A program made the translations under genes and the position numbers. DNA of 64,000 nt from Ectocarpus siliculosus (lineage: Eukaryota > Sar > Phaeophyceae > Ectocarpales > Ectocarpaceae), in contig FN649748.1 in the NCBI GenBank assembly GCA_000310025.1, positions 2,183,428 to 2,247,427 of the forward strand. The letters are read 5' to 3'. Below, piece after piece: positions 1 through 64,000 of this stretch. How positions within the stretch are numbered: the stretch's first letter is position 1; every line of letters begins with the position of its first letter. Below the pieces are notes generated by a model that was not told the DNA's origin, searched no databases, and saw nothing but the letters and a program-made list of their open reading frames with translations.

Positions 1-1
1 T

Positions 2-407
2 TGCTGCTCATCCACAGCAGTAGTAACCCTGTGTCTCCATCGAGCTTTCTCGAATGCTAACCACATACTACTCCTATAGAGTCTACAGTAGGCCAACTCC
101 TACAGCATGTGGAATAAAGTAGGACACAGAACTAATGCGGCAGTTTATAAGGTCGTAGTGGGTATATCTCGAATGGGTAGTCTTTCTGTGTGTGTTTTTA
201 TATTAACACATAAACACACACAGAAAGACTACCCATTCGAGATATACCCACTACGACCTTATAAACTGCCGCATTAGTTCTGTGTCCTACTTTATTCCAC
301 ATGCTGTAGGAGTTGGCCTACTGTAGACTCTATAGGAGTAGTATGTGGTTAGCATTCGAGAAAGCTCGATGGAGACACAGGGTTACTACTGCTGTGGATG
401 AGCAGCA
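2..407. repeat. Near-perfect 406-bp palindrome (inverted repeat)
   Basis: Positions i and 409-i are complementary across almost the whole interval. The arms, about 2-197 and 212-407, match base for base wherever I compared them. Only a few mismatches occur, all in the AT-rich centre near 198-211. The inner 45 bp of each arm contain the dispersed repeat core GGTATATCTCGAATGGGTAG found elsewhere in the window. The left arm may continue beyond the window edge. Such a structure could be a foldback transposon or two elements inserted head to head. No open reading frame or target duplication identifies its class. Confidence 0.9.
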
Positions 408-658
408 GCAGAGTACGTATTTTGCACCTATTGGCCACTGTGTGTGCGTTTTAGCTGATGGACAGTACCGGAATACCGATATCTTCTTAGATAGGGAGAT
501 AAACATACCAGGCAAACACGCTCGTAGTAAACAGGCTCTCCCGGCAGGGGGATTCAAGGTTGCGATGCGCCAACGGAGCCAGGGGATATAAATATAATAG
601 TTGCCAAACAAACCAATTATATGTAGTCTACAGTGGAACCAAACAAGTTGTTTGTGGA

Positions 659-689
659 GTACAGCAGGTAGTCTACACTCCTGCTGTAC
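659..689. repeat. Short hairpin-forming inverted repeat
   Basis: GTACAGCAGG at 659-668 pairs perfectly with CCTGCTGTAC at 680-689 around an 11-base loop. It is one of many occurrences of a CTACAGCAGT-like motif in noncoding parts of this window. Confidence 0.6.
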
Positions 690-811
690 GAATGTCATAG
701 GAAAAGGAGTTTGGGTGATCTTACCTCCGCGTGGCCCCACATCATGCTACTTGTCCGCTATGTTGTACAACGAAACGCCTTTCGTGGCCACGCTTGCTTG
801 TCTTTCGAAAG

Positions 812-1066
812 GAGCTTTGTGCTGTGATCGGGCTATACAAATCTCACCCGGAAACACTGGGGCTTGCCGGAGAACAAGGGAAATGTTTGGCCGAACGGGC
901 CAACAAGCTCTGGCAAGAGCTACATGAAGCACAATTTACGGACAAGGACGCCATGGATGTCGAAGATCAAAAACCGGCGGCGACGGAGCCGGACTTGACG
1001 GCCGAACTGCGGGCTACCCCGCAGCAATCCGGGATAACTAATGCTTTCGGGGGCCTGAAAACATAA
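812..1066 (+). CDS. Possible 3' terminal exon of an unrecognised gene (partial)
   Basis: An open frame of 84 codons plus TAA starts directly after a plausible acceptor (pyrimidine-rich, ending TTTCGAAAG). It begins ELCAVIGLYKSHPETLG and ends FGGLKT. The protein is helical and charged (AERANKLWQELHEAQFTDKD, then an acidic Pro/Glu/Thr-rich tail). Its composition resembles real coding sequence rather than random frame, and it lacks the homopolymer runs seen nearby. I do not recognise the family. If genuine, the rest of the gene lies left of the window and the palindrome at 2-407 lies in its last intron. It could equally be a gene fragment carried by the repeat. Confidence 0.4.
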   Translation, partial: ELCAVIGLYKSHPETLGLAGEQGKCLAERANKLWQELHEAQFTDKDAMDVEDQKPAATEPDLTAELRATPQQSGITNAFGGLKT

Positions 1067-4000
1067 ACTTCATTCCAGACGCTCCTTGCAGGTGTGTTTC
1101 CATGTGAGACTCTTAGTCGGTAAACGCGAGAAAGTCGGTACAGCAGCAGTAGTACGATAAAGACGGGCCTGGAGATGGGGACCGTCGAATTCGGGTCGAG
1201 CCTCAATCTCGTATTTTGCATATATGTATTTTGGGCAGAAGGATCAGCCGAAGTCCGCCAATTTCTTAAAACGGATAATATTCCTTGAGGCTTTCGCATC
1301 CTGCTGATTCTCTTATTATTTTTTTCTTTTTTTCTCATTTCTGGCGAAGAAAACAAAACACACCAAGCCACCATGCAGCATACGACGGACAGCTCAGCGT
1401 AGCGAACATTGGGGATTGTGGCAGTACAGCAGCAGTGGGTAGCGCCGCCCGCGGCGGCGCTGGGGGCGGGGGGCGCCGCGGAAGATAACCACTCTCCCCC
1501 CTACCAAATAATTACATGAGGGAACTGCCACATGTAGGGGTGGGAACTGTGGCAGCAGCAGCAGCAGTGGGACGTTTCTTATTCGACGCGCGCCTATCCT
1601 TGTTTCTTGTGTCTTGGGGGTATCGCACTATCATGTTTCGTATTGGGACGTGTCTTCAGCTGTGTAGCCGAGATTGAGCTTTTTCTCTTTGCCCTTTTTT
1701 CTTAGTTTTCGAAAACGTTTGAGCTAATTTTTCTTAACAGATTTTGTCTTTATTGCGGTCCCGTTCTGTGGTACCAGCCAACAACAGGAGTACAGAGCGC
1801 ATGGTACCTCCCCTATGCGTAGAACGTATTGTAGAACCACCCAAACAACTTTCGTTCCACCAAGCATCGCTGCACGAACGGCGAACGAGTAGGGCCAATA
1901 GCTACAGAAGCTACGATAGTGCTATCTGTAGTGGTACGAAAGTAATGCTGGTGTGAAGCCGAACGTGTGTTTGTATCTGAGGAGGGATTTTTCCTCGACT
2001 GAGATGTCGCTCTCTTTCGGCCACCTGCTCCATGTTTATGGTATGTGTCCATATTTTCTGTCATCACGCAGGACGTTTCACCCGGGTCACGAGCGATTGG
2101 ACGATATGCCTTGTCGGCCCTCAATTGGACTGCGACCGATGATGGACATAGACTATGTCAACATGTTCGGAGACGGCAATGCGGCGCCGTTGATCCCGAG
2201 CAATAGCCATCTTCTTTCTAACGAGCACGTTGATCTCTCTCCCTCCCTCGTAGGTTCCCGATTCTATGTTTTGAATTTCTGCATTCATCCCCAGCTTGTG
2301 TGCAAGCGTGAGGAAGGAAGGATTCATGCAACAACTATGCTCGAGGAGGGTGAAACATCGCCAACGAATTTCACTCTTCCATGACAGGCACATGGCGGTG
2401 TGTTCGCCTGCATGGGGGTCAAGGGAGTGAGTATGGGGTGGCTTAGGGAACAAGCGCACCTTCATGGTTTCAAATAGAAGTGCAGTACTGTAGGTGAAAT
2501 GTGAAGTGAATTCAGGTCGCAGGTAGCCTTTGCTTGTTACCTGTGCGCTCGGCCAACAAACAATGAGACTGATGTGCTGCGAAGAAGTAAACGGAAAGTT
2601 GTCTTACATTGATTGGTAGTTTATGCACAGGATGGGTAACACAGTAGTACCGAATTCACGTTTGAGAAGGCCCACCCAAGTTGACAAAAATATAAAAAAA
2701 GGGGGGAATCGTTGTTGTTGTGCTTGTTTTTGTTGTTGTTGTTGCGTTTGATCATTCTTGTCGCGAATGGTCCCCATTACAAAAGAATGTTGTACAACGC
2801 TCGTCGTTTGTGTATGTGTTGTCAAGTTGTTGTCTGGTTCAATTTATATGCATGGATGGGCGCATGTTCTTTTCGCGGAGATTCGTGCGTAGGCTACGAA
2901 TGTATTCTCGTTGGAAGTGCATGGCCATGTCCGTGTGTTTCTTTGCGGTGGACAAGTGGCGGTGTAGCTGTTGGTGTTCTGTGTTTTGTTTGTCCATGTT
3001 TCCGAAGGGAATTTTGCAGGTGAGTTCCTGTGCTCGCAAGGCACTTGATATTCTGAGAGGTTGGGAGGACCCAGGTCAAACCCGCCATGCTATTGTCGCC
3101 ACGTCGTTACCTTTGTAGAGGGCAAAAACAACGAAATTTTCGAACGAAATTGTCCATTTTGAACAATAAATTCCGGTAGTAGTATGCATGCGGACGTCCG
3201 GCCATGCGGATGTGTGAATACAAGTGGTTGGCGTTTCGTTGCTGCTTTCTGAGGTTCACGGTTCACCAGTTCTTTTGTAGAAGACGAACCACCCAGGAAC
3301 GCTCGTTGGAAAGGAATGGCCACGTGTCCGTCAATAAATTGCCCTTCCAATGCGAGGTCCGGTTTCCTTTGAGCGTGCGTGCGTGCGTTGTTGGTTATGA
3401 CGAACGAAGTGTTCTCGAAATCAAACGGCACAAGACTTGTATTGCGCGAACAGTTGGCGTGCGTTTTTTTTGCCGAGACAAGTACTTGCGGAATTCGCCA
3501 AGACTATAAATTGGTCATGGTCACTATTGCACCCACTTGACTTGTTGTCTGCAGCGTCGGCTTAATTTGCTTGTTTTCCAATCTCTGCTGCCTGTCTGTC
3601 GGTACTGGCTGCTTCTTTCACGCCTACCCTACAGCATCAGAGCATCATCAGTAGCATGTAGAAGAAGTCCTCTGTGTTAGACTAAACGATTGTTGTACGT
3701 TTCACTAGTGCGGGCCGTTCTGTTCTTCAGGCTGTATGTTGTAGCGCCATGTCCTATGAACGAAACAATCTCATGTGCCACACGAGATTATTTTTGGCAC
3801 CAAACACAGCTCGGTACGACAGGAGGGCACAAAGCGCAAACATTCCCAGGGATGATGACACATTGCGCACGGCAACACAAACGCAAGCAGCAGTGCGCTG
3901 AGCATGCCACATTCAACCGCAGCACCGCACCTGGTGACCTTCGGGAATGATTCGGACAACCGTTCGGCTGCAAGGGTACACAGAGCACTGCCGACAACGC

Positions 4001-4706
4001 GCGTGCCAGGAGCACGTACCTAATACCTTCCTCTCTTCTCCAAGCTATGGCTGCCCGCCTTCACTGCTGGATGTGACTACCAAGGTATATCGGGGTGCGT
4101 GCGACAACTTCGTTCGCACGTTCTTGCCAAACGTGACGGCCTAAGTCTGAAGACCAGGCCTTGAAATTATGCTATTCGCATATCATCTGCGTTTGCCCCG
4201 GTAAATACTGCACTTGGGTGTGAATCTTGCCTTGGTAGTGATTTCCTCGAAGTGCCGAACAATGTGACCCGCTGTCGGCTACGCTACCTTCCCTGCGGAG
4301 TGGCACTCAATCAAACCAGAGACCATCATATGATTGATCATATCCGGATGGAGGCCGAAGTGGCTGGGAAACAACAAGATAGAAGGTTCTCTTGTCTGGC
4401 TCGGAGAGGACTTGAGCACCGGAGCCTATGGACACCACGAATGCCGTTGTTAGATTGAAATAGGTAAACACAACATGCGAGTGTACATCTCCTTCCTGGC
4501 TTCACTACAGAGATACGATGAACGGGCGCAGTTATCTCCATCATTGCACGAAAACTTTGAGGTCGGCTGGAACATGCCACAAGATACGCCAGGGTGCGTC
4601 CGTGGCCCTCCGCATTCCCTCTGCCTTCACCAACTCATACCGCCAACACAAGGGGCAACTAGAGCGCTTTCCCGACGTAGCAGCCTCGATCGTGTGAATA
4701 AAACTC
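1067..4706. other. Intergenic stretch with no recognisable gene
   Basis: No frame here gave a recognisable domain or a convincing chain of splice-compatible exons. Visible items are a GC-rich 21-bp hairpin near 1441-1465 (AGCGCCGCC and GGCGGCGCT), a short CAG run at 1555-1567, and a GTT-rich tract at about 2710-2750. The right part includes the 3' flank of the ADSL gene, which ends at 4707 on the minus strand. Confidence 0.5.
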
Positions 4707-7700
4707 TTAGACGTTGACGTCGTCGACGTTCTCCTCTTTTAGCAATGCCTGATGCTTGTCGAGGATGGGATCCACGCACTCCGCCAGAAACTCGTCCACC
4801 TGCAACGTTATCGAAAAAGAGACAGGATCACGTGATTGCCCCGCCACCTAATGCACGAAAGCGCGACAACAGCAGGTTCACAAGGCACAAACCCGAGCAA
4901 CCGACCATCCAACACGACAGGCAAAACACGTCCCAAGTGCTACGCCACTATTGGAACGGCGAGACAAACTAAATATGCACAGACCTGTTCTGGGCTTCTG
5001 CCGATGAAGAGAGAAGGGTCGATTAGAGACGCCAGCTTCTCCCCGTGCACCGCCTCGAAAGCTGGGTCTCCAGCGACTCGGTCCATCAGGTCGTTCGGCT
5101 TACCCTCCCCCTTGACCGCCATGCCCGCCGCCATCGAATGCACGCGGATCTTCTCGTGTAAGTCCTGCCTGTCCCCGCCGGCCTGGTGTCGCGAAGTCGC
5201 CAGCGTGGAAGGATTATTGGATCCCAGTGTGAAGAAAGCAAGTGATGTGGTTAATGCAAACTCAGAGGGAAAGCATGCTGCCTTTCTCACATCGCCGCGC
5301 TGCTGATGCAATTCTCCATTGAACGGGGCATGGACGTCGGTGGGATGTCAAGATTTGGCCCTTTGCTCTCCGGGTCCGGCACGCAACGTTTCGACATTTC
5401 GATCATTGACTGTGGTGCTCGTCCGCCAGATGATTCGATTCGCTACAGGAGTGAGCCATCGAATTTACCACCAACCAAACCATGGGAGGGCTTGCGGTCA
5501 AGAAAGGGGAGAACTTAGACATGGATGTGGCATGGATCCCTCTTATGTAACCGTTCCACTACGTCCACCATTGAGTCGCCAGCTTCACTGAGAGCCGTGG
5601 GACTCCAATCAAAAGCACAAATATCGCACCTTGACGCAGGCCATCAGAATGTTCTCGGTGGCCATGAAGGGTAGCTCGGCCATGACTCGAGCCCGCACAA
5701 CCCCAGGCCACACGTGCATGCCATCTGCGATGTTGGTCAGCAGGGTGACGATGACGTCGGCAGATAGGAACCCCTCCGGCAGATACATCTGGCGGTTACC
5801 ACGGCGAAAAGCAGCGATTGATCAATGTCGCGCACCGCCAAATTGTATTCAACACGGGAACGAACGCTTCAGGTTCTCAAATGGCAAGGAAAGCAACGCA
5901 AACAGCGCGAAAGGTCATACCACAGTTTACCTGACGAGGCGCATGACAGGCGACGAGCTGTATCGCAAACGCTATTGTGATGCGTGCTCTAGCAGGGTTG
6001 CTCGCCACAAGGCACGGGCACGACCATGAGTGCCCCACGAAATAATCAGGGATATTCTCGGGGGCCGCGGCCTTGGAATACGCTGTTTTTTCAAACTCGC
6101 GAATTGTTTACTTCAATTTCCTCCTCTACTACGGTAGTAGCAAGCTGAACAGATCGCAGTCGCTCTGCTGCAACGACGCGACAAAACGACCGAGTCCACC
6201 CTTTTCTGGTATGCTCATTCGAGTTTATGAAGCGACGCTGCTTGGCCCGACGGAATGGCCTGGTACATGCTGTTCATCTGGCCTACCACTACAAGCAGGT
6301 GTATCGACTTGGCCGACTGCATAACCCCTTCTTTACTCACCCGGCGAATGGCGCTGTCGTCGAGGGTGCGCTCGAACCACTGAGATGCGTGTGTCTGCGC
6401 CGCCATCGCAGGAAGTCCCATGAGATATCGCGCCAAGGAGCACGTGCGTTCGCAGCGCATCGGGTTGCGCTTGTAGGCCATCGCACTCGACCCGATCTGA
6501 ACAGATTTATGAAAACCGGATGGAACCAAGCGAACGTTGTCGATCATCGAAGTCAAGAAGCAAAACCAACAAGTTCAAGCTTCTCTTGAAGTTGAGCGGC
6601 GTGGGAAGATCTACCCATCGACTACCCGGACACCTTAGATGAGACTCAAATGAACCCGTTGTCGAGCTGACCCAAAACTCAACAGCACCAAGGATGTCAG
6701 GGGCACGCTTCGAACCAGCAACGACCGCGATGGAACGATTCTTCGATTTGATGAAATATTTTAACAACCTCCGGTCAAGAAGCTGTCAAGCGACCGGTGT
6801 TCGAAAGGCCAGGCAGCCCCAGCAAGCGAACCTTGAATCGCTTCCAAGAAAGAGAAAACCCCGTTCGCACCTACACCAACTTCCCACACCAGCCAAGCCA
6901 AACGTATCACCCGACCACAAACCTGCGTCTTGGCAAAGGGCTCCTCGACCTCCTTCAGGTTGGCAAGGAGTCGAACGTCGCCGCACATCTTGTACGCCGA
7001 CTGAGCGACGCCGCTCAGCACCGTCAACACCTATCAATCGTGTCAGGCACCCGCAGCCCGATTTTTCAGAAAGGATGGCACAGAGAAGGTTGGCGTCTTG
7101 CCGAATTCACAGGGGCGTGACATAGCTCAACGCAGTGTGGACGGGGAGTGTTGTTTCACGCCCAGCCGTGTTCCGCTGCCGGAGTCGCAGCGACAACCGC
7201 GATCTTCACTCTCCGCGCAAAATTTCCACGAACCAGGTCGAAGCGTTTTCTGAAAATTAAACTTCACATTCATCGGCGGCTGCGAATTTGACGGCACGAA
7301 AGTTCGTGCATGGTTCGAATGCAACGCAGAACACGTATGGCATCAAACATGGACTGCGACATGGTTCACCTGGTAGTCTATCTTGCGGCTGTACGTCTGC
7401 CCGCTGACCGGGATCCACTTGTCGAAGCCCATCAGCTCCACCACTCGCCGGTTCAAAGTCTTCACCTGAAGAAGTGCAATCGAGGACGAAGCGCGAGAAA
7501 AGAGACTACCTTTCGTTGTGCTCGTTGGGGTATTGCAACATCTCACTTTCGTCGGTATCAAGAAGAATTTCATGTGCAAAAAAACGAGAGAGAAACTACT
7601 CCAGGGATGCCGTGCCGACAATGCAAGAGGAGGCCGTTCGACTTCGTAGCACAGACGATGCTGTGATCAAAATACTGTGGCACACTGCACGCCACGCAGA

Positions 7701-10666
7701 CGTGTACGTCTACAAATTGTGGTGCCAATGTGACCGAAACCTTGTTGCCTAAGATGGCCGCCGGGAAGCTGGAAGAAAGCGCATTGAAAAACAACAACTT
7801 GGACACTACACCACACATGAAAAAAAAGTCATGTGCGTACGGCCATTGACGTGTTCGCCCTCTGAGTCGCTGGCCAGCGCTTCACGCCCCTATAATACGG
7901 CCGAGCACCGTAAAAAAACTACCGCAAATTATGGTCGCACGTCCAAGGCCTGCCGACAGGCACGGTACCAGGACATCCCCACGGGCAGAACAGAATGTTG
8001 CGTTTGGTCAAAGTAGATGCGACTTCCCCACGCGCGTTTGGGCACGCGCTGGTGTTACAGGCTGCAGGGATCACCTTGTCGTGGTCACCGTCAAAAAGCT
8101 GAAGGAAGGTGGCCTGCGTGCCTGTGGTCCCCTTGACGCCCCTCATCGGCAGATCCTCGATGCACCGTTCCAAGGCGGCCACATCCAGGACGAAGTCCTA
8201 AACGAGAAGAAGGCGGGAAGAGAAAACAAGAACAAGGGAGTGCGGGAGTACGGCAAGTTGCAGCAGTGCACGTGCGGTTAGCGGCAGCTTCTTAACCACG
8301 AGCGACGGACGACACGGTGGTACAAGAACGGCGCGACCTGCTTCAGCATGAGGGAGACCAGGGGCAGCGAGGCCGAGCGAGGGGGGGCAGCCGCTGCGTC
8401 GCTCATCGGCGATAAAACGAGCGAGCCACAACGACCGGTACGTCGTGGTCGAGATCCCAGACAGAAGACTGTTGCAGGAACCACGTCCACCTGTACCTTA
8501 GCTGGACCCCCTTGCCGATCTGCACCAACACACTCTGCGTTTCTTGTCCTCATCGTGCCGATGAAACCTCGACACCAGCGACCACCTTCAAAAAGCTCCA
8601 CTTTTTTTTTATTCTCCAACCTCTCCTTCAAAGCAGAACATCAACGCTCGCCCAAACCGCCCACGTCAACACCATGTGTGCCCACACCATAAACACCGTT
8701 CACAGAAAAAAATGATGCATTGGGAAAGCTTTTTTCGGGTGTGGTGACGTGTACCTGCATCCAAAGTGTGGCGCGCTTCCCCACGGTGGTGAGCTGTGCC
8801 GGCTGGTAGTGAGTGAACCCGAGGGTGGGCAGGGCGCGGTGCTCGGCGGCGAAGGCCTTCATCACGTCCAAAAACTTCACGAGCTTGCGCCGGAGCAGGA
8901 GGAGGGCGTCGCGGATCTGAACAATGTCAGTGTTGTCTCCGACGAAGCACGACGTCGCTCCCAGGTGGATGATCGGCATGGCCTGGCAGCACAACAAGCG
9001 GAAGAGGGCGAGTTCAGACGCAAGACCCGACAGCAGTAACAGGAGTGAGGAAAGCACAGTACTCTCGCGAGTTAGTTCATCGCGGTTGAGCGCCAGGTTT
9101 GCTCAAGTGCCAGACGCCATCTCGACCACCCATTTTAAAAAGCAAATTGCGACACACGAGTCCAATGCCGAACAGCACGGGACAGAAGTGAGTTGAATCT
9201 TCCCCACACGAAAAAATAGACGTCAGGCATGGATTGCGCTGCTCAATTCTTGCCAGGGGGACACCGTCTCACCAACACGGGGATGGTCTTGGCTGACTGG
9301 GGTCGACTAAAACCGGGGAGCATACGTGAAGCGCATGGATATATCATGAATGTGACCCTCGAGTGGGAAAGATCGTGGAATTTGTATTCTACGAGACACC
9401 AAACAAAAACTTCCACAAAAAAGGCCCAGCGTCCACTAGAGAAAAAAACAACGGGAGGTTTAGGCTTTAAACTGGATGAAGGTGCATCTTAAGGGCGAGG
9501 AACGTGGGCTGGTTCGGAATGGTGTGGAAAACAACCGGGCCAACCTTGGGGCAAACGTGGCCGAAGGCATGCACGTGGCCCATGACGTCGTGCCTGAACT
9601 CGGCTTCCTTCTTAGCGGCGTAGTCCCAGTCAATGTTGTCGACCTGGGAACGCATCTCCTCAAGCTGCTCGTCCGTGATGTCCAGCCCTGATGAAACGCA
9701 CAATACGCACACGATCGCAAATCGAATGGGCACGTGACGCACCGTACTGCTTCCTAAAAACTAATTAAACAGTCAGTCGTGTCTAGACAGGTCCAGCGTA
9801 TGGTGACCCATGCACAAAAAAGCGTTGCACTCAAAAACACTCGATGTCATAGGCGGAACACACCGTTCCTCCAGGACATGATCACGCTCGTGTCTCTCGA
9901 CTGTATTGGTAAGCACAATATTGTGCCCAATAATTGGTGACAGTCAACTGCATCAAAAACGTGCAACGCACTCACCCAGCTCCTTCTCGGCCGTGGCGAG
10001 GGCAATCCATAGCAGCCGCCACGTGCGGAATTTCTTGACCGGCGACCACACGAAGCTCATCTCCTTTGATGCATACCTGTTGTCCATGCGTGCACATCGG
10101 ACGTGAGATGTCCACGCGCACTCCAAGGTTCATCACGAAGAATGCGTTTTGTCAGGGATCCGCGGGGCAAGGCCACCTACATCATGGTCTACCTGTTGTC
10201 CAACCACCAAGCAATCACGCAATTCGAAGCCCACCGCCGACCTCCAAAACAAAAGTTGCCCACACACCCGTCTCACAAGTTATTCTCCGGGTGCAGCTCA
10301 CCATCAAGCGCGCGAATCGCCAACCACTTCGCGGCGCTTTGCGCTTGGTGCACTGCCAGTGAAAGCCGCGTGTGCCCCATCCCGCCGTGGAAAAACATGC
10401 CAGGGACCTACCAAAACGACTTGGGTCAAGTGCTTCACGCATACGTACAAGCACAATAGACAGTCGATAGTGCTACGATGCGTTGGTCAAGACTCAATTC
10501 ATGGTGCCAACCATATCGTGTTTTCACGTCGCGCTATTATAATAGATAGTACGTGAACATTTTCTATCACCTCTCACCGTTGGACCAAAGGATGCTCGTA
10601 GGCAACCTTTCCCCCCTCTGCAGGCGGCGCCGCTCCGGCCGCCAGCAAGCTTTCCAATGAGGCCAT
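4707..10666 (-). CDS. ADSL: Adenylosuccinate lyase (PurB/ADSL), complete, 11 exons
   Basis: Fumarase-superfamily enzyme of purine synthesis. It splits SAICAR to AICAR plus fumarate, and adenylosuccinate to AMP plus fumarate; active enzymes are homotetramers. Coding exons (plus coordinates, read right to left) are 10578-10666, 9976-10076, 9545-9687, 8755-8982, 8075-8197, 7370-7465, 6923-7030, 6341-6496, 5630-5788, 4985-5182 and 4707-4799. All introns are GT-AG and every junction keeps phase, giving 497 aa (human enzyme 484 aa). Family landmarks in order are [12 protein letters not shown] near the N-terminus, [40 protein letters not shown] with a catalytic His near 169, [24 protein letters not shown], and the signature loop [11 protein letters not shown] (Ser299-Ser300). 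It ends VDDVNV. The ATG at 10666 aligns best with the family. In-frame ATGs at 10723 and 10795 would only add an unconserved leader. Confidence 0.97.
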
Positions 10667-12102
10667 TGCTCCGCTGGTGTTAATGCCGTGCTGCCAATTA
10701 TGAGAGCAGCCGAGCGGTATCATACCATACAAAGCTGATACCCCGCGCGTGGGCTTGAGGGCGTGCTGCTTGATCAAGGGAGGCACATGGGGCAACTCAA
10801 GATATCGCCAGTCGGGATAGAGATAACAATTCCTGGTATGATATGCGTTAGGTATGTGTATATTTGTGCAACGAAATCAACGACGAGGGGACAAAGAGGA
10901 GCCACCTCCACTTATAGACTTCGTGAGAGCGATGCTTGCACACGGCCGGCGTCGTGAAGCTGCAGCAGCGCTAGAGATAAGTGCCTGTAAGGCGGGACTG
11001 GCCGAAAGCTGCGGAGTACAAGGATTAGCAGGGGCAACAGAGCCGTTGCACCGATTCCAGATGATCGCGTAACCTCTGTCAGGTGCGGCCGGCCGTTCGC
11101 ATCTAAGTTTACCGGAACACTCGATGCTGTACCAAGCAAGCACTAAATGTAGTCTAGACTACTGCAGACCCACGGAGTTTCGCCTTGCTGCTGTGGTATA
11201 CCGGAGAATACGGCACGCTGTACGTTGCTACCGCGACGGATTACCACGACTGCAACGTTTAGAGCTCCATCAAAGTGTTTGGGACATACTGTAGCATTAC
11301 ACGGCTGGCTGACACACACAGCTGAAAGTCGCGATCTGTAGGTGATATCGAATGATTCCCTCATGATCCACGAGGGAGCAAGCTGTTGTCTACCTGTATG
11401 CATATGTATTCAGAGGGCAACGTACTTGTAACCTACATCATATCATACGGTGCTGCTTGCGGTGCGTGAGAGATGGAGCTTGATCGCCCGCTTGTGCAAA
11501 ATAAAAGAAAGGATGCAAGGATGCTTCGGGTCGTCATTGAAGCACATAGGCCGGCGAGCAAGCAACCACGGCTATGGCATGACGACACCACCATTCACAT
11601 CGTTGTGCCGATGCTTAGTGCGGTGTGGGTTGTCAGCGTAGTGTGGGCCGGTGCAAAAGAGGGCTTTGCGTCGTTGCCCTTCAAGTTGTATTTGCATCTG
11701 TGTGGGAGAGACATCGATCGCCTCGTCTCGAAGCGGAGTGCAGGCGACTCCTCGCGAACGACACCTGCAAGCAAACCGCCTAGATGATCCCAGAATAGTT
11801 CGACTTACCTTCGTACGTGTATCACTAGCAAGGGCGTGATTACCACGCTGTGCTGCAGGCTGGGCACGATGCTGCGTCTCCGATGAGGTGCAGGTGCAAG
11901 GTGTGTGGTGTGCATGTGCTCGCTCGGACCCCCTGCCTCATTCGCACGAAATCGCGGAGCCTCTGCGGGACTGTTGACTATCGTACGCGGAGCCTCCGAC
12001 GGCCTCATTTTCTAACTTTTAAAGCGTGAACGTGCATCTAACACAGAGCAGTGATAGCCAAGTAGTAGCACCACCGCGCCCGTTACAGCTGACCCACCAA
12101 CC
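10667..12102. other. Divergent intergenic region between ADSL and the ankyrin gene
   Basis: About 1.4 kb separates the ADSL start (10666, minus) from the ankyrin gene start (12103, plus), so both promoters should lie here. I saw no convincing TATA box or gene. A short palindromic TAGTCTAGACTA sits at about 11151-11162. Confidence 0.5.
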
Positions 12103-12426
12103 ATGGACTACGCTCCAGATACACCTACGGCCGGCTACGAGCGCTACGTGAGCGAGAGCGAGAGCACGGACGGAGAAGGCGATGTCTCTGGCGGGCAGAG
12201 AAAATCGAAAGTGCCAGCAGCAGCAACGGCCGGATTTGAGACAGCAGCACCGGGCGAGGGAGAGCGCAACAACGAGAGCCACCGCCACGGCAGGGTATCT
12301 CTTGCTTCTCCGGCGTCGACGGCTTCGATCTTCTCGAGACTGGCCGCCAGCTGGAAGAAGGGGAGCAACAGTGCCAGGGGTACCAAGCGGACGAACGGCA
12401 TAACACACCGTCGCGACAACAAACAC

Positions 12427-12461
<35 letters not shown>

Positions 12462-15400
12462 TCCGGGTGCAGCGTCACGGGGGGGGAGAGGGGGAGAAGA
12501 GATGTGGAGAGACATACAAGAAGGGAGCCTTCGAGGCGGAGATTACGGGGAGGGGTCGGGTCGAGGGTTCAGCGGGGAGAGTGGAAGCAGGTGAGCGCGC
12601 GTTATAGGGGATGCATAGGTGTACAGCATGTAAGGTGTCCGTAGATTTTGTTATCATGGCCTCGTGCGAGTCGTTCCCTCCGCAGACAAACCACGATATC
12701 GCCGGAGGAATAAGCTTTGTGGCTCAGGCCCCAGTAGGTGCGCACATGCAACGGCTGTGTGCATCGCGACTGCCGCGTTTGTGTTGTATTAATAAATAGT
12801 GACAGCGAACAGTTACGCATGGGAGTGCATGAATGTGTCCAAATATACCGTATTGAAGTTGCCTCTGACAACACACAACAGCCTCGCATTCTGCCTTACA
12901 AACCAAGAGTATGCCATCCTGTGGTTCCGCACTCCGTATGCTACAGCGAACTGCAATATGTACGTAACCACGATCGCCGGTTGACGGTCTTAACGCCAAA
13001 AACATTGTTTAGGACTGGGGAATATGATTCGGATGTCTCGTTATACATCTATCCCCCCGTGGTGCAGATGCAGGTCCCATACTAGTCGATATCGTTGTTG
13101 TTTTTTTATGAAAACCAGTGCAGATCACGTCGGTCGTGATGGACCCCCGGCAATTTCGATATTTTGTCGTTGACCCAGTAGAGAACTACAGGGGATGTAT
13201 TGTAAAATGTAAGTTACCTACACAGATGTTTTTGTACTTAGCACCAGCTGGCATCACTGGTATAAATCATCAGTGTATAGACTTAAAAAGACTCGAAATA
13301 AGTCCAGTACCCAGCCGGTTTCCCTCCACTCACTGAAAAGACTCCACCACATCCCGTTCGACTGTGGGTATATCTCGAATGGGTAGTATTTCTGTGTGTG
13401 TTTTTATTATTCCTTAATTTCACTACAATACAATACATATTCCAAGTATGTAGCCTTCGCAGGGATGTTAAGCTTGGTTTCAGAAGGGAGTACGGGGTGG
13501 GGATAGGGATAGGGAAAGGGATATGAAACCCCTTGTCTGGCTCCTAGATTAACCATCTTTAATTCGTCGCGAAAACGGTCCGGTCATTGTCACCACTCCT
13601 CCATGACAACACAAGCATTTCTCGACACTTCTGGCTGCGGTCGAGATCCAAGATCTCCCCAACCCTGTGAACAACCTCTCCCAGATGCTCTATCGAGATG
13701 AACTTCAGCGCTGAAGCTCTGATCGTTGAAATTCTCCTTGACAAACTCCGAGATAGATAGACCCTGCTCAGCGCCACGGTTTCCAAGATCATCGCTGGGG
13801 CAACCGTCGTACATCGTGAATCCAATTTTTGCCACCCCCTCACAATGCTACCTACCACCTGCCGCCGTACTCCACTGCGCTTGTGGTGATGCAGCGAACA
13901 TTTTTCAACTTTTTCCAAGTGGGCCGGGCTCATGATTTTGTGCGCTATGAGCTGTGCGACGGGCGTTGAAGAAACAGCACTTTCCCTTGTGACGAGACAG
14001 CGTTTCTCTGCCTCAAAAGCGAAAAATGGCGTACACACTACAGTATCTACATTACGCGTGTAGAATAACATGCTAGAAGCTCCCAGCTTCCAGCTGCTTA
14101 TGCAAGCCGCGCTCTGTGTGAGCAGCACCAGCGCTGACCAGGGCCTTGAACAGAGAATCTCGGCGACAATCTTTTCAGAGAGGGCCGGCAACAAGTTGTT
14201 TAGGAGGCTTTCGATTGTCTGGACGTTTTTTCTGCGCGTCACGATGCCGCCTGCACCACAGGTGTAAAGCCGCGTTTAAGTGTAACGGTCTGTCCTGCAT
14301 TCGTCACGCTCAACGCACACCCTGCGATAGTTCATCCCGTCATATCTAAGGCGGATTTTGGCACATAACCTGTTTTTTGTTGGCACGTCTGCTCCCGTTG
14401 TCTTTGTTATCGTGCTCTGTTATTGAACCAACAACCAACGAAGGGCGACCGCGTCCGCCGCCAATGCCGGTGTGGGTGTTGTCCGCGATGCGCTCGCGGC
14501 CGGAGTTTCTTCAGTCGGGAAGTCTTCTTCCGGGCTGAAAGGGTGAGCAACTCGAAAACTTGCAGAATAAACCTTTTAAAAGGTGTATGACCCGCAGGGA
14601 AGGTGCCAAACACCATGACCCTTTACCCTGTCTAGGGTTGCCCCCCTTGGCGTATTCTATGCGCTGGTAGAGCGATGAGAATCGCTTTGCCGTTTGGGAA
14701 CACTCCCAGTTCCCGGTTTACTTTGCCGGTGGCAATAGAGAGCCGAAGGCCACGTGTCGAAGCTATGGTACCTTGAGAGAGCTATGGTATACCCTTGTCC
14801 TCTTCGTGATGTCGTTTGGGACATCCGACAGAGATGGACGGACAGAGAGAGAAAAAAAACCAACAGATGGGGGGGGGGAATGGGAAACGCGTTGAACGAA
14901 AGGTCCGCCTAGTTTGTTTGTTTTTTTGTCTCCGATGCTGCATCCATGGGTCTTTTGGCGTAGATCTCCCCACCTGACGCACTGGCGCAAGAGCAGCGCA
15001 ACTTTGAGACTCACATCCGTTTGTTTTGTTCTCTCTGTCTCTCTCCCTCCCTCCCCCCTGCCTCCGTTTCTACATCCTTCTCAATTTTCCCCTCCGGGTT
15101 GCTCTTTCTTGTTTATCTTCCGCCAAAGACTGAAAACATCACTATTGAAGGAAGACGGGGACACCATTCCCCCGAGAACCCTCGCGTCAGACGCCGGCGC
15201 CTCCCCGGCTGCCGGAAATAAGGGAAGGGGATTGTGGGACGAAGCCGCCGCTGGGGACTTGGCGGCGCTAGCCGCTGCTCTCACGCCAGGAGGAGAAGGA
15301 GATGTGCACGCCTGCAACGGGGACGGTAAGACGGAGGTAGCGGGCGAGTTATTGAGGAGGGTAATTGTCGGGGGTGTCGGCAAGAAGCAGAGAGCGTCAG

Positions 15401-15878
15401 CGGGAGCAGTACAAGTTTTGCTTCGCATGTATCTAGCAATATGGCGCTTCTTGTGTTTGAACTTGGGGTGCGAACCTCTTGTCGCTTCGTTTCCCACGCC
15501 CTCGCCCCCCCCCTTCCCGCCCCGATTTTCGACGATGATGAGACGTTTAACACCGCCCCCGCCCCCGTGGGAAACGACAGGGTGGACGGCGCTCCACAGC
15601 GCCGCGCACGCGGGCCATGGGCTGGCAGTGATCTCCCTGCTGGTCGGTAGCGGCGCTTCCCCGGCCTCCGTCGCCCGGCGAGGCTACACACCACTGCACT
15701 CGGCGTGCATGAGGGGGAGGTGGCATTCGGCGGCGGCGCTGCTGGCGTTGGGGGCTGACGCAAACGTGCGGGCGGATGATCAGGTGCGGACGTGCTCGCT
15801 GCGCATGGTTGTGTGTTTGTTGATTAAAGTCGACCGCCAGCTGACCAGTGCGAGCGGGTAAACTCAAAGTCCCTGATA

Positions 15879-15912
<34 letters not shown>

Positions 15913-17399
15913 CTTTGGTTTGCATCGACCGTGCTAACCGGCTGATCGATGACAAGACGACTGTGCTTTGCTGTGTGTTGGTGTTTCTTAAGTTAGCATT
16001 GGCCTCACCAACCGGCTGACCAATGAAAGCATGTCGGGCTTAAAAAATGCGTGATCAAACGATCTTCTAGACGTTTTTCATTGGGCCCCCCCCCCGCAGC
16101 GGGGGCACGGAAAAATGTTGGACCACAGGGCCCAGTCTCCGGACTCGAATTACTTGCAAAAGGACAAAAGTGCTTACGTGTACATACGTTTCTTGATATT
16201 TCGCTAACCTTGTGGACCGGCTCACCAATAAAAGTACGTCGGTATTGTGCATACGACGAGACAAAGCACCCGAACCCGATTTCCTGCGCGTATATGGCTG
16301 TGTGTGCGGTGGCTGTGCATGGGAACACAACAACTCGACGGCTTGCGCCTAATACGTTGGCTGGCAGAAGAGAGAAGGCGGCCGGTGTGTAGACGTGCGT
16401 CCGGGAGGGGAAGCAGTTGCAAGCGCAGGCAGCGGGGGTGGGCGCGCCGACAGCAAAGAAGATTGCCGCTCAGTCTCTCTGGCGGCCAAGAGGGGGGATG
16501 CGTTTTGGTATTTTCCAGCATGACGAGCGAATGTGTGTGCGCGCATGCGGCGGTGTGAGTAGCAAGCGCTGCGGCCGTGTTCCTTACCGGCTATTGCTAC
16601 CACTGATGACTACTGTTGTCCAGTATTTGCTGTGTCCCGACCACCCACCCCTCCCCTCCTTCCCCCCTTTTCTTCCAGCGTACCCCGTTGCACTTCGCAT
16701 GCGAAGCCGGGTCGCCGGAGTGCGCGAAGGAGCTCTTGCAGGCGGACGCATCGCCGAACGTGTCCGACCAGGACGCCAGGACGCCCCTCCACTTCGGTGA
16801 GAATGTCGTGACGCAATAGCAGCTAACCGTGGCGACGATTTCGTCGTTTCGTTTTAGTGTCGGTGTCTTTTTTTGCCGTGGTTGTGGGAGGGGATGTCTT
16901 GAGGCAGTTGTAAGGCTGATGTATGGCGCTGGTGATGGCGGTTAAGACATGTGTTTTCAGCGTTTTTTTTTGTGATGAGGAATATAACAAAATAAAGAAA
17001 AACGCTCAATAGTAGAATCGAGGGGCTGGTGTTCCCCCACCCCCGGCCGGATTCCAGCCACTTTTCCCTTGGGTCTCCAAGAAAGGTCTCACGAGACCTC
17101 AAGGTTTATATGTCACGCTCTGCATTCCATGGTTCATCAAGCCCTCAAACACACGACTCTTTCCGTGAGCAATGGCGGCCTTCGGACGTTCGTATGCGAA
17201 AATAGTACCACGTTGCGGACCAGAGCATGTACGTGGGCACATGCGCGCACGCACGATAACGAGTGTATATACGGCACACATCCAAGCGTTCGCCCACAGG
17301 CGGTTGGGTGCATTCCCGCATCGGCAACCAAATCGAGCGGCTTGTACAGAAGCGTTGCGCCCCCTCCATCTTCTCGTGCTCCCGCCTGTCCTGAAGCTC

Positions 17400-17454
<55 letters not shown>

Positions 17455-20400
17455 CTCGCGACGACACAACAGCCTGCATCGACGGGTCTACCGAGTGCGT
17501 CCGCCTACTCCTCTCCGCCGGCGCGTCCCACTTCCCCCCGGACGCCTGGGGCCGTGACCCCGCCGCCGTCGCGAGGCAGCTCGATCGCGCGGGGCCCCTG
17601 AAGCTCCTCGAAGCCGCCGCCGCCGCGGGCGGCAAGGGCAGCAGCAGCAGCAGGAGCAGCTCCAGGAAGAAGCCGGGGAGAAGAAACAAGCATGGCCGCG
17701 GCGGGTCGTCGGCTTGGGCCGGTCGGGGGGGAGGCGGGGGGGGCGATGCGAGTGGCGGGGACGCCGACGCCGCTGCTGCTGCTGCGGCAGAGGGAGTTGA
17801 CGACGAAGAGGCGGAGAGGGTCATAGGGGAGGGCGGGCAAAAAGGAGCGACGGCGGTCGTGGGGAACCGTTGGGTGGTGATGAACGAGAGCGGACGCATG
17901 CTGGAGAGAAGGAGCGGCAAGGTGGGGCTTCTTTATGAAATGGGAGGCGTACCTTCGGTGGGGAGCGTGGGGGGGAGTCGTGGTCATGCGACCGGTAGTC
18001 CTTAGACCATTGGCTTCGCCCGGCGCGCGCCGCGTTCAAGGTTGCACAGTAGCAGCACATCTACAAGTAGGAGCGCTGCTTGCTTTTAGTTTTTTTTCGG
18101 TTCCTGGTACGCAGCCGAGCTAGCGATGCAGCCCCTACTTGTTAGACATCACGTTGTTGTACACCGCTCAAAAAAAGGCCGACGCATGCACGCATGCCAC
18201 GTTGCTGCTCGCGACAGCAATGTCTTTCCGTGGGTGCTTGCTGTTTTAGTGCTGTAGCGACCATGACCGCGATGCTGTCATGTTTTCCTCCTCAGCGGGG
18301 TGTGCTTTTCGCGAGGGCGGATTCTTTGTCCGGTGCCACGATCGGGTCCTGCCACCCCGGGGGCTGAGCACAAGCATGCACTAACAACTAGCTTAGCCTG
18401 CTTTGTTGACTCCGTTCGGCGTGAACTCCTGTGTCTTCGGATCAAGGTGGCGCTGTTCAAGTCGATGGCGGCCGCCGTGGACTGGGCGAACGGCCTGACC
18501 CTCGACAGGGAGATCACCAGCGGGTCGTTCCAGGTCGCGGAGGTGGTGCCCGACATGCGCAAGGCCTTCGAAAAAGAGGTGCGTGTTTCTGGACGTTACA
18601 TTGCGTTACCGGCTGTGGCTAGTCTACTGTGCACACGGGGGCTCGTTTGGTGTACTTTATTGTGTGGTCTCCTTTATCTGTTGATGCTGTTGCCGTGTTT
18701 GCTCCTAACGGCCAGCGGATTTTTTTTTTTGCGCATCTGTGAGGTTTTCCCTTCGCTGCTCGAAGGGTTTCGGGACAGGAATTTGCGCGAGGTTTCCAGC
18801 CGTTCCCCCGTCAAAACTCGGTGTTGCTTCGCACAGAACATACTTGCCGTACCTTTGTCGTTTCCGCGCGACGCTTGCGTGGGACCTCGCGGCGACCCGT
18901 GGCTGTTATAATTCATGCCCACCCAGCGAAAATCTTACTATCTTCGCCTCCGGATTCCAAGAGATACTGGGGCTTCTGGTCTGAAAAGGCACGACACGAC
19001 CGCGCAATGGCACTGAGTACGCCCCCTCTTCTATATCCAAACGCTGTAGTTTCTACCGAACCTCGTCTTCGGGCGTTTTTCTTTGGACTCGAAAATGGAC
19101 TAAGGCAGGCGTCGTGAAACAATGGACATGCCGCCGCGGCTGCGGTCCAAAATTCTCACATCGCTGCTGTCTGTAGCAGCTTCCCGTGCAATGTTATCCA
19201 GACGCTTGTGCGTACACGTAGTCCAAAATTCTCGCATCGCTGCTGTCTGTAGCAGCTTCCCGTGCAATGTTATCCAGACGCTTGTGCGTACACGTAGTCC
19301 AAAATTCTCGCATCGCTGCTGTCTGTAGCAGCTTCCCGTGCAATGTTATCCAGACGCTTGTGTGTACGCGTAGTCGTCGGATTGGGGGGGGGGATGAGAA
19401 TAGGCTGTGTCTGGGCAGAACTCGAGCTCAACGTATTTTGTCGACACGGGGGTACCATCAAAAGTCTCATGCTTTGCAATCCTGCGTTTTCTTCTTCCCA
19501 ATCTCGAACAAATCGGGACCGTCAGGTCTTGTTCGAGATCACCGGCGGGGGCACCGTGAGCGAGGAGGAGGAGGAGGAGAGGCAGGACCCGCAGTGGACT
19601 CGCTACCGGCGGCAGCAGGCGGCGGCTCGCAAGGGGGCGAGCGGCGGGGGCGGCGACCGACACAGGAGGGGAGCGTGGACGGCCGCTGCCCAAAGGTGCG
19701 TCCCGTTCCAAGTAGTCCAAGCACACCAGAAGTTTTTGGAGTCCCGTCATGAATCTCGTACAAAAACAAAATTTTCAGGGGGGGTTGGGTTGTGGGGTCA
19801 TCAGGGTGCGTCCCAACCCGGCGGTGTTATTCTTTCTGTTTCAATGTTAAGTGTGTGACGAGTTCGTGAGACACTCCTCTGTACTGCTGTTTCCCCACCG
19901 AGTTGCGTTTTTTTTTTTTTACATTTTGTCGCGCATGCCCACGCGCGTCTAACCATCAAGAGAATGAAGCCAGGAGGACCCGTGGCTTTGCTCTCCGTGT
20001 ATATGGCCGCTATAAACTGAACCAGCTCACAATATCCTCTCGAAACGACAGGCGGGACGAGGACGAGGCCCGGGCGATGGTGGCGGCGACCGCCAACAGG
20101 CTGAGAGAGGCCCAGCAGGAGGCCGACATGCACCGGCAGAAGGCAGCGTCTCTCGAGCGCGCCCTGGAAGCCGTGCTGAAGGAGTGCGACGATATTGTCA
20201 AGGCCGCCGAGGCCGCGGGGGCAAGGGGCTTGGCGGAGGTTTCGGCGACGGGGGAAGAGGAGGAGGAGGAGGAGGAGGAGGAGGAGGAGGGGTGTCCGGT
20301 GTCTACCGCTGCCGCCGACGCCGCTGCTGCGCCTTCGATGTTGCTCGGGGTTGACAGTCCGGCCGCCGGTTCTTCTGATGCTTCGCTGCCTCTGTTGTTG

Positions 20401-21771
20401 CTGGGCGAGGGCGACCCGTCCCAGCAAGCAGCGGGGGAAGCCGAACCCTCTCTGCTGAATTTCGACGGCGGCGACGGCGAAGAAGAGGCACGCCCCACGA
20501 GCCCATCGCCGTCGGCTGGAGCAGGCGCACCGGCTTGCGGCGAACCGGAACCTGCAGAAGGGACGGAAGGAGCCGAATCTAGCGGTTCGGAGGAAGGGTC
20601 GTCCTGTGGAGAAGACGACGGGGCGTCGGATGAGGAAGCGCAGCTCGATTCGTCCTCCGAGCAAAGCGCTGCTGAACCTTCGACGATACTCGGGGTCGAT
20701 GACGACGCTGCTGATGGCGATTCTGGTGACGGCGATGCGGCTTCCGCTCCTTCCTTGTTGCTGGGAGTCGGCGATCCCGACGCTGCCGGCAGCAGTGGAG
20801 CTTCTGCCATCAGTGCGCCTTCCTTGTTGCTGGGAGTTGACGACCCCGATGCTGCTGAAGCTTCTGCTTCGGCGCCTTCGTTGTTGCTGGGAGTTGAAGA
20901 CCAGTCCCGCCAGCAGCCATCGCCGCAGGGGGAAGCAGGAGGAGCGGGGTCCTCTCTGCTTGATTTCGGTGATAACACCGGCGACCAACATTCCACTACC
21001 GCGTCTGCTGCCAACGGCACCGGAGGCAACGATGGTGGCGAGGACGGCGGCGAGGCAGCGGTGGTGGAGAGGCTCGCCGCGTGGCTCTCGGGGCTGAAGA
21101 TCCGGGAGCCGGACGCCTCGCGGTACGCCGGCAGACTTGTCGCTGACGGCTTCGACAGCGAAGAGGTACGTGGGGTTTTCGGGGGAGTCCGACGACGCAC
21201 AGAGCGTTTGAGCCTTGAAATCTATCCCGCGGTCCATGCATGCTACGCCCCCCCCCCTCCCAAACGACGCTCGCCAGAAATGTTTGACAACACCATGCAG
21301 GGTTGTGTACAAGGAGCTGACAACCCCCGACGAGGAAGCATGAGAAATTCACTCGGCTCGTGAGAACAGTCAGCCTGCCTGAGTCATGCTATTTTATTTT
21401 TGGTATGATAGGAGTATGATGTATTAAGAGTACCGAGGTAAGTTTTCACGAGGTGTATATAGAGAGCGCGCTCAATGCTTGGGGAGTACGGTAATGCGTG
21501 GATAATTGGCTGCACGAAGCACCACACATTCGTCTGACGTCTACCTGACTCTGTTTCAACTCAACCCTGCCTTGCACCCGTTGATCACACTGTTCGCACT
21601 CTGACCGATACGTTTTTCGCTCCCCGTCGTGTGTTGCTCCCGTCTCTACCGCAACAAAAAAACACGGCTCGTGCGCATCAGGCGTTGCGCGGCGTCCGTG
21701 AAGAGGAGCTCTTGCAGTACGGCATGAAGAAGGGCCACGCCAGGCTCGTCGTTAGGCTCCTTGAGCTGTGA
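12103..21771 (+). CDS. Ankyrin-repeat, coiled-coil, SAM-domain protein with repeated clathrin-box-like motifs, 9 exons
   Basis: Exons 12103-12590, 15129-15325, 15581-15783, 16679-16796, 17473-17921, 18447-18578, 19526-19695, 20052-21165 and 21682-21771 join in phase to 986 aa. The first join spans a 2.5-kb intron and rests only on phase and splice sites, so the start is less certain; the ATG context (AACCATGG) is good. Residues 1-160 are low complexity with an Ala run. Residues about 198-372 hold about five ankyrin repeats (GWTALHSAA, GYTPLHSAC, RTPLHFAC, ARTPLHFAC). Residues 373-585 have basic and Gly-rich stretches and are unrecognised. Residues 586-642 form a coiled coil. Residues 650-915 are acidic and contain repeated PSLLLGVDDPD-like units. 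A C-terminal SAM domain (923-986) runs from VVERLAAWLSGLKI to GHARLVVRLLEL and is split by the last intron. The architecture suggests a scaffold or adaptor, perhaps in membrane traffic (inference). Confidence 0.85.
13297..13420 (+). repeat. Dispersed repeat, copy A
   Basis: About 115 bp matching, in inverted orientation, the copy at 61231-61337. Shared segments include AGCCGGTTT, CTCCACTCACTGAAAA, CCACCACATCCCGTTCGACT, GGTATATCTCGAATGGGTAG and the tail TTATTATTCCTTAAT. It lies in the first intron of the ankyrin gene. The core is also present in both arms of the 2-407 palindrome and at about 45517. A transposable-element end is likely; no coding capacity was seen next to it. Confidence 0.8.
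15879..15906 (+). repeat. (GT)n microsatellite
   Basis: Fourteen uninterrupted GT units in intron 3 of the ankyrin gene. Confidence 0.95.
17401..17452 (+). repeat. Poly-C plus (CT)n tract before a splice acceptor
   Basis: A C-run followed by about 20 TC units ends about 20 bases upstream of the exon 5 acceptor (17472) of the ankyrin gene. It probably serves as that acceptor's polypyrimidine tract. Length variation here could affect splicing (inference). Confidence 0.9.
19145..19372 (+). repeat. 76-bp minisatellite, three tandem copies
   Basis: Units start at 19145, 19221 and 19297, each beginning GTCCAAAATTCTC and ending near CGCTTGTGCGTACACGTA. They differ at only a few bases (for example CTCACATC versus CTCGCATC in unit 1, and GTGTACGCGTA in unit 3). 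The array sits inside intron 6 of the ankyrin gene. Near-identity implies recent amplification. Confidence 0.95.
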
Positions 21772-24326
21772 TGCCGGCACCGTGTAGCTGCCGCCGTCAC
21801 CCTCTTTAGGCGCAACCCGGAAAAAGGGCCGTGCGCTTTGGCCCTCGCATTCTTCCGTTTGACCCTTGCACCCCCTGTGGACGGGCTGGGACGGAGTACC
21901 GTTGGGTGTTCAACGACCTAAGTCGATCGGTTTGCTGTCCGTTGAGAGGTTTGCGGGTACGCTTCGCTTTGCTTGTGTCCTATTGCTGTACCCATGCCCG
22001 TGCATCCCCAAGGCGGACTAGCGACGTCATCACCAGCTGTTGCTTCCGCCCACGGGCGTCACGTTAGGTCGATAATGTCCAGATTGTACCCCCGTCAGGC
22101 GAATTTGTACTCAAATTTTATTTTATTTTTTTCAGTTTGGGGACGCAATTTGTTCCGCGTATGGGAGGTGCAACTGTACGATTTGCACATTTTTTTGAGT
22201 TCGCAAGCCTGTTGAGGCGGAATCGTCCAACGCTTGGATCCCCCGGCAACGTAGCTCAGATTTGCTCAGATCGGGGCGGGGCGCAGTGGTTGGTGATGCA
22301 GCGGTCTGTTGCGGATAGACGCGGAAATCGTGCCGGTTGGCCCGGAACACGATAATTGCGGAATGTTTGTTTTGAAGTGGTCGAACCGCCGACTCATCGA
22401 ACACATCTGCTTGGGGGGAAGTTTGTGGGGCTTGCAAGGAATGCTCATGCGGGGCAATAGTTGAAATGAAACTAATATTCCCTTGCGTTGATATTCTATT
22501 AGTGAAGTTCTCCCTCGGAGTACTGCAAGTGTGCACGAGGATCAAAATGCGGGCGTTCACAAGGTGTACTCGTTTGTATGTGTTTTAAGCGCTTGCCAGC
22601 CGGCAAACGTCTTTTCTTATTTTTTGGTAAAACTTGTTGCGTGGGGCAGCTTTCTTGTTCGTGCTGGAGTGTTTTGTCATGTTTGTGTTTGTCCCATGCA
22701 GTCTGGTGCCAGTCGACACACCTTTTGGTGTGCATAATTTCACGTGTTTCATGTGTATCAGCCGGGGGCACACAGGAAGGTCTCCCAGGAGTTTTTGTTT
22801 TTTTATATTTTTAGGTCCCACTTTTTCTCATTCGCGGTGCCTGCCACGGTGGTTATCGCGAGAAGGGGCCAGCCGTCCCTTTCCCTCGTGACCGCGAAGT
22901 CGGGTGTATAGTACACTTGCAGAATAGTCGTTTTCGACCGCAAACTGTAGAGCTCTTTTTTTTTTTCCATTCCATCCGCGGCGAGAGAATCCACACAGGC
23001 CACAGGGGCGGCCGCGCGTACTGCACCCATGTATTTTATTTACACCGTCAGATGTCCCCAGGCAGTGTTCCTCTTTCAAGGGGTCGGGTGCCGAATGGAT
23101 CTATCTCTCTCTACAGAAGGGAACTGCGGCGCGGGATTCGTCTCAATTGGTCTCGGATGCGGAGAATACTCCGAGGGAAACAAACAAGGTGTCCAGCAAG
23201 GAAATGCTGTGCGATTATCACCCAACACCGCTGTTGTGTGTAGATGCCGGATTCGGCCCCTCGACTGAATACAGGTTCCGGATACAACGACCGCACCTAG
23301 CATGTACTTCGAGGAAAATCTCCAACATGCCTAAATTCCCGCCGACCCATTGCCAGCAGAGTCGCCTGCAGCAATTGCCGCTCTGGTTCTGAGAAGCCCA
23401 CCCTACATCTCCGGAGCTGTGTGGCCGGAATTGTCAGTGTGTAGAGACTGTCATTCGGGGGTTTCGCGTGTCATTGATCACCGGGGCTGCGGCTGCAAAC
23501 CTCCTCAAGCAATTCGCATTTCGGAGAGCACTGCGCACCCCCAGGAACATGTGTCGGACCCCTCTTCTTGAGTAACGCCATTTTTCAGCCTACAATCGCT
23601 CGACGACCATTTGTTCGCCTCTCCGCAACAACTAAGTGCATTCTACCGTTCTAGCTGCATGCGTAGCCCGATGCCATGCGAGCGCAACGGGCCGAACAGA
23701 AACAACTCGCCTCTGCATCCATATAAACGCCGACAGGCGCATTCGTGCGAAGCCAGTGAGGCTCCTCAACAGTACTTACTTCTAGAAGTTTCGTCTAGTT
23801 TCGCCGGCCGGGCGCATTCCTCCTTCACGACACCTTGCAGGCATGGGACGATGGGTTCCACCAATCAAACAAGAGCACAATGGGTTTTCTCGCCGGAAGG
23901 CATCTACTTCAACAGATCTAGCGGAGGGCAACGCCAGTCCGCTGTCGCTGGTCTGCCACGTGTATGTATCATGCAGGACAACGCACCCTCGACTCATGTC
24001 TGTGCCGAGAATCTGCCTTTGTTAACACTTCACAGCAGTACCCTTCATCTGCCACGTACATCATCATGCAAGACAACGCGCCCTCGACTCGTACATATGT
24101 GCCGAGATCTGCCTTTGTCGCCTTTCCGACTCACCAAAATGCCGACGACCATCCGAAAACCAAATCCCTCAAGTCACGTGCTGGCGAAAGGTGACAATAC
24201 AACAGCAGCGCACACCCACCAAACGGAGAAATGTCCGCCGCCCGTTCCCTACACCCGCCCCAGAAACTTATGCCGTCACTTCCTACGGTATCGCCTCCCG
24301 CCGCCGGCCGACTTTCGGTCATTTCA
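21772..24326. other. Intergenic region between convergent ankyrin and METTL16 genes
   Basis: No supported gene. It receives the 3' ends of both flanking genes. The only clear structure is a pair of diverged direct repeats at 23952-24119. The long open frame across 23611-24555 starts at TTG, has no domain and overlaps these repeats and the METTL16 last exon. Confidence 0.5.
23952..24119 (+). repeat. Diverged direct repeat pair
   Basis: Units 23952-24021 and 24048-24119 share TCTGCCACGT, ATCATGCA, GACAACGC, CCCTCGACTC, GTGCCGAGA and TCTGCCTTTGT in the same order. Scattered substitutions and small indels separate them. Neither unit has recognised coding content. Confidence 0.8.
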
Positions 24327-27300
24327 TCATCGTCCTCCGGCAGCCTCCCTAGTCATCTCCCTCCTCCAGCGCCTGTTCTGTCTGAGCACGTCCATCTGCA
24401 GCGTTTCCCACAGGCGGTGGAAGGCGCCTCTGTCGCCTCCCTCTTGGAACCGCGCCCACACCTGTGGCACGCAGCACGCGCCACCGCACAAGAAATTGGC
24501 GCCAGTTAAGAAAAATGAGCGCAGAAAAAAAAAGAACCAAAATATAGGAACTTGACCACAAGCGCTCGTTCAACAACCCTCGGTGCATGGTCGATGTTGG
24601 GTTTTTCTCCGCAGAGAAAATGAGGATCAAGCCTCGGTGAAACCAAGAGCTTATCTGGCGCGTTCTGTAGAAGGAAGGACGCGCGTGCTCAGCCATGCTA
24701 CAATACGTGCGCGAGACACCTCTGTGCCGAACCCGACTTCTGTGCCATACTTGTATCCATAGGCTTCATCTCGACAGCAGTATCGGTGTCGATGTCGCTG
24801 TCGCGCCATGTCTTCTTGTCGAACACATGTGTCGCGTGATTTCCAAAACTTCAGCGCGAAGCAACCTTCAGCCCAATCGGTGGATGCCGACTTCAGAATA
24901 AACACACAGTTCAGCACCACCACGCCTCAAAAGAGCAAAGCACGGCCAAAACACCCGGAGCTTCTGTTGTTACACATGAAACCGATCGCCAAATTACGCT
25001 CCTAAACCTACCAAAGCATGGAGGAGCGCCCTTCCCATCTACAGGGCATAGAACGCTCTCTCGCCACACAGGACGCAGAGACAGGTATCGAAAACCGGGA
25101 AGATATGCAAAACGTTGACAAAAAAAAATCACGAATATATCCATGTATTGGATGGATATGATGATGACACACACCTGAACCGCGGCCCGTGCCGCGGCTG
25201 TGCCGGCCCATTCCGCCGCGCAGTGGACCTCCAGCTCAAACGCGAAGAGCAGAGGGGTAGCGGCGATCGCTGCTGTGGTTGTCGTCGCCTGCTCCGCTGG
25301 TGCTGCTGCTCCTGCTCCTCCCGCGGCGGCGGAACGCAGACGCGCCTCACACCAAAAGCGGTGGGCACCATCGGCGACGGTCGGGGTGCTGGAGTCCTCG
25401 TCGCTTGCTCGAACTTTGACGTCGGCCTGGGGGGAGTAGGTGAGGGGGGGGGCGGTCTATCACACATCTGTAGGTGCCAGAAAAAAAACAAAAGATGAAC
25501 CCATGGACCCAAACCGTTCAATCGAAATGACCTGCGTAGCTTAACCAGCTAGTCACCAAGTACGCACGCAAGAAATCGATTGCTCGATTCAAATCGCCAT
25601 GCCTTCACGAAACGTGGCCAGATTATTCCCAGATACCTACGGCTGTTGCATTCCAAACAACCCAGGTAGCACGGGATTAAGCGAAAGAGTAAACAACCTA
25701 GTCCACAATAGATCGTGTCTTGCTTGTTCACAACTAGGAACAGTCCCAGTCAGTTTTTATTTCTAGAAAGGGCACAGAAAGTGCACAGCATTTGCATCCG
25801 CCAAGATTTTCGGAGAACCCCAATGTCCTCCACAGCCAGCGAGATTCGTCCGCGACATGGATCAATAGGGTGACCAGTTCCTGTCTTGTTGACCTGGCGC
25901 GAACGCCGTCCGCCTCGCAGTACCTGAAACGGTCCCCGCCCAAAAAGACGGCACCATGCGTCGGACATGCCCAACACACCTGCTTGAAGGCCATCATCGA
26001 GCTCTTCAGCCTTGCCACGACGTCGTCCGCGTCCTTGGGGAGGTTGGCCGGGACGGTTATCTTCACGACCGGGTGGTCCGCTCCACCGCTTCGCCCGCCG
26101 ATCTCTTCGGCAGCCTTGCCGGGGTTTCCACCGCCGGTTGGCGTGTCGGCGGGAGAGGGGGGGCGGAGCGGGGCCGAGAAACTGCGAAGGTTGTGCTGCG
26201 TCCTGTCCGCGGCCTTCTTCTTGGAGAGCACCTTGACGTTGGGGTCGTCCGGGACCTGTGGCGGCGATCACAGACGAAAACGCGGTCGTCAGAGCAAGTA
26301 TGCTGCAGCTATCATGTTGTGTAGCATTGCACTAAATCACGGGTTTCGCGGCAGCAGCGGCGTACACACACGACCAAGAAACGTGCTCCGTCGGTAACAC
26401 GAGTCGTGCGAGTCGCAATCCAGGCACGCAAAAGCAAGCACGAAAACATGGCTGTGACCGGCAGACGGACACGAAGGGGCACAAAGGCCAGGACAACTTT
26501 CAACTGGACAACGTACGGGTCGATCGTCTTTCGACAGAGTTCTCCGCAGGGGACAAAGTCGCAGCTCCCCGCAGGCCCCCCACCAAGCACCGTCCATACC
26601 CACACTAGCAACCGCGGAGGCCCTGCTGTGGCAGGACTCTTGCACTAGGTCCTTGTCCCGGCGCGGCTCACATGGGCAGCATCCCGCGAGGTGTGCAGCT
26701 TGCTCTTCTCGCGGCGGCGACCCCCCCCCCCCCCCCCCCGGGAAATTTTGTTCTATTCTTTGGGTGTCGAGGAAGAAAAAATCAAAACCCTCTACGCCTA
26801 CATAGCAAATGTGTATTTTGAAGGAATGCCGTAAAGGTAAAGGGCAACGTTCGTAAAAAACATGTAGCCCAAAATGTATTTCTAAGTGAAAGAACAAGTC
26901 AGCCCCCATAGGAAGGTCCTGCCCAGGAAAAAATTCTTCTTCCGGGTGGTTTTGAACACGGACAGGAAACGCCCGGAAAAAAAAGGGGGGGGGAAAATAA
27001 AGAACATNNNNNNNNNNNNNNNNNNNNNNNNNNNNNNNNNNNNNNNNNNNNNNNNNNNNNNNNNNNNNNNNNNNNNNNNNNNNNNNNNNNNNNNNNNNNN
27101 NNNNNNNCCCAATTAAAAACCGGGGGGGCCCTGGTTGGGCGGGATTTTTTCCTTTGGTTCTTTTCCCGGGGGGGCTTCAAGGGGGCACCTCCCCGGGGGG
27201 GGGGAGTTTTTTTTTTTTGGGGGGGGGCCCCCCCCCCCCCCCCCCCCCGGGAACTTTTGTTCTATTCTTTGGCTGTCGAGGAGGAAGAAGTCAGAACCCT

Positions 27301-30300
27301 CTACGCCTACCTAGCACATGTGCATTCTGAGGGAGTGCCGTAAGGCTAAGGCGCATCGTCCGTACAAACCTTGCCGCCGACCATGCCTTCCGAGGTGAAC
27401 GACCACGCCAGCCCCCATCGGACGGTCCTGCCCTGGAAGAACTCCGTCGTCCGGGTGTTCTTGACGCCGGCCTGCCAGCGCCCGGGAAAGAGGGGGGGGG
27501 GGAACGGAATGGACACACGGCTGAAAGGTTGTGCATGTTCGCGGAGGGGAGGGAAAAGGAGGGCCGTAAACGAGAATGGGCCACTCCCTCAGACCAGAAA
27601 TTAAACAACACAAACGTGACCGCAGCAGCATTGCGTCATGGCAACAGCTTGTGCGCTTGGGAAGCTCAATTGGTGAAAAAGATAAAATGACCAAGATTTC
27701 AAAAACAGGGAGAAGCCGCAGAGTAGGCAGCTGCCGGGAGGGGTTTCGGAACAAGGCTGGCCAATCAGACGATACCACAGGAAACTCCCCCCGCGAACGC
27801 TCCGGACCCTGCCCATTCTCCGGATGATTCGAACGTCCTGTAGTGACACCTGAACCAACTCGAACCTCAACCACCTAGATATGTTGGCTACCTGTGTGCT
27901 TCACGAAACAGGCTCAGGGGGAATGCTACTGGAGATCCAATATTATTGGGGGGGCAGCTGCCGTGAAAAGGTTAGGTTGCCCAACTTGTGCTCCCTCAAG
28001 GCAATGCGCCATGGACAACTCTTGCCATCGCCTTGGCGAAAGCTCTTGGCTCTCCTGGACACAACCCCCAAGCCGGCTTGGTGCCCACCGTGATCCCAAA
28101 CGCACCCAAACTCTGCAGCATCCGAGCGGTTTTGCTGGGAACACGCAAATACCAAGCTAATATTCACGTGACAGCATTTTACAGCACATCCACTAGCCTA
28201 GCGAATGCACTCTTTGCTCGGTACCTACAGTAGCTTGCTGCAGCCGCAAGAGGATGCTCCCAGACTTTACGGCTACGGCACGCGATGATGTACAGTCGGC
28301 CACGAAGCGTGCGGCTCACCTCTCGCAAGACCCGCAGGAGTTTCTTTGCGTTGGCCTTCTTCCCGACCATGCTCGTGTACCACCGCACCTTCGGGAGGAC
28401 ACGCAGAAAGGAGGGGGGGGGGGGAGGGGGGGGCGTACTCTCATGTTTTGAGTGCCTTACAAGCTGGTCTGACCAAGAAGCTAACTTTCGTTCTTTCATG
28501 TCCCATCTGCTGTTTCAACGAATTTAGACTTCAAATTTGGCGGGTGCTCGTATAAGACCATAGGGGATGCGCAGGTGCCGGAATTTTTCGGATCTGAGTT
28601 GATTTTAGGTATATAACTATCAATTGGGGGCATAGTTGGGATACTTCCTGTACTGAAATCAGCATAAAAAAAAGTTTCTCAGATCAAGCTGAAAATTGCT
28701 GTGCATGTACCTGGGAACATCGCGAGAGCAAAGATGGTAGTTTCAAGGCTCACGGCATCTTCCATCAGAAGTTATGGCCTATTAAAGAATCCGATACAAC
28801 ACACGAGATACCTGAGGCAACGTAAGGATCTCGCGATTCCCACGCTGTTTTTTCGAATCAGAAGCTGAAATTTCGACACAGCATCCCCATGAGTGCAACA
28901 AACAAATAAGCCACTGCGCCATTTGACTTTGTTATTTTTTTCTGCGACTTTTTGGCATAGCAAATATTCCCATGAATAATAATATCAGCCTAACGTACGA
29001 AACAAAAAAAAAATCCAAATAGCGCAGTGGCCTTTGTGTTTATAGTACTCATGCAGATGCCGTGTCAAAATTTCAGGTTCTAACTCGAAAAAACCGCGTG
29101 GGAAATCCGCTCTAACCTTCAAATTTGCGTCTTGGTCAGACCAGCTTGTAGCGGTGAGACTATTGGCCACGCGTCCTCGAGAGGACGGAGCATTGTTCCC
29201 ACAGGATCGATCACCGATGGCCAATCGTTCTTTGCTACTTCGACAAAGGTGGCTCAAAAATATTTTCCCCAGCCTAGCGCTCATATCGATATCACTTCCC
29301 GCCCTTACAAGCCACTTCCGAGGGAGGGGGGGATTGTTGCCTGCCTCGGTTTTGGGACCATTGACCGAGCAATTTTCTTTCATACGCGGCAACGTTCCGA
29401 GCTACACTAGAGACGCATGGTGAGGCTGGGCATTCACAGCGTGGGTGCCGTGCATCGGACAATCACAAGTGACCCATAATATTCCTTCTCTACTCTCGTT
29501 TTGAGTGTGGCGATCGTACGCTCGCCACTATCTCGCTTATCGTACTTGCTCGCCTCCCATTCCGTGTAACTTCTTACAAGGAGATCCTTGGAAGTCAGCG
29601 GATCGGGGCAAAGTGCTACAGTAAGCTACAAAACTATTCCAAGTCCTTTGCGCTCCCTGTACCTTGGCATCTAGACACCATGCCCGTGCAGCCAAAAAAA
29701 GAAGGAGCAGAGCAAGGGAAGAGTACAGATAGCGCCCGCACTAAAGAACCTCTACTTGTAGCCGAGGCTCGTGGTTCTCAGTTCCTCTTATGGGCTACCA
29801 ATGACCGCTCCATAGGTTCGAGTGTAACGGGTTTCCTAACCGGGCTCACAGATGGCGCTCAAGTTCTTGTCTTTGAAATAACGCTGGGGTTGAAGATATT
29901 ACCTCAACTGCCAAGTTCTTACTTCGTTCGGTGACGGCGCTATCTGCACTGCCTTTTCGCTGTTCCCGCTGCTTACCCGCTCCCTGAGGCGGAGGCTGTC
30001 CCTGACGATGGCCGTCACGAAGGCCACCTCCCCTCCGTGGCACGCCACCTCGCCTGCGGCGCGCCATGTCCCCCGTGGCCGTGTGCAGGATTCTGCCCCG
30101 CCTTTCGCCCACCGCCGTGAGAAGCAAGCACAACATCCAAGAAAGGTGGGGGGGGGGGGGAGGGGGGAGAACACTCAGCGGGAACCGCGAACCAGGTTTT
30201 AGGCCACGCGCCACACCGCTTCCGTCGAGATCGAACAGAGGCGGTGTGGGCATATGTCGTTCGCTTGTTCGCTCGTTCGTGCGATCATGCTGATCTACGG

Positions 30301-33300
30301 GCCAACCAGAAAGACGGCGAAATTGTCGCGAAGAAGGTACCAAAAACATGACACACGTTCACAGGGGCGCCGGAATCGTGCCTCAAGGAAAAGCGCCCCG
30401 TCTGCCACATTTGTTCGCGAGCTTCATTCGCTTCGTCTGCGGCCAACGAATCGGATTGTTGGATGCACGGAAAAGTTATCTGCACATACACTTGCATTTA
30501 TAGCAGTACGCAATACACCTCCCTCATCATGAAACATTTGTCTGCCTGTCTGTCTGTCTCATGTCTCTGTCCCGGTCTCTCTCTTTCTGTCTTTCTCTCT
30601 CTCATACCAACGTTATTTATCGTGTACCACGCTGCTGTCGGCGGCCTAGCCCAGTCGACGCTACTCCAAGAAACATACACACACGCACCCCTCCTTCCAC
30701 TCGATGGCTCTCACCTCGTCTGCAGACTCGAAAAACGGCGGGTTCGTCATGGAGAAGTCGAAGTCCCCGTCTTCTTCCCTCAGTGCGGCCAGCAGCGGCC
30801 CGGGCGCAGCCTCGTCATCGCCACTATCCGCAGGCGACGGGACCAGCCGAACCTCAATTTTCTCCTTCGAGATTGTGGAGGGAGGAAAAACATCCAACCA
30901 AAGAGGCACGGTGGCATGAGTGCAGGGACTGGGGATTGCACGAAACATTACCAAGTACACTCAGAGCGAAGGTCGCCATGACGGCGCAAGCATGCCAAAT
31001 TCAATCCGCGTGCGGGACAAAAAATTAAAAACTTTTGACGCATTCCTCATTATTGGACAGCCTCAACCGGGGCATAGCGGCTTCGACCACAACATACCAC
31101 ATCGTTTGAGCGCTGAAAGGGGCTCAGGGGTGGTACCCGGGCGTTCTGTATTTTCTGCATGTACATACACCAAGGACTCGCTGTCGTATGTTGGTAAGCC
31201 GGAGATAGCCAACGCTACTTCAATGCTCAGGTTGCCGACATCACACAGGACGCCTACCAAGGTATTCCTGCGATCGCATCCTACGCATTCCAAAAGTCTC
31301 AAAAACTGGCAGGAAAACAACCAGCTGCCTCGAAAACGCCAGCGCTGTTCGCAGGTTTCGTCACACAAACGAAACACTTTGAGCACACATATACATGTTT
31401 GTTGGGAGTCGACACCCCACCCCACACAAGGGAGCCTCTTCGCCAAACCTCTCCCTACCCTCGGCGTACCTGCAAGTCGTTGGAACGAACGTTCTTCTCT
31501 GCCCACTCGGCCGAAACGGGGTCTATCTCGGTCGCCAGGAACGACCACCCCGCCACCTTTGCACCCAGCAGCGGGTAGATGCAAGACGCCCCCGTGCCCA
31601 CGTCGACGCCTCTACGGCTAGGCTTCTTCGCCCCCCCCGTCGCCTGGTCCAAGTCGCCGTCGACGTCGTCGTCGTTGTCGTCGCACACGGCCATGCCTTC
31701 CCCGCCATCCTCCTCCTCCACCCCGCGCGTGGTACCGTACAGAAGCAGGTTCCTCTGCGCCAAGTTCATCCCCCCTCCCCCACCTTCCTCGCCTGGCGCA
31801 TCCTCCGGCGATGAAGAATGTCGCCGCGCTGACACCGACGACGGCGGCGAGAGCTTCATGAGGTCCGAGAGCCAGCAGACGTAGTTGAGGCGGTTGGCCA
31901 CGGGGGGGCACAGGCGGTCGAGGGGCGCGTCCCACTCCCGAAGCCCGAAGTCGTGCCGGAGCATGACGCGGGTCAGCTCCCTCATGGCGGCGGGGTCCGC
32001 CCAGTCGATCGCCGCGCGACCCGTGTCCGGGTCGTCCCGAACGTGGGGGCCGAACGTGTCTGGTGATGGTTCGCATGGTGGGTGGTTTTCGAGCAGAGGG
32101 AGGGCAACCGTTCGCGTTGAGACAGCAGTCTACGCAGCAAAACATACTAAGCAAACATATGGGAAAAGTATTAAATCCGTGCTTTAGGGTTAGGGTTAGG
32201 GATAGAGATAGCGTCTGCGTGCCCCCTCCCTATCCTTTTTCTATATACTCTTCAAACCCTGCGTAGGCGGTCCCGTTGAGAACGCCTCAGAAGATTAGAC
32301 GGACAATATGGGAGGGATGACAGGTGTGCGGAAAATCGACGGAAAATAGGTCGTTCGTAGCGACTACTGCTGTGCCGTGTGGCAATACAATTGATCGGGC
32401 GGGGGATTGTGCGGTTGACAAAGGGGGTTGGGAAAGTACAGAACGAGTCGATCAGTAAGTACAAGTCTTGCGTTCCGTGGAAGGGCGTGGTACCGGTTGG
32501 CGGGTCGTTTGTGGTCATCCGGGTACCTGTCGCACATGGGCACTAAGCGGAGGTGTAGGTGCGTGTCATGACGTTTTAGCTGCCCGTAAGAAAGGGATAA
32601 CGTCCGAATCGTAAGTTTCCCATGTCCCACAATAAAAAAATATTGACAAATCGGCGACTGAAGAACAACGTGTCTGCTGTTCTACGCTACGTACGGACGT
32701 GGAGGTTCAAGAAGAACGGTTCTTCAAAGCGATACGCTGCCGCGCGGGTGCGTGTGAATGCAGACACGACTGGTATTCACCCCTTCTATGCGACAAAGTC
32801 GACACAAACAAGTGGGTTTCTTTTTTGTTCCTTGCGCAGAAGGCAGTTTCTACCCTAAAAGCTCACCCGGATACTCTCTCGCCAGTTCACGGAAGTCAGG
32901 GCGGTAGTGACGGTACAGGTTGGCGTCGTGCATTTTCCCGCCGCCGGCACTGGCATGCACCTTCCACGGCTTCTTCTTGTTCTTGCAAACGGCTGTGCCC
33001 CCGCCGTCACCGCCACCGCTGCCGACTCCGCCCGGGCTTGTGGCATCAGCAGCGGCAGCAGCGCCGCCTTCGTCGAGGGCATCGTCGTCGTCGTCGTTGA
33101 TGGCGAAGGTGCTACCGCCCCCGTCTCCGTTGCCGTAGCTGGTCAAGCCTTCGAAGGCGTCGTCGCCGATACCGCTGCTGAGTCTTCGCTTCTTGCTCAG
33201 TGGGGATTCTGGTTGTTGTTGTTGTGGAGACGAGAAGGAAGAGTGAGCGGCAGGTGCGATGTGGAGGCTCTACGTCGATGAAAACGGCGGGCATAATTTT

Positions 33301-33829
33301 GAGTGTACTGACTTCTAATGTGTTAGGTTAAACCTGGTGAAATGACTTTGCGTGTATAAGTAGTGCTTGTACAGCGTTGTATCAGAAATGTTGTGCGTTC
33401 ATATTGAGCGGTATGACAGGTGAAATACTGCTTGGTATCGTGGTAGAGACACGCCACGGGACCATGACACACGAGGGATTTACTGCTACAGGTGTGCAAC
33501 AAAGGGGCAGGGTGAGGCGGATATTCAAATATCATTCAGAGTTCAGTAGGTATGCACTCGCCGATCGCCCCCGAACAGAGAACACAGCATTAGACACAAC
33601 GGACAGAGTGACTGCTGTATGCGGCAAGGCGGTAGCAAGGAAGGAACAGGCATTGTTGGTGTTTTCGAAAATGATGGGTGTCAATCGGATTTGAAATCAA
33701 ACAATGCCAGAAGCGGGGCGGTGAAGCAGCACCTACAGACCCTTCACCACATTGGACTAGTGCTGTACCTAATTTCGCCGCACCTTCGTTGAACTCCTCG
33801 CTTTCGAAGTCGGCCCTCGATCTCGACAT
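24327..33829 (-). CDS. METTL16: METTL16-type U6 snRNA/mRNA m6A methyltransferase, 10 exons, one apparent frameshift
   Basis: Family members add N6-methyladenosine to U6 snRNA and structured RNAs using S-adenosylmethionine, mainly in the nucleus. Exons (plus coordinates, read right to left) are 33784-33829, 32867-33208, 31470-32059, 30715-30864, 29977-30101, 28320-28388, 27370-27471, 25980-26255, 25175-25426 and 24327-24461, about 695 aa. Landmarks: KMHDANLYRHYRPDF (RNA-binding N-terminal region), LNYVCWLSDLM, SAM-binding motif VDVGTGASCIYPLLG (281-295), catalytic NPPF (367-370), GGEVAFV, RWYTSMVGKK and TEFFQGRTVRWGLAWSF. Exons 8-10 resemble the C-terminal KA1-like RNA-binding region (FAFELEV, then RFQEGGDRGAFHRLW). 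An acidic insert of about 75 residues precedes the SAM motif. Exon 5 needs one extra base, probably in the C-run at 30070-30074, to link QNPAHGHGG with GEVACHGGE. Assembly damage at 26599-27516 falls in intron 7. Confidence 0.92.
26599..27516. other. Assembly gap flanked by duplicated contig ends
   Basis: One hundred Ns occupy 27008-27107. The sequence 26599-27007 aligns with 27108-27516 at a constant offset of 509: CCCACACTAGCAACC pairs with CCCAATTAAAAACC, and CCCTCTACGCCTAC is present at both 26788 and 27297. The left copy is accurate at its left end and degrades rightward. The right copy is degraded at its left end and accurate rightward. This pattern is expected of two overlapping reads or contigs that failed to merge at a long C/G homopolymer. 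The METTL16 exon at 27370-27471 is the accurate copy; 26879-26962 is its corrupted double. Confidence 0.93.
28460..29148. mobile_element. Non-autonomous TA-flanked inverted-repeat (foldback/MITE-like) element
   Basis: The ends carry a 19-bp terminal inverted repeat, CAAGCTGGTCTGACCAAGA, with one mismatch beyond it. TA dinucleotides lie directly outside at 28458-28459 and 29149-29150, consistent with a Tc1/mariner-type TA duplication. A second, internal inverted repeat pairs about 28863-28920 with about 29022-29085 (segments such as CTGAAATTT, GACAC, CATGAGT and GCCACTGCGC). No transposase frame is present. It sits in intron 5 of METTL16. Confidence 0.75.
32183..32207 (+). repeat. Interstitial telomere-like repeat
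   Basis: TTTAGGGTTAGGGTTAGGG followed by a degenerate GATAGAGATAG, in intron 2 of METTL16. It is too short to be a telomere and is probably a repair footprint or chance repeat. Confidence 0.7.
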
Positions 33830-34157
33830 GGGTTACAACAACAACGACACACGGGAAGCGTGGTGTGTGCGGTGCAGTGTGGTTGAGTGGCTGATGGTGC
33901 TGGGTGGGCCCTGGGGATGCTGATCGTCATTGAGATCGTGCCGCGCAGCGCGCGGGCATTGAGGGGCTCCGTGGATCACGGCGTTGGTGGTTTTCCAGCA
34001 CGCGCCCACATCGCGTTTTGGTTCTCGTTCTCTACGCTATGCCTCGCGCTGCTCCGCCTCGCTCTCGCGTCTATTTGCACTCTGCACGTTGGCTGGCTCG
34101 CCCAGGGAACCTTACACGAGTGCTCGCTTGCCTAGAGTGCAGGTGACGACTCTCACC
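33830..34157. promoter_or_regulatory. Probable bidirectional promoter of METTL16 and RRP40
   Basis: The two start codons are divergent and only 328 bp apart, so both promoters and 5' leaders must overlap or abut here, unless an upstream noncoding exon exists. The segment is GC-rich and has no evident TATA box. It contains CG-rich blocks (GCCGCGCAGCGCGCGGGC near 33941) and a pyrimidine-rich tract near 34015-34075. Promoter function is inferred from position. Confidence 0.65.
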
Positions 34158-37100
34158 ATGAGCTCCAGAAGAAGTACGAAACAGCAACGCGGCGGTAAGA
34201 GTATGGCCGAGGCGATGGAGGAGGACTCCTCCGACGAAGATTCTGGACCGGAGACCATGCCCAGCAACACCAAGACCGCGGCAGCGGCAGCAGCAGCAGG
34301 AGCAGGAGCAGCGACGACAGAGCCACAACACAGCAGCGATGGAAGCAGTGAAAGTGATGACGGCGATGGTGATGATGATGACAACAGCAGTAGTTTCGGC
34401 AAGCGCAAAGCGGACGATTTTCTGCGGCGGCAGGAGCTCGCCATGGACCCCCGGTTCAAGGCCACCGTCGTGCTCCCCGGGGACGACGTTACCGAGACCA
34501 CCACCCGCACCACCAGAAGCCTAAGGCTAGGCCCGGGACTGGTGCAGCACGCCCAGGACAAGGTCATGGCCACTCGCGCCGGGGTGCTGAGATATCGCCC
34601 CCCGTGCTCGTACTGGGTGGAGAGCAACGGGCGGCGGTACGGGGCGAGGGTGGAGGATCAGGTGCTGGGCATCGTGGAGGACAGGATGGCGGATTCCTAC
34701 AAGGTCAACATATTCGGGAGGTGATCGTGCCTGCTGAGGCCATTGTTGTTGGTAGCTGGTCTTGCGGCTTGTGGTTGGTGGGCTGGTGGCGTGTCATGGC
34801 CTGGCTTGAGCTTGATACAGGTTGCCAAACGGAAACGCGGTGTAACGTTCTTGCTGGGGGTCTGCATACACAGAGTCTCTGCTGCGACGTTTGCGTAACT
34901 TTAGCTTTCGCTCCGTTGGCATTCTTACTTCTATATTTCTTACTTACCCGTTCCCTTTTGCTTCCCCCCCCACGCACGTATATCAGCTGCGCAGCGTTGT
35001 TGGGCATGCTGGAGTTTGACGGTGCTTCCAAGCGGAGCAAGCCAAACCTCAGGGTAAGCGTTGTTTCTTGGTGCATTCACTGGGCCGTAGTCCCTGCTGA
35101 GCGTGAACTCGCTCACATGCACTTCTATTTAGTTGTTCCAGTTGGCGATCCCAGGTATAGGTTGATGCAAACACACCGACCGCCGGCTGCGATACCACCT
35201 TACATATAATGTTTTTGCTTATGTTCGGCACCACGGCTGTTTGGCTTTGCTCTGATGGTGTCTGGAACGAGCTTCACCTCGGAAGCTGTGGAAGTCGCTC
35301 ACACGTCGCGTCGTTGACACAGCTACAGTCGCTTCAATGGCAGCCAAGAGCCCAGGCGACCCGGTTCTCGCAAGACGTTGGGATGTCGCCGTTTAGAACG
35401 TGCGCTATCGCCGTGTTCTCTTTCTGCTTTTTTCGCCCCGCAGGGCGTCCATACAACACTCCAAGACGTTCAATCCTGCACCATCGTTATTTTTTGTTGT
35501 GCGTGCTCTTCTCCAGTTTTCCTGGTGGTTGTTGTTTACCCCTGATATTGTGGGTGCTGGCTCGAGATATCGGCGACAGAGTGTTTGTTGGTGTATGTCG
35601 GGCAGGTACCCCGATCACGAAACGAGAAATCGAAGACTTTTCGCCCCCGGACGTTTGTGTGTTCGTGGAAAGATTGCACCCCCACCTCCAAGATTTTTCC
35701 CGGGTGCTCTCTATGTTCATTCCGCGAGAAGGACGTGGAATGCAACAAGGAGAATACCTCCCTGACCGCCGCCGCTCTTTCGGAGCACTTGTGGCAGTTT
35801 GGTTGATTCGCTCATTGCATGAAGAGTAGACGGCCGTACTTGAGTTTGAATACTTGTGTGTCGCCATGTTGGAAAACAAAGTTGGGTATCTCCGTTGTTT
35901 TCACCGTTCCGGACGTGGGCAGAAGACTTTTCACATCATGATGGGCTTGTAGCACATGCATTCGATATCCCCTATGCATATGATGAAAAAATATGTTGCT
36001 GTTGTTCTGAGCATCGGCCACTCGAACCTATTAAATATCTTTGCGTGGGTTTTATGTAGTAGTAGACCTTTACCTCCCCCAGCCCCAGCTTTTCCTTATC
36101 ACAGGGTTTATCGTGTGTTGGGGTTTGTGCTCCTCCTGTGCAACTAGCATGCCCCTCATCGGTACACCAGATGTCTGAAGTGATTCGGAGCAGCCCGGTG
36201 TGATTTCATGGAGACGAACCCATGCGACAAGCATTTTCCCACGGTCTGTGCCTACTCTAACTACCAATCTCGTGCCTTGCCCCGATTTGAGCAGACCGGG
36301 TCGCTAGTGTTCTGCCGGGTGGCGGCGGTGAACAAAGATATGGAAACGGAGCTCACGTGTACCTGTGAGTTTCTGCTTGTGCCACCCGTGTCGGAGGTTT
36401 GCAGCCCGAGATGGTGCATGATGTTTACGTCGGATGGGGAATTTGGTCGGTGCTTGCCGTACTAAATAGTGTTGTGAAGTAGAGCGTATCCGAAGGGTTC
36501 TGGGGTGATTTTGTGTACTGGTGCATACCCAAGGTACGGTGGTTTCGCTGCCTTGAACACTGCTGGCCAGGTACAACTATTGCGCCGCCCATCATCCTAT
36601 CCATCTTGCCGTGGGTTTCGAACAGCGACACGAATCTAAACTCGTTTTGGCTGAAGCATGGTTTGGTTCGTCTTTTTTCGTCACCAGTGCGCGTGTTGAC
36701 CAGCTTCCTGCCCCCATCTTCCGCTCGCTGCCTCAGCATTGATTCGCTTTCGTGTCCCTTCCCGCGCTGGTTCTTGTTTAGCAACACATCACGGCTCCAA
36801 GAAGGACTGGATGACGGGACAGTCGACGTTCGGAGAGCTTCGCGGCGGCAAGATGGAGCGGTGTTCCCTCCTCCTTTCCAAGAGCCTTACCAAGCCCGAC
36901 TGCAGGTACCGTGTTGGCACCGCGCGTTCTTTGGAGGCAACGCGTGGTTCGGCAGTTAAAAAAGTGAAAACATGTCACCTTATATGTATTAAGTTTACGG
37001 AAAACCAATCAAGCAAGCTAGGCTGGGGGTCCGTCGGAAAGTTTGCGATTATGTGTGTTCATTTTTGCTCTCGATGATTTTACGTTGCTGGACGTGTGTA

Positions 37101-37829
37101 TTTTTTAGTCATGTTTCTGAGGCGCCATATGGGTATTGACTTTCAACATGGACGAATTTTCCGGTGTTCTTGCTTAGCGTCAACCATGTAGATTTCCAGA
37201 TCCGTAGCATTGCCACGTTTCACTTTGTTCAATTCTTCCACCTGCGGTGTCTTGTGCACGCCCGCCTCCTGCCTACGTTTGACAGGGTGCTCAAGAGCCT
37301 AGCCAAGCACATGCCTTTCGAGCTCGCGGCGGGACTCAACGGGACATTTTGGGTGGACTCAGGTAAGAAGCTTATGTTCCGTAATGGTATCTAAGAAATG
37401 AGGCTGGTTCTCAATAACCCCTCCTCTTCCCGTAGACGGCAGTGTAAACGGTAGTGTTCGAGAGGTGAGGAATACTGTTTTTAGGTTCTGTATTTTGTGC
37501 AAAACAGCAAATAGAAAGTGGTCCATTCACGTTAGTTTTGAAGTAAAGACGAATAGCTCGCAATCACGATTCAGGTCATGCTAGAAGTTGATATTCGAGA
37601 CCTGAAAAGCGTGTGCGAGCTACATGGTCGCGTATCTTGCAATCCTGCGCGCCCGGTACAATAGTCACCTTGCTTTTTGCACTCGTTGCTCGCAGGTTCA
37701 GAGGCACACACGATCGTGATCTGCAACGCCATCCTTAACTCGGAGGTAATGACGGATGCCCAGACGGACGCCATGGTAGATCGACTGGCGAAGCACATGA
37801 AGAAGGGGCTCGCGGCAATGGATACATGA
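34158..37829 (+). CDS. EXOSC3: Exosome complex component RRP40 (EXOSC3), complete, 6 exons
   Basis: RRP40 is one of three S1/KH cap subunits of the RNA exosome, which processes and degrades RNA 3' to 5' in nucleus and cytoplasm. Exons 34158-34720, 34987-35053, 36295-36364, 36782-36905, 37286-37362 and 37696-37829 join in phase to 344 aa. Human RRP40 has 275 aa; the extra length is an N-terminal acidic Ser/Ala-rich extension (about residues 1-95). Conserved blocks are LGPGLVQ, YWVESNGRRYGARVEDQVLG (N-terminal domain), SYKVNIFG, LEFDGASKRSKPNLR, LVFCRVAAVNKDMETEL (S1 domain), FGELRGG, CSLLLSKSLTKPDC, and the atypical KH segment PFELAAGLNGTFWV. Human RRP40 has GMNGRIWV there, so Arg is replaced by Thr. 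It ends KKGLAAMDT. Confidence 0.95.
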
Positions 37830-39140
37830 CTGAGGCAGCTTCCCTCAGTTTCTTGGGGAGGCGTGCAGCGCTTGATAAGTTTGGTTTGTGGGTCTTATGT
37901 AGGGGCATCGAGGAAGGCTTTGTGATTTCCTATGCATGTCATCGCTCATGATTCGAGGACATCTTCCTCCACGTGTTCGAGAGCTTTGGAGGAGGTGGGA
38001 GGGTAGCTGTTACCCCCGACGTTGCGCTCGCTTGTGTCGGCTCTTCGGCTACCGGTTCGTTTTTCTGAATCGTGGCGTGCCAGCTCGAATGACATTGATT
38101 TTTCAGCGGACTGTTGTCCCTCTTGTCTGCTTGCAGGAGCGCCTCGTAATCGCCTAGTTTTCGGATATTGTGTGGTCCATTAGCGCAATAGCCTATCTCA
38201 GAATATAAAAGAGTCATTCTAACGTCGAGTTTGTCCCTCCGTGCCGCGGTTGGGAAGCATATGCTTGTTCATAATCCCGTTGTTGAGCAAATCCAGTTTG
38301 TACATAGCAGCTTCATTTCTTTCCGTCGCGAACAGCGCGTGGGATATTGTGGCAGTCGTTGTGTGCCTAACGAGGTGTCATACGCAATTTGAGCACAAGA
38401 TTGCCGAGTTGTGTTTGCACATGTGTGTGTGCACACGATTCAAAGAAGAACAACCTGCTGTCACGGTGTCGGTATACGCATCCACGGACTCATGCGCATC
38501 AGCACGTCAGGAAAGGCTCGGCCGTACAACTCGATCGACGTTGGTCTACACAAATTGAATCCGGAGTGAAGCCGAGTAAAAGTACCGTGTTGTTTGTAGG
38601 GCTTTGTTCGACAGAGGGCACAAGCGTGCCAGCGCCACACTCTCAAGCACCCGGCAACACCCTGGCACTTGACTCTCCTGTGATGCAACATAGTCAGTTT
38701 TGTCTTTTATTGGAAAAACGCCGCCAGCGGGGAACTGCTCGGTGTACGAAGTACCACGAAACAGCTGGTACGAAGAACGATGGTGAGATCTCCGACATCG
38801 ATCTCCGTCATCGATCTCCGACATGCACCCGCCCTTGGGGGGAGATCCAGAGCAGCAAGCACTGCGCGGTTCTCTCTTCCTCTCGGTGCAGAACCGGATG
38901 CATTGCTTATTGCCACTTGTCTTTTCGTTGCGTGGTCCTCTCAATCACACGGTGCTGTTGTGGTTGCTGGAAGGAACTCCACATCGTGTTTTTTGGCAAG
39001 GCGGCGGAATCTCCGTAGAAGCGGCGGATTGGCAGCTTGGGCGGATGCGGAGGTGGACACATTTCACAAGAGGGCCACTTACTTTATCGCATCGCTACCG
39101 CCACTACTGCCGTTGCCCAGCCACGCTGGAGAGAGGGGAA
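37830..39140. other. Intergenic region between RRP40 and MDP-1
   Basis: About 1.3 kb with no supported gene. It should hold the RRP40 3' end and the MDP-1 promoter. A small direct repeat of GATCTCCG(A/T)CAT units lies at about 38788-38826. Confidence 0.5.
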
Positions 39141-42037
39141 ATGGCAGAAAAGGCGGAAAAGGAAGCTGTTCCAAAGCTAGTGGTGTTTGATTGCGATATG
39201 TGCCTGTGGTGAGTCGGTCATGTTATTCCGCTGCGGACGGATGTCATGGGTGTCCTGGATAACGGCGTTTCGAGAGGAGAGTATTGCTCCGCGCTACCGA
39301 GTGCACGTTTGCACGCTCATTCGCACGACGACCTCTCGATCTCTGCGGGGGAGGGCACATGCATTGAGACCATGTCGGTTCCCGATGGTACCTCACCACC
39401 AAGTCGCCTTTCATTCGGGTATCATGGCGTGGGTCCTTCAACGCTGCTGTCGTGCAGTCGACTGAGTTTCGCACATGGGTCACTACCACATCGCTCAGCC
39501 CTGTTGCGTGTTTCCTGGTTACAGTAGATGTCGTGCTACACCCACTGATAGAGTGGCCGCATCATACGGCTCTCGTTGTGTTGTTTCTCTGTTTGCATAT
39601 TCGCCGACGAATTTGCAAGCCTACAATTTCAGCGTACAGCAGTAGTACCACAGCAGTAGTATCATCTTGCGCTCTGTTGTACTTCGTCCTTCGAAACCTC
39701 TACTTGAACAGCAGTAGTTGATCGCAGCGGATATACGTGTTCGCCTTTGAGACTCGACGAAAATGCTCTTGTGTCGGGTAAGAACGAACGTGAGCAGCGG
39801 TGTAATTTTGACAGGCAGGATCGAGACAAATGGCAGCCACCCCAAAGAGAAGCGAAACAGCAGAAGTATGCATAGTCGTGTGTACAGCAGTGTGGACTCC
39901 TCTACGTGATGGAACTACAGTACTACAGTACAAGACAGCCGGTGCCTCATCTCTCCGATGCAAGACATGCCTCTGAACGCACGGCCAGCTCACCAATGCG
40001 TTGCTTCCCTACCGGATAGTGAAAGATTATTCACTTCAACACAAAATGGTCGCCTCCCTCTCCACCAGGGAACCCGAAATGTTCGAGCTCCAACAGTCCC
40101 CGACCCGATTGGACGAGGCAACAAACTCGGTCGTGGCCGGCACTGACCGCGTCAGGCTTTTCAAAGGCGCGGAGCAGGCCCTTCTGGAGTTGAGCACACA
40201 GGATAGGTTCTCCGACACCCGGGTCGCGGTGGCGTCATCGACGTCCCGGAAGAAGTCGGCCATGGCATGCCTTCGGCTGTTTCAGGTATAGTAACAGGAG
40301 GCAATCATCGTGCTGCGCGCGCTCTGGTTGCCACGTGGTGTCTACACGTCGTTGCGAATGCGTTGGAAAGGGAGGCCTGGCTGAAGACACGACCACAGAC
40401 CCAAGATGTGATGTTGTCTCGTTTAGCGGCTTTCACAGTGATCATGCCAACATGTGGTCGTCGGATCGTTGCATTCCCTGCAATGGCAGCCGGGAAGATC
40501 GGGCGTTGACATATGTATTTACAGTGTTGCCGCCGGGACGTTTGTTGGCAATGCGCGTGATTCGTCACCAAGGTAAAGGTTTTTGAAGTGTTTGGTTTTC
40601 ATGTCAAATGGTTTGTCGCGTCGCAAAACGAAGAGTATGTGGCCCTCTTGGAGTGGCCAATCCTTCAAACACACCGAGCCTTTTATTGTCCGGTCGGTGA
40701 CCAAAACGTGCATTCAGGGATGTTCGCGCGTGATTGGAGTCGGTATACTTACTACTACGCATTTTTCGCTTTTCGGAGTGGGTTCATCATGAGAGCACCC
40801 CGCGTCATCAAGGGGTCGGGCAAGTCAAGACGATAAAGCGTTGGTTCATCAACCTTTGCTAAGCTTCTGGGCAAGGAGAAACTCGCTCGTTTACTGTGGG
40901 GTACACTACTTGGAGTGCGGCGCAAAATGTGGAGGTTGTCATGCCTAGAGTTTTTCTTGGGGACCTCTGCCGATGCGGTTCTCAGCGTGCCTCCGCACTC
41001 GCTGACGTGATTGGTGACTGGGTGACACCTCCCGTATCTTCCAGCTCCGCTCACCCCCGTCGTTTCACCAACTCGCTCTCGTGTCCCCCACCCTCGACAT
41101 CGGCCGACCCGCCGTTCCCGACGTCTGCAGGTATCCCCTGGGGTCACGGCCAACGACGTGCTCTCGTACCGAGAGATCTACCCGGACAACAAGGGGACGC
41201 ACTTCAAGAGCCTACGAAAGGCGTCCGGGATCGCCTACGAGGACATGCTGTTCTTCGACGATTGCAACTGGGGTGACAACTGCAGGGACGTTGAGTGGGC
41301 GTGCCCCGGAGTGGTGACGACCAAGACGCCGAACGGCTTGACGCCGGAGAAGTGGGCAGAGGTGAGTGGGTCAGTCGTACGATCTGTATTTTTCCGTCCC
41401 TGTGTTGCGTTTGATTTCATGTCGACTGCGGGGCTGCCGGGGTAGAACTTGGTGCGTCTGGGCGCGACAAAAGATGCAACAAGGCTCTCGCTAGCCCGTT
41501 CGCTGTGGCTGTATTCGTGTATGCGTGGTTACCAGGGCAGCACACACCCGTGGGTTGGTATGGTACGCCAGTGCCACGCAACCGGACCAGAAAAAAGTGT
41601 ACATGGTGATATGACTCGCTCAGGACCACATGAGCACGAAACGGACGTGGTGTATGAGCCTTCAGTGTACTTGGAATCCCCCAAGACCAAAATGGGTCCA
41701 CATACACGAGAAGCTACATGTAAGGCAACACGTCCTCACTGGTTTCACCTCCGCGATAAACTTTCTTGTAAATGCTGGGACTTTTTTGGGTCTCGTTCGG
41801 TACACGGACAAGGTTCGACTGCGACATCCCAGGTGAGGCACTGCGCCCTCGGTATTGCGCGTCCATGTGGTGCGTGACTCGATGACAGACCAACCCTACC
41901 TTTTTTCCCGTGGTACCGCTCTCAAGGATCGCACCGCTTGCCTATCCCTGTCCGCTGCCGCTCCTCACCCGTTCGTCTTCTCGAACGAATCTCGCTCTCG
42001 CCAGGGACTCGCCAAGTTTGCCGAAACGAAGCGATAG
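39141..42037 (+). CDS. MDP1: Magnesium-dependent phosphatase 1 (MDP-1), HAD superfamily, 4 exons
   Basis: Small HAD-family phosphatase; mammalian MDP-1 acts on protein phosphotyrosine and on glycated-protein and sugar phosphates, probably in cytosol. Exons 39141-39208, 40069-40285, 41131-41361 and 42005-42037 join in phase to 182 aa, close to the usual 160-190. HAD motif I is VFDCDMCLW with the nucleophile Asp17 and acid/base Asp19. Motif II is VASST near residues 77-81. Motif IV is LFFDD (135-139). REIYPDNKGTHFKSL carries the conserved Lys region. The usual motif I in this family is FDLDYTLW, so the Thr is Cys here. It ends FAETKR. The specific substrate cannot be read from sequence. Confidence 0.93.
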
Positions 42038-43498
42038 AGGCGCGCCTTGAGCAGAAGCAACGGAGGGGACGGGTTCTCCGTTCCCCGCCCCGTGATGACC
42101 TCGTTGTCCACGTTTTGGTAGCGTTCATCTCGATCGCACCTTCGCTCCATCGTTGTCATCTCCACCACTCATTGTCTCGTCTCGTCCAAGACGATCGCCC
42201 GCTTGGGATGAGTACTTTTACGGTAGATCGTGTGACTAGACAAACGCAGTGATGCCGCGGGTTCGAAGACAATGGTGGACATCTATTGTGTATGTGGGGC
42301 ATCATCTCACCCCAAATTTTGAAGTATGTTGATGGAAGGGCTGAAAGACGCCTACAGTGGGTGGAGGAGAGCGGGGGTTGCGCGAAATGCCGGGCACACG
42401 CTGTTGACACGAGCGGCAGGAAGTATCAGTTGAAAGTTAGTTACCCTTCCCTAACACCTCTGCAAATGCTTGATGTGCACTGCAATTTTGACAGCATTGA
42501 ATATTGCCGAACACCAGTTATGGCTTTTCCAGATTTCTTGAAGATTGCGACCTCGGTGAGTCTAGTTTACAACTGGTTGTGGCCGTGTCCTGCGTATCTG
42601 CAAGGATGCCACATTCCACTCGTGTATCGCGCTAATATTTTCTGATTTATATTTTCTCAAGTGTTGCCACGACGAAAAGTCGTTGATAGTGAGAGGTTAA
42701 ATTAGCGGAAGCACGTGCTTGTCGCAACAACTGCTTGATGATGTTTTATGTGCTCTTCGCACTCAGGAGTACAACGCACAAACCACGTTTCGATATCACG
42801 CCAGTGTACGGTACTCGCCTGCCCCCCAGTATGTGGTTGCAAATGGCGAGGTGAGACTGGCCGGCGCGAATTGGGCATGTGATATACCGGCGAGTAGCGG
42901 CGTAATGGATACCGTGTCCTGGTCTTGCCCTGGAATGGGGCCTGAAGGAATCCTCGGTGTCTCGATACGAGTCTTCCACGATTTGCTAAATAGTTCGGTG
43001 CGGGGCAGCGAGACGATGGCATGGCCGGTGCAAACCCGGCGGTGGAGATGTACAAGGACAGAATCATGCGCTTGATTGTCTTGGTGTTCTTTTGGTGGCT
43101 CTTCCCTTTTGTTTTCTTTTGCTTGTCCTCACGCGTGCAAGCGATGGACTTTGACGTTCTTTATCTATCTTGTGCGAGGTCTGACTCACTCTGGGTTATA
43201 TTTTCTCTGTTCTTGTGTAGCTTCTGCCTATTTAGTCGAGACTATCGCATTCGAATGATTTTTCTTGCCCCTTTACGTGGTCATTGATCTTTGAAAGTGT
43301 TCGGGCTGGCAGTTGGACCAGACGGCTAATAATTGAAGTACTTACGGAGATAGGGATGGGTTTTATTTTCAAGACAACCTAAAAAGCAACGACATTACCC
43401 AATGTTTAAGTTCCATCAACGGTGCTTCGTATGATAGAGATCGTTAGAGCAACAATAGAACTGTCCTACCGTTCATTATTCCATCCTCACACAACCCC

Positions 43499-43548
43499 GG
43501 TGGTCCAATGGATACAGTAGCCACAGGTTGTGGGTTGACCCACATCTA
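43499..43548 (+). pseudogene. tRNA-like fragment (truncated tRNA or SINE head)
   Basis: TGGTCCAATGG at 43501 fits an internal A-box and D-arm of the tRNA-Arg type. TTGTGGGTTGACCCACA at about 43529-43545 resembles a T-arm and B-box (GGTTCGANNCC) missing one base. The space between is too short for a normal anticodon arm, so this is not a functional tRNA. A tRNA pseudogene or tRNA-derived SINE promoter are the main options. Confidence 0.4.
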
Positions 43549-44240
43549 TCTCGGGAGCGAAAAACATGCAGCTCTGCCGCGGATATTGCGGCTATTTCGG
43601 GAGCGAGAATGCCAGCAAAAGAGAGGGAAGTCGTTGTGCCGATGATGAACGAACCCACTTGTTGTTTGGCAAGCACCGTACGGGGATGGTGGGACGACGA
43701 ATAATCCTGTTTTGTGTACGTGCCTTCTTCCTGTGTCACCCCCGCCTGGAACACCCAACCAACCCCGTCAGGCGATGAAGAACGTGTGTGTTGTGGATTT
43801 CTCACGTATTAACAACCGTAACCCCACGTACTGTGTACTGCTGTGCCTAAGTCTCCGGCAGCAGTGGTGCCGGGGAAAATAGAAAATAGTGGGCAAATCG
43901 CGGACAAAAAGCGTGCACGAAGTACGAAAAGAGACATGCAGACTCGCGCCAGGATAGGCGGGACAAGAATACGCACGGCATGTTGCAAATTGTTATGTGC
44001 ACTCTTCAAGGAGACGATTACGAGAGGAGAGCGGTCGATAATCTTGTGCCTGTAAATAAATGTACGTAAACGCACATTCAAACTCTACCATCTGGCAGCC
44101 CAAAATATATTTTCGCAAACAACACACGTCATCAGCGAACATTCAGTGTGGGTTATTACAATGCTTCCACCGCTTTGACTCAAGACGCGATCGGTAGCAG
44201 CGTGGTAGTCGCAGGCCGAGCTGCTGGATGAAACCGACTA

Positions 44241-44457
44241 CCGTATATGACACAAGATAACACACCCCCTGGACCGATTTTCAAAGCTCGATTACTCCAC
44301 GACGAAGAGGATGCATAAATGAAACAATACGTTTTCGAACAGCTCTCGACGAGACGGTTCCAACGCCGCCGTTTTCGGCGCTGTGACTCTTCCTGCTGTT
44401 GAGAAATCGAGCTTTGAAAATCGGCCAAGGGGGTGTGTTATCTTGTGTCATATACGG
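44241..44457. mobile_element. TA-flanked MITE with 53-bp terminal inverted repeats
   Basis: The left end (CCGTATATGACACAAGATAA...) and the inverted right end match over about 53 bp with only three mismatches (CTGGACCG versus CTTGGCCG). TA lies directly outside each end, at 44239-44240 and 44458-44459. At 217 bp with no coding capacity it is a typical miniature inverted-repeat element of Tc1/mariner style. It lies about 260 bp upstream of the RING ligase start codon and so within its probable promoter. Confidence 0.85.
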
Positions 44458-44714
44458 TATGTCTGCTGCTATGACGCCAACACCATCTCGGACATTCTCA
44501 TGAACAATACATATCTGTGGCGCCCCGTGCCCCCCCCCCCCTACATCCCGCTTCTCCCTTCTTGCGGCTCCCCCTGCAAGCTCTGTGTGCTGCTCCGTCT
44601 GCTTGTGCAGCAACACACGTGCCACCTGAGGTCGCTGTGTGCATGCAGTGCGGGTCAGGGTGATCCAGACGACAAGACAGGAGAGCGCACGAAAGTTCTC
44701 TACCCTGATCTGCC

Positions 44715-47700
44715 ATGAGCGGAAAGGGCAAAGGGAGGGTAAACGTGAACCCTGAGGATGGCACCATTCAAATGGAGGAAGAGGAGGAGGAGGAGGTATC
44801 AGGGTTTGAACATGACCAGCGGGGGGGAGGTGGAGCCAGTCCGCTCCCGAGAGAACAAGGCGCCGCTGCCGGGCCTGCAGCAGCGCCTATTGCAAAGACC
44901 AGCCACCCCGGCGAGGGGAAAGGAAAACAGGACGATGGCGAAGGAGATGCGGCCGGAAAGGAGGGTGAAGGTTGCGGCAGTGGGGAGGGTTCGCCGGGTG
45001 GAGATGGGCATAAGAAAGAAGAAGGGCACGAGGAGGCTGGCGCCGGGGCGCTGGGGTCAGGATCCAACAGGGAGAATGCCTCGGAGACGACGAAAAGGGC
45101 ACTGGGTGAAGAGCACCAGCCTGCGGTTAAAAGGCAGAAGAAGACGCAGAAGAAGCTGAACACGTGCTTGATCTGCCGCGAAGAGGACGACGGCCTTTCG
45201 AGGCGGTTGTTCATGACGGATTGCTGCCACCTGATCGCACAGTGAGCGTGGAGGATCTGTTTGTAACAGGATCCGTTGTGTATCTGTTGTGTATGTGTTG
45301 CGCGTTGGCGAGTCTCCTTGAACAGAAAAAGGCCTACTTACATAACATGGGCAACAGCTGTGTGGGCGTTAAGATTCGTCTTTTGTATTTATCTAGCTGG
45401 TCGCTGTGTTAGCTGCCTTCGCGGGTGTCGTCTTCGTGCCTGTGCTTTCGTGGTGGCTGTTTCGGCGTTTAGAATAACATGAAACAAATTCTTTTTAGAA
45501 AGTAAACATAACCTCACAGAAAGACTACCCGTTCGAGATATAACCTCGGTCGAAAGGGTTGTGGTGAAGTCTTTTCAGTAAGTGGATTGAAACCGACTGG
45601 AGACTGGGCTTATTTTGAGTTTGTGTAAGCCTTACCTGAGTTATCAGCGATGCCAGTTGGTGCCATGAACAAAAACTTCTGTATAATTATTTGTATCTGC
45701 TTCTCTTTGTGCTTTCGCATGAACCGCGGTGCAGGCTATGTGCATACAGCAGTCTACAGCAGTACATGCACTGCTGTCGAAAACATGTACACTGACTGGT
45801 CTCGACTGGTCTCCACACGCCCGCCCATGTCCAATCCGATTGATCTGAACGTACATAGGCGCTCAACCCGTTTGGTCGGTTTCGGGGGACGCTCTCTTCA
45901 ATATACAGGGACGTATACTTTCAGAGACGGCGCTATCTTTACCCCCACTCCGGATGGATGTCTTGTACACTTTCAGAGATTGGCGAGTCTTGGGCCCACA
46001 ACATGTTGTCACGAAGTGGTAATGCTGTTAACAAAGGTGTTGGGCGCCTCGTGCCACCCCCGAAACTTCGAGCGATTGGATGACAAGGGTCAATATTGTG
46101 CAGGGTGTAGGCCAGGCAAAAGTCGATGAAAACACACGCACCACCTACAGGGGCTTCGTTTCCTGTTTACGGTTGCCTGAGTCTACTCCCACAAGCTTGC
46201 ATTGGTAGTGCCATCGTTGAATGATGATGGCCACCTGGCTGTGGTGTCATGTGCACGACATCTGATCTGTAGAAAACAACGTTCTAAAAGCGTAGAACGA
46301 TCGTTGAACGAAGGACAGGAAACCCTGCCCGTCGTGTGGAAGATCAAGAAGTATTTTCGCAAGAAGTGAATTTTTTTCATTTTTTTGGCGCCTCGCATGA
46401 CCGCCGAAGCGAGCGACTCAAAGGCAAAGATATTGCGGTGTGTTGTTTAGGTCGGCGCGAGGACGCAAGAACTGAGAGTTTGTTGACTAATTCTGCGGGC
46501 ACGATACATGCCGCTAACTACATCCTGCTGATCATTGCACGGGCAATCAGAAGGATTTGCATTGCATGGTGCGAAAGGTCTACCATCAAACCCAATTGCT
46601 GTACGCTCCACCGCGGGTGGCCGAAGCCGTTCTGAGCTTGTCTCTGGTTTCCTCACGCGTACATTTGCAGCGGCGCTCGCAGCTAGCTAGCTACTAGCTC
46701 CAGTAGTTGTAACCAGGTGCCTTCTTGTTTGACGTTCCGAAAGAACAGCAACGGGTTTGTCCACCTCACCGAAGATCGAAGTACAACACCCAAGTGGCTG
46801 GACATTTCGCGAAGTCACAAACTGAGCCATGGATTGACAAACAATTGGTGCTCGGTATTCAAACGCGTACATGCGTATTGCATACTCGGCGTATCAAACG
46901 AAGAGGCGGCGTTGTGGTCCAGACCCAACGCAACACTTGTCTCGCTTCCCTATCTCGTTGGGCGTCATGTCGAAGTTTCTCTGCCTGCCGTTCGAGCTGT
47001 CCAATCTACACTGTAGTAGCTTATGCACCCAACTGCTTTACTCGGTTTTTTCGTGTCCACTGTTGCTGACTCTGTGTTTCTCTGTGGTCTTGCCTCGTTT
47101 GTGTCATCAGCGAGCAGTGCTTCCAAGAGTGGAAGACACACAGTTCAAGGTGCTTCGCGTGCCCGAGGAAGACTCAGACCCGCCGCAAGGATAACAGATA
47201 CCTCAGGAACACAGTGAGTAGAGAACGTTCTTGGAGCAGGCTGTGTCGCGTTGCCTGGAGTGCTAAAGTGCGATATTTTGAAACGGCGGTCACGCACCCG
47301 CTCTCCTCAACTGCTGTCGTTTCTGTTGGGTGTGGACTATTTGCCGGGTCTGTGAAGCAAAATACCCGCAATCGATGACGACAGCTGTGCGCCTAGAGCT
47401 GTCTGCAGTTGGCGACATCTCTTGGCACGAGTACTTTCGATCCCCCCACATAATCATTGCTAGCTTGTACTCTTGTTGAAAGATGGTGAAACACGCCGGG
47501 GTCTCTATCACGCGTATCATATACAATCACTGGAAAACCCAATATTTGTGTCCCCGTCGGCCAAATTGATGTAGTTGGGTACTTGGACAGGGAGTTTTTT
47601 TTATCGACCCCATTCTGTGTGATGTCGGCCCGGCGACTCCCATGTGGTGGAAATCCGTGCGGGGGGTGCAGAGATAACGGTGTCTGTGTGCCATTGTTTC

Positions 47701-50700
47701 CACCAGGTTGCACATAGTGCTTTTTAGACCGACTCGAGCTTGGGTCCGATTGACCACCGCAAGTTGCTGGTGGACTACGAACAGAACCCACAAGATGATT
47801 GACAAGCGCTCGCTAACGCTCATGCGATCCCACACCCTTGTGACTCCTCCCACCGCCACTTACGGTGATCTTCTACGAGTGTCCTCGCTTCTGCGCTCCC
47901 CAAAGCGAGCAGCGGGGACATCGACCGCCCAGATCAGCCATTTGGTCGTTTGAGTTGTTACAGCTTTTCTCGGGGGGCCCCTTAGCCTTCCACACAGCGA
48001 GCACAGTCAAACTACATCATGTTTGACACAGGTCAAGTTTTCAGATTTCACCACGCGTGAGCGGTGTATGGGTTGGTGAGAGAATGGACGCCAGGCTTGT
48101 TGAGTGCTTGAAGGGCGAACAACACTGAAGCACATCTTGCGTCTCGTTCGGTCTTACCATTTCGCATGTAAAGCAAGCTTCGCAAGTACTTCTACTCCGG
48201 ATTTCAACGTGTGCCCTTCGACGGGTGTGTTGCGTGCGCGCCATGAATATCAAGCGCCCATCCCGTTTGTTGTGTTCTACAAACACCCCGTCCAATATTC
48301 ATTTTTGCCCCGGAGATAGCCCCTATCTCACACGAACCGCTGCCACTGCCTGCGCTGCTTATTCATCCCTCGAAGCACCTGGCTTGCTTGACCGCCGCCA
48401 ACCTACCCCGTGTGCTATCAACACACTCTGCTTTTTTTGTTGTGTATACATAAACCCATGTTGATCGCCAACACAGGTGATCTCCAACGACGTCGATGTG
48501 GAAGAGGACACTGCAGAAGAACGCATCGTCAGCGATAACTTTGGAGAAGAGGTAAGCTTTCACTTCTGTTTGTGCATACTTCGCAGTGTATTGTTAACGA
48601 AGGGGGGTGTGACGTGAACTAAGACAACAGCGGTGCTAGGCATCCCCTCGCTGCTGGTGCTGCCGGTGCTTGGAACGACCCTTGGACTGTCGCGATGTCG
48701 GTGGCCACGTACACCCACGATACTGTATCGCTCGAAAACGAGATGATTGCTCTGTTGTCGAAATATCGCGTGCACCATCGGTTACCTTGCTAAGGCTATG
48801 GTTGAGGTTGGCATTACGATTTCCCGAGGCAGCTCGTGTAGGTCTACAGCATATGGCGCTCAGGCCATAAATGGCACATTTTCGATACGGTACTGCACCA
48901 AAATGCGAAATACCCGTCACTGCCCCCCCCCGCCGTTGATGTTTCTCTCTCAGTGGTACATGCGTGCGAAAAATGAGTTCGCACAAAATCGGGAGAAGGA
49001 GCGAGCCGAGGAAGAGCGCCAAAGCCTCGCATGTGTCTTGGATGTTCTCGCAATGGAGGCGAAAACAAACAACGGAGAAGCACGAGCCAGTGGAGGAACC
49101 CAGGATGAAGGGGGAGGGGGAGCGTCAGCGGGTGGCCCTTTGTTGTCCGCTTTCACAAAGGCGCAGATCGCTCAGCAGGCGGCACTGCTGGTGAGTTGGA
49201 CGTACGTGTGTGGTCGCTACGGCCCCTCGACAAGGTTCTCTCGGTTTGGAGTGCTTGCCCATATGTCGCTGCTGTACAAATGGCGCGTTTTTAATTGTGT
49301 GGCTCCTAGTCGAATGCGGCGAACCGTTAATCAACCACCTGCAAGCTGCTTGTTAGGTCTCAACATTCCGATATTTGGCTCTGTATCTTAGTCAGCACGA
49401 AACCTTGTTGAGGGTGCTCATTTGGTTGTCTGGCAAGGTGCTACGTGAAATGGGTCGAGATTCACATGGGACCCCTGACACCCCGGGTACCTAGCGAGAG
49501 TACAGAAGCCACCTCCTCCGCTGCGTATGTTTTGCAGTTACTGGTCGTGGTTGCCTGCCAAGTCTCAGGGTCTGGGCGAAGGGGCTATCACAGTGCTTTC
49601 ACTTTCGTGCGGTACGCACCCTTACGTCGGACCCGCCCCGGATACCACGTAGACAGCAGTGTGGTACAGCCCTATAATAGTTACGTTGTGCAGGCGATGA
49701 ACTCACGAATTGGAACGAGGCGTTGAATGCTGACACAGACAGTGTGTAAATACCGGAAACGCCTAGCTCACGCACGTTCCTATACGTGTGTTTCAAGCGG
49801 CACCAACGTGCCAGTGTGAAGCATGTGTCCTACATGTGGTGGGTCGCCCCGACGCAATCTGTTCTCGTCGAGATGGTGTGCTTGGTTGTTTTTTGCTGCT
49901 GCTGCTGCTGCCCTCGCATTTCGGAATCGGGTTTGACCCCTGGAAAATGCATCCGAAACCTCCTCTTCCGTACTCTGGGAGGAAATAAATACTGTGGGCA
50001 CAATAGCTTGCGAAAACATGAAAACAAACTACATTGTTTGGCCCACAGAATCTCTCCACTCACGAATGCATAACAATTCCTAGCGTAGATAATCAGATGA
50101 AAGAAATCAGTATGGGGTGGAAAAGGTTGGTGGGCCCGATCGCTTCAACCACGAAGCTGTGTCAAATACAATAGATGGGGCTCAAGAACACTTGCCGAAA
50201 GTACAGTGCATGGAAAATACCTAAGAGTCTCGGTAATTGCAGTGAAACATGCAGTTTCAACCGCGGTGCAAACAACGGCTTCGCGACCAGACCTCTTCAT
50301 GTGCCAAAGCTACCTGTGTGGACGAATGACCCTGCAGCCTTGGATAAAGATTGCAATACATTTCCGCAAGGGATAGTCAGATGATGGATGGGTATTCTCC
50401 TTTGTTTTGGCGCGAGCTGGCTATTTGCTGCCAAGGAAGCCGTGCACGAACAATGCTCAAGCCAGAGAGGGGTGGTTTCACGTTTTTAGCGTAGTCGCCT
50501 GCTGGAAGTCCGTTGGACTTTGCTGGAGGTCTTAGAGTTAGGGTTTCTACTCTCTAAAGCCGATCTCTACCGCTGTGGAAAGTTGCACTACGTAACCGTG
50601 AAGAAAAAATGTTCGTTTATTTTTCGGATCTGCAGCATCTGCAACCCTGCTTCAGGAAATGTCCCAGGACCCTGTTTCTGGGCTCGTTGTACGTTCTTGC

Positions 50701-53700
50701 GACAGGGGCAACGGTCTTGCAAGGCCAACCCCCATATATTGTACCTTGAAAGTTCAGCTCCATGCTGCACTCCAGGTTTTCAACGTAGAGGTGTTTACTT
50801 CGTCTTCCCCATCTCGCGGGAATCGTTATCCTTGCAAGTCGACAGTTTCAGACAGCAGGGCCTACTTTTTTACGTTGGGGGGTTGTGCGTTCGCACTGAA
50901 ACTGTTTGTATGACACGGGCAGCTGCTGACGAAATGTGCTGTTCCAGCCAGCAGCATCGGCTGCACCGCAGAAGATGCAGCTGCTAGTTGTGGTACACGG
51001 GACGAAACCGACCCACCTGAGTGCTTTCTTTCGAAGGTCTTTGTGCCTGCCTGCCAAACGCCTGGCCCTCCTTACACGCTCTTGTCTTCCCAACCTGCCC
51101 GCGCGGCCGACGCAGGCCCCGTGCGACGATGAGAGGATTGCCCGTGAGCTTGAGGAGGCTGACCGGGCTCAGGCTGAAGAATTTTCCCAGCAAGCGAAGA
51201 AGGATGAGGACCTGGCGCGAGAGCTGCAGCGTCTAGACGAAGCCGAGGCTGAGGAGAAGGCTGCCGCGGACGCGATAGCTCGCACTAGGCGGCCCCGGGC
51301 AAAGAGCAAGGGATCCGGAGGGCGGAGCGGCCATGATGCCAGAGGCGGCGGCGAGGGCGGCGGCAGCGATGCAGGCAAGGGGAGCGGTGGTGGTGCAAAG
51401 AATCGGGGGCGGTTGCCGACGGGAGGTTGCCGGCGAAGCGGTTCTGCTTCCTTGCCACCGGCGCTTGCAGCCGACGGTTTCGGCGGCGCGGAAATGGAGG
51501 GGGTGGAGGGCACGTGCACGGGGGGCGGCGGCAGTCGACCGAGTGGGAGCGGGGGCAGCGGGGCTAGCAAGGCTGCCTCATCTTCATCGTCGGAAACGAA
51601 GGATACACAGATGAAGAGGATGAAGACGCAGCAGGAGGAGAAGAACAAGAAGACCGAGAAGAGTGAGACAGGGGACGTCGACGGCGGTGCTCGGCGTTAC
51701 CTGGACTCTACAGGTCTGACGTCAGATGAGGAAAGCATCGGCGACGATGAAACCAACGACGCAGATTATGTAGACGCTGAGGAGAAGAGAGAGGTTAGGA
51801 GGAAGAGGGTGAGGTCCACGCCTCCCAAGCATGGACCTAGAGCATCAAGCGCAAGCCCTTCCACTAGCACAAGCAGCCCTTCTGCTCGCGCTCGTACGAG
51901 CAACCCGACCGTTCGCCCGGCCAGCAGCCCTGGTGATGGCGGCGTTGGCGGCGTCGATGTTCGGCAGGGGAGAGGTGGAGGAGCGTCCGGTTCTACAACG
52001 GAGAACGACGGCTGCCGGGGTGATGACGATAGCGTCCTAGGCGGTACTGCCAGAGGGGCCGAGAGAAGGAGCGGGGGCGGTGCCAACGGCGGAGGCGGTG
52101 GACCACTTGTCAACGGCAACGGCAATGTCAGTACCGCTTCAAGCATCGGCGGGTTCACACCTACTGTTGCTGTCTCCGACTCTGCCGTCTCATCTGCAGC
52201 CGGACGCGTAGCTTCTGTCAGTTCCAGCAGTGCACGGGTTGCGGCGAAGTCGAGTCACTTAGATCTCGGAATTGATCCAGACCAAAAGGTGGAAAAGGAA
52301 GAAGATTCGCGGGACCCCGGCAGGAGCGAGGTCATTAGGGCTGGAAGCGGAGGCGGACAGAGTGGCAAAAGAAAGGGGGCCGGAGGCAGTCCAGAGGGAG
52401 GGGTGAACGATACGAACGGTTGTGAGTTCAGCAATGCGAACGGCAGCAGTCAGCGATCGCAGACCCCTGATTCTGGGTCTCGATTGAAACAGACCAAAAA
52501 CACGAAACCGCGGCAAAGCAATGGCGGCGGGAGTGCCAACGGGGGCAAAGGTGGCAGCGGGAGTGTCAAGGGGGGCAAAGGGAGTGCCAACGGGGGAAAA
52601 GGTGGCAGCGGGAGTGTCAACGGGGGCAAAGGTGGCAGCGGTAGCGCGAGTCGCAGGAACGAAGAGACCGGTACCAAGCGACGACCGGATGCGCCTGGAT
52701 TTGCTTCAAACGCAATCAAGACCAAGACTACTCCGAAGCCGGGCAAGACCGGTAAGGGCGGTGGGTCTGGTGCCATTGGCGGTGGTAGCCATCACGCCGT
52801 TAGCGGCGGTGTGAGCGAGTGCATTGTCAGCGGGAGCGTCCGGAAGCCGCTGGTGACGCCCGGAATTCCTCCAAGCTCGGACAATACCAAGATTACTACT
52901 ACGAAGCGGTGCAAGACGGGCAAGGGCGGTGAGGCCGGTACCGTTGGCGGCGGCAGCAGCAGCAGGCCGTCGATGTCACCTGGATTTGCCTCAAGCGCAG
53001 ATAACCCTGATACCACTCTGAAGCAGGGCAAGAGCGTCAAGGACGGTGAGGGCGGTACCCTTCGAGGTGGCAGCCATGCCGGGGGCAAGGGTGGCAGCCA
53101 CAGCGGGAGAAACAGGGACGAAGAGACGGGTGCCAAGCGGCCGCCAGAGACGCGCAGCGATGACACCGGTAGCGGTGGTAGCGGCGAGCGCGCCAACCGG
53201 GTCGTCGTCCACAAGCAGCGTCCATCAAACACGGACGAGGCCAAGATTATCACGAAGCAAGACGGCGGCGGTGGTGGAAACGGCAGTGGCGGCGATACCG
53301 AGGATGAATTTAGCCTATTGGCGAACAACCGAGGAGTAGCAGGAGGAGGAGTAGAGCAAGCCAGCGGGCCGGGTGGTGGAAGCAAGAAGAACGGCGATAG
53401 GGAAATCGATGAGCCGCCGAACACGGAGGATTCAGACGTGATTCGTGACGATGACCCGGAGGACGACATCTGCGTGTTGAACATTTCCGTTGACGGACGT
53501 GCGGAGAGCATCCTTTCCCCCAACAGAGCGGCAACGCCCCAGGTAGGGCCAGAGGTAGCAGCGGGTGTGGCGTTCAAGCCGATGGCGTCAGAATCGACGT
53601 TGGTCCGGGCGTCGAAGGCAGCCACCACGGCAGCGGTGAAAACGGCGTCTCGCCGCCGGCACGTGATGGGGGGAAAGCAGCCCAAGAAAACAAAGGAACA

Positions 53701-54718
53701 AGGTGGGGGCGCTGACGGCGCTGGAGGCCGTGGTCTGCGCGCTTCCGCTGCTGCTGCTCGTGGTGGTGGTGGTGGTGGTGGTTGTGGGGGTGGGGGTGGG
53801 GGTGCTGCTGCTGGTGGTGCTTCTGGTGCTGGTGCTGCTGCTACAGGGGAGTCTCCTGGTGCGAGGGTGAAGCGTGGAGGACGTGGTGAACTGTCTTGTT
53901 CCGACTCTGATGGCGCCGCGGATGGAAGGTGGGGTACTTGCGTCCAGTGGCCTTTTATGAACTTGTTCTACGTTTGTGGGGTCCGGGAGGTGACAAACTC
54001 TGTGGTTTTACCGTATTTTAGGGTCGGGGACAATGGGGACGGGAGATGCGGTCTTCATCTGTTTCCGAGATTCGTTGTTGTTTGTCTCGTATTGCCAGGC
54101 AGTGCTGGCCCTCCATAGGGTTTTGCAAGCCACACCCGAACCTTGCCGAATCAGCCAGCGCGTAGTGGCGATACGATACCCAATATCCGCGGTCCCAGGT
54201 CAGCGCTGACAATATCGAGTTTAGAGTGCGGCCGACAAGATGAGTAGCGACGCCCTGGTGGAGCACACCGATGTTTCGGCAAGACAGAGTCGGCCAGAAA
54301 ACTGCATTTTCGCCACCTTTTGTGGCACGAATTGCGTGTTTTCGGTAAACTGTAACGCCCAGGATAGACGTTATTTTCTTAAACCTCATCTACCACCCGC
54401 GAGCCCACCTTGATCAGACTCCGCATATACTTCGAATATTTATGTCTCATGACCAGTTTCCTACCAAGGTCTTGTTCAATTTTTCTAACCTCCCCGGTCC
54501 CATCAGCGCGCAACAATCCTACTCTGTTCCGTGATTTCGAATCTACCCCATCACGAGACTCATCCGTCCGTGTGGTTCTGATATCAGCACTCCTCTGCGT
54601 GTTCTTTTCTTGCCATTGTTTTGGCGGCAGGCGCCAAGGTGACCAGGGAAACTCCTCCATTGCACGGGCGCTCCCGGCAGACGTGGAGGTTTTCGATTTG
54701 ACGATTGGCGATGACTGA
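44715..54718 (+). CDS. Large RING-H2 E3 ubiquitin ligase with candidate MIU and SUMO-interacting motifs, 6 exons
   Basis: Exons 44715-45241, 47111-47213, 48477-48551, 48954-49190, 51116-53928 and 54631-54718 join in phase to 1280 aa. Residues 1-138 are acidic and Gly-rich. A basic run (VKRQKKTQKK, about 138-147) may be a nuclear signal. A RING-H2 finger spans 151-193 with ligands C151, C154, C170, H172, H176, C179, C190 and C193; it is interrupted by intron 1. Residues 236-270 are helical. Two similar helices, DDERIARELEEADRAQAEE (318-336) and DEDLARELQRLDEAEAEE (344-361), resemble MIU ubiquitin-binding motifs. Residues about 375-1250 are Gly/Ser/Lys-rich and repetitive. DDICVLNIS (about 1097-1105) and the extreme C-terminus VEVFDLTIGDD resemble SUMO-interacting motifs. 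The layout recalls RNF168 or SUMO-targeted ligases, probably nuclear (inference). No close homologue was recognised. Confidence 0.85.
45517..45602 (-). repeat. Dispersed repeat, copy C (diverged)
   Basis: In inverted orientation this carries ACAGAAAGACTACCCGTTCGAGATATA, TGTGGTGAAGTCTTTTCAGTAAGTGG and ACCGACTGG. It therefore matches copies A and B along their length with more substitutions. It lies in intron 1 of the RING ligase gene. Confidence 0.7.
52525..53115 (+). repeat. Coding tandem repeats inside the RING ligase
   Basis: From about 52530 to 52648 a 30-bp unit encoding GGKGGSGSVN is repeated about four times with near-identical DNA. It is followed by about three degenerate units of roughly 45 codons, each with PGFAS or PGIPP, then TGKGG/VKDGE and a GGGS cluster. 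Such repeats expand by slippage or unequal exchange and encode a disordered linker. Confidence 0.75.
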
Positions 54719-55401
54719 GCGTGGCGATGATTAGACTGGGCGTGGCTGCCGTTGCTGCCTTGTCTCTCGATCAACATTCCGGCGGGGGCACGGGCATAGC
54801 GAACAGAGGTTTCACACCCCGTGACGGATTATTGTCGGCTTTGTAGCGACGTTGTTGACTTGACATTCGCCTGCGGTAGGGCCAGTGCTCAGGTCGAAGT
54901 TTAGCCGGCCACGCATGGGCCGCGCACGCTGAAGCCTCGGGTAGCGACGTCTTTGTCAGAGCTGGAAACTGGAAAGAACGGGGGTCGTACGGCCGAGGGA
55001 GATCGGAGGAAAACAATGCCGTCGTGCTTTCGGTTGGTTGTTGAGGATGGGAACACAGGAGCAAGCAAGAGCTGGGAGCTCTGCTGTTGGGGTGGCGTGT
55101 GTGTGTGAAAAGTTGTTGCTATTTTGTTTTCTAATTTATGGTGTTGGCGGGAGGAGGGCGGAGGGGCTTTCAGCACCGTGGGTATCGTGTGTGTGTGTTT
55201 GTGTGAGTGGTGTGTGCCCATTTTTTGTATCGTCCTGCAGCAGGCTGTGAGTGCATACTGGGTGCCTCCCATCAATGAAACCGGCAATGGGTGTGTCATG
55301 TCGATGGCCAACGCTCTCTTGTGAGTTTGTGTTGCGGTCGTCACGCATGTGGTCTTGAGAGCGGATGCTGGGTGGTGCTGTCTAGCTGTGCCGGTTTTGA
55401 T

Positions 55402-55444
55402 CTCGAGACAGGTGATCTGGAGACAGGTGATCTGGAGACAGGTG
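55402..55444 (+). repeat. 15-bp tandem repeat, three copies
   Basis: GAGACAGGTGATCTG occurs almost three times in tandem (55405, 55420, 55435). Confidence 0.85.
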
Positions 55445-58400
55445 TGGTTGTCGTGCCGGTTGTGGTTCTGTTGTTCGATCCCACTCGTTATTTTGTGTAC
55501 TTTCCTGCGAATCACATAGACCAAGCGTCGACGAAAGTCAGATGCTGCAATAGAACAAAGAGCACCAGTCCCTCCCTACCAGCAGCGTGATCTTTGCAGC
55601 GCACCAAACCCCGAGATTGCCACGGCCGGTTCTGTTGTAGTGATGGAGCAGGCAGACTGCTACGGAAGGTAGATGTTGCATTTTAGCTACCATTTAGTAA
55701 CTTTGCTTGCCGCCACGGACGTTGTGCTCAAGGCGTTGCGGTCGTTGGCGCATCGGCGACTTGCTTCTTGCCGCCCTCTGCGGCGACGTTTGCCTCGTTG
55801 GCGTTGGTTCAGGTGTTTGTGAACGCAATCGGTTCTGTCATGTGGTGTCTGTTTGCCGCTCCATACAAGCATGGCGTTGTTTTGAACGATAGTGTACGAT
55901 TGTTGTTGTTGATGTCTTTGTCTTGACTTGTGTGTGCGTATTTAACATAATGTTGTACGATGTGTGCTTGTGTGTTCGTTGTCATATCATCGCGTGATTC
56001 AATTTTCATGTCATTTTTTGCGCACTTTATTTTTTCTGCGCAATGTATGACGCTGTATTTGTATTCTCGTTGGAATGTAGACTGTGCCACATTTGAATCC
56101 TTTTTGGAGGTGAGTGCGAGGCGGCGGAGTGCTCTTCAGTGTTTTTTGTTCGTATAGGTCGCCCACGAAAAAGTTGGAAGACGTCAAGCACACGTGATTC
56201 TGAGAGGATGGTACTAATGTATAAAGAGGAACGGGGGTTGTTTGGGTTTGGACGGACACGGTGTTGTCATCGTCTCGGCAACGAGCAAGACTTTGCACCC
56301 TTTGCCCAGTGTTCTCCAAACGGCTCGGTGACACGGACGTGAGGCCATATGGGTGTATGTGCGTGTAGAACGGTTGACGTTGGTGGCGGAGCAGGGATAT
56401 GGGTATCGGTAGTTGGCAGAGTTCCTGTGGAAGACAAACCAGCGGCGAAAAGCTGCACCGGAAGCAAGGGCCAGGTGTCTTGGCGAATGTTGAAACACAA
56501 ACAAGCACGATTCTACGGACGTTCCAGGTACTTGAACGTGTCACCACTACATGCTTGCCAAATCGGCATCATTGGCTGGCGCGTGTGTGCTTCACATGCA
56601 ATTTTCACACAATCGTGGTTCAAGCCTTTGACGTACCCCGCGAAAGTGATACCGAGAGCGCCATCGACGGCTCGTCTTTCATAAGTTCTTTTGAGTGCGT
56701 GGCGCATAGCCTGAGAAGGCACCAGGACACATGCATAGGTAAAAACAGGTGTAGTCGCCACAACCACGGACTGAGCTCAGCCGAAGATGGAATACCTAAA
56801 CCACGGGGAACTTTCTCCTTGGCAGACAGAACATCTGACAAAGGCCGCAATGCCCCTTGAGAACGCCCCGGGGGCGGAGTTGTTGTTGTTGTTGTTGTTG
56901 TCTTCACACTAAAAGTCGATCCGGTCTCCCCTCAGTACCTTCTGATGTCCGTCGGTACTGGTCCAACTGACGCGGACGCCTTCCGTGGTCACAAGTCAAC
57001 TACGCACAAAGAGGGGGCACACCTTTCTAGGAAAATAAAATAAAGGACCCCAGAAAGAGTCCTCCGAGGCGCGATTTGTTTTTTACCCGACCAAACGAAA
57101 AAGAAAACCCACCGTGATACAGACGATGACCCCAGGTCAAGAAATACTCTTAGAAAAAATGAAGTTATCACAGATTGACCACCTGGTTCGGGACAACGCC
57201 CCAATCCAAGGGATACAGGCGGTGTTATTTTCGTGATGGAACGACCCGTGGCAATCTCAAAGGGAAATGGGACAACCGTTGCGGAAACATAAAAACGCCT
57301 CGAAAAGTCCCCCGAGGCGTTGCTCGGTGAGGCAGGGACTAGTCAAGATCTAAGAGAGCTTTGTTTTCGAAACCGTTTTCTAGTTTTTTTCCGGTCATCT
57401 CTCTTGTGCTTCCTGCAAATGAAGAATTCAAAACCTGCGGTTTTCGGAACCAATGGGCAAGGAATCGTATCGCTTGATGCTTGGTGAGTCTTGTGGTACC
57501 GTGCAGCGTTTAGGTATTGGACACCCGCAGATTCTTGTAACATTCGTACATACATAACTCGTACGTCCACAGGCAGGAGCACCCAGATGTTTGCTCCTTG
57601 TTGAAGGAAAAAGCTTCATCTTGACAAAACAACGACAACGAAAACAACAACGACGATGACAACGACAACAGCAAACGACAACGACAACGACAACGACCAC
57701 GGCGATGACGGCACCACCTACAAGAAAAACAATAATACAGGTAGCCGTCCTCTGACGCTATGGATTCATTGCTCATCTATCTTAGACTCTTTTCTCAGAT
57801 AGAGATGGATTCGTTGTGTTATATTAAGAAAATAGAAAAAAATAACAACAGTAGTGATGTCAGAATGAACGACCTGGATTTCGTTGAACACCCCGCGAGC
57901 TCCTTCTCATATTCTATTAAGCATCGCCCCGGAACGAAGTCGAAGGTAGGGCCGCGGAACAACAACAAACCGCCTCCGGGTCTCTCGAGGTTTTGTGCTC
58001 CCCTGGAATGGTATTCGGGAGGCGGGGGGCGTTCTCATGGAAGCGAGTTTTCTCTTGAGGGGATGCTATGGCGTACCACCTATCGTACATGCACACCCAC
58101 TTCACAACATTGTGCCGTCTATCCCTGGGGGTGGGGGCCTAAACGACAAACAAGAACATCGAAATCTCGTTCACTCCTTCACGGCACATTGGTTCCATTT
58201 GGTTTCGCCGCGCACCAGGCAAAAATCACACTAACACCACCCTACACGAGCTTTGCCTCTTGCAGTAAGGGTGCTTCTTATCGACCAATAAAACACGAAA
58301 AAAAAAACGAAACCGTTTTTTCTTGAACACATATGGAGGCGTTTTTGAACGAAAGCGTGAAAAGAAGGAGCCCGGTTTTTTTGGGGCTTGCTACTTAAAC

Positions 58401-58653
58401 GAATTCGTGTTTTTGACAGAAGCATGGGACAAGCGCACCGCAGGCGCTGTAACATCACTGAGAACACTAGAAAGACCTGCCAGACTCACGTCCAGGTCTG
58501 TTGTGGAGATGGACAAGCGGCAGAAGCGGCGTTGAGTCCGTTCTTGGTCCAAAACTAGACATTGCGTGGTGCTCTCGTCTTCAACTGCTGCTGTTGGTGC
58601 TGGGGAAATTTTTTCGATCACACATAGCAAACACGGAAACAGTAGAACGAGTA

Positions 58654-58937
58654 CAGCAGCAGCAGCAAGACCTCCAAAGCGCTGATTCCTTCGGTTCGGC
58701 TGTCTATATGATACCATCTCCCGGCGCCGTGCTGCTTCGTGGGTATTGAGTGCTTGGGTGCTGCTCAATAAGGTGTGTGAGAGACGTGTGCCACCTCACC
58801 AAAATGCCGTTGGAAAAATTGCGGCGAGATGATGTGTTTTTGGTCGGGCACATCAACATCAATCCACGGCGTCACGCAGCAGTAGAGCAACAGGGCCTCC
58901 AACACGCTAATTCTTTCGGATTGGCCATCTATATGAT
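58654..58937 (+). repeat. Diverged direct duplication, about 220 bp apart
   Basis: The segments at about 58654-58712 and 58875-58937 share CAGCAG, CCTCCAA, GCT(G/A)ATTC, TTTCGG/CTTCGG and CTATATGAT in the same order. Read in frame they encode similar peptides, DLQSADSFGSAVYMI and GLQHANSFGLAIYMM. They may be remnants of a duplicated coding segment; neither is part of a supported gene. Confidence 0.6.
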
Positions 58938-60470
58938 GCTGGCCGTCAGCGCGGCTGCCGCCCTATGATTGTTGAGCTCGTCTACCTTTGGGTAGGTGGT
59001 GGTCAAAGATGGGAGTCGCAACCGTGAAAAATGAGCTGGCAAACTGAAGAAATCGCAAGCAACACCCAGGTTGCGACACTCTGCCGTGCGCCTGTTGTTG
59101 CTAAAAACTGAAAACAGCAGGCCGGGTGGACGGGATCTTTCTAAGTGTGTTGTCCTCTGTGCCGGGTGCTGCTTATTGCGCTTTTATCGCTGCTCTATGG
59201 TGAGCAATACCATGTCAACCTGTTGTGTGCCGAGCAAAGCGTGTATTCAGGGAAGGAAACGTGCTTTTTTTTATGACATCACGAAAAGAACAAGCAAAAA
59301 AAAGTCGGGTTTTCTTTCAACCGTTCCGTTTAAAAAAGAACGATTTCGACGTTGCGTTAACAATAACCCTAATAGTTCATCTATCGCACTGCCGTTTGAA
59401 ACCACCAAGAAGGGGTGCTTCCCCAACCAACGTCGTGCCACAGCCACCGTTTTGACCCTCATGCAGGCCCACACAGGGCCATGGAAGAAGGAAACCCACT
59501 CACACCATTTCGCCATCAGGCAGTGTTGGGTTAATCCTTCCGCGTTTCTGCGCACAATATGGGGAGAAAGAAACCCGGCAGTTAGAGCGGGATTGGAAGG
59601 GGGAAAAATAGAGAGAGGTAATCAGCGAATGCCAGAGAAAATCGCCTACAGTGGAACTGAGGGCCGACAAAATATTCCCATCATCGGACTTGCAATACCG
59701 ACGCTGGCCGCCCGGGTCGACCATGCTGCGCTGGGATGGCAACATGAACATATACAAACGTACATAAAATGGAAGTGGGGATCTTAACAAAGGCTCCCAA
59801 CTACTCGACGTTTGTCAAAGACGATTTTCCCTTCAAGCACTAGACTATGTAGCATCTGCCGGCTGACACGTGTGACCAATACAGCTGGATGGTGCCGGCC
59901 ATAGGCCGCACCAGGACCTGCACCTGGCAAACCTACATATTCCGTAGTGGTGTTGCTTTGAGGGCGCATCCAAATGAACGGACGTTCTCCGCACGGTGTC
60001 ATGTGCCATACCGTCCGACCTCCGGCCTGCCCTCCGGCCTGCTCCCCATGATCAACAGGTAGGCGGTCAACATTTTGGTAAACGTCCGTGTGTTTCATCG
60101 GCTCCTGGGGCTGCCCCATACAGGATCCATCGACTTCCCTGAACACGGCCCATTCTTTCAGCAAGTACAAGCCTTGAAAACTTCAACGTCAACGTTGGCC
60201 TGTTTCGCTTCCTCAGAGGTTGGAGTGCTCCGTAGCGCCCAGCAGCGAATAAAACATCGTGCGAGCGTCCTGATCAACATTCCTTGTCTCCCGAAATCCC
60301 TCCCTGCACGTCGTTGATGTCCCTGCACGTCGTTGAAGGCTGTGTGGAAAAGGTAAATCGGATATGTACCTAGAAGTGCCTTGGTCTTGGCTTTTACTTG
60401 AAACAAGGGCGATCGACGCGACGATCGATGGGGCGACGGCGGCGCGATCGACGAAGGCGGCCCAAGGCCG

Positions 60471-60546
60471 CCCTATCGACCGACCGACCGACCGACCGAC
60501 TGACCGACCTAACCCAACCCTACCCTACCCAAACCTACCCAACCCT
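60471..60546 (+). repeat. (CGAC)n array followed by CCCTA/CCCAA tract
   Basis: About seven CGAC-type units (60475-60508) pass directly into a degenerate CCTAACCCAACCCTACCC series (60509-60546). This resembles telomeric complement and is short and interstitial. Confidence 0.8.
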
Positions 60547-61230
60547 TCACGTCAAAGACGGAGCTTGCCGCTTTGCACACCACCGTCCGAATGAGGGAGC
60601 GGTAGTGTACATATACACAGGGTGGTTCTTGCCAAGGTATATGCTACCGTGATGCTGCTGTGCAATATAGCAACACCCAACAAAAGCAAGTTTCTTTTGA
60701 TCCAACCCGCTCTACAGCAGTACATACATACATACAATTGTACGACTTTGCATACAGCATACAAGGTTGGTGGAAACAGGGCCCGTTTGAGTCACGCCGT
60801 CTGCGCAGAAAAAAAGCTCTCGACAGGAGCCCGCGAGCGTGAAAACCAACCTTGAACACCGAACACAGAAGAATGCGACAACTTATCTCCTCCCTATTAT
60901 AGTATACAATCTTAGCTTCGGCGATCTTTTGCTACATTTCTTTTGCTCAGCGACTAGTATTGTTGTGCCGCAGCTACATGTAGCCGCAGCTGTTGGGGGG
61001 CGCGCCTGCTACAGCAGTGTAGATACTGCTGCTATAGCTGGTCGTCAACGCAACACAGCATCTCCCTGCCGCGATACAATTACCGTGGAATCGCCACGCT
61101 GCAGCCCATGGTCGCCCCCATTCTCGACAGGAAAGAAGACCGCCCATACGTTGAGCACCCTCTGTGAGTGGAGTGGCTCGAACAGAGCGACAGATCTCCT
61201 TCACAGGACGCGTGATTCTACGTCACGTAT

Positions 61231-61337
61231 TAAGGAATAATAAATACACACACAGAAAGACTACCCATTCGAGATATACCCACAGTCGAACGGGATGTGG
61301 TGGAGTATTTTCAGTGAGTGGAGGAAAACCGGCTGTA
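61231..61337 (-). repeat. Dispersed repeat, copy B
   Basis: Inverted relative to copy A (13297-13420) and nearly identical over about 105 bp, including TTAAGGAATAATAAA, ACAGAAAGACTACCCATTCGAG, the CCACAGTCGAACGGG segment, and CAGTGAGTGGAGG. It defines the family most clearly together with copy A. Confidence 0.85.
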
Positions 61338-63328
61338 TGGATCATGGGAAGTGTGCTTGGAAAATATCGAACTCCGCCTTCTTTTCATCCTCTGCAGCAG
61401 GCAGGATGGCTCGTGCTAGGCGTGCATCAATCTGGATGCTCGCACCTCTTCCTAAAGACAATCGATCAACGACCTTGTTCCGCGCTGTTGGAACCGAAGC
61501 CCCTCTTGCACGTCTTGATCAGGATGCGTGACACTCATCTGTCATCGACGTGTGTGGCGTGCACACACAATATCATGCATGCGGGGCTCCGTGTGTGCAT
61601 TCCACGTACCTTGCTCTCCTTCACGAACCCCCCCGGAGAGGCCGGCCCTGCCTGTTTCACACGCACACACCATGGGGACGGACGTGGAGATGCGTCTGCT
61701 AGGAGGACCCAAGCTCCAGCGTGAGCAGAGCAATGTATCAACGTGGGACTGGTCGGAGAGTGGTTGGGATGAAGAGGTGATCCTTGGGTTCTAGAGACGT
61801 GCAGTACTGCTGTAGCAAAACATCTCTCTGCGAACTTCTGCGCAAAGGCCCGAAGACTTGATTCTACTACTTTACAACAGAAGACTATCGCTCCCTGCCT
61901 CGCTTTTGGTTGCGCTGGTGTTATGTTTGTCTCCCCCTCCCCGAAAAGGCCCCACTCTGTCTTGTGTCGGTATTGGACCACAACAGGAGTGAGAGGTTTG
62001 AAGGGGGTATGGCAACATCACGGTGTACTCTCGCGAGCAGTAGCAGTGGAGACTACTACTGCTGTAGCGGCATACCCAGGTCATGGAAATGGAGATCGTG
62101 ACAAGAGAGATCGTCCCCGTGTTGCGGCTCTTTCCCATCCAGTGGTGTGGCGTTGATAGGGCGGAGTGGCAACATTATGCGCGCACAGCAAACGGCAACA
62201 GCATCACTGATTCTGCACGCTGACGCCCTTGCTCACGCCGTACAACAGAAACCCATGATGTTAGAGCTACTGCACACTCGTGTGCATTATTCTGGCCGGA
62301 AGCATGTGCGTCGCTTGCCCTTCCTTGCCTTCTCGATGCCGACACAGAGCAACGCCGACGTGGGCGATGCGAGCACCTGCTTTAGAGCTGGAGACTATTC
62401 CACGAGATATACGGCACCTCCCCTTGCTGGCTCTGGAGCTGTTGTTGCGCAGCTTCCGCGTGTTAATCGTACACTTGCGAACAGTGGAGCTGGAGTCTTT
62501 GCTGACCAGCTGCACCTATAACCTTGAAGCTTACCCTCTCGGTGCATGTAGTAGCTATAGATGGGTAGGGCAGACGGGGCAGTATGTTTTGTCGCAGGAG
62601 TTGCTCACAAGTAGCCAGCGCGGCGGAGCTATCTCACCTCTACAAAACCGGGAAGACGCATCTTTTCTATTTCATGGCACCCGTGGGTGGAAGTTGAGGG
62701 GGGAACATCCCGTTCCATCAAAGGGGTATACCATGGGTGCTCGGCGTACTGTCCACTGTACACCCTATTTTGCGCGGTAACGGTCTTGGCCCCTCGTCTC
62801 TCGGACCGGCGCGTGGTCACGCGGAATGATTGTGGTGCGGTACTGCTTGCCCCTGCCTTCACCTTTATCGTGAGAGGGCCCGGTAGAAGTACATTTTCCC
62901 CCAGGAATCGACGAAATCGAATTCGTTGTTCCCTCGCGAACAAGCTCTCTTCTGTAATCGTGGTCGCGCCACGATCTGAACGAATGATTGTGCGACCTTT
63001 GATCACCCAAGGATATCGGCTACACCTTCGGGCCAGGGGGCGGGGGTGGCGGCGCCCGACGGTCGGGCTGGTTGAATCTCCGATCGACGTTACCACTGGG
63101 GTGGCGCTTTTATCTACCTCGTCGTTGCCTCGTAGGATCTGTGGTGTGATGGTTCCCCGCGCACGGAGTTTTCTTTGTGCGTCCCGAACGACGCTCCTCT
63201 GTTAGTCTGTCTGCACCTCTTGTCGGTGAGCATGTAGCATGTTCGTTCACGTCTTCATTCACCTTGCGGACAATGCGAGAAGACCGTAAAACTCACATGG
63301 TCGTGCTCCGATCAACGTGGCCGCGCAG

Positions 63329-64000
63329 GCAAAGTCGGGCGACGAGGAGGAGTCGCGGACGCTCAATCACCAGCAGCAGAAGCAGCAGCAGCAGGGTAGA
63401 CGAATGAGCCGAACTCGACCGCTGCCGCAGGCGATGAACCCTCACCACGAAGAGCTGCTCATGCCGGAAGAACAGCAGTGGCGACAGCAGCACCACCGGC
63501 AGCGGACAAGGCAAGACGACGATGAGCAAGGAGACAACGACCCCCCCCCTGTCAAGGGCAGCAGCAGCGGCGGCGGCGGCGGCAGCAGCAGCGGCAGCAA
63601 CAACAACAACAACCTCAGTAACGGAGGGGGCAGCGGCAGCGGCGGCAGCAGCAGCAGTAGGCGGTGGAGAAGGTGGGCATCATCGGAAGCGCTGTGCGGC
63701 TGCAACAACGAGGAGAGCAGGGCTAGGAAGAAGAGGCAGCAACAGCAGCAGCAGCAGCAGCAGCGCCGGAGTAACAACAACAGGTGACGATGAATAACCC
63801 ATTGACGTTCTGGTTGCGCCGCTTTCAGGCCCTCCCGGCGGGATTTGGTAGGAGAGGCCGTCGTTGCGATAGAGCCTGTTGGTACACCTAATCAAATCTA
63901 ATTCCAGGCGAGGCTTGCGCGGTGAGAGGTCTGGCGCGGAAGTGATGTTTTGCGGCGTCCATCAAGATACCGATGCTGCCGTCTTCTTCCGTATTTTTTG
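63329..64000 (+). CDS. Possible low-complexity protein gene, partial at right edge
   Basis: An open frame enters after CGCGCAG (possible acceptor, exon from 63329) and runs to a possible donor at 63783 (ACAG|GTGACG). A second exon could start at 63908 after ATTCCAG; joined in phase it reads RRGLRGERSGAEVMFCG and stays open to the window end. The first exon is Gln/Asn/Ser/Gly-rich with a poly-Gln run near the end and one basic stretch (SRARKKR). The first ATG in this frame is at 63403, so either translation begins there or an upstream exon exists. No domain is visible. Low-complexity sequence can stay open by chance. Confidence 0.4.

What the first reader, a model, noticed from the sequence alone, without database searches (positions are those of the whole stretch)
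12103..21771. Ankyrin, coiled-coil and SAM protein carrying an array of clathrin-box-like motifs
Between the coiled coil and the C-terminal SAM domain, an acidic tail of about 265 residues repeats S-L-L-x-(V/F)-(D/E) units at least seven times: SMLLGVD, SLLNFD, STILGVD, SLLLGVG, SLLLGVD, SLLLGVE, SLLDFG. Several fit the clathrin-box consensus L-hydrophobic-x-hydrophobic-acidic. The DNA of neighbouring units (20751 and 20818) is nearly identical, so the array is growing by duplication. I know of no described protein that combines ankyrin repeats, such an array and SAM. It could be a clathrin-recruiting scaffold.
Basis: partly seen in the sequence, partly recalled or inferred. Interest (0 to 1): 0.75.

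Follow-up and report, generated by a model that had tools for sequence, protein, structure and literature searches.

The report
Ankyrin-SAM protein with clathrin-box-like repeats

Summary
A nine-exon plus-strand model (12103-21771; eight GT-AG introns, frame kept) gives 986 residues: four Pfam ankyrin stretches, a helical segment, a 258-residue acidic tail and a divergent C-terminal SAM domain. The tail has seven [LMI]Lx[VF][DEG] motifs (0.02 expected on shuffling) plus one degenerate unit; 30 of its 33 bulky hydrophobic residues lie in these units. No other open stretch in 317,091 residues of six-frame background (window and 13 same-genome loci) has two such motifs within 215 residues. Three units are recent near-copies; the rest have diverged.

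Clathrin binding is plausible, not shown. Four of eight units fit L-phi-x-phi-[DE]; only LLNFD fits the stricter consensus. Two adaptor-like genes of the same genome have single LLDLE and LLDLD boxes; clathrin residues 89, 91 and 96 are kept. Against it: five of seven motifs are [LI]LGV variants, and no orthologue could be searched. Nearest precedents: AP180 (about 23-residue repeats of weak motifs; 19-24 in five of seven steps here), yeast Sla1p (SAM-fold domain controlling a clathrin box) and ANKS1/Caskin. I call it a new variant of a known kind.

The parts
12103..12590 (+). Exon 1: start codon, N terminus of low complexity with poly-Ala run (residues 110-120)
   Evidence: GT donor, phase, best codon score in frame
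15129..15325 (+). Exon 2: start of ankyrin region
   Evidence: GT-AG, in-frame codon score; Pfam Ank on the spliced protein
15581..15783 (+). Exon 3: ankyrin repeats
16679..16796 (+). Exon 4: ankyrin repeats
17473..17921 (+). Exon 5: last ankyrin repeats, basic cluster (residues 395-412), start of unassigned region 465-565
18447..18578 (+). Exon 6: unassigned region (no Pfam family; no credible PDB relative)
19526..19695 (+). Exon 7: unassigned region, charged
20052..21165 (+). Exon 8: helical/coiled-coil segment (20053-20238), poly-Glu (20254-20289), acidic motif tail (20287-21060), first half of SAM (from 21064)
20335..20355 (+). Motif unit 1 SMLLGVD
   Evidence: fits L-phi-x-phi-[DE]
20383..20412 (+). 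Degenerate unit SLPLLLLGEG
   Evidence: does not fit the tested clathrin consensuses
20449..20466 (+). Motif unit SLLNFD
   Evidence: only unit that fits L(L,I)(D,E,N)(L,F)(D,E)
20680..20700 (+). Motif unit STILGVD
   Evidence: I at first position; also the one strict SUMO-interaction-like match
20752..20772 (+). Motif unit SLLLGVG (recent copy)
   Evidence: lacks the acidic residue
20821..20841 (+). Motif unit SLLLGVD (recent copy)
   Evidence: fits L-phi-x-phi-[DE]
20878..20898 (+). Motif unit SLLLGVE (recent copy)
   Evidence: fits L-phi-x-phi-[DE]
20950..20970 (+). Motif unit SSLLDFG
   Evidence: four of five strict clathrin-box positions, G for the acid
21682..21771 (+). Exon 9: second half of SAM domain and stop codon
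   Evidence: AG acceptor, frame; SAM matches

Best explanation
A scaffold that recruits clathrin by many weak contacts. The ankyrin repeats would hold a client or membrane-linked partner (inferred). The helical segment and the SAM domain would oligomerise the protein; the SAM could also mask the motifs until the protein joins a coat, as the SAM-fold SHD2 domain of yeast Sla1p masks its box (inferred). The acidic, probably unstructured tail would offer seven to eight motifs, in steps of 16-24 residues with one 77-residue gap, to the clathrin heavy-chain terminal domain (inferred). Each motif alone is expected to bind weakly, so avidity would come from repeat number, as in AP180, multiplied by clustering. 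Shown here: the gene model, domains, array, its non-random character, a clathrin heavy-chain exon with three pocket residues kept, and LLDLE and LLDLD boxes in two other adaptor-like genes. Not shown: any binding, oligomerisation or location.
For: Seven motifs against 0.021 expected. 30 of 33 bulky hydrophobic residues of the tail sit in the eight units, among 52 acidic and 3 basic (K, R, H) residues. Four units fit L-phi-x-phi-[DE] against 0.067 expected, and LLNFD fits the stricter consensus, 0.0077 expected; both consensuses are as given in PMC5694535 (passages seen). In the same genome an adaptin-type hinge frame has GGGDLLDLEDIF (L013) and the VHS gene region has AAPLLDLDGGSEDPL (L024), close in setting to EPSLLNFDGGDGEEE here. 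A clathrin heavy-chain exon in L011 aligns to solved terminal domains (3.5e-22) with Q89, F91 and K96 kept and K98 changed to R (that these line the box pocket is recalled). Motif cores show summed pS 0.58 and pN 0.31, the eight codons after each motif 0.72 and 0.55. Precedents, passages seen: AP180, 12 repeats of about 23 residues with weak DLL/DLF motifs (PMC5694535); Sla1p, SAM-fold domain hiding the clathrin box LLDLQ (PMC9499636).
Against: Five of the seven motifs are [LI]LGV[DEG], not the LLDL[DE] form of the two adaptor-like genes; two of the seven lack the acidic residue. Short hydrophobic-acidic motifs are promiscuous. No orthologues could be compared; the pS/pN comparison uses non-independent pairs. 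The ENTH gene found (L012) shows no L-phi-x-phi-[DE] box in its recognised tail frames. No lipid- or cargo-binding module other than ankyrin was recognised, and a basic cluster at residues 395-412 could be a nuclear signal.
Confidence: 0.44

Rival explanations
1. The array is a multivalent short-linear-motif tail for another partner (another coat or appendage, a signalling protein or a lineage-specific receptor), and the resemblance to the clathrin box is convergent.
For: The commonest form, PS(L/M)LLGV(D/E), departs from the LLDL[DE] boxes of the two adaptor-like genes. PSLLLGV followed by GA occurs only twice in the held genome, both in this gene (reversed control 1), so this exact form is not a shared adaptor code here.
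Against: LLNFD and the LLGVD/E forms fit published clathrin consensuses, and the spacing resembles AP180. [quoted passage not shown] the SUMO core fits six of eight, counted under the next rival. No other motif class was scored.
Confidence: 0.31
2. The units are SUMO-interaction motifs (hydrophobic-hydrophobic-x-hydrophobic beside acidic residues) in a tandem array.
For: Six of eight units contain psi-psi-x-psi (0.365 expected), most next to acidic residues; ILGVDDD in the unit at 20680-20700 fits a strict form; a basic, NLS-like cluster exists at residues 395-412.
Against: The strict form with three acidic/Ser residues after the core fits one unit only, which 340 of 20,000 shuffles also reach. 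Two units have F at the fourth position, which suits the clathrin box and not the SUMO motif (SUMO motif definition recalled). No SUMO-pathway domain in the protein.
Confidence: 0.1
3. The tail is a low-complexity expansion by slippage and unequal exchange, with little or no function of the motifs.
For: Three units are near-identical copies; the same exon and exon 1 hold GGA and CAG runs.
Against: The diverged units keep the motif while codons and spacers differ; no comparable pair of motifs in 317,091 residues of six-frame background.
Confidence: 0.15

Closest known systems
AP180/CALM (clathrin assembly tail)
   Same: Largely unstructured tail with repeated weak leucine motifs; 12 repeats of about 23 residues in AP180 (PMC5694535, passages), steps of 19-24 residues in five of seven here
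   Different: No ANTH domain; motif is SLLxV/F-D and not DLL/DLF; ankyrin and SAM modules instead
Yeast Sla1p
   Same: SAM-fold domain (SHD2) and a clathrin box in one protein; SHD2 polymerises and hides the box LLDLQ in the cytosol (PMC9499636, passage)
   Different: One variant box, not an array; no ankyrin repeats and several SH3 domains in Sla1p (recalled), none here; no homology shown
ANKS1A/B (Odin, AIDA-1) and Caskin ankyrin-SAM scaffolds
   Same: N-terminal ankyrin repeats with SAM downstream; SAM profile hits ANKS1A/B and Caskin chains
   Different: Odin has six ankyrin repeats, two tandem SAM and a PTB domain (PMC9499636, passage); here one SAM, no PTB, and a clathrin-box-like array; no orthology shown
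VHS/GAT (TOM1-like) and adaptin-type genes of the same genome
   Same: Leucine-acidic box in a Gly/Ser/acidic linker (L024 AAPLLDLDGGSEDPL; L013 GGGDLLDLEDIF)
   Different: One box each seen, canonical LLDL[DE]; no array
SMAP ArfGAPs
   Same: [quoted passage not shown] the box sequence LLGLD, close to LLGVD, is recalled and could not be checked
   Different: ArfGAP enzyme; single box (recalled)

Membership tests
Clathrin-box protein (terminal-domain ligand) | At least one L-phi-x-phi-[DE] motif in an accessible, unstructured region | tested here: met
   Four units fit (0.067 expected by shuffling); disorder only inferred from composition, 85% D,E,G,S,P,A,Q,T,N
Clathrin-box protein (terminal-domain ligand) | Stricter form L(L,I)(D,E,N)(L,F)(D,E) | tested here: met
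   One unit of eight, LLNFD; LLDFG fits four of five positions; the other six do not fit
Clathrin-box protein (terminal-domain ligand) | Leucine-dependent binding to clathrin | not testable with these tools
   needs a binding assay
AP180/CALM | N-terminal ANTH domain | tested here: not met
   No ANTH in Pfam scan of the whole protein
AP180/CALM | Repeated DLL/DLF motifs | tested here: not met
   Repeated motif is SLLxV/F-D
Sla1p-type | SAM-fold domain and clathrin box in one protein | tested here: met
   SAM by profile, boxes by pattern
Sla1p-type | SH3 domains (recalled) | tested here: not met
   Only ankyrin families reach E 1 in the whole-protein scan
ANKS/Caskin-type ankyrin-SAM scaffold | Ankyrin repeats | tested here: met
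   Pfam Ank 8.3e-29, four stretches
ANKS/Caskin-type ankyrin-SAM scaffold | SAM domain | tested here: met
   Below Pfam cut-off alone (18.5 of 23 bits); 40% identity over 55 residues to a SAM of the genome that passes it; profile hits SAM structures, best 1.2e-10
ANKS/Caskin-type ankyrin-SAM scaffold | Tandem SAM plus PTB (ANKS1; PMC9499636) or SH3 (Caskin; recalled) | tested here: not met
   No PTB or SH3 in the whole-protein scan; one SAM found, but a second as divergent as the first could escape Pfam
SUMO-interaction array | psi-psi-x-psi followed by acidic/Ser residues | tested here: inconclusive
   Core in 6 of 8 units, strict form in 1

The most novel reading that the evidence does not exclude
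A clathrin scaffold of a type I did not find described: an ankyrin-repeat client receptor whose SAM-clustered, AP180-like tail of LLGVD/LLxFD boxes nucleates clathrin without a recognisable ENTH, ANTH, VHS or adaptin module, its motif number still changing by duplication.
Probability: 0.21. Interest if true: 0.68.

Novelty: new variant of a known kind. Interest (0 to 1): 0.4.

Why it matters
Clathrin adaptors are best known from animals, fungi and plants (recalled); the two library searches that joined clathrin with brown algae or stramenopiles listed nothing on point. If true, the AP180 principle, many weak motifs on a flexible tail, arose on an ankyrin/SAM frame, and the mix of recent and old units would give a natural series for asking how motif number sets avidity and how a neighbouring SAM domain gates it. 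If the partner is not clathrin, the array is still a clear, testable multivalent motif tail.

Tried and rejected
Orthologues: no collection of eukaryotic genomes is on hand; one scan of viral contigs with the helical segment matched 87 stretches by pattern, none a relative. Genome contigs (prokaryotes) and metagenome contigs were not scanned. Paralogues: tail plus SAM gave 7 matches, 2 of them its own exons, the best other being the L003 SAM at E 0.0026; the middle region gave 5, 4 of them its own, the other E 0.02; ankyrin repeats gave 166 matches, own exons included, with 150 of 489 candidates scored, so they do not define a family.

A PH-like reading of residues 465-565 was considered and dropped: no Pfam family (residues 441-653 gave only two hits, E 0.02 and 0.025, both below cut-off) and one PDB hit, E 0.17, in the charged/helical part. 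NCBIfam hits of the ankyrin part were all far below cut-off and reflect ankyrin repeats in general. Arrestin box [LI][LI]GxL: 0 units. The ANTH search of the genome found nothing, but nothing rang in the controls either, so this says nothing on absence. Six further adaptin-type loci (L014-L019) were read in part, with a composition filter: 13 frames held a clathrin-box-like match, of which I judged by eye only LVPVE (L019) to lie in a tail-like stretch; none had an array. tRNA and Rfam scans of the window found nothing.

Limits: exon borders were chosen for frame and GT-AG, so frame consistency is partly built in; the codon score is the separate check. The background includes the window, all six frames, and two locus pairs that overlap (L007/L012, L008/L013). 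The adaptin-type gene on C37 has N runs of 2,940 and 6,041 bases between its N-terminal and hinge parts, and the VHS exon and LLDLD frame lie about 3.6 kb apart, so both are tied together by position only.

The Sla1p passage raised the clathrin odds slightly (0.42 to 0.44) and lowered the novelty odds (0.22 to 0.21), the odds of the unnamed-partner rival (0.33 to 0.31) and the interest (0.42 to 0.40).
Full report
WHAT IS THERE. On the plus strand, nine exons from 12103 to 21771 join with GT-AG at all eight introns and unbroken frame into 986 residues. In 9 of 9 exons the predicted frame has the highest leave-one-out codon score of the three frames, and exon GC (62-74%) exceeds intron GC (49-57%). 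Order: a low-complexity N terminus with a poly-Ala run; ankyrin region about 198-385 (Pfam Ank 8.3e-29, four stretches); a basic cluster 395-412; a region 465-565 without recognised family; a helical, possibly coiled-coil segment about 587-648; poly-Glu; the motif tail 665-922; and SAM 924-986.

SAM. The whole-protein Pfam scan did not list SAM at E up to 1. The isolated C terminus matches SAM_1 at E 0.0027, 18.5 bits against a cut-off of 23, and a SHIP2/EphA2 SAM fusion and an ANKS1B chain at 2.7e-5 and 0.0043 in the PDB (the best single stretch of the first has an independent E of 0.34). It is 40% identical over 55 residues to the SAM of a same-genome frame (L003) that passes the Pfam cut-off at 34.4 bits. 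A profile of the two hits SHIP2, Caskin, ANKS1A/B and Eph SAM structures, best 1.2e-10. I take the domain as real though divergent.

THE ARRAY. Seven [LMI]Lx[VF][DEG] motifs occur against a mean of 0.021, maximum 2, in 20,000 shuffles of the tail. Of 33 bulky hydrophobic residues in the tail, 30 lie in the eight units; the tail has 52 acidic and 3 basic residues of 258. Across 317,091 residues of six-frame translation of the window and 13 same-genome loci, no other open stretch had two such motifs within 215 residues. A genome-wide DNA pattern for PSLLLGV followed by GA gave two hits, both in this gene; the reversed control gave one. Unit starts 681, 697, 719, 796, 820, 843, 862 and 886 give steps of 16, 22, 77, 24, 23, 19 and 24 residues. 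Units 820, 843 and 862 are near-identical in DNA; the others differ more in codons. Summed over the 21 pairs of seven units, pS is 0.58 and pN 0.31 in the eight-codon core, against 0.72 and 0.55 in the eight codons that follow. Pairs are not independent, and two cores (EPSLLNFD, GSSLLDFG) are aligned by their ends and so one residue out of step at the start; this is only an indication that the motif is kept.

FIT TO THE CLATHRIN BOX. PMC5694535 (passages read) gives L-phi-x-phi-[DE] and an earlier form L(L,I)(D,E,N)(L,F)(D,E). The first fits 4 of 8 units; a fifth, ILGVD, has I in place of the first L. The second fits 1 of 8, LLNFD; LLDFG fits four of its five positions. LLGVG and LLDFG lack the acid and one unit is degenerate. 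The arrestin box fits none. The SUMO-interaction core fits 6 of 8, its strict form 1.

SAME-GENOME CONTROLS. I read tail frames of three adaptor-like genes. The adaptin-type gene on C37 has Adaptin_N matches at 42-45 kb, a hinge frame in L013 with GGGDLLDLEDIF and an ear match of E 1.0e-3, 26.4 bits, just below the cut-off of 27.6 (the same search also rang in one of 14 control genomes); its best PDB match, the gamma-1 ear, is not significant (E 0.32). Runs of N separate the parts. The VHS gene on C17 (2.2e-10) is followed about 3.6 kb on by a frame with AAPLLDLDGGSEDPL; a GAT match on a joined piece is below cut-off (4.1e-4, 21 of 31 bits) and absent from the single exons. The ENTH gene on C16 (1.5e-14) has PDLLSGDDPF but no L-phi-x-phi-[DE] in its recognised tail frames. 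So 2 of 3 show one canonical box. In six further adaptin-type loci, read in part, 13 frames had a match and I judged one (LVPVE, L019) to be tail-like; none had an array. The clathrin heavy chain is present (two H_link matches), and a terminal-domain exon keeps Q89, F91 and K96, with R for K98 (that these line the box pocket is recalled). The machinery and canonical boxes exist, but among the sequences read I saw the LLGVD form only in this protein.

HOW IT MOST LIKELY WORKS. I favour a clathrin-recruiting scaffold at 0.44: ankyrin repeats hold a partner, SAM and the helical segment cluster the protein, and the tail binds terminal domains by many weak contacts, as AP180 does with 12 repeats of about 23 residues (PMC5694535, passage). 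The SAM next to the boxes has a precedent: in yeast Sla1p a SAM-fold domain, SHD2, polymerises and hides the clathrin box LLDLQ from free clathrin in the cytosol (PMC9499636, passage). Binding, oligomerisation, masking, location and partner are all inferred. Rivals: another linear-motif partner (0.31), neutral low-complexity expansion (0.15), SUMO-interaction array (0.10).

WHAT IS KNOWN. Library searches: clathrin box with ankyrin repeat and SAM domain, one paper (passages opened: Odin and Sla1p are treated apart, and Odin is given as six ankyrin repeats, two SAM, one PTB); clathrin, brown alga, adaptor and endocytosis, 15 papers, 10 listed (passages of PMC3473312 opened: no stramenopile, ankyrin or clathrin-box mention); ankyrin, SAM, clathrin and ANKS1A, 3 papers (the other two by listing only); ankyrin, SAM and Ectocarpus, 1 paper on PARPs (listing only); clathrin, ankyrin repeats, SAM and stramenopiles, none; SUMO motif with clathrin box, none; LLGLD with clathrin, none. 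None that I saw describes such a protein; subscription journals are mostly missing. PMC4644846 (passages) states that SMAP proteins carry a clathrin box that binds heavy chain. PMC13386808 (passages) marks a clathrin box in TOM1 family proteins, which fits the VHS control.

VERDICT. It is a new variant of a known kind: known modules and known principles (AP180 repeats, a Sla1p-like SAM beside clathrin boxes, an ankyrin-SAM frame) in a combination that I did not find described.

Noticed in passing
19145-19375: Three near-perfect copies (98%) of a 76-bp tandem repeat inside intron 6 of the gene.
   Followed up: no
17410-17451: (CT)21 run shortly upstream of the exon 5 acceptor; may act as polypyrimidine tract and vary in length.
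   Followed up: no
12428-12461 and 20253-20290: In-frame CAG and GGA runs coding poly-Ala and poly-Glu in exons 1 and 8; likely length-variable.
   Followed up: no
19801-21348 (minus strand): 515-residue open frame antisense to exon 8; probably a by-product of the GC-rich low-complexity sense frame.
   Followed up: no
   Followed up: partly
L003 817-1875 (minus strand): SAM domain joined in one open frame to what looks like the start of a protein kinase domain (kinase judged by eye).
   Followed up: no
52522-52641: Overlapping tandem repeats of 21, 30 and 51 bp; coding potential not examined.
   Followed up: no
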